Source: an uncultured Taibaiella sp.
Lineage (GTDB): Bacteria > Bacteroidota > Bacteroidia > Chitinophagales > Chitinophagaceae
Direction of reading: 5' to 3'
Assembly (NCBI GenBank): GCA_946886975.1
Contig: CAMPJV010000004.1
Location: 1 to 26,438 of the forward strand
DNA: 26,438 bases
Position 1 is the first letter of the stretch; every line of letters begins with the position of its first letter. The translations under genes and the position numbers were made by a program. Below the pieces are notes generated by a model. That model worked only from the letters and a program-made list of their open reading frames with translations. It ran no database searches and was not told the DNA's origin. Positions 1 to 26,438 of this stretch are shown here, one piece after another.

Positions 1-47
1 CAGGCGTATACGCAGTAGATGTTGTGTACACTGCTACGCAGCAATAA
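1..47 (+). CDS. C-terminal end of an upstream gene (partial)
   Basis: Reading from base 3, the frame encodes GVYAVDVVYTATQQ and then a TAA stop at 45-47. A clean rho-independent terminator follows 27 bases later, which supports this being the end of a real gene that starts before the window. The alternating hydrophobic residues look like a beta strand closing an extracellular domain, but 14 residues are too few to name a family. The other frames are either closed or run unnaturally through the terminator. Confidence 0.5.
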   Translation, partial: GVYAVDVVYTATQQ

Positions 48-73
48 ATCAGCCCTTTTACTCCTACCAATAC

Positions 74-100
74 AAAAGCTCCCAATTGCGGGGAGCTTTT
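74..100 (+). terminator. rho-independent terminator
   Basis: A perfect 10-bp stem (AAAAGCTCCC at 74-83, GGGAGCTTTT at 91-100) closes a 7-base loop, and the 3' arm ends in four T. It follows the partial upstream gene. Because the stem is A/T-flanked it could work in both directions. Confidence 0.75.
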
Positions 101-169
101 GACTTTATAGAGGAGTCCCATCCCGACCTCAGATGTAGAGCTCCATCGGGACAAATGGTAATAAAAACG

Positions 170-177
170 TACCTTTC
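170..177 (+). promoter_or_regulatory. candidate -7 promoter element (TACCTTTC)
   Basis: TACCTTTC matches seven of eight positions of the Bacteroidota -7 element TAnnTTTG. It would place the start of transcription near 184, a short leader before the ATG at 198. No convincing -33 TTTG was seen upstream. Confidence 0.4.
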
Positions 178-197
178 GATAGCCCAATCGGAGAAAA

Positions 198-1661
198 ATG
201 AAACTACTAGCTTATTCAGGAATTATCGTATTCATCATATCGACTCTTATGATTTCGAATGGGTACTCTCAGCCGGCCATCCAATGGGCGAAATGTTACG
301 GCGGGACAGGTGATGACAAGGCACACAGTATTGATAAAGGATGGGGAGGAGGGTATGTCATTGCCGGAAGCCAATATAGCTGCCAACACGGACAGCACGA
401 CATGTCAGTAATAAAGGTGGACAACTCCGGCAATGTAAGCTGGTCTAAATGTTATGGAGGCGGAGGTGTCGACATTGCATATTCCATACTGCGAATAAAG
501 GGAGAAACCGACAGCGGGTATATAGTAGCGGGTACAACCTTATCGAACGATGGTGATGTAACTGGCAACCATGGCTTTCACGATGTCTGGGTCATCAAAA
601 CAGATGCGAGCGGAAACCTTATGTGGCAAAAAACGTTGGGCGGATCGGCAAACGACGTCGCCTGGTCAATTAAACAAACAAGGGACGGAGGCTTTATAGT
701 GGCTTCCGAGACAGAGTCTAACGACGGAGATGTATCGGGAAACCATGGTATGAGAGACTACTGGATAGTAAAACTGGATAAGACGGGAAATATCATGTGG
801 GAAAAGGCATACGGAGGCTCGCTCGATGAATATCCCCTCTCCATTGACGTAACAAATGACGGCGGCTTTATTGTAGCCGGCTCGGCAACTTCCTCCGATG
901 GAGACGTCTCCAGCATTCTTGGCATGGCTGATTACTGGCTTGTGAAACTGGATAGCGTTGGCACAATACAATGGGAGAAATCCTACAGTGGGTTTGGTAT
1001 AGATTATGCAACTTCTGTAGTTCAAACTAAGGACAGCGGCTATGTGATCAGCGGACAGTCCAGCTACAATCCGAACAATGACGGCAAGTTTCATAGCGTC
1101 ATAAAGATTGACAAATATGGCGCCATACAATGGAGTGCGAAACCTGGAAGAACACTTGATGCTATACAGACAACCAGTGGGGACTATGTTTCGATACATA
1201 GTGACACAAGCGGGTACGTTGTGAATAAGATGAACAATAACGGCATTCAAAGCTGGAGCAAATCGATGGGCGGCTCGGTGGGGGAAGTGCCAGAGGATAT
1301 TCTGCAGACAGATGACGGAGGATATGCAATAGCTGGTTACACTGGTTCTAACGACGGCGACGTGACAGGCAACCATGGTTCATGGGATTTCTGGGTAGTA
1401 AAGCTTGCACCTGACCCTACAGAAGTGAGAGCTCTGGAGACAGGGGGCGCAATACGACTTTACCCGAATCCGGCAGGAAATGAGATCCATTTCTCCAAGA
1501 AGGTAAATGTAAGACTGTTAAGTATTTCCGGACAACTATTGGATGAGCAGGAAAATGTAGATGGGCTCAATATCTCCAGCCACGCAGCGGGACTCTATTT
1601 TGCTGTTTTCTATAATAAATGGGGGCATATAATACAAAGCGCTAAACTCGTAAAAGAATAA
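198..1661 (+). CDS. secreted repeat protein with T9SS type A sorting tail
   Basis: This 487-aa protein starts with a signal peptide (about residues 1-25, ending NGYSQ). About seven repeats of roughly 55-60 residues follow. Each is built on the pattern W-x-K-x-YGG...D...S-I-x-x-T-x-DGG-(F/Y)-IVAG...SNDGDV-x-GNHG...W-(V/I)-VK-(L/T)-D. The sixth repeat is degenerate. Seven such units suggest a beta-propeller, and the SNDGDVxGNHG loops are Asp-rich and could bind a metal; both points are inference. From about residue 412 (LYPNPAGNEIHF, then GLYF near the end) the protein has a Por-type C-terminal domain that sends proteins through the type IX secretion system to the surface or outside. It stands alone between a terminator and an opposite-strand gene. 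The substrate or role cannot be read from the sequence. Confidence 0.85.
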   Translation: MKLLAYSGIIVFIISTLMISNGYSQPAIQWAKCYGGTGDDKAHSIDKGWGGGYVIAGSQYSCQHGQHDMSVIKVDNSGNVSWSKCYGGGGVDIAYSILRIKGETDSGYIVAGTTLSNDGDVTGNHGFHDVWVIKTDASGNLMWQKTLGGSANDVAWSIKQTRDGGFIVASETESNDGDVSGNHGMRDYWIVKLDKTGNIMWEKAYGGSLDEYPLSIDVTNDGGFIVAGSATSSDGDVSSILGMADYWLVKLDSVGTIQWEKSYSGFGIDYATSVVQTKDSGYVISGQSSYNPNNDGKFHSVIKIDKYGAIQWSAKPGRTLDAIQTTSGDYVSIHSDTSGYVVNKMNNNGIQSWSKSMGGSVGEVPEDILQTDDGGYAIAGYTGSNDGDVTGNHGSWDFWVVKLAPDPTEVRALETGGAIRLYPNPAGNEIHFSKKVNVRLLSISGQLLDEQENVDGLNISSHAAGLYFAVFYNKWGHIIQSAKLVKE

Positions 1662-1739
1662 ACCACCCTGGTAATACACGTACAGGGCTGTACAAGATCG
1701 TCTACCCTCCCTCAGGGGCACGGCATAATCATAGCCCTT

Positions 1740-1985
1740 CTATTCTCTTTCGCGGTTGGGGTCGCCTTCGTTTCTGAGGTCCCTTTTCGTTTTGCGCGTC
1801 TGCAGCTCTGTTTGAAGGCGACTTGCTTTTTGTCGCGCTTCATCATCAGATCCGGCGTCGATGATCGCCCATAGCTTTTCCCCTGTTGTCTCTTCGGACA
1901 GATTTTCACTGGCGGGAGTAGTCTGGTCCGCCGGGCGGACAGATCTAATCTCCTTATGATCGAACTCCACTCTGTACTTAGCCAT
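1740..1985 (-). CDS. small hypothetical protein
   Basis: The frame encodes 81 aa beginning MAKYRVEFDHKEIRSVRP and ending in the charged stretch RNEGDPNRERE. It has no signal peptide or membrane segment. The N-terminal half looks like a short beta hairpin, and the centre (SDDEARQKASRLQTELQ) should be an amphipathic helix, so a small folded cytoplasmic protein is plausible. A longer frame on the same strand (1712-2101) overlaps it but has a composition typical of noise. I do not recognise the family. Confidence 0.55.
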   Translation of the reverse strand: MAKYRVEFDHKEIRSVRPADQTTPASENLSEETTGEKLWAIIDAGSDDEARQKASRLQTELQTRKTKRDLRNEGDPNRERE

Positions 1986-2035
1986 AAGATCTGTTTAAAG
2001 GAATAAGGGCAAAAAGAACGTGCCAATGCTTCGAA

Positions 2036-2063
2036 TTTTGAATGTTGGATTTTGAATGTTGAA
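2036..2063 (+). repeat. 14-bp direct repeat, two units
   Basis: TTTTGAATGTTGGA is followed immediately by TTTTGAATGTTGAA, differing at one position. It lies between the - strand small gene and the histone-like gene. Short tandem repeats of this TTTTGAATGTTG kind look like a dispersed simple repeat rather than a regulatory site. Confidence 0.6.
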
Positions 2064-2136
2064 TGGGATACTGGCTTGGTTTTTATAATATATGTTAGCA
2101 AGAGAGAATAACTTCTAACCCAATAAAAACAACGTT

Positions 2137-2691
2137 ATGGCACGTAAGTATTCAAAAGGTTCCTCTGACAAGGTGGAGGAGGTAATGCACGAAATGAAAG
2201 AAGGTAAGCTGAGGAGTGGCTCGGGCAAGAAGGTGACGAGCAGAAAGCAGGCTGTGGCTATCGGCTTGTCGGAAGCGAGGAAGGAAGGTGAGAAAGTGCC
2301 TCGCAAAAAGAGCGGCAGTAAGAAGAGCGCCGGGGGTGCTAAGAAAACGGCGTCGAAGAAAAGCACTGCCACTAAGAAGACCGCAAGTAAGAAGAGTTCC
2401 GGCGGAAGTAAGAAATCTGCTTCGAAAAAGGCCACAGCTTCAAAGAAAACAGCAAGTAAGAAAAGTACGAGCTCGAAGAAGACCGCAAGCAAGAAGACGG
2501 CAACTAAGAAGACGGCAAGCAAAAAGAGTGCAGGCAGCAAGAAGACCGCGACCAGGAAAGCGGCGAGCAAGAAGAGCAGCGGAGCTTCTAAAAGGACTGC
2601 CAGCAAGAAAAGCAGCGGTGGCAGCAAAAAGACAGCAAGCAAGAAGAGCACGTCTCGCAGCAAGAAGAGCGCAGGCAGGAAGAGCTCTTAG
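2137..2691 (+). CDS. DUF6496 protein with histone H1-like Lys/Ala/Ser tail
   Basis: The 184-aa product has two parts. Residues 1 to about 57 (MARKYSKGSSDKVEEVMHEM, later SGKKVTSRKQAVAIGLSEAR) match what I know of the DUF6496 domain. Residues from about 58 to the end are a low-complexity basic tail built from short KKTASKKS / KKSSGGS-like units, as in bacterial histone H1-like and AlgP-type proteins. The tail has almost no acidic residues, so binding to DNA or RNA in the nucleoid is likely, but this is inferred from composition. Codons for Lys and Ala vary along the tail (aag/aaa, gcg/gca/gct), so it is under coding selection and not a pure DNA microsatellite. A strong terminator follows. Confidence 0.85.
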   Translation: MARKYSKGSSDKVEEVMHEMKEGKLRSGSGKKVTSRKQAVAIGLSEARKEGEKVPRKKSGSKKSAGGAKKTASKKSTATKKTASKKSSGGSKKSASKKATASKKTASKKSTSSKKTASKKTATKKTASKKSAGSKKTATRKAASKKSSGASKRTASKKSSGGSKKTASKKSTSRSKKSAGRKSS

Positions 2692-2761
2692 CCAAGTAAA
2701 AAGTAGTGAGTCAATAGTCCATAGCAGCTAGTATAGAACGCTATATCACAGAAGTATACAA

Positions 2762-2791
2762 CCCCCGCCTTAAGAATGGCGGGGGCTTTTT
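2762..2791 (+). terminator. rho-independent terminator
   Basis: A perfect 8-bp G/C stem (CCCCCGCC at 2762-2769, GGCGGGGG at 2778-2785) with an 8-base loop is followed by CTTTTT. It closes the histone-like gene, 71 bases after its stop. Confidence 0.9.
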
Positions 2792-2847
2792 GTGTCAGCA
2801 GATGGGCGGGAGGCGATTGTTTTAGGAGCTTTTATTAATTTGCAGAG

Positions 2848-3315
2848 GTGCAGGTAAATGAGGCAATAAGCAAGCTGACCAAGTTCCGCTCAGTCGACAA
2901 GTATGAAGCTTTTCATGAGATACTACCTGCTGTGATCCACACCACCACTGAGCAGAAAGAAATAGTCTGTGATATACTAGACAGATGCTGCACGGCACTA
3001 CTGCAACTGCTGCGCCTTCCTAAAAGACCGACCAAGCCCGTGATGAAGAAGGTGCTGGTGATGTGCATGGATGACATATCTATTGCCCCTGTGGATGGCG
3101 AGAACAAGGAATTCGGCTACCAGCTTGGCTGGTACCTGGCGGAGAAGGTGGCGGTGAACCTGAGAAAGGGAACGGAGAAAAAGGTGTGGGGGTACTGGCA
3201 CATAGACGGAGAGGAAGTGAAGGCGCCGATAAGGCCGAGGATATCGGGGAAGAGCAGCAGGAAGAAGGCGGAGGAGGAGGAGGTTGTGGAGGTGACTGCG
3301 ATAGTGATCCGGTAG
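2848..3315 (+). CDS. hypothetical protein with acidic C-terminus
   Basis: The frame encodes 155 aa. The only usable start is GTG at 2848, because an in-frame TAA lies just upstream at 2836 and the next in-frame ATG is far downstream. The body (residues 1 to about 128) contains several amphipathic helices and a conserved-looking stretch, FGYQLGWYLAEKVAVNLRKG, followed by KKVWGYWHIDGEE. The tail is Lys/Arg-rich and then Glu-rich (KKAEEEEVVEV). There is no signal peptide or membrane helix, so it is probably cytoplasmic. A TTAATTTG element ends only 5 bases before the GTG, so the mRNA may have almost no leader. I cannot assign a family with confidence. Confidence 0.6.
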   Translation: MQVNEAISKLTKFRSVDKYEAFHEILPAVIHTTTEQKEIVCDILDRCCTALLQLLRLPKRPTKPVMKKVLVMCMDDISIAPVDGENKEFGYQLGWYLAEKVAVNLRKGTEKKVWGYWHIDGEEVKAPIRPRISGKSSRKKAEEEEVVEVTAIVIR

Positions 3316-3322
3316 TGTTTTA

Positions 3323-3354
3323 ATGTGCAAATGTGTAGATGTGCAGATGTGCAA
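3323..3354 (+). repeat. 8-bp tandem repeat, four units
   Basis: Four consecutive 8-mers read ATGTGCAA, ATGTGTAG, ATGTGCAG, ATGTGCAA. The repeat starts seven bases after the preceding stop codon, in an intergenic gap. It looks like a simple-sequence repeat that could vary in copy number. Confidence 0.7.
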
Positions 3355-3431
3355 ATTGTATGGAGACCTCCAGATGGTTATGGCATTATATTTTGTGGGG
3401 TTTGTGAGCCGATGTGCTTAAAATCCTTCTT

Positions 3432-3635
3432 ATGAAAAAGAGTCTTTTCGTTCTGCTGATAATCACTTCTCTGAATATTTCCTGTACTATGGATGGGGCT
3501 GACAACCCAGGCAACTCGGCCGAAAGCCCTGAGGGTACGGGGCCTGCGAATCCTCCATCTCAGACGGACGTGACGGAACAGATGCATGCCCCGGTGATCA
3601 ATGTGGACACAACGACAACAGATACGGCACGGTAA
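3432..3635 (+). CDS. small disordered lipoprotein
   Basis: From ATG at 3432 the product is 67 aa. It begins with a lipoprotein signal (MKKSLFVLLIITSLNISC) whose lipobox Cys is residue 18. An in-frame ATG 18 bases upstream would add MLKILL, which fits a signal peptide less well. The mature part is rich in Asp, Thr, Pro, Asn and Gly (for example INVDTTTTDTAR), has almost no hydrophobic residues and is probably unfolded. It would sit anchored by lipid in the inner or outer membrane. Two more proteins of the same style lie at 5804 and 6069. No function can be assigned. Confidence 0.65.
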   Translation: MKKSLFVLLIITSLNISCTMDGADNPGNSAESPEGTGPANPPSQTDVTEQMHAPVINVDTTTTDTAR

Positions 3636-3705
3636 GGGGGGCATCCTTATTACTGATTTAAGCAGCGCGAAAGTTGTAATAACTAAAGCGGTTGTTAAGC
3701 ACGTG

Positions 3706-3737
3706 CAAAACCGGCGTTAATCAGGGCCGGACTTTTG
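3706..3737 (+). terminator. possible terminator hairpin
   Basis: CAAAACCGGC (3706-3715) pairs with GCCGG, a 2-base bulge and TTTTG (3726-3737), giving ten base pairs around a 10-base loop. It lies 70 bases after the small lipoprotein gene. Its T-run also forms the -33 element of the next promoter, so either role is possible. Confidence 0.4.
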
Positions 3738-3765
3738 TAAAGAGAAATATCCCGATTCATCTTTG
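3734..3765 (+). promoter_or_regulatory. candidate Bacteroidota promoter
   Basis: TTTG at 3734-3737 and CATCTTTG at 3758-3765 are separated by 20 bases, which fits the TTTG-N19/20-TAnnTTTG arrangement with one mismatch. Transcription would start near 3772, giving a leader of about 110 bases before the ATG at 3884. Confidence 0.5.
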
Positions 3766-3883
3766 TAAGGTTAAGTGTGATAAGAACAGGCGGTTATGAA
3801 CAAAGCCGGACACCTGTAACCCTATTCGCGGCTATTTACTAATTTCAGGAAAAGGAAGAAGAAAGGAGCCAAACCTAAGACCC

Positions 3884-4681
3884 ATGGACATCATTCAAAG
3901 AGATAAAAAATACTTCCTTCAACTAGCGAATGGCGAACTGGAACTTACGGAACAGCAGGTAAAAAAGCGGGTGGAACGTGGCGACAAACTGCATGAATAC
4001 CTGAAGAAGCTGGAACAAGAAGAACCACAGACACCGGCCAGAGAAGCCGCCCCCAAGACTGCACAATCGTTCATTACATCAGGCAAGTACTTTGACAACC
4101 TGATACGTGAGTTTGAACAGATATACAGGGTAAGCGACGAGAAGGAAGATGCGGCGGAAAAGCTGATCCGCTTCTGCAAGAACGCCATCAATAAGCTGCA
4201 CCACGACAGGAAGAACCCTAAGACGGACCATGTTGTAATAGATTACTATATCCTTTCATGGTCGAGGGTGATATCATTTATTCAGTCGCTATCGGAAACT
4301 GAACCGGAGGCTGATGCTGAGAAGGAAGTTGCGACCATTGAAGATAAAACACCATCGCAACCGGTAAACCTTACCAAACAACTGCTGATCATTCAACTGA
4401 TGCAGGCAGATGGGCTCTTTCCGATAAGTGATGCGCTGCAGGGAGTGAATCAGGAGGACGTGATGAGGCTGGTTGCGGGTATATTGAATGCTGACATAGA
4501 AACGGTGAAGGAGGCAATGCAGACCTCTTCTACCATATTGCTGAAGCGCGACATAACCCCCGAGAACAAGGAAGAGCGGATAAAGATGCTGGAGGAGGTG
4601 GAGGTACATTTCGAGGAACTACCCTACTCTAATATCGTGAGCAGGATCAAGGTGTTGCTGAAGGTGTACCGGGAGCTTTGA
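3884..4681 (+). CDS. hypothetical cytoplasmic protein
   Basis: The 265-aa product has no signal peptide or membrane segment and is predicted to be mostly helical and highly charged. Three parts can be seen. An N-terminal coiled-coil-like stretch covers residues 1 to about 47. A middle helical region runs from about 60 to 145 (with FCKNAINKLHHDRKNPKTDH and DYYILSWSRVISF). After an acidic linker, a C-terminal helical region runs from about 160 to 265 (TKQLLIIQLMQADGLFPISD ... VLLKVYREL). It has its own promoter and a strong terminator, so it is a single-gene unit. I do not recognise the family. The high helix content and charge would suit a scaffold or regulator, but that is a guess. Confidence 0.7.
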   Translation: MDIIQRDKKYFLQLANGELELTEQQVKKRVERGDKLHEYLKKLEQEEPQTPAREAAPKTAQSFITSGKYFDNLIREFEQIYRVSDEKEDAAEKLIRFCKNAINKLHHDRKNPKTDHVVIDYYILSWSRVISFIQSLSETEPEADAEKEVATIEDKTPSQPVNLTKQLLIIQLMQADGLFPISDALQGVNQEDVMRLVAGILNADIETVKEAMQTSSTILLKRDITPENKEERIKMLEEVEVHFEELPYSNIVSRIKVLLKVYREL

Positions 4682-4713
4682 TTGACAATTAATATCTGTT
4701 TGGAATATAAGCT

Positions 4714-4753
4714 GATGCCAGACCCTGTTGAAGGTCTGGCATCCGCCTTTTTT
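4714..4753 (+). terminator. rho-independent terminator
   Basis: A perfect 11-bp stem (GATGCCAGACC at 4714-4724, GGTCTGGCATC at 4733-4743) with an 8-base loop is followed by CGCC and six T. It ends the preceding hypothetical gene. Confidence 0.9.
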
Positions 4754-4819
4754 ATGTGCGCCTTGCTGCCGGAGACACCCCATCGAGCCGCAAGTGACAA
4801 GGCCGGCTGATAGTGAGGA

Positions 4820-4911
4820 ACTGCATAGCAGAAGGCAGGCAGAGCCATAGCAGAAGCGTACTGACTCCGTACTGACTCCGTATTGACTCCGTATTGACTC
4901 CGTATGAGAGG
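4820..4911 (+). repeat. 11-bp-period intergenic array, locus 1
   Basis: Five CGTA cores occur exactly 11 bases apart (4857, 4868, 4879, 4890, 4901), set in units CTGACTCCGTA or TTGACTCCGTA. To the left are 11-base units ending in GCA with the same spacing: ACTGCATAGCA (4820-4830), GAAGGCAGGCA (4831-4841), GAGCCATAGCA (4842-4852). The array ends CCGTATGAGAGGC. Purine-rich sequence that still shows a loose 11-base rhythm continues to about 4975. The period is not a multiple of three and no gene covers it. It sits between a terminator and mtgA. A second, inverted copy of the same architecture lies at 21822-21994. Confidence 0.85.
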
Positions 4912-4989
4912 CTATCCAGAGCCGGTGGAACGCGTGGAGAGAAGGCGTAGGGGAGAAGGGGAAAGCGCAGGAAGCTTGACTGTAAGTTG

Positions 4990-4997
4990 TATTTTTC
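4990..4997 (+). promoter_or_regulatory. candidate -7 promoter element (TATTTTTC)
   Basis: TATTTTTC matches seven of eight positions of TAnnTTTG and would start transcription near 5003, shortly before the mtgA ATG at 5017. The same octamer precedes the lipoprotein gene at 5804. No clear -33 element is visible. Confidence 0.3.
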
Positions 4998-5016
4998 GGG
5001 CGTATAAAGACTGAGG

Positions 5017-5736
5017 ATGGGTAAGAAAAGATCAGGGTTCCGGCCTGTGAAGTTTATTCTAAAATGGCTGTTGCTTCTGCTGATAGCCTCGATGGTGTAT
5101 GTGGTGATCTGTAAGTGGGTAATGCCACCTATAACCATCACCCAAATATCATCGGTGATGAGCGGACATGGGATGAAGAGAGACTATGTGGAATGGGGGG
5201 AGCTATCTCCCAACCTTAAGCTGGCTGCTATTGCCAGTGAAGATCAGCTATTCCCGGACCATCAGGGGTTTGACTGGAAGGCCATTGAAAAGAGCATGGA
5301 CGACAAGCCTGCAAGAAAGAAGAAGAAAAGAGCCAAGGGAGCGGCAGCAAGCACTATAAGTCAGCAGGTGGCCAAGAACGTCTTCTTATGGCAAGGGAGC
5401 GGATGGGGAAGGTATGTGCGGAAAGCTCCGGAGGCCTTCTATACCGCCATGATTGAACTGGTGTGGGGTAAGCAACGCATACTGGAGGTGTACCTGAACG
5501 TGATAGAAACCGGTCCCGGGATCTTTGGTGCGGAGGCCGCGGCAAGGGCATATTTTAATAAGCCGGCAGCGCAGCTCACCAGGCAGGAGGCTGCGATGAT
5601 CATTGCGTGTCTGCCCAATCCTAAGAAGTTTACTGTAAAGCCCGTTAGCCGGAGAGTGAGCTGGAGAACGCCGGGGATACTGAAGCAGATGCGTTTTATA
5701 GAAGGAGACCCGGAGGTGCGGGTGCTGGTGAAGTAG
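5017..5736 (+). CDS. mtgA: monofunctional peptidoglycan glycosyltransferase MtgA
   Basis: The enzyme polymerises lipid II into glycan strands on the outer face of the inner membrane. The 239-aa length is typical of monofunctional GT51 enzymes. One N-terminal membrane helix (about residues 13-32) anchors it. The GT51 motifs follow in order: EDQLFPDHQGFDW with the catalytic Glu at 75, AASTISQQVAKNVFLW, RKAPEAFYTAMIELVWGKQR, and ILEVYLNVIETGPGIFGAEAAARAYF with the second conserved Glu at 157. No transpeptidase domain follows, which separates it from class A penicillin-binding proteins. The ATG at 5017 gives a short charged start and then the anchor. It lies just downstream of the 11-bp-period array and ahead of two small lipoprotein genes. 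Confidence 0.95.
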   Translation: MGKKRSGFRPVKFILKWLLLLLIASMVYVVICKWVMPPITITQISSVMSGHGMKRDYVEWGELSPNLKLAAIASEDQLFPDHQGFDWKAIEKSMDDKPARKKKKRAKGAAASTISQQVAKNVFLWQGSGWGRYVRKAPEAFYTAMIELVWGKQRILEVYLNVIETGPGIFGAEAAARAYFNKPAAQLTRQEAAMIIACLPNPKKFTVKPVSRRVSWRTPGILKQMRFIEGDPEVRVLVK

Positions 5737-5774
5737 TGGCAAAGCCTGCTGAAAAGTAGATGTATATGGCATAG

Positions 5775-5782
5775 TATTTTTC
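5775..5782 (+). promoter_or_regulatory. candidate -7 promoter element (TATTTTTC)
   Basis: The same octamer as upstream of mtgA. It would start transcription near 5789, 15 bases before the ATG of the lipoprotein gene at 5804. This is a weak call resting on position and sequence only. Confidence 0.3.
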
Positions 5783-5803
5783 TGTTATCAGTAAACACGA
5801 CAG

Positions 5804-6049
5804 ATGCTTCAAATTAAAACACTACTGGCAGGGGCCTTTGTGGCATTGGCGCTCAGCGCCTGCGGATCGAACCAGGGGGAGGATACGGGAGCGAGTACGC
5901 CGATTGACTCAACAAATATGCAGGGTACTGCTCCGGCTACCTATGGCGGTGAGAACCCTGCAAATTACCAGGACACGGTATTGGAAAACTCCAGTGACAC
6001 CGGGACGAAGATTTCCACCGGCCCTGACGATAGCCAACCTAACCGATAA
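5804..6049 (+). CDS. small disordered lipoprotein
   Basis: The 81-aa product carries a lipoprotein signal, MLQIKTLLAGAFVALALSAC, with the lipid-modified Cys at residue 20. The mature 61 residues are rich in Thr, Ser, Asp, Gly and Asn and lack hydrophobic core positions, so they are probably unstructured. It lies 19 bases upstream of a second lipoprotein of the same build (6069-6338), so the two are probably cotranscribed. The pair may be divergent paralogues, since both have the ACG start to the mature part, Thr/Ser/Asp-rich tails and an Arg C-terminus. Function is unknown. Confidence 0.75.
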   Translation: MLQIKTLLAGAFVALALSACGSNQGEDTGASTPIDSTNMQGTAPATYGGENPANYQDTVLENSSDTGTKISTGPDDSQPNR

Positions 6050-6068
6050 TACCAAAAACCTGAACGAG

Positions 6069-6338
6069 ATGAAACCAGTGAAAATAATGTTGACTCTTGT
6101 GCTGGCACTCAGCCTGGGCGCCTGCGGAGACATGGGCAACAACACCAATGAAGACCACAGTCAATATATCGACAGCTCCGGCGTGAACGCAGACAACAGC
6201 GGCAACCCTAATTCGACAGATGCGCCGATGAGAAACACCTACGACACCGACTCCATGACATCTACGAGCGGGCCAGATAATGCAGCTCCTAAGAGCAGCT
6301 CGCTGGACTCGACTGTTAGTACGCAACCGCGGAGGTAA
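6069..6338 (+). CDS. small disordered lipoprotein
   Basis: The 89-aa product starts at ATG 6069 with the lipoprotein signal MKPVKIMLTLVLALSLGAC (Cys 19). The open frame extends further upstream in sequence that overlaps the preceding gene, but only this start gives a signal peptide. The mature part is Asn/Asp/Ser/Thr-rich (for example GNNTNEDHSQYIDSSG and YDTDSMTSTSGPD) and probably disordered. It follows another small lipoprotein gene closely and is closed by a strong terminator, so the two form a short operon. No function can be assigned. Confidence 0.75.
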   Translation: MKPVKIMLTLVLALSLGACGDMGNNTNEDHSQYIDSSGVNADNSGNPNSTDAPMRNTYDTDSMTSTSGPDNAAPKSSSLDSTVSTQPRR

Positions 6339-6355
6339 GGGCTTATAAAACAAGG

Positions 6356-6399
6356 AAACCCCTGCTTGTACATTTAGTGTATTCAAGCAGGGGTTTCTT
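6356..6399 (+). terminator. rho-independent terminator
   Basis: A perfect 13-bp stem (AAACCCCTGCTTG at 6356-6368, CAAGCAGGGGTTT at 6384-6396) with a 15-base loop ends in TTTCTT. The outer A/T pairs let it serve both the lipoprotein operon and the small - strand gene on its right. Confidence 0.85.
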
Positions 6400-6423
6400 A
6401 TGAATGTTTTTCTTTGAAAGATC

Positions 6424-6573
6424 CTATGAGTAGCGACGCTTGTTGCGCAGGCGAGCTTCCCTTTCCATGTTCATACCTTTGAGCATGCCATAGGTGAGGA
6501 ACGCTATGATCAAGAGAAGTGCTACAACGCTTAGGCTATTAAGCAGTACGTGTGAGATAGATGAGTATTCCAT
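6424..6573 (-). CDS. 49-aa single-pass membrane protein
   Basis: On the - strand an ATG at 6573 opens a 49-codon frame: MEYSSISHVLLNSLSVVALL, then LIIAFLTYGMLKG and a basic tail ending in ERE, ARLRNKRRYS and a TAG stop at 6424-6426. Residues 10-31 form one good membrane helix. The tail carries many Arg and Lys, so the C-terminus should face the cytoplasm. It ends close to a terminator that can work from this side. The gene is short, but the clean helix plus positive tail argues against chance. The family is unknown; such proteins are often subunits or regulators of larger membrane complexes. Confidence 0.55.
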   Translation of the reverse strand: MEYSSISHVLLNSLSVVALLLIIAFLTYGMLKGMNMEREARLRNKRRYS

Positions 6574-6881
6574 AGAGTGAGGTGTTATTGCGTTCTTTTA
6601 CCTATTTACAAAGAATGTACCATGGGGTAGTTATATAGGTGGAGAAGGAGTAATAGGTAGGAGCGGCGGGAGTGGGTATTGTAAATCAGACTATTAGGAT
6701 AGGAGCATTGATGAGGGATCGCCCATTCAAGACTTGGGTAAGGGATATGGATGTATGGCAATGGGTGCTAATATCCACAGTATTAACGAAACAACCACCC
6801 CTGTTGAGGTGGTTGCTAAAGAAGATTGTTGCACATTTATGAAGCCCGGCCTGACCCGGAAGCAGCCGTACATGGCTATTG
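6574..6881. other. gene-poor stretch of about 300 bp
   Basis: A hairpin at 6792-6815 is the only structure I can support here. A 64-codon + strand frame (6734-6928) runs into the opposite gene and crosses the hairpin, so it is not called. Confidence 0.5.
6792..6815 (-). terminator. probable terminator of the - strand T9SS gene
   Basis: CAACCACC (6792-6799) and GGTGGTTG (6808-6815) form an 8-bp stem with an 8-base loop. Read on the - strand it is followed by TTTCGTTAA. It lies 67 bases past the stop of the gene at 6882-8222. Confidence 0.55.
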
Positions 6882-8222
6882 TTAGCGGACGACGAGGAAC
6901 TGCTTTGTTTCCTGAGCCCCGGAGGTAGTTAACTTAAGGAAATAGGTACCAGAGGGAAGGTCCTGAACAGTAATCGCCTGCTGGATGATGTTTCCGGAAC
7001 CACTTAGCTGCTTAACCACCCTGCCGCGGACATCGTAGACAGCGATAGTGTATTGTTCATTGCCGCCGAGCTGAACCCTGACATTGAGGGATTGATTAGC
7101 GGGCTGAGGATAGAGCACCATCTGCAAAGCAGCTTGTGGAAAGCGGTTGACAGAAGCAGGGTTGAACGACTCGTAGTAATAGCGATGTATAAAGTCATTC
7201 GTTGTAAGTATCCATGAGCTTGTAGCAGGATCCCATGACTGGGAGAAGTAAGTAAGCGGCTGACCGAAAGAATTGTAGGTCCACTGTAGTCTTACTTCAT
7301 TGACGAAAGCATTCAGTGTGGCGTTCCAATATTCTGAGACATCGCTCATCTTACTATGGGCAGTATTGTAGGCGAAGGTGTGCTTTCTGACAGCTGTCCA
7401 AAGATTGTTCGTCCAATCGTATTCAGTTTCAGTGAGCACATCCAATCCGTTGTAGGTATATTCATACTTCTTCACGTACTTCCATGTAATGTCGAACTCC
7501 TGAACGATATACGTGGTCATCTGATTGGCCATGTTGTAGGTGAAGAAGTGCTTTGACTCGTCGGTCCAGGGATTTGGGAATGGGTAAATGCGATCAAGCC
7601 TCTCCAGGACATTGTTGTTTGCATCATAGTTAAACTTCATCTCATAAGCAGTAGAGTTCATTTCCTTGACCCTATTGGCAGCATCGAATACATTTCTATA
7701 GATAACATGGTCCATCCAGTTGCCTCCGGACTTTATCTGGAAGACGGTTGAATCGAGATGTGTCTGATCGTTATTGTAGTTGTAGAGGAACCTTGCTGAA
7801 TCGCGCCACGTAGAATTGGAAACTCTCCATGTTCTACAGGTATATATATCTACTTTATTGGTCTCATTAAACTCCTGCTTACGATGAAACTGGTTGCGGT
7901 ATGCATTTATGGCCGGATTGAACAGGTAGGTATAACTTTCGTCGAAGCTGACAAAGTTGTCGTTGAAATCGTCCGTACTTAATTGGCCTCCCCTACCAAA
8001 GGAGTAGGAGTAGGTGATCGAATCTACCGGAACGAAAGCAGAACCGTCGAAAACGAGATAAGTCTGAGCTATTATCCGGGACTGGTTACTGCCAACTACA
8101 TTTCCAGCGCTGCCCGATCCATAATGAGGAAAGATATTAGGCACACTAATACCTGTTGACTTGGCCAAGGCAACAGAAGGAAGAACAAGAAGCGCAAGCA
8201 AGCAGGAGTATATATTCTTCAT
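6882..8222 (-). CDS. secreted protein with T9SS type A sorting tail
   Basis: The 446-aa protein begins with a signal peptide, MKNIYSCLLALLVLPSVALA. The long middle (about residues 45-355) is rich in Tyr, Trp, Asn and Asp. It contains loose repeats such as SITYSYSFGRGG, KYEYTYNGLDVLTETEYDW, RKHTFAYNTAHSKM and RLQWTYNSFGQPLTYFSQSW, which resemble the beta-strand repeats of YD/RHS-like extracellular proteins. The end (about 370-446: LYPQPANQSLNVRV ... YDVRGRVV ... LPSGTYFLKL ... KQFLVVR) is a Por secretion-system sorting domain, so the protein should be exported by type IX secretion and cleaved or anchored at the surface. The binding target or activity is unknown. It is monocistronic. Confidence 0.85.
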   Translation of the reverse strand: MKNIYSCLLALLVLPSVALAKSTGISVPNIFPHYGSGSAGNVVGSNQSRIIAQTYLVFDGSAFVPVDSITYSYSFGRGGQLSTDDFNDNFVSFDESYTYLFNPAINAYRNQFHRKQEFNETNKVDIYTCRTWRVSNSTWRDSARFLYNYNNDQTHLDSTVFQIKSGGNWMDHVIYRNVFDAANRVKEMNSTAYEMKFNYDANNNVLERLDRIYPFPNPWTDESKHFFTYNMANQMTTYIVQEFDITWKYVKKYEYTYNGLDVLTETEYDWTNNLWTAVRKHTFAYNTAHSKMSDVSEYWNATLNAFVNEVRLQWTYNSFGQPLTYFSQSWDPATSSWILTTNDFIHRYYYESFNPASVNRFPQAALQMVLYPQPANQSLNVRVQLGGNEQYTIAVYDVRGRVVKQLSGSGNIIQQAITVQDLPSGTYFLKLTTSGAQETKQFLVVR

Positions 8223-8396
8223 GATCGTTATTTAAGGTTAACGAATCTGTTCAGTCTTTAAATTTAAGATATTTTCCTTTCAATATAAAAGGGTATGACA
8301 TCTATTTGACCATTGCATGACATGAAAATGACAATAGTCTACCTAGTTAATGCTATAACCGTCCTTGCTAACAGTGGGTTAATACATTGTAAAACA

Positions 8397-8430
8397 CTGG
8401 TTAAGCTCAAGTGAAATAGACGTTAACCAG
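8397..8430. repeat. inverted repeat, 8-bp arms
   Basis: CTGGTTAA (8397-8404) and TTAACCAG (8423-8430) are perfect inverted copies 18 bases apart. They lie 35-68 bases upstream of the candidate promoter at 8465, where an activator or repressor could bind. No T-run follows, so it is not a terminator. Confidence 0.45.
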
Positions 8431-8464
8431 GATGCTCAGCATCAAGCGGCAACCTGTTCCGGTG

Positions 8465-8472
8465 CATCTTTG
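8465..8472 (+). promoter_or_regulatory. candidate -7 promoter element (CATCTTTG)
   Basis: CATCTTTG, the same octamer as in the promoter at 3758, ends 17 bases before the ATG at 8490. Transcription would start near 8479 with a leader of about 11 bases. A matching -33 TTTG was not seen at the expected place. Confidence 0.4.
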
Positions 8473-8489
8473 AGATAAGAAAGCGACCC

Positions 8490-8573
8490 ATGTATTTCAT
8501 CAACAATGCCCTATCTAAAATCATCATATACCTAAGCCTGCTTTCCTGTATTGTTCTGGCCGTGAACTACTAA
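8490..8573 (+). CDS. 27-aa hydrophobic peptide (tentative)
   Basis: ATG at 8490 opens a 27-codon frame encoding MYFINNALSKIIIYLSLLSC and then IVLAVNY. It is almost entirely one membrane helix with a single Lys near the start. It lies directly behind the candidate promoter and 12 bases before a second small membrane ORF, which is why it is listed. It could be a small membrane peptide, a leader peptide or chance. There is no homology evidence. Confidence 0.3.
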   Translation: MYFINNALSKIIIYLSLLSCIVLAVNY

Positions 8574-8585
8574 ATCCTCTCCCCT

Positions 8586-8744
8586 ATGAAACGTAAGATC
8601 AGCTTCATTTTAACTGTTATTCTGCTTCACACCTACCTGGCATTAGCCATTTTGGTCACTCTTTTTAGGTTCAGGCCGGACAAATGGATGCTTAAGAGGC
8701 CCGGCAGTTTAAGAATCAGGAAGACTCAACCTTCAATGGAGTGA
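8586..8744 (+). CDS. 52-aa single-pass membrane protein (tentative)
   Basis: ATG at 8586 gives MKRKISFILTVILLHTYLAL, then AILVTLFRFRPDKWMLKRPG and a basic tail ending TQPSME. Residues 6-26 form one membrane helix flanked by Lys/Arg on both sides, with a long positive C-terminal tail. It follows the 27-codon frame by 12 bases and precedes the 94-aa gene by 84 bases on the same strand. The basic-hydrophobic-basic layout favours a real small membrane protein over noise, but no family is recognised. Confidence 0.45.
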   Translation: MKRKISFILTVILLHTYLALAILVTLFRFRPDKWMLKRPGSLRIRKTQPSME

Positions 8745-8828
8745 CACACCGACTTAGCGGGCACAGGACACGATCAACAGCTACTACTAGACATCGCCTA
8801 TGCCCTAACCAAGTAAACCTCAATCATC

Positions 8829-9113
8829 ATGGAACATTTTAGATTTGCAGTTTGCATCGTTTTACCAGGAACAACATCCTCAGACGTTGTAAAGGCAGCA
8901 ATGACTCATAGAGTTCACATAATAGACAAAGAACCCTTCGACATCTCCAGGGATTACAATGATTTTCCCGTGGCGGAAACGCTGGAGAACGGAGCAAGAA
9001 TATTTCCGCTATTTGTTTTGCCGGGAGATTCCATTCTGGTGGACGATAACATTTCTATGAATGATGCGCTCAGCAGGATCTGCGAACTAAATCACGGCAC
9101 GCTTCAAAAATAA
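8829..9113 (+). CDS. hypothetical 94-aa protein
   Basis: The product is 94 aa with no signal peptide or membrane helix. Its alternation of strands and helices (RFAVCIVLPG, SSDVVKAAMTHRVHIID, ARIFPLFVLPGDSILVDD, NDALSRICEL) would fit a small alpha/beta, possibly thioredoxin-like fold, in which the segment FPLFVLPGDSILVD would be the strand pair after the cis-Pro. No CxxC motif is present. It sits 56 bases upstream of a CxxC FAD oxidoreductase on the same strand, so a role in the same pathway is plausible. The fold suggestion is a reading by eye and is uncertain. Confidence 0.6.
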   Translation: MEHFRFAVCIVLPGTTSSDVVKAAMTHRVHIIDKEPFDISRDYNDFPVAETLENGARIFPLFVLPGDSILVDDNISMNDALSRICELNHGTLQK

Positions 9114-9169
9114 CACAAACCAAAGGGTATGGTATTTATAACTGATTGGCTGAACATATATAAATATCA

Positions 9170-10108
9170 ATGGCGGCGGAAGCCAAACTGTGGGATGTTA
9201 TTATAATAGGCGGCGGACCTGCGGGACTGAGCGCCGCCATGGTACTGGCAAGAAGCAGGCGCCAGGTGCTGATTTTTGACGCAGGAAACCAGCGAAACCT
9301 AAAATCTCATGGGCTTCATAATTTCATAACCCGCGACGGTATCCTCCCTCCAGACTTTCTTGACCTGGCTCACCAGCAGCTTGGCAACTATATACAGTCA
9401 TTCATAAAGCGCAATATTACTGAGGTTTCAAAGATGAAGGATGGAGGCTTTATCATAAAGGACGAGCGCAACAAAGAATACCATTGCAAGAAACTATTAC
9501 TGGCTACAGGCGTGGAGGACAACATACCCGAAGTGGAGGGGATGAAAGAGCTATGGGGATGCGCTGTGTTCCACTGTCCTTTTTGCGACGGATATGAATG
9601 TAAAGAAAGCCATATTGGTCTCTATGCTAAGAAGCATAGCGGCTACGGAATGGCCCTTGCGCTAAAGTCTCTGAGCCAGAAAGTAACCTTGTTCACAGAC
9701 GGAAGCTTTTACCTTAAGTCGGTACAACGCCAGCAATTGATAAAAAAGGGGGTTGCCATAGTGACCCGACGGCTCGCCCACCTGAGACATGAAGACGGCA
9801 AACTCATATCAGTAGTGTTGGTGACGGGCGAGGAAATCAACTGTGATTATCTGTTTACCCATCACGGACTGAAAGTAAACAGCAGGCTGCTAGAACAAAT
9901 AGGATGTAGATGTACGCCAAAGGGAGCCGCCATAACTAACAGACACCAGCAGACCAATATAAAAGGAGTGTATGTTGCGGGGGATGCCTCGATAGACATG
10001 CACTTTGTAATCGTGGCCTCAGCTGAGGGAGTAAAAGCTGCGGTAGCCATTCACAATGACCTGCTGGAAGAGGAGAACAGAGAAGCACTCAGTGTGAAAG
10101 ACAGCTAA
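9170..10108 (+). CDS. FAD-dependent thiol oxidoreductase (thioredoxin reductase / GliT-like)
   Basis: This 312-aa flavoprotein has an N-terminal FAD-binding Rossmann motif (VIIIGGGPAGLSAAMVLARS, GGGPAG at 14-19), the ATG motif (LLLATGVEDNIP), a redox-active pair HCPFCDGYEC (Cys 136 and Cys 139) and the C-terminal FAD motif GVYVAGDAS. This is the thioredoxin reductase layout. However, the segment where a nucleotide-binding GxGxxA/G motif is expected reads IGLYAKKHSGYGMALALKSL and lacks the usual glycine pattern. The same kind of change is known in GliT/HlmI-type dithiol oxidases, which use oxygen and not NADPH, so the protein may form disulfides in a small molecule or peptide. It lies upstream of an MFS transporter (42-base gap). 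An ordinary NADPH-dependent reductase remains possible. Confidence 0.8.
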   Translation: MAAEAKLWDVIIIGGGPAGLSAAMVLARSRRQVLIFDAGNQRNLKSHGLHNFITRDGILPPDFLDLAHQQLGNYIQSFIKRNITEVSKMKDGGFIIKDERNKEYHCKKLLLATGVEDNIPEVEGMKELWGCAVFHCPFCDGYECKESHIGLYAKKHSGYGMALALKSLSQKVTLFTDGSFYLKSVQRQQLIKKGVAIVTRRLAHLRHEDGKLISVVLVTGEEINCDYLFTHHGLKVNSRLLEQIGCRCTPKGAAITNRHQQTNIKGVYVAGDASIDMHFVIVASAEGVKAAVAIHNDLLEEENREALSVKDS

Positions 10109-10150
10109 AGCCATTCGGGGTTTGTTAGCTTTACTGACGAAACCTCCCTG

Positions 10151-11341
10151 ATGCGGATCATCACAAGAACGGTGTGGCTGCTTTCCATAGTAAGTTTCCT
10201 TACTGATATCGCCAGTGAGATGCTTTACCCCATCATGCCATTATATCTGCAAAGCATTAATTTCTCAATTGTGCTGATCGGTGTACTTGAAGGCGTAGCA
10301 GAAGCGACAGCCGGGCTAAGCAAAGGTTATTTTGGAAAGATGTCTGACATGACAGGGAAGCGACTGCCCTTTGTACAATGGGGCTACTTTCTCAGTGCGT
10401 TATCAAAACCAATGATGGCAGTCTTTACATACGTGTGGTGGGTGTTTGCCGCTCGTACACTAGACCGGCTCGGCAAGGGACTGAGAACAGGTGCGAGGGA
10501 TGCAATGCTATCTGATGAAGCAACGGCTCAAACCAAAGGAAGGATATTCGGCTTTCACAGGTCTCTGGATACATTTGGGGCAGTTGCTGGTCCAGCCATA
10601 GCATTGCTGTATCTCTACTATAATCCGGGCGAGTACGTAACACTGTTTCTGCTGGCCTTTGCTCCGGGACTGCTTGCAATTGCCATTACGTTTCTGCTAA
10701 AAGACAGATCAGGCGCCAAACGTTCGGAAGGACGAAGCTCCTTCTTCGCGTTTATCAGGTATTTCCGGGAAAGCCCTGGTACTTATAAGAAACTGGTCTT
10801 CGGTTTGCTTGCTTTTGCGCTTATCAATAGCTCCGATGTATTCCTGCTCCTGAAGATAAAGGAAAGCGGAGCGAGTGACACGAGTGCCATTGGCAGTTAT
10901 ATATTTTATAATATGGTCTATGCCTTATGTTCTTATCCCTTAGGCATTCTTGCGGACCGGATCGGACTTAAGCGAGTGTTCATATCAGGACTGGCTATCT
11001 TTTGTGTTGTCTACTTTACAATGGCATTTACCCACACTCTGGCTGGCTTTGTATTGGCGTTCACGCTTTATGGCATTTATGCTGCAGCTACAGAAGGCAT
11101 CGCAAAGGCCTGGATAACTAACGTCGTCCCTAAAGGCCAGACGGCCACTGCCATTGGAACCTACACGGCGTTTCAAAGTATTTGCGCATTGTTCGCAAGC
11201 AGCTTTACCGGCTTTTTATGGTTTAAATTCGGAGCCTCCTTTGCGCTGTTGGCAACGGGAGGAATATCCCTGTTCATTATTCTGTATTTCCTGATGGGCG
11301 TACCCTATGAAGTCAAAAGGGATGCAAAACTTCTATCATAG
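10151..11341 (+). CDS. MFS transporter
   Basis: The 396-aa protein has about twelve hydrophobic segments. The loop between helices 2 and 3 has the MFS-type GKMSDMTGKR, and a second motif, LDRLGKGLRTGARDAMLSDE, follows helix 4. The centre has a basic cytoplasmic loop (LLKDRSGAKRSEGRSS) between the two six-helix halves, and the second half repeats the motif as ADRIGLKR. It probably exports a small molecule by proton exchange, but the substrate cannot be read. It follows the FAD oxidoreductase by 42 bases on the same strand, and an oxidase-plus-exporter pair would suit detoxification of a thiol compound or self-protection. Confidence 0.85.
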   Translation: MRIITRTVWLLSIVSFLTDIASEMLYPIMPLYLQSINFSIVLIGVLEGVAEATAGLSKGYFGKMSDMTGKRLPFVQWGYFLSALSKPMMAVFTYVWWVFAARTLDRLGKGLRTGARDAMLSDEATAQTKGRIFGFHRSLDTFGAVAGPAIALLYLYYNPGEYVTLFLLAFAPGLLAIAITFLLKDRSGAKRSEGRSSFFAFIRYFRESPGTYKKLVFGLLAFALINSSDVFLLLKIKESGASDTSAIGSYIFYNMVYALCSYPLGILADRIGLKRVFISGLAIFCVVYFTMAFTHTLAGFVLAFTLYGIYAAATEGIAKAWITNVVPKGQTATAIGTYTAFQSICALFASSFTGFLWFKFGASFALLATGGISLFIILYFLMGVPYEVKRDAKLLS

Positions 11342-11422
11342 AACCAGCCTAAAACGGTTGACTGGTTTGCCTATCAAGAAAAAGGTCGCAGGGTAATTGT
11401 TTTTTACTATTTTTCATGAATT

Positions 11423-11441
11423 AGCGGATATTATATCTGCT
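11423..11441. promoter_or_regulatory. imperfect 19-bp palindrome upstream of darB
   Basis: AGCGGATAT-T-ATATCTGCT pairs at eight of nine positions around a central T. It lies 29 bases upstream of the TATCTTTG promoter element, in the region of or above the -33 box, where an operator would be expected. No regulator gene is nearby. Confidence 0.4.
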
Positions 11442-11469
11442 ATGAGGTAGTAAACCAATAGATTATAAT

Positions 11470-11477
11470 TATCTTTG
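11470..11477 (+). promoter_or_regulatory. -7 promoter element for darB (TATCTTTG)
   Basis: TATCTTTG is a perfect match to the Bacteroidota TAnnTTTG element. Transcription should start near 11484, giving a leader of about 16 bases to the GTG at 11500. No clear -33 TTTG is present, so an activator may be needed. Confidence 0.55.
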
Positions 11478-11499
11478 CAAGCCAAATTTGATCCAGACA

Positions 11500-12633
11500 G
11501 TGAGACCCGTTTATATTACTCGTCTTTCGAAATATTTACCCAATGAACCGATAGCGAATGACGAGATGGAGAAAGTGCTTGGAATGGTAAATGGAAAGCC
11601 GTCCAAAGCTCGTGCTCTCGTTTTACGGAACAATGGAATTAAGTCACGTTACTACGCTTTTCGTGATGGGAAACCCACGCACACCAATGCCCAGCTTGCA
11701 GCCCTTGCAATCAAAGCCTTATTTGACGAACAACTGCCCATAGAAAAACTGGAACTGATCACTGCTGGTACTACTTCACCTGAACAAATACTACCCTCTC
11801 ACGCCGCTATGGTGCATGGAGAGCTTGGCACCCATCCTGTGGAACTCATTTCCGCGACCGGAGCATGTTGCTCCAGCATTCAGGGTATGAAATATGCCTT
11901 CATGGCCGTGGGAAGTGGACTGACCGAAGTTGCCGCTAGCGTAGGCTCGGAACGGCTGTCAAGCTGGATGCACGCATCTCGCTTTGAACCTGAGGCTGAA
12001 AATCTAAAAAAGCTTGAAGAGAACCCTTACATAGCTTTTGAAAAGGACTTCCTACGGTGGATGCTAAGCGATGGTGCAGCAGCCGCTCTGCTACAGGGAG
12101 AACCGAATAAAGATGGTATTTCACTAAGGATAGACTGGCTGGAGACAGCCTCATTTGCTAATGAACTGGAAACCTGTATGTATGCAGGAGCCATAAAGAA
12201 CGAGGACAAGTCACTGACCGGCTGGAACGATCTTGAGATTGGCCGGTGGACTAACGACAGCGTCTTTTCATTGAAACAGGATACCAGATTGCTGGGTGAG
12301 AACATCGTTCCCAAAGGCGGAGTCTTCCTGAAGAAGTTGATGGACAAGCATAATCTGACCTCCGACAAGGTAGACTTCTACCTTCCGCATATGTCATCTG
12401 AATTCTTCAAGAACCAGATCAAGCAATATCATGCAAGTTTCGGCATGGAAATACCTGATGAGAAGTGGTTCTACAATCTGCCTAAAGTTGGTAATGTCGG
12501 CAGCGCGTCTCCTTTGTTAATGCTCGAAGAGATATTCCATAGTGGCAGATTAAAGAAGAACGACCATCTCCTCGTTATGGTTCCTGAGAGTGCGCGTTTC
12601 TCATATGCATATATGTATCTTACTGTTGTTTAA
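11500..12633 (+). CDS. darB: DarB-like beta-ketoacyl-ACP synthase III family enzyme
   Basis: DarB-type ketosynthases join two beta-ketoacyl chains head to head to form the cyclohexanedione precursor of dialkylresorcinols. The 377-aa product shows the thiolase fold of KAS III. The nucleophile lies in ISATGACCSSIQG (Cys 124, or the adjacent Cys 123), the catalytic His in FYLPHMSS (His 297) and the Asn in KVGNVGSASP (Asn 332). The N-terminus VRPVYITRLSKYLPNEP and the stretch GKPSKARALVLRNNGIKSRYY are typical of this branch and differ from housekeeping FabH. I chose GTG at 11500; TTG at 11488 would add four residues, and no ATG is available. The darA-like gene follows 11 bases later. No acyl carrier protein or further biosynthetic gene lies in the window. 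Confidence 0.8.
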   Translation: MRPVYITRLSKYLPNEPIANDEMEKVLGMVNGKPSKARALVLRNNGIKSRYYAFRDGKPTHTNAQLAALAIKALFDEQLPIEKLELITAGTTSPEQILPSHAAMVHGELGTHPVELISATGACCSSIQGMKYAFMAVGSGLTEVAASVGSERLSSWMHASRFEPEAENLKKLEENPYIAFEKDFLRWMLSDGAAAALLQGEPNKDGISLRIDWLETASFANELETCMYAGAIKNEDKSLTGWNDLEIGRWTNDSVFSLKQDTRLLGENIVPKGGVFLKKLMDKHNLTSDKVDFYLPHMSSEFFKNQIKQYHASFGMEIPDEKWFYNLPKVGNVGSASPLLMLEEIFHSGRLKKNDHLLVMVPESARFSYAYMYLTVV

Positions 12634-12644
12634 ACCTACTAGTC

Positions 12645-13568
12645 ATGAAGAATATCCTTGTACTCTACTACTCGCAGAGCGGACAGTTGCGCGATATTTT
12701 GGAGCATGCATTAGAGGATATTACAGATAAGGTTGCCATAGATATTGTGCCTATTGAGCCAGTTAAACCATTTCCATGGCCATGGAATGCATACGCTTTT
12801 TTTGATGCAATGCCTGAAACAGTCGAGCGGATCCCCCAGCCTGTTCAGCCGATAAACCCCTCCGCCACGCAGAAAGAATATGACCTGGTTATTTTCGGAT
12901 ACCAGCCCTGGTTTCTGAACCCTTCACAACCAATAACGGGGTTCCTCAAAAGTGAGCAGGCGGCGCTCCTCAAGGGAAAGCCTGTTGTTACCGTTATTGG
13001 CTGTCGAAACATGTGGCTAAACGCACAGGAACAGGTAAAGCAGGACTTCCAAAGTATTGGAGCGCACCTGGTAGGAAACATAGTGCTATCCGATAGCCAT
13101 ACCAATCTTATTTCTACACTCACTGTTATCCGCTGGTCCTTCACCGGAAAAAAGGAAGCCTCCGGGCTCTTGCCGGCAGCGGGCGTTCAGAATGAAGATA
13201 TAAACAGTGCAAGCCGCTTCGGACCTGTAATATACAAGCACCTGTCAGCCGGTTCCTTGGGCGAACTACAGAGTGATCTTCTTAATGCCGGTGCCGTGAG
13301 CCTCGACCCCGGGCTTGTGTTGCTGGAACAGAGAGGCATAAAGAACTTCAGGTTCTGGGCTAAGTTTATCCGCGAAAAGGGTGGACCCGGAGACCCAAAC
13401 AGGAAGGGTCGGATACTTCTTTTTAAGCGCCTCCTGCTTACAGCCATCTTTATCCTCTCTCCGCTTTCTTCGCTTTCAGCATTCATTAAGCTTCAGTTGA
13501 AGAAGAAGAGCCTTATCAAAGACGTTGAGTATTTCAAAAGTATTTCCTACCAGCAGGGACGGATATAA
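12645..13568 (+). CDS. darA: DarA-like dialkylresorcinol-forming enzyme
   Basis: The 307-aa product begins with a flavodoxin-like phosphate-binding loop (ILVLYYSQSGQLRDILEH, loop at about residues 9-14), followed by YDLVIFGYQPWFLNPSQPI and KGKPVVTVIGCRNMW, as in proteins annotated as dialkylresorcinol condensing enzyme DarA. The family partners DarB and aromatises the cyclohexanedione to the resorcinol; the FMN-type loop would suit an oxidative step. Residues about 262-287 form a membrane helix followed by a basic tail (KLQLKKKSLIKD), so the enzyme is probably tethered to the inner membrane near its lipid-like substrate. The 11-base gap to darB indicates cotranscription. The assignment rests on motif recognition, without alignment. 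Confidence 0.78.
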   Translation: MKNILVLYYSQSGQLRDILEHALEDITDKVAIDIVPIEPVKPFPWPWNAYAFFDAMPETVERIPQPVQPINPSATQKEYDLVIFGYQPWFLNPSQPITGFLKSEQAALLKGKPVVTVIGCRNMWLNAQEQVKQDFQSIGAHLVGNIVLSDSHTNLISTLTVIRWSFTGKKEASGLLPAAGVQNEDINSASRFGPVIYKHLSAGSLGELQSDLLNAGAVSLDPGLVLLEQRGIKNFRFWAKFIREKGGPGDPNRKGRILLFKRLLLTAIFILSPLSSLSAFIKLQLKKKSLIKDVEYFKSISYQQGRI

Positions 13569-13639
13569 AGCTTACCTGAGCGTCAGACATTAGAACACCT
13601 CCCCAGATGCCTCTCCCTTTGCTAACGTGAGAAATAGAT

Positions 13640-14599
13640 TTACGCTCCCTTGCCGTAATAAGCTATTTCTTCTATTCCCTCACTTGTTTTTGCACCACGA
13701 TACATACCCGCAGAATTAAAGCAGAAGTCGTGTAGCCCATTCTTGTCCACGGCTATCAGCCCACCCTCTCCGCCAAATCGCTTTAGCTTCTGGTTGACCA
13801 CGGTGTCACATGCTTCGTGCAATGAGAGTCCTTTGTACTCCATTAGGCAGGAAATATCATAGGCAACTACCGCTCGAAGAAAGTACTCACCATGCCCGGT
13901 ACACGAAATGGCGCAGGTAGCATTGTTGGCATAAGTACCAGCACCTATTACCGGACTATCTCCTATTCTGCCAAACCTTTTATTGGTCATCCCGCCTGTT
14001 GAGGTACCTGCTGCCAGGTTTCCATTTGCATCACATGCCACGGCTCCAATCGTTCCGAATTTATGATCAGTATTAGCTGCCACACCTTTCAAATTATCAT
14101 CCTTATGATCCAGCTGGTAGAAGTCACTATCCCTGATTGCTATCCACTGGTCGTATCGCTCTTTATTAAAGAAATACTCATCCGGAGCAAACTCCAGTCC
14201 CTGGTTCAGCGCAAACTCTCCTGCTCCTTTCCCGCTTAGGAACACGTGTCCTGAATGAAGCATTACCTCCCTCGCAAGCCTTATCGGGTTCTTTATATTC
14301 CTTACTCCTGCCACTCCCCCTGCTGACAGGTCTTTGCCATCCATGATAGCTGCGTCCATCTCGTGCAACCCTTTCTTGGTAAAAACAGATCCCCTTCCTG
14401 CATTAAAAAGCGGGTTGTCTTCCAGCACCACCATGGCCGCCACAACGGCATCCACAGATGATCCCCCACCTGAAAGCACGTCATACCCAGCCTCAAGTGA
14501 TTCGTGCAGACTGGTCCTGTATCGTTCCTCAAGTTCTTTACTCATCATGGCAGGTGTTATGTTTCCTGCTCCTCCATGTATCACCAGTGTAATGGCCAT
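13640..14599 (-). CDS. iaaA: isoaspartyl peptidase / L-asparaginase (Ntn hydrolase)
   Basis: This family is made as a precursor that cuts itself before a Thr, which then becomes the N-terminal nucleophile of the beta subunit. It removes isoaspartyl residues from peptides and hydrolyses asparagine. The 319-aa length is standard. The alpha part starts ITLVIHGGAGNI and contains SVDAVVAAMVVLEDNPLFNAGRGS; the cleavage site is HKFG|TIGAVACDANGNLAAGTSTGG with Thr 183 as nucleophile. The substrate-binding RIGDSPVIGAGTYA and the TGHGEYF motif follow. There is no signal peptide, so it should act in the cytoplasm. It is last in a - strand operon, 24 bases after the phosphoribosyltransferase gene. Confidence 0.92.
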   Translation of the reverse strand: MAITLVIHGGAGNITPAMMSKELEERYRTSLHESLEAGYDVLSGGGSSVDAVVAAMVVLEDNPLFNAGRGSVFTKKGLHEMDAAIMDGKDLSAGGVAGVRNIKNPIRLAREVMLHSGHVFLSGKGAGEFALNQGLEFAPDEYFFNKERYDQWIAIRDSDFYQLDHKDDNLKGVAANTDHKFGTIGAVACDANGNLAAGTSTGGMTNKRFGRIGDSPVIGAGTYANNATCAISCTGHGEYFLRAVVAYDISCLMEYKGLSLHEACDTVVNQKLKRFGGEGGLIAVDKNGLHDFCFNSAGMYRGAKTSEGIEEIAYYGKGA

Positions 14600-14623
14600 T
14601 GCTCTATGTTTCTTAGTTGTATT

Positions 14624-15121
14624 TTATTGTAGATATGCTGCGGTTATCGCCTCTCCTTCACACACCACTTCTATATGTTCCTGCAGAGTTGTCGCTACCG
14701 AATGTCCCACTATGTCCGCAGAAACAGGATAGGATTTATGCTTCCTATCCACCAGCACAGCTACTAGTATCCTCTTCAGTTCATAGGATAACACCGACCT
14801 GATCCCGTAGAGCAAAGTCTTTCCGCTATTAGCTACGTCGTCTACTATAACTATTGACTTACCTGTAAGATCTTCTTTCAGCTCAGCTGCACTTGCTAAC
14901 AGATCCTTTTTATTCATCCTGATCGTCAGAACCTCTACCTTGATTTTGCTTATCTCGCCCAGTCTTCTTGCGAGATCTTTCGCCACAGCTATTCCGGAGC
15001 CTTCAATGCCTATAAGTGTAATCTCAGTTTCCTTGCTATTGTGCTCCCATATCTCATAGGCCATCCGCCGCAGCTTCCAGTTGATGCGTTCTTTGTTCAG
15101 GATAAGTATCTTCTTTGCCAT
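14624..15121 (-). CDS. PyrR-like phosphoribosyltransferase
   Basis: The 165-aa product has the type I phosphoribosyltransferase fold with the PRPP-binding motif IVIVDDVANSGKTLL (VDDVANSGKT at 93-102) and the upstream loop LIGIEGSGIAVAKDLARRL. Size and order of motifs resemble PyrR/uracil or hypoxanthine phosphoribosyltransferases, but the hood region is not diagnostic and the base substrate cannot be read. It lies 7 bases after an ABC-type permease gene and 24 bases before the isoaspartyl peptidase, so the three are probably translated from one message. A pyr leader or attenuator was not seen, so I do not call it pyrR. Confidence 0.82.
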   Translation of the reverse strand: MAKKILILNKERINWKLRRMAYEIWEHNSKETEITLIGIEGSGIAVAKDLARRLGEISKIKVEVLTIRMNKKDLLASAAELKEDLTGKSIVIVDDVANSGKTLLYGIRSVLSYELKRILVAVLVDRKHKSYPVSADIVGHSVATTLQEHIEVVCEGEAITAAYLQ

Positions 15122-15128
15122 AGTAGTT

Positions 15129-16382
15129 TTAGTTTGATCTGATTGCTACAACTGGATCTAATTTCGACGCTGCTCTTGCTGGTATATACCCCGCCAGCAC
15201 GCCTACAAACGCCGAGATGCCAACTCCTACCAGGAAGTTCTTCACCGACAGCGCTATTGGGGTATCAAATCCATAGGTCATTAATAAACTAAGCAGTAAG
15301 ACTATCACTATTCCTATCATCCCGCCAGTCATGCAAAGCGTAATCGCCTCAACCAGGAACTCCATCAGTATACTTCCGGGCTTTGCACCGATTGCTTTTT
15401 TAAGTCCTATGATCTTTGTCCGCTCTTTTACGGTCACAAACATAATATTTGCTATCCCAAATCCTCCTACCAGCAAGGAAAATCCTGCGATCACCCAGCC
15501 CACTACGTTGATGGTGCCAAACAATATATCCAGCCGCTCTGTTATCTGGCTAAGCTGGTTTATTGCAAAGTCATTCGGTTGACCCGGCCTCACCTTCCGC
15601 TGTCGCCGTAGCGCTCCCTCCACCTCATACTTCAGGTCTTCAAGGCTCTTCCCGGGTCTCGCCTTCACCACCAGGAATGGGTCATAGTTCAGCGACTGGA
15701 GGTCAAACATATTGCCAGCGGTATAGTAGGGATAAACCACTCCATGATCAAAGTCAAAGCCAGCCATATTCTGCCCCACCTTTTTCATTACACCTACTAC
15801 TGCAAGCCGCTTCCCCTTTACTGTAATGTGTTCACCAACAGGATCAATACTGCCGAAAAGGTCCTTCTGCACGGCATCACCGATTACTGTCACCGCGGTA
15901 CCACCAGCTATCTCTGAGGCACTGAGATATCTGCCGCTCTGGATCTCAATGTTTTGCACTTTATCAAAGTCCTGCATCACTGCATAGCCGGCGATTCCCT
16001 CCAGCTCCTGTGCCTCGTGTTTTACGCTCATTCCGTTTACCGGCAGACAAAGTGTTACCAATTCTGCTCCGGGTACGTTCTTCTCTACCGCCCTTACTTC
16101 GCTTGGTGTCATACTTGGCCTCCGCAGGAACTCCCACCACTTATACTCTCCTCCTTCATCCATCCAGGGCCACCGGTTTATATAGAGTACATCACTTCCC
16201 AGGGTAGACATCTCTTTTTTAATATTCCCTTTCATGCTGTCCAGCACTGTGAGCACGGCAATGATGCAAAATATACCTATTGTGATGCCGAGTAGTGAAA
16301 GAAAGGTGCGTAGCTTGTTCACCCTAAGCTCCTGTAAAGCCTGCGAAATACTGGTTATGATTAGCTGCCCCTTGTGAGTCAT
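15129..16382 (-). CDS. MacB/FtsX-family ABC transporter permease
   Basis: The 417-aa protein has the four-helix MacB layout. One helix near residues 29-50 (LRTFLSLLGITIGIFCIIAV) is followed by a large periplasmic domain (about 55-285). Three C-terminal helices follow (about 290-415), with the conserved FGIANIMFVTVKERTKIIGLKKAIGA coupling segment and the terminal IPARAASKLDPVVAIR. Such permeases work with a separate ATPase to drive lipoprotein or peptide export by a mechanotransmission mechanism. No ATPase gene lies in this window, so the partner must be elsewhere. It is the first gene of the three-gene - strand operon and is divergent from an MFS transporter gene. Confidence 0.88.
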   Translation of the reverse strand: MTHKGQLIITSISQALQELRVNKLRTFLSLLGITIGIFCIIAVLTVLDSMKGNIKKEMSTLGSDVLYINRWPWMDEGGEYKWWEFLRRPSMTPSEVRAVEKNVPGAELVTLCLPVNGMSVKHEAQELEGIAGYAVMQDFDKVQNIEIQSGRYLSASEIAGGTAVTVIGDAVQKDLFGSIDPVGEHITVKGKRLAVVGVMKKVGQNMAGFDFDHGVVYPYYTAGNMFDLQSLNYDPFLVVKARPGKSLEDLKYEVEGALRRQRKVRPGQPNDFAINQLSQITERLDILFGTINVVGWVIAGFSLLVGGFGIANIMFVTVKERTKIIGLKKAIGAKPGSILMEFLVEAITLCMTGGMIGIVIVLLLSLLMTYGFDTPIALSVKNFLVGVGISAFVGVLAGYIPARAASKLDPVVAIRSN

Positions 16383-16483
16383 GCAATAACAAATTTAAAC
16401 CTTGTTTTGCTGTTCTTTCGTCTTATTTATTCTCTCTTGAGCCGTATGTGGTGTATAATTCTACCTATCACATAGAGCCGGAT

Positions 16484-17785
16484 ATGATAAATTTGTCCAC
16501 CTTAAAGAAAGACCCCTTGCGTTTTGCCATCAGGTTCCTGCTGAAAAATAAAGTCCTCAATTACCCTAATTTCAGAAAGTACCTGACCCTGCGTGTTTCA
16601 CTTATCCTCGCCCTGAACATGCAGATGACTATTATTAGCTATATGCTTTACCAGCTTACGCATGACGAGCTTTCTCTCGGCTTGCTCGGCCTTGCTGAGG
16701 TTATTCCCGCTATCGGCTTCTCTCTTTTCTCCGGCCACTTCGTAGATCAGAAGGAAAAGAGAGGGCTGTTGGTTAAATGCGTCGTGGGCTATCTCCTGCT
16801 GTCAGCTTTCTTCCTTACCCTGGCGTTACCGGATACGCAAAGTTCATTAGGAGTCAGTACCGTCACCTGGCTCATCTACGCAGGTGTATTCATCGGTGGT
16901 GCCTTGCGGGCGTTTCTGAGTCCTTCCAACTTTGCACTGCTGGGCATGGTAGTCCCAAGGCGCTTGTATGCAAATGCCACTACTTGGAGCAGCACCGCCT
17001 GGCAGTCAGGCGCAGTTATCGGGCCGCTCCTTGGTGGTGCAATGATTGCACTCAGTGGCTTCGAAATAAGCCTGTTCAGCGTCTTTCTTGTAGAGGTAGT
17101 TTCATTAATAGCGATTCTCATGATCCCTCCTCAAAATATTATCAAGAAGGAGAAAGAGCCAATGATGAAGAGCCTTAGCGAAGGTCTTCGGTTCGTGTTC
17201 AACTCTCAGGTCATCCTGGCCGCTTTGGCGCTGGATATGTTCGCTGTCCTCTTTGGAGGTGCGGTCGCCCTGCTCCCCATCTTTGCTGACGACATTCTGA
17301 AAGTAGGCGAAGTAGGCTATGGCTGGCTGCGTGCAGCGCCGGGCATTGGTTCCATCATTACTTTGCTCATTCTTTCTTTTGTTCCGCTCAAAAAGAACCC
17401 CGGCATCAAGCTCCTCCTCAGCATCGCCGGCTTCGGCATCACCACCATAGTCTTCGGCCTCTCCACTTCCTTTGTCCTATCCTTCGTTATGCTCACCTTA
17501 GGCGGCTTGTTCGATGCTGTCAGTGTGGTCATCCGCGGCACTATCCTTCAGCTCTATACTCCGGACGCTATGCGAGGACGGGTGGCAGCCGTCAATACCA
17601 TGTTCATCAGTTCTTCCAATGAGTTGGGAGCGTTAGAAAGCGGAGTCACGGCACGTCTCATGGGTACCGTTCCTGCAGTAGTGTTCGGAGGGGTTATGAC
17701 AATGATCGTGGTAGCTGCTACTTATGTCAGGGCACCCATTCTCAAAGTCCTCAAGCTCGATCCTAATGCCAGGGATAAAACATAA
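16484..17785 (+). CDS. MFS transporter (EntS-like)
   Basis: The protein has about twelve membrane helices. The N-terminal pattern (FRKYLTLRVSLILALNMQMT, then FSGHFVDQKEKRGLLVKC) and the loop VVPRRLYANATTWSSTAWQSGAVIGPLLGG are typical of the EntS/MFS_3 branch, whose members export siderophores or drugs. ATG at 16484 gives 433 aa; an upstream GTG at 16448 would add 12 residues. The 3' end overlaps the opposite-strand DUF486 gene by 23 bases. A TonB receptor lies in the same neighbourhood, but 5.5 kb away with other genes between, so a shared substrate is not established. The codons are markedly C-rich, unlike the + strand genes at the left of the window. Confidence 0.85.
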   Translation: MINLSTLKKDPLRFAIRFLLKNKVLNYPNFRKYLTLRVSLILALNMQMTIISYMLYQLTHDELSLGLLGLAEVIPAIGFSLFSGHFVDQKEKRGLLVKCVVGYLLLSAFFLTLALPDTQSSLGVSTVTWLIYAGVFIGGALRAFLSPSNFALLGMVVPRRLYANATTWSSTAWQSGAVIGPLLGGAMIALSGFEISLFSVFLVEVVSLIAILMIPPQNIIKKEKEPMMKSLSEGLRFVFNSQVILAALALDMFAVLFGGAVALLPIFADDILKVGEVGYGWLRAAPGIGSIITLLILSFVPLKKNPGIKLLLSIAGFGITTIVFGLSTSFVLSFVMLTLGGLFDAVSVVIRGTILQLYTPDAMRGRVAAVNTMFISSSNELGALESGVTARLMGTVPAVVFGGVMTMIVVAATYVRAPILKVLKLDPNARDKT

Positions 17786-18107
17786 AAAACACCGCTCCCA
17801 ATATTAGTGCGAATGCAACTATATAGTTCCACCTCAGCGGTTCATTGAGCACCAGCACAGCGAATACACAAAACACAACGAGGGAGATAACCTCCTGAAC
17901 TGTCTTAAGCTGAAACGGACTGTATCCTTCCTGAAGCCCATATCTGTTATTAGCCGGCACCATAAAGAGGTATTCAAAGAAAGCTATCCCCCAGCTGAGC
18001 AGTATCAGCTTAAACAGTGGCATGTTCGTGGTGTCTTTCTTCAGGTGCCCATACCATGCATAGGTCATAAAGCAGTTCGACACCAGCAGGCAAACGATAG
18101 TTCTCAT
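17763..18107 (-). CDS. DUF486 (DMT-type) small membrane protein
   Basis: The 114-aa protein has four membrane helices. It carries the DUF486 signature: TYAWYGHLK near the N-terminus, the centre SWGIAFFEYLFMVPANNRYG, then LKTVQEVISLVVFCVFAVLVLNEPLRWNY and a final helix. The family belongs to the drug/metabolite transporter superfamily, and half-size members are thought to act as dimers; the substrate is unknown. The coding region ends inside the convergent MFS gene (23-base overlap). It starts back to back with the small hydrophilic gene at 18191. Confidence 0.85.
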   Translation of the reverse strand: MRTIVCLLVSNCFMTYAWYGHLKKDTTNMPLFKLILLSWGIAFFEYLFMVPANNRYGLQEGYSPFQLKTVQEVISLVVFCVFAVLVLNEPLRWNYIVAFALILGAVFFMFYPWH

Positions 18108-18151
18108 TCTCTACCCTTCGTTAAAAAAGTAAAGGTATTCTTCCCGAGGCA

Positions 18152-18159
18152 TATCTTTT
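18152..18159 (+). promoter_or_regulatory. candidate -7 promoter element (TATCTTTT)
   Basis: TATCTTTT matches seven of eight positions of TAnnTTTG and would start transcription near 18166, about 25 bases before the ATG at 18191. No -33 element was seen. Confidence 0.35.
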
Positions 18160-18190
18160 ATACTCATAAAGGCAATAAAATCTATCTGTT

Positions 18191-18379
18191 ATGAGAAGCG
18201 ACAATAAGAATACCGGACGACAATCAGGAAAAGAGAATAAGGAAAAAACAAAAGTGAGTAGCAACACTCAGGACCTTGATAGGCTTTCCCGCAACGCCGA
18301 AAAGGAGCGTACCCGCAAGCCGGGCAGCCAGAGCAATTCATCTAAGCAGGGCAATAACGGCCGTGGCGGAGGAAAATAA
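18191..18379 (+). CDS. small hydrophilic disordered protein
   Basis: The 62-aa product is made almost wholly of Lys, Arg, Asn, Ser, Gln, Gly and Glu (for example MRSDNKNTGRQSGKENKEKT, ending GNNGRGGGK). It has no hydrophobic segment and should be intrinsically disordered. The glycine-rich basic end would suit binding to nucleic acid or a stress-type hydrophilin role, but this is only an inference from composition. It has a candidate promoter upstream and a strong terminator 16 bases after the stop, so it is probably a single-gene unit. No family is recognised. Confidence 0.6.
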   Translation: MRSDNKNTGRQSGKENKEKTKVSSNTQDLDRLSRNAEKERTRKPGSQSNSSKQGNNGRGGGK

Positions 18380-18394
18380 CACTATTAAATAAGA

Positions 18395-18428
18395 AAGCCC
18401 GTTCAGTTCCGAACGGGCTTACCTTTTT
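18395..18428. terminator. bidirectional rho-independent terminator
   Basis: A perfect 10-bp stem (AAGCCCGTTC at 18395-18404, GAACGGGCTT at 18411-18420) with a 6-base loop is followed on the + strand by ACCTTTTT and on the - strand by TCTTATTT. It lies between two convergent genes and probably serves both. Confidence 0.85.
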
Positions 18429-18440
18429 GTTTGTTTTATT

Positions 18441-18806
18441 CTATTTTCTTGTAGCAGCCTTGTATTTCGCAGCCTGCTCATCGTTTAGCTTCTGCATAAG
18501 CGTATTCACTCTGAACTCTTCTATCCCTGCTAAAGTCTTTTCCTTATCCGCACCGCCGCCTGCTTTTATGATCTCGCTTCTGTGAGCAAGAGTTAGGTTC
18601 ATGTTGTATATGTCTTGCTTTTGGGCATCCGTCAGGCCAACGAGTTTGTCCAGCTCATCTGTTTGCTTTTTTGCAATAGCCTCTGCTGGTTTTACTTCAG
18701 CTTTTGCGCTTTCAGCGGCCTTGTCGGCGGTCACCTTCTGGTCTTGTGCATTCACAGAAGTCGCTGTTGCAATGAAAAGGGCCAATACGACTGTAAGTTT
18801 TTTCAT
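18441..18806 (-). CDS. periplasmic Spy/CpxP-like small protein
   Basis: The 121-aa product has a signal peptide (MKKLTVVLALFIATATSVNA, cleaved before QDQKV). A Lys/Ala/Glu-rich helical stretch follows, and then a pair of helices with LVGLTDAQKQDIYNMNLTLA and VNTLMQKLNDEQAAKYKAAT. The LT-x-x-Q and L-x-x-EQ-x-x-K-Y patterns are those of Spy/CpxP-related proteins, periplasmic helical chaperones or stress sensors. The match is at motif level only. The gene ends 13 bases from a shared terminator, and it lies just downstream of clpB on the same strand with a terminator between. Confidence 0.7.
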   Translation of the reverse strand: MKKLTVVLALFIATATSVNAQDQKVTADKAAESAKAEVKPAEAIAKKQTDELDKLVGLTDAQKQDIYNMNLTLAHRSEIIKAGGGADKEKTLAGIEEFRVNTLMQKLNDEQAAKYKAATRK

Positions 18807-18869
18807 TATTGCTTGAGTTTTGAATTATCAGAATGAATTTGATGTTCAATATAAGCATTTTATGTCAAT

Positions 18870-18896
18870 AAAAAAAGGGCATCCTTCCGGATGCCC
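18870..18896 (-). terminator. rho-independent terminator of clpB
   Basis: GGGCATCC (18877-18884) and GGATGCCC (18889-18896) form a perfect 8-bp stem with a TTCC loop, followed on the - strand by seven T. It starts five bases after the clpB stop codon. Confidence 0.92.
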
Positions 18897-18901
18897 GCTT
18901 C

Positions 18902-21529
18902 TTATACCCTTTCGGTCCTTGTCTTATTAGCCTCATTCCTCATCACCACTACTCCGTCAAACACGTCTATCAGCACTGGTTTTGCCTTGTCTATCTCGCC
19001 TCCTATTATCTTTCGGCTAAGCATATTGATTATATCTTTCTGTATTACTCTCTTTAGCGGACGAGCTCCATATTGCGGATCAAAGCCTTTCTGAGACAGG
19101 TAGTCCAGGGCGTAGTCCGTGAACTGCAGGTCTATTCCTTGTTCCGCCACTTGCTTCTGCAGGTTCTGAAGCTGAATTTTGATAATTCCTTTTATCTCTT
19201 TCCTCATCAGCGGGTGGAACATAATAACGTCGTCCACTCGGTTCAGGAATTCAGGACGCAAGGTCTGTCTCAGCAGGTCCATCACCTGTTCTCTCGTTCC
19301 TTCCACTACAGTGTCTATATCTTTCCCTTCCAGGTCTGCAAAGTTCTCCTGTATTATATGGCTGCCCATATTAGAGGTCATAATTATGATAGTGTTCTTG
19401 AAGTTCACCACCCTGCCCTTGTTGTCGGTAAGTCTTCCATCGTCCAGCACCTGTAGCAAAACGTTGAATGTATCCGGGTGTGCTTTCTCTATCTCGTCCA
19501 GCAGTATCACGGAATAAGGCTTCCGCCTTACGGCCTCGGTCAGCTGGCCGCCTTCTTCATATCCCACATATCCCGGAGGTGCACCCACCAGCCTGCTCAC
19601 GCTATGCTTCTCCTGGTATTCACTCATGTCTATTCGGGTCATCATACTGTCGTCGTCAAACAACACCTCAGCCAGCGCCTTTGCCAGCTCTGTTTTACCC
19701 ACACCTGTCGTACCCAGGAATATGAATGATCCTATGGGCCTTCTCGGGTCTTGCAACCCTGCTCTACCTCTTCTTATCGCGTCAGCTACTGCCTCAATAG
19801 CCTCCGCCTGGCCTACCACTCTCTTATGCAGTTCTTCCTCCAGGTGCAGTAGCTTCTCTCTTTCGCTTTGCAGCATTCTCTGCACAGGTATACCTGTCGC
19901 CTTCGCCACGTTCTCTGCTATATCTTCCGCATCCACTTCTTCTTTCAGTAGACGCTTGCGCTGACTATCCGTCTCATGCAGTTGAGTGGTGTACTCCTTC
20001 ACTTTCGCCTCTTCTTCCTTCACCTTACCATATCGTATCTCTGCCACCTTGCCATAGTCACCTTCACGCTCGGCCTTCTCTGCTTCCTGCTTCAAGTGTT
20101 CTATACTGTTCTTCGCCTGGTTTATCTTGTCCACCAGTTCCTTTTCCTCCAGCCACTTAGCTTTCAGTGTGTCGCGCTCTACGTTCAGTAGCGATATCTC
20201 CTGGCTCAGTTGCTTCAGCTTATCTTCATCATTCTCTCGCTTAATAGCTTCTCTTTCTATCTCCAGTTGCCTTATCCTTCTTTCCAGCTCGTCCAGTTCC
20301 TCGGGCATGGAGTTCAGCTCCAGTTTCAGCTTCGCCGCACTCTCATCTATCAGATCTATCGCCTTATCCGGCAGGAATCTATCAGTTATATACCTATGCG
20401 ATAGTTCCACTGCTGCAATAATAGCCTCGTCCTTTATCCTCACCTGGTGGTGGTTCTCATACCTTTCCTTTAGCCCTCGCAAAATGGATATAGCATCTTC
20501 CGGTGATGGTTCATCCACCAGCACCTTCTGAAATCTTCTCTCCAGCGCCTTGTCCTTTTCAAAGTACTTCTGGTATTCATTCAATGTGGTCGCACCTATG
20601 GCTCTGAGTTCTCCTCTTGCCAATGCGGGCTTCAATATGTTAGCCGCGTCCATTGCTCCTTCCATCGCACCCGCACCTATCAGTGTATGTATCTCGTCTA
20701 TAAAGAGAATGATCTCGCCGTCACTCTCCGCAACTTCCTTTACTACTCCCTTCAGCCTTTCCTCAAAATCACCTCTGTACTTCGCACCCGCCATCAGCGC
20801 ACCCATATCAAGACCGTAGATTATCTTGCTCTTCAAGTTGTCGGGCACGTCACCGTTGATGATCCTGTGCGCCAGTCCCTCTACAATTGCTGTCTTACCT
20901 ACCCCGGGCTCACCTACCAATATCGGGTTGTTCTTCGATCTCCTGGAGAGTATATGCAGCGTCCTTCTTATCTCTTCATCTCTTCCTATCACCGGGTCCA
21001 GCTTTCCATCGCTGGCCATCTCGTTCAGGTTCTTACCATATCGCTGTAGCGCATGGTACTGTTGGTCTGTTGTCTGCGATCCAACGGTACTTCCCTTCCT
21101 TAGTTCCTTTATAGCAGCCACCAATCCCTTCTCCGTCAGCCCTGCATCCTTCAGTATCTTGGCTGCGTCGTCATTTACTTTTAAGATGCCTATCAGCAGA
21201 TGTTCAGGAGTAATAAACTCATCCCCGAATTCCTTCAGTACGGCTCCTGCTCTCAATATCACGTTATTCCCCTCCCTGCTGATATTCTGCGCCGGTTCTC
21301 CTCCTTGCAGTTTTGGAAGGTTGCTTATCAGTTCCTCAAGCTTCTTCTCTACAAAGCCAATGTTTACATTATTCTTCTTCAGCAGGTATTGTATCGGCCC
21401 TTCATTGTCGTTCAGCAATGCCTTCAGCAGGTGAGCCGTTTCAATATTTGGGTTCTCGCTATTAAATGCCAGTTGCTGTGCCTGCTGCAGCAGTTCCTGT
21501 GCTTTTATGGTTAAGTTGTTCAGACTCAT
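18902..21529 (-). CDS. clpB: ATP-dependent disaggregase ClpB
   Basis: ClpB is a hexameric AAA+ chaperone of the cytoplasm that pulls polypeptides out of aggregates together with DnaK. The 875-aa length is standard. The N-terminal Clp repeat domain covers about residues 1-145 (ELLQQAQQLA ... ITPEHLLIGIL). NBD1 has Walker A GEPGVGKT at 206-213 and Walker B IILFIDEIHTLIGAG. The coiled-coil middle domain that separates ClpB from ClpA/C lies at about 400-530. NBD2 has Walker A GTTGVGKT at 606-613, then VILLDEIEKAHPD and GARPLKRVIQKDI near the end. ATG at 21529 gives the expected MSLNNLTIKAQELL start. No CIRCE or similar heat-shock site was recognised upstream, only a T-rich stretch. Confidence 0.97.
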   Translation of the reverse strand: MSLNNLTIKAQELLQQAQQLAFNSENPNIETAHLLKALLNDNEGPIQYLLKKNNVNIGFVEKKLEELISNLPKLQGGEPAQNISREGNNVILRAGAVLKEFGDEFITPEHLLIGILKVNDDAAKILKDAGLTEKGLVAAIKELRKGSTVGSQTTDQQYHALQRYGKNLNEMASDGKLDPVIGRDEEIRRTLHILSRRSKNNPILVGEPGVGKTAIVEGLAHRIINGDVPDNLKSKIIYGLDMGALMAGAKYRGDFEERLKGVVKEVAESDGEIILFIDEIHTLIGAGAMEGAMDAANILKPALARGELRAIGATTLNEYQKYFEKDKALERRFQKVLVDEPSPEDAISILRGLKERYENHHQVRIKDEAIIAAVELSHRYITDRFLPDKAIDLIDESAAKLKLELNSMPEELDELERRIRQLEIEREAIKRENDEDKLKQLSQEISLLNVERDTLKAKWLEEKELVDKINQAKNSIEHLKQEAEKAEREGDYGKVAEIRYGKVKEEEAKVKEYTTQLHETDSQRKRLLKEEVDAEDIAENVAKATGIPVQRMLQSEREKLLHLEEELHKRVVGQAEAIEAVADAIRRGRAGLQDPRRPIGSFIFLGTTGVGKTELAKALAEVLFDDDSMMTRIDMSEYQEKHSVSRLVGAPPGYVGYEEGGQLTEAVRRKPYSVILLDEIEKAHPDTFNVLLQVLDDGRLTDNKGRVVNFKNTIIIMTSNMGSHIIQENFADLEGKDIDTVVEGTREQVMDLLRQTLRPEFLNRVDDVIMFHPLMRKEIKGIIKIQLQNLQKQVAEQGIDLQFTDYALDYLSQKGFDPQYGARPLKRVIQKDIINMLSRKIIGGEIDKAKPVLIDVFDGVVVMRNEANKTRTERV

Positions 21530-21821
21530 CTTTCTTTAGTTTTTTGTTTCGGTTTTTTTCCAGTCCCCTCCCCGGCAGTCATGATCTTCCGGCTTGTTAC
21601 ACTGGTACTTTACCCTTCTCCAACAATTAATCCAACCCGTTCTTTCAGTAATTCTGACACAAGAATCCTTCCGTCAATGTCATTTAGACTCAATCCATTA
21701 CAACTACCTGCATTTATTTCAGGATGAATCAACAATAAATGACGTACTGTCCACCTCCCGCTCTTCTTTGCTTCTGCCCTTCCGGTTCACCTCATCATCC
21801 CGGTCCTTTCAATGGCTCTTG

Positions 21822-21994
21822 AGTGCTTCGTCAGTGCTTTCCATACGGGCCAGATACGGGGTATATACGGGATATATACGGGCTAAATACGGGGTAAATA
21901 CGGAGTAACAAGGGATCTGCTACGCCTTTGCTACCAATCTCCACCGAAGCTGCACCCTCTCTGCTCCCTCTTTGCTCTTCTCCAGCCTTCTCAT
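21822..21994 (-). repeat. 11-bp-period intergenic array, locus 2
   Basis: On the + strand, TACG cores recur exactly every 11 bases at 21844, 21855, 21866, 21877, 21888 and 21899. Two AGTGCTT units (21822, 21833) precede them in the same phase. After an 8-base step, 11-base units beginning with TGC or its variants start at 21918, 21929, 21940, 21951, 21962 and 21973. Read on the - strand this is a block of units ending AGCA/TGCA, then units ending CCGTA (TTTACCCCGTA, TTTAGCCCGTA, TATACCCCGTA), then TATGGAAAGC. That is the same order as locus 1 near 4820. It is not a CRISPR because there are no spacers. Confidence 0.85.
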
Positions 21995-22066
21995 TAAAAT
22001 GCTCCGTCGCAATTGCAAATCCCTCGTTAACAACTTGCAATCCTCCCGTTAACCGGTCCTTTTTTC

Positions 22067-22097
22067 TTGTCCACTCTCAGCCACCGCCGCATCTTTA
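22067..22097 (+). promoter_or_regulatory. candidate promoter of a small RNA
   Basis: TTG at 22067-22069 and CATCTTTA at 22090-22097 are exactly 20 bases apart, the same spacing as in the promoter at 3734-3765. Transcription would start near 22104. No open frame follows before the terminator at 22161. Confidence 0.35.
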
Positions 22098-22103
22098 CAT
22101 CAT

Positions 22104-22188
22104 CAGGCACGCAAATAGCAAAGCCGTCAATACAGTCTCCATTCTCTCCTTATATAATGTAGAGCCCTTTCTAGGGCTCTTTTCTTTT
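22104..22188 (+). ncRNA. candidate small RNA (about 85 nt)
   Basis: A promoter-like pair upstream and a strong terminator at 22161-22188 frame about 85 bases with no coding frame. The terminator has no other + strand gene to serve, since the gene to its left (clpB) is on the other strand. No known RNA family was recognised. Confidence 0.3.
22161..22188 (+). terminator. rho-independent terminator without an obvious gene
   Basis: AGAGCCCT (22161-22168) and AGGGCTCT (22173-22180) form a perfect 8-bp stem with a 4-base loop, followed by TTTCTTTT. It lies 45 bases before the yihY-like gene. Confidence 0.8.
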
Positions 22189-22232
22189 ATATCACCCAAT
22201 TAGATAATACCGCTATATTTATTGAGAGATAA

Positions 22233-23117
22233 ATGATCACACGGTTCTTCCATACCAGCTGGATTCTGCTAAAAGCCTCCTTCCGCGAGTTAGCGGCCAA
22301 TGATCCCTTGCGCATGGCCGGGGCCACTGCCTTCTTCAGCACCTTCGCCCTGCCTCCTATCCTCATTATCATTGTCCGCACCCTCGGCCTCATTTCAGAT
22401 CCGCGCACCATCGGCCGTGGACTTATGGCCAAACTTGGAGACACCGTCGGACCGGAAGGCTCGGGACAGGTATTGGCCACTGTTCGGGGCTTCCGCAACA
22501 TCCAGAGCGATGGAATGCTTAGTCTCCTCATTTTCGTCTTCCTCCTCTTTGTGGCCACCACCTTGTTCATCGTCATCCAGGGTTCTTTTCACCAGATTTG
22601 GAACATCCGCCCGATTCCCAAAAAGAACCTTCGTGCGATGATGCGCTCACGGGTTCACTCCCTCGCCGTCATTCTGCTCATTGGTGTCCTCTTCCTCGCA
22701 GTCCTTATCCTCGATGGCGCGCAGGCTGTCCTGGGCAACTACATCTCTTATATCACACCGGCATTTGCCGCTTACGTCAATAGTGCCTTCAACCATATTA
22801 TATCCATTGCCATTGTTACCATCTGGTTCTTCGTCCTGTTCATCTACCTCCCCGAGGGCCGTCCGCCATGGAGAGATGCGCTTGCAGGCGCCCTTATCAC
22901 GAGCATTTTGTTCACCGTAGGTAAACTGGTCCTGCGCCTCCTCCTGGTCGAAAGCAACATTGGCGAGCTATACGGCACCGCCGGGGCCTTGGTCCTGCTC
23001 CTGCTCTTCGTCTTCTATTCTTCACTCATTCTCTATTTCGGCGCTGCCTTCACCAAGGTTTGGTGCCGCCACCACGGCCGCTCCATTCGCCCTTTGTACA
23101 ATGCCGAGATAGGTTAA
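22233..23117 (+). CDS. YihY/BrkB family membrane protein
   Basis: The 294-aa protein has about six membrane helices and the YihY/BrkB pattern: an N-terminal cytoplasmic part (ILLKASFRELAANDPLRMAG), the first helix with TAFFSTFALPPILIII, the centre SFHQIWNIRPIPKKNLRAMM with its basic loop, then YLPEGRPPWRDALAGALITS and the end TAGALVLLLLFVFYSSLILY. Members are inner-membrane proteins of unclear role, once misnamed ribonuclease BN; some are linked to serum resistance or envelope integrity. A terminator lies just upstream, so the gene has its own start of transcription. The codons are C-rich, like the other genes in the right part of the window. Confidence 0.92.
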   Translation: MITRFFHTSWILLKASFRELAANDPLRMAGATAFFSTFALPPILIIIVRTLGLISDPRTIGRGLMAKLGDTVGPEGSGQVLATVRGFRNIQSDGMLSLLIFVFLLFVATTLFIVIQGSFHQIWNIRPIPKKNLRAMMRSRVHSLAVILLIGVLFLAVLILDGAQAVLGNYISYITPAFAAYVNSAFNHIISIAIVTIWFFVLFIYLPEGRPPWRDALAGALITSILFTVGKLVLRLLLVESNIGELYGTAGALVLLLLFVFYSSLILYFGAAFTKVWCRHHGRSIRPLYNAEIG

Positions 23118-23221
23118 CTCCTCATTCTCCGTTTTACCATCCCTCCGCCTTCTCAGATTCCACCCTTTCACCTCCCAATTCGACGGCTAAGATTTAATTT
23201 CTTGACAAGTTGGAATAATAT

Positions 23222-23239
23222 TTTTAGATTAATCTAAAA
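23222..23239. promoter_or_regulatory. perfect 18-bp palindrome, probable operator
   Basis: TTTTAGATT-AATCTAAAA is a perfect palindrome 33 bases upstream of the receptor ATG. It sits between the expected -33 region and a TACATTG element (23244-23250) that could serve as -7 box, so a bound protein would block the promoter. The TTAG...CTAA ends resemble operators of the DtxR/MntR/SirR metal-dependent repressors. Confidence 0.6.
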
Positions 23240-23272
23240 TACCTACATTGCACTCGAAATTGTAATTTGATC

Positions 23273-25528
23273 ATGTTCCGGCACCTCCTAACACTATGCT
23301 TTATATTGTCTGCATTCCCCTCCTTCTCCCAGGGCACTCTGCGTGGAAAGATCATGGCAAAGGGTGCGCCAATACCCTTCGCTCAGGTAGCTATCCCTGC
23401 TCTTTCCGTCGGCACCTCAAGTGATACTTTAGGCTATTTCACACTCCAGGATATTCCCTTCGGATCACATACGCTCACCATATCTTGCATCGGATATACT
23501 ACTGTTACCCAAACAGTTACCATATATACAGAAACACCCGCTTTAAGCATTATTATCTCAGAAGACCCACACACAATTGACGAGGTAGTAGTAACAGGAA
23601 CCATGAAGGAGATTAGCCGTATGGACAGTCCAATACCCGTAGAGATCATCACCCCCAGGTTCTTTCAGAAGAACCCCACACCCAGCCTCTTCGAAGCTGT
23701 CGGGCTAGTCAACGGTGTCAAACCCCAGCTTAATTGTAATGTGTGTAACACCGGCGACATTCATATCAACGGTATGGAAGGTCCCTACACTATGATCCTC
23801 ATAGATGGCATGCCCATCGTCAGTAGCCTGTCCACAGTCTATGGCCTTAGCGGTATTCCTAATAGCATAGTGGACCGTATAGAGATTGTAAAGGGTCCTG
23901 CCTCCTCGCTTTACGGCTCTGAAGCAATGGGCGGCATAATCAACGTCATCACAAAGAATCCCTCCAAGGCCCCCGTGCTCAGTGTAGACCTTATGGGCAC
24001 CTCCTGGCAGGAATACAATGCAGATATAGCCTTAAAATCAAAATTAGGTAAGGCTAGCAATCTGCTGGGAATCAGTTACTTTAACTACAGTAAGCCATTC
24101 GACAACAACAAGGACGGTTTCACCGACATAACCCTCCAGGACAGACTCTCCGTCTTCAATAAATGGAGCTTTGCCCGCAACGAAAACCGTGTCGCCAGCC
24201 TCGCCCTTCGTTATGTCTATGAGGACCGCTGGGGTGGTCAGAACAATTGGGAGGACAAGTGGCGAGGGTCCGACAGCGTCTACGGCGAGAGCATCTACAC
24301 CCAGAGATATGAGTTGATCAGCATGTACCAGCTCCCAACCCGCGAAAAGATCATGACCCAGTTCTCCTACAACTTCCATGATCAGGACTCCTATTACGGT
24401 AAAACGCCCTATATGGCAAACCAGCAGGTAGCCTTCGGACAGCTTTATTGGGATAAGCAACTTACCCGGACGCACAGTCTTCTCCTTGGCACCTCACTCC
24501 GCTACAACTATTACGACGACAACACCCCTGCCACTTCCCATCCTGATGATGGTGCTAACCAGCCGGCCATCACCACCCTCCCCGGGGTCTTCCTTCAGGA
24601 CGAATGGTCTTTCCACCCTAAACAAAAGCTCCTGGTCGGCTATAGATATGATTATAATAAGAACCACGGTAATATCCACTCCCCTCGTGTAGCCTACAAA
24701 TGGTCTCCTGACAAGAACAATACTCTGCGCGCCAGCTTCGGCACCGGCTTCCGTGTAGTAAATCTCTTTACCGAAGACCATGCGGCCCTCACAGGTGCTC
24801 GTGAAGTGATCATTGCAGAGGAACTCCTCCCCGAACGCTCCTATAACGGTAATCTGAATTATGTCCTCCGTACCGTAGCCGACGACTTCTTTGTCAACTT
24901 CGATGTTACAGGCTTCTACTCCTATTTCACCAACAAGATCGTTGGAGACTTCAGTACCGATCCCAATAAGATCATCTACGACAATCTGAATGGTTATGCC
25001 ATCTCTCAGGGTGCCTCCCTCAATATGGACCTTAACTTTCAGTTCCCCCTCAAGGTGCTCGCCGGCGTCACCTTCATGGATGTTTACCAGATGGAAGACC
25101 ACGGCACCGGCAAGCTTCAGAAGAACATCCAGTACTATGCTCCCACTTGGAGCGGCAACTTTGTGGTCAGCTACACTCCGGTCCGTAGTCTAACCCTCGA
25201 CTTTACCGGCAATTGGAACGGACCTATGCGCCTGCCCACCCTGCCCAATGACTACCGTCCGGAATACTCCCCATGGTTCTGCGTAGCCAACCTGCAGCTC
25301 ACTAAGCGCTTTGGCAGAGGACTCGAAGCTTATGGCGGCGTAAAGAACCTTTTCAACTTCATCCCTAAAGACCCGATTATGAGGCCCAACGACCCCTTTG
25401 ATAAGACTGCGAATGATCCAGTCGCCAATCCCCATGGCTACACCTTCGATCCCAGCTACAACTATGCCTCTCTCCAGGGCATAAGAGGCTTCCTAGGCAT
25501 ACGTTACCAGCTCTCTGCCAGGCAATGA
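23273..25528 (+). CDS. TonB-dependent outer-membrane receptor
   Basis: The protein is about 751 aa from ATG 23273 (TTG at 23267 would add two residues). It has a signal peptide (MFRHLLTLCFILSAFPSFSQ) and a CarboxypepD-reg-like domain (about 22-105: LRGKIMAKGAPIPFAQVAIP ... CIGYTTVTQ). The TonB-type segment TIDEVVVTGTMKEISRMDSP comes next, then a plug (about 120-225) with DIHINGMEGPYTMILIDGMP and RIEIVKGPASSLYGSEAMGG. A 22-strand-type barrel ends in LGIRYQLSARQ. It imports a scarce ligand with energy from TonB-ExbBD. The plug resembles the BtuB/FepA/CirA group. Two Cys (155 and 158, LNCNVCNTGD) sit just before the DIHINGMEG motif. The palindrome upstream suggests metal control. There is no SusD partner, so it is not a glycan PUL receptor. 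Confidence 0.9.
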   Translation: MFRHLLTLCFILSAFPSFSQGTLRGKIMAKGAPIPFAQVAIPALSVGTSSDTLGYFTLQDIPFGSHTLTISCIGYTTVTQTVTIYTETPALSIIISEDPHTIDEVVVTGTMKEISRMDSPIPVEIITPRFFQKNPTPSLFEAVGLVNGVKPQLNCNVCNTGDIHINGMEGPYTMILIDGMPIVSSLSTVYGLSGIPNSIVDRIEIVKGPASSLYGSEAMGGIINVITKNPSKAPVLSVDLMGTSWQEYNADIALKSKLGKASNLLGISYFNYSKPFDNNKDGFTDITLQDRLSVFNKWSFARNENRVASLALRYVYEDRWGGQNNWEDKWRGSDSVYGESIYTQRYELISMYQLPTREKIMTQFSYNFHDQDSYYGKTPYMANQQVAFGQLYWDKQLTRTHSLLLGTSLRYNYYDDNTPATSHPDDGANQPAITTLPGVFLQDEWSFHPKQKLLVGYRYDYNKNHGNIHSPRVAYKWSPDKNNTLRASFGTGFRVVNLFTEDHAALTGAREVIIAEELLPERSYNGNLNYVLRTVADDFFVNFDVTGFYSYFTNKIVGDFSTDPNKIIYDNLNGYAISQGASLNMDLNFQFPLKVLAGVTFMDVYQMEDHGTGKLQKNIQYYAPTWSGNFVVSYTPVRSLTLDFTGNWNGPMRLPTLPNDYRPEYSPWFCVANLQLTKRFGRGLEAYGGVKNLFNFIPKDPIMRPNDPFDKTANDPVANPHGYTFDPSYNYASLQGIRGFLGIRYQLSARQ

Positions 25529-25544
25529 TGAGAATCATTAATAT

Positions 25545-25569
25545 TTTATGAAATCGTGTGATTCATAAA
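25545..25569. repeat. inverted repeat between receptor and desaturase genes
   Basis: TTTATGAA (25545-25552) and TTCATAAA (25562-25569) are perfect inverted copies with a 9-base centre, ATCGTGTGA, in which ATC/GAT can extend the pairing with a bulge. There is no T-run, so it is a weak terminator at best; it could be an operator for the desaturase gene. Confidence 0.45.
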
Positions 25570-25613
25570 CCGCCTCTTTTCCGTAACTATGCACAGTTTT
25601 TCGTGCTTGTATT

Positions 25614-26414
25614 ATGATCATTCTTCTATTCTTTATTGCCCATTGGTATTTCTCTCTTTTTAGTCAAACCTTCTTCCAGCACAGGTATGCTGCTCACGGT
25701 GCTTTTACCATGAGCAAGGGTTGGGAGCGGTTCTTCTTTATCTTCACCTTTATCACCCAGGGTTCATCTTATCTCAGCACCCGGGCCTATGCTGTCATGC
25801 ACCGCATGCACCACGCCTTTGCTGATACTGAGAAAGACCCGCACTCTCCCAGCTATTCCAAGAACATATGGGACATGATGTGGAAGACCTACAAGGTCTA
25901 CGCTGGCGTTTATGACGAAAGCTACCCTGTAGAGGACAAGTTTAAAAAGAACGCCCCCGATTGGCCCGCATTCGACCGCTTTGCCGGTCACATGGTCACC
26001 AGGATATTGTGGGTTGCAGCTTACCTGGCTTTCTATATCGCGTTCGCCACCTCTCCCTGGTTATTCCTCCTGTTACCTATTCAGATATTAATGGGCCCTT
26101 TCCATGGCGCAGTAGTTAACTGGTTTGCTCACAAGTACGGGTACAAGAACTTCTGGATGAAGAACACCGCAGAGAACCTGCTCCGCTTCGACTTCCTAAT
26201 GCTGGGCGAGTCTTATCATAACAACCACCACAAGCATCCATCTTCGGTAAACTTCGGGTACCGCTGGCACGAGATTGACCCCATCTACGGCGTCATCCTC
26301 CTGTTCAACAAGCTTGGCATCATTCGCGTACCAAAGCAAGCTCCAGTAGCCATCGTCATCAAGCCCGAAGCTCACAAGACGGAAAAGGCTCTTGTTGCTG
26401 AGGAAAACAACTGA
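25614..26414 (+). CDS. acyl-CoA / fatty acid desaturase
   Basis: This membrane di-iron enzyme puts a cis double bond, probably delta-9, into an acyl chain, adjusting membrane fluidity. All three His boxes are present: HRYAAH at 23-28, HRMHH at 63-67 and HNNHH at 202-206. The spacing and the short hydrophobic segments between (about 40-60 and 130-170) match the stearoyl-CoA-desaturase-like bacterial family, and NWFAHKYGYKNFWMKNTAEN is typical. The 266-aa length is that of short bacterial forms without a cytochrome b5 domain, so electrons come from a separate ferredoxin or reductase. It follows the TonB receptor by 85 bases; a hairpin lies between, so cotranscription is uncertain. Confidence 0.93.
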   Translation: MIILLFFIAHWYFSLFSQTFFQHRYAAHGAFTMSKGWERFFFIFTFITQGSSYLSTRAYAVMHRMHHAFADTEKDPHSPSYSKNIWDMMWKTYKVYAGVYDESYPVEDKFKKNAPDWPAFDRFAGHMVTRILWVAAYLAFYIAFATSPWLFLLLPIQILMGPFHGAVVNWFAHKYGYKNFWMKNTAENLLRFDFLMLGESYHNNHHKHPSSVNFGYRWHEIDPIYGVILLFNKLGIIRVPKQAPVAIVIKPEAHKTEKALVAEENN

Positions 26415-26438
26415 TTTAAATAGACTTTCTATAAAGAC

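Follow-up and report, generated by a model that had tools for sequence, protein, structure and literature searches.

Phased 11-bp repeat arrays in an uncultured Taibaiella sp. and a dispersed family of two-armed elements in related genomes

Two copies of an array built from 11-bp units were found in the 26 kb window (the whole stretch of 26,438 nucleotides analysed here), and are referred to below as locus 1 and locus 2. The units keep a strict register, the two loci are akin to each other, and related genomes harbour a dispersed family of two-armed elements, with sites common to two genomes, 11-bp units that are gained and lost as wholes, a constrained core (TA..CCG) and a freer 3-bp spacer. 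We tentatively favour a reading of the arrays as phased cis-acting binding sites for a putative sequence-specific protein. With sites exactly one helical turn (11 bp) apart, the step would matter through helical phasing: copies of the protein would all sit on the same face of the DNA and could so assemble into a multimer. The arrays of the window would then be one-armed, diverged versions of the two-armed site of the relatives, and the resulting complex could serve nucleoid organisation, a boundary, partition or regulation.

Layout and periodicity of the two arrays

Locus 2 sits in a divergent gap between a ClpB-like gene (18902..21529, - strand) and a PF03631 (BrkB/YihY-like) gene (22233..23117, + strand), both directed away from it. 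Read on the - strand from 21991 to 21761, it is laid out as 21 rows of 11 bases in one register (231 bp). Six rows start with CCGTAT and form a core block (21838..21903, - strand; direct reading, and period 11 in Tandem Repeats Finder), in which the hexamer is followed by TTACC, TTAGC, ATATC, ATACC, CTGGC and GGAAA. Eight in-register rows with a consensus near GCGTAGCAGAG precede the core (21904..21991, - strand; from shuffles and the row layout), and seven more diverged in-register rows come after it (21761..21837, - strand). Of the 15 rows that flank the core, 14 have G in column 6.

Several of these features had been noticed in a sequence-only reading of the same DNA. The six TACG cores that it placed 11 bases apart start at 21844, 21855, 21866, 21877, 21888 and 21899, and its two AGTGCTT units, most of which fall within the diverged rows, start at 21822 and 21833. 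Of the six TGC-type units that it assigned to what we describe as the eight preceding rows, five contain TGC (21918, 21929, 21951, 21962 and 21973) and the one at 21940 does not. The 8-base step that it saw between these units and the TACG cores is not a break in phase: a seventh TACG at 21921, 22 bases (exactly two units) past the sixth, stays in register, and the step appeared because two different columns of one unit had been compared. The purine-rich rhythm does continue, to about 21761 rather than to about 21742, and the proposed two-block design survives as an order common to both loci, the blocks being one drifting 11-bp unit and not separate modules.

Tandem Repeats Finder reported both arrays with period 11. 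In the intergenic region of locus 2 the best 66-base stretch has a lag-11 identity of 0.773, against a shuffle maximum of 0.576 (the best value at any lag from 5 to 30 over 1000 dinucleotide shuffles); the corresponding values for locus 1 are 0.742 and 0.530, and at neither locus did any of the 1000 shuffles reach the observed periodicity. The outer parts of locus 2 are periodic by themselves (21915-21991, 0 of 2000 shuffles reaching the observed value; 21761-21838, p = 0.001), and the flanks of locus 1 alone show no significant periodicity (p = 0.17 and 0.24). Open frames of 104 and 91 aa (+ strand) overlap locus 2 and one of 129 aa (- strand) overlaps locus 1. Rfam gave no match at gathering score in the whole window, and no DNA similar to 21530-22232 was found among plasmid sequences.

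Locus 1 contains CCGTAY units at 4867, 4878, 4889 and 4900, preceded by GCGTACTGACT at 4856, and lies upstream of a PF00912 transglycosylase (MtgA-like) gene (5017..5736, + strand). The claim that the two loci have their block order in common was upheld by the very alignment that had been named as able to overturn it: aligning locus 1 (4800-4980) with the reverse complement of 21740-22000 gave 100 columns free of gaps, with 65% identity and a score of 60, in which 4806..4905 (+ strand) is paired with 21964-21865 of the other strand. The score was at most 32 in 300 dinucleotide shuffles, and at most 58 in 500 trials in which the order of the 11-bp units was permuted in both arrays. Since permuted orders score below the real one, it is the order of the variants that is common to both loci, and not the period alone; the same block order at locus 1 and locus 2 is thus supported.

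These results make it hardly credible that the arrays reflect chance low complexity or a helical periodicity general to purine-rich intergenic DNA. Bacterial DNA is known to carry a general signal with a period near 11 bp (PMC516772 and PMC4132750), but this explanation is refuted by the failure of every one of the 1000 shuffles to reach the observed scores; furthermore, bulk noncoding DNA has no marked lag-11 excess in any group measured, and the two loci lose their alignment once the order of the units is permuted.

The neighbours of the two arrays are a 265-aa protein without a Pfam match, the transglycosylase, ClpB and the BrkB/YihY-like protein. The last of these is 59%, 58% and 55% identical to the proteins of the best genomes and 50% identical to that of the MAG Bacteroidetes bacterium isolate SZAS-26; the yihY locus of the three nearest relatives had no array at the cut-off used. 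Between locus 2 and the gene for the BrkB/YihY-like protein lies a terminator-like hairpin (22161..22180, + strand; one found, 0.6 expected in shuffles), given here as context only. Elsewhere in the window, positions 2137-2691 (+ strand) encode a Lys/Ala-rich, repeat-built protein with an N-terminal DUF6496 and a sub-threshold match to the histone H1-like HC2 (35.3 against a 40-bit cut-off), possibly a nucleoid protein.

Two-armed elements in related genomes

A period scan that used no motif detected noncoding period-11 arrays in further genomes, several of which consist of WTAASCCG plus three variable bases in two arms around an AT-rich centre. More generally, the element of the relatives is built from 11-bp units of WTAWSCCG plus 3 variable bases, mostly in two arms that face an AT-rich centre. 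Two in-phase units were found in 16 of 60 genomes of one genus, with up to 48 matches each, and the reversed control was positive in none of the 60. The count from a looser pattern of three in-phase TATAWS units (20 of 60 genomes) is much softer, as its reversed control was non-zero in 16 of 60 and exceeded the pattern itself in some genomes (G786, G789 and G794). The union of the two patterns gives 24 positive genomes of 60, some of them with a single match or below the reversed control. Among the TATAWS matches listed, the remainders of the units are species-specific.

A profile (R1) was built from 20 of 39 distinct arms, with no sequence from the window included. Searched against the window at E up to 10, it gave a single match, 21868-21903 on the - strand within the core of locus 2 (23.2 bits, E 1.3e-6, E-values of this search being rough). 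The sequence-only reading had argued from the two loci for a real element family, and this match, together with the dispersed 11-bp-unit elements of related genomes, supports that argument. Four other period-11 arrays of CCGTAY units (L241, L248, L251 and L253) in the sequence searched went unreported by R1 at E up to 1, so the match at locus 2 reflects the motif as well as the period. Locus 2 therefore has what defines the element in the relatives, R1-matching units at an exact 11-bp step; within its core, ATATCCCG fits WTAWSCCG exactly and is a variant known from the family, three units differ at position 4 and two are more diverged. Locus 1 lacks R1-matching units, with no match at E up to 10, and its tie to the elements of the relatives runs solely through its alignment to locus 2. 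No second inverted arm (ATACGG-type units) was seen by eye beside either locus.

At E up to 1e-4, R1 matched 17 of 294 genomes of the family and 2 of 296 genomes of the phylum sample, one of the two being G164 of the same family; these genome-wide counts were obtained with stricter filters and 22 candidates scored per genome, and may be low. Of 20 R1 loci viewed by eye, about 16 have arms facing a centre, three (L415, L417 and L423) look one-armed, and one (L426) has no array at that place. Within the family sample, R1 was run on 74 of the 78 stretches L220-L297 (1,459,167 bases; L223, L224, L278 and L279 excluded) and matched 7 places, all in period-11 arrays already seen, one of which (L252) had contributed to the profile. 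No match was obtained in 775,311 bases of the phylum sample and closest relatives.

Distribution of period-11 and CCGTAY arrays

Period 11 does not stand alone among the noncoding arrays of the family. A survey of 1,145,152 bases gave six arrays of period 11, six of period 7 and five of period 14, the six of period 11 including L223 and L224, which were chosen for arrays already seen there, and L281, which comes from the same genome as L224. In 375,311 bases of the phylum sample, one array of period 11 and two of period 7 were found. The period-7 arrays of L267, L268 and L269 are noncoding, and such arrays are about as frequent as those of period 11 in the family sample.

Four CCGTAY units at step 11 occurred in 3 of 195 genomes of the family (16 matches, some overlapping; reversed control 0), and three such units in 1 of 7 genomes in the genus of G164. 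In the phylum sample, 2 of 395 genomes had four units, and the reversed pattern also gave one place (G570), so that G151 and G480, which have a single CCGTAY match each in the family and phylum searches, may be background. A viral origin was rejected: four CCGTAY units at step 11 were found in 15 viral stretches, and the controls gave 13 (reversed), 11 (step 10) and at least 120 (step 12), so the viral matches represent background.

Evolution of the elements between genomes

Comparison of two genomes, G757 and G686, indicated that the elements are held at common sites. The flanks of 15 of the 16 elements in G757 match an element locus in G686, each a different one. Among these 15 aligned pairs, the gaps that fall within recognisable units measure 22, 22, 11 and 11 bp, one each in four pairs; the remaining gaps (6 bases in L351/L367, 19 in L348/L364, 44 in L358/L363, and single bases in L353/L365 and L354/L373) are all located where the units end on the outer side, or farther out. 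Substitution between the two genomes amounted to 0.195 in the flanks and 0.095 in the spacers, and to 1 in 440 at the five core bases TA and CCG, the core being counted where G757 matches the motif, a choice of positions that lowers the count. The best paralog was closer than the ortholog in 10 of the 15 pairs and no closer in the other 5, which points to homogenisation between copies; such homogenisation may explain part of the core conservation. One convergent site carries an element in both G757 and G686. The next relatives, G808 and G799, are missing about 255-290 bp there, the element included; in G778, which is more distant, an 11-bp array of another unit occupies the same site.

These observations have to be weighed against a minisatellite or MITE-like element without host function, which would spread or be inherited, be homogenised between copies, and grow or shrink in multiples of the 11-bp unit as a result of slippage or unequal exchange. 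We consider this a serious possibility, short of probable, and a neutral element of this kind is nearly as good an account of the steps of entire units and of the patchy distribution as a binding array is. It would be consistent with the unit gaps of exactly 11 or 22 bp, the closer paralogs in 10 of 15 pairs, the sporadic distribution (16 of 60 and 17 of 294 genomes), the two close relatives without the element-bearing stretch at one site, and an intergenic placement much like that of BrickBuilt, which is reported as always intergenic in the relevant passages of PMC4596501. It is less easily reconciled with a core that is nearly unchanged while the flanks differ by 19.5%, with diverged rows of locus 2 that hold register without indels over 231 bp, with orthologous flanks for 15 of 16 elements, and with the absence of the Y1 transposase from 7 of 7 carriers; moreover, neither terminal inverted repeats nor target duplications were demonstrated, and the one site aligned defined no clean junction.

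In favour of phased binding sites are the period of 11, held over the whole of locus 2 although its units differ in sequence, the R1 match confined to locus 2 within the window, the whole-unit gaps in four ortholog pairs and the rarity of substitutions in the core. Several observations count against them: tandem duplication of whole units alone would also give strict 11-bp steps, the best paralog is often closer than the ortholog, the innermost units agree across the dyad (see below), and only one of the six core units of locus 2 fits WTAWSCCG exactly. The distribution among close relatives is also unfavourable, as no three-unit CCGTAY array was found in 5 genomes in the genus of G630, the closest genome found, and 480,870 bases from five close genomes held a single noncoding period-11 array above the cut-off of 0.56.

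In the cases examined, the elements sit between long open frames, and short frames overlap a few. Their contexts in G757 are 8 tandem, 5 convergent and 3 divergent gaps, against 18, 7 and 12 in the background, which includes the element loci themselves. The occurrence of elements in convergent, divergent and tandem gaps makes a chromosome-level role seem likelier than control of single promoters, and a terminator-only or promoter-only role was rejected on account of these mixed contexts. On the 6.28 Mb contig C1 of G757, none of the 16 listed elements lies between about 0.17 and 2.25 Mb.

Opposed arms and folding

The opposed arms of the relatives raise the alternative that the element acts as RNA or as a DNA cruciform, in which the two arms would pair into one long hairpin and thereby terminate, stabilise or process transcripts, a role that has been proposed for REP sequences. 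A-form RNA has 11 bp per turn, so the period would suit this reading likewise. The arms do face each other around a centre, and 22 of 44 centres of 14 bp contain a fully self-complementary octamer (CTATATAG in 18, CTTTAAAG in 2, TTATATAA in 1 and CTTATAAG in 1). When units mirrored across the dyad were compared, their choice of G or C agreed in 46 of 54 cases for the innermost unit, a level reached in none of 2000 permutations (16 of 24, p = 0.12, when G757 and G686 were left out).

Despite these features, we regard an RNA or cruciform role as improbable. Agreement across the dyad falls to 6 of 33 for unit 2 and 4 of 16 for unit 3 (4 of 5 for unit 4), the spacers outside the innermost one are seldom complementary, and complementarity within elements is at the level of shuffled arms (495 of 1000 permutations), so that the pairing and covarying arms expected of a REP-like RNA hairpin were not found. 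Neither array of the window has an inverted arm, and their folding does not surpass that of shuffled sequence (z = +1.05, -0.37, +1.70 and -0.77), and the mixed gap contexts in G757 also argue against a role in transcripts. The disagreement of units 2 and 3 and the lack of folding suggest DNA sites with inward polarity, perhaps with a small central dyad, rather than a long stem; a short central hairpin in the elements of the relatives is possible. The disagreeing mirrored units and the rarely complementary outer spacers are, in turn, what phased binding sites on DNA would show.

Comparison with known repeat systems

Among the titles and opening lines of abstracts listed for open-licence literature, none describes these elements, whether as repeats of this Bacteroidota group or by their 11-bp unit, a result that does not establish their absence from print; Chitinophaga does not occur in the main text of RepRanger (PMC12306157) or of a MITE review (PMC10969869). 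Three known systems, BrickBuilt, REP/RAYT and the TAACTGA heptamers, match parts of the picture in the passages available, and differ in unit, tags or mobility genes. BrickBuilt is a minisatellite-MITE of Porphyromonas gingivalis with 19 copies in one strain and, like the present elements, belongs to the Bacteroidota, has short tandem units and is intergenic. However, its unit is 23 bp long, it has a leader and a tail with IS-like terminal inverted repeats, and the available passages mention neither a register of 11 bp nor arms of units that oppose each other (PMC4596501).

REP/BIME sequences, mobilised by RAYT transposases, are similarly dispersed and partly palindromic, but are described in the excerpted text as palindromes of 20-40 bp with GTAG or CGTC tags and not as phased tandem units (PMC3733652). 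The Y1 (TnpA-REP) transposase, PF01797, was found in 1 of 12 genomes overall, a non-carrier, and in none of the 7 element carriers tested, and a REP/RAYT system was rejected on this ground. The TAACTGA heptamers of Beggiatoaceae, Cyanobacteria and five Bacteroidetes likewise form sporadic intergenic arrays of direct repeats; by contrast, the sections consulted give them a 7-bp unit of identical sequence in distant lineages, mostly pointing at the start codon in the main genome described (PMC4679880).

A precedent among bound repeats is provided by the parC centromeres bound by ParR, whose direct repeats are 11 bp long in R1, where ParR requires at least two of them (PMC9426499, in part). The ParR-B of a Clostridium perfringens plasmid needs an 8-bp motif and a 3-bp spacer, the spacing being essential, an arrangement that resembles WTAWSCCG plus 3 variable bases; in the same passages, however, parC is a plasmid site, usually upstream of parM, whereas the present elements are dispersed in genomes (PMC9426499).

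Possible docking arrays across the lineage

A broader form of the binding-site reading can be proposed, although we think it rather unlikely: the arrays might be docking sites on the chromosome throughout the lineage, with each species replacing its unit sequence in a concerted manner but retaining the 11-bp step and, at one site or more, the genomic position. Unit spellings are species-specific in the relatives (ATAASCCGCCC, ATAASCCGTAK, ATAASCCATAT, ATATCTATCCT, ATATCCTACCT and others). If true, bacteria would have in these arrays an equivalent of satellite DNA that evolves together with the protein binding it, and the window arrays would be a diverged one-armed branch. Short intergenic repeats are common, but a family with a constant helical step and letters that vary by species would allow a rapidly evolving DNA-binding system to be approached from sequence alone across a large group of Bacteroidota. 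The proposal is open to direct test, since the arrays have known positions, are of small size and reach high numbers in some genomes.

Other 11-bp arrays in relatives

Three further kinds of 11-bp array were observed in the relatives. In G163 (L005, L007, L009, L013, L018 and L019), a dispersed fixed sequence with its own flanks contains four CCGTAY units at step 11 followed by AAATAGCACAACTTT, with a TGTCATGACATAACCTGACA-like motif upstream of the latter; these copies may be unrelated to the window arrays. At 9550-9900 of L281, in G757, a very regular array of 11-bp GCGCGATTACA-type units is followed by a second phased block of AAGGCAGTGTA type, a build that sets it apart from the palindromic elements in G757. 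Finally, G164 carries three colinear arrays of about 20 units each with similar flanks (L006, L024 and L029), in which CCGTATGG-type units are followed by AGGTATGGCAG-type units, a two-block order opposite to that of the window.
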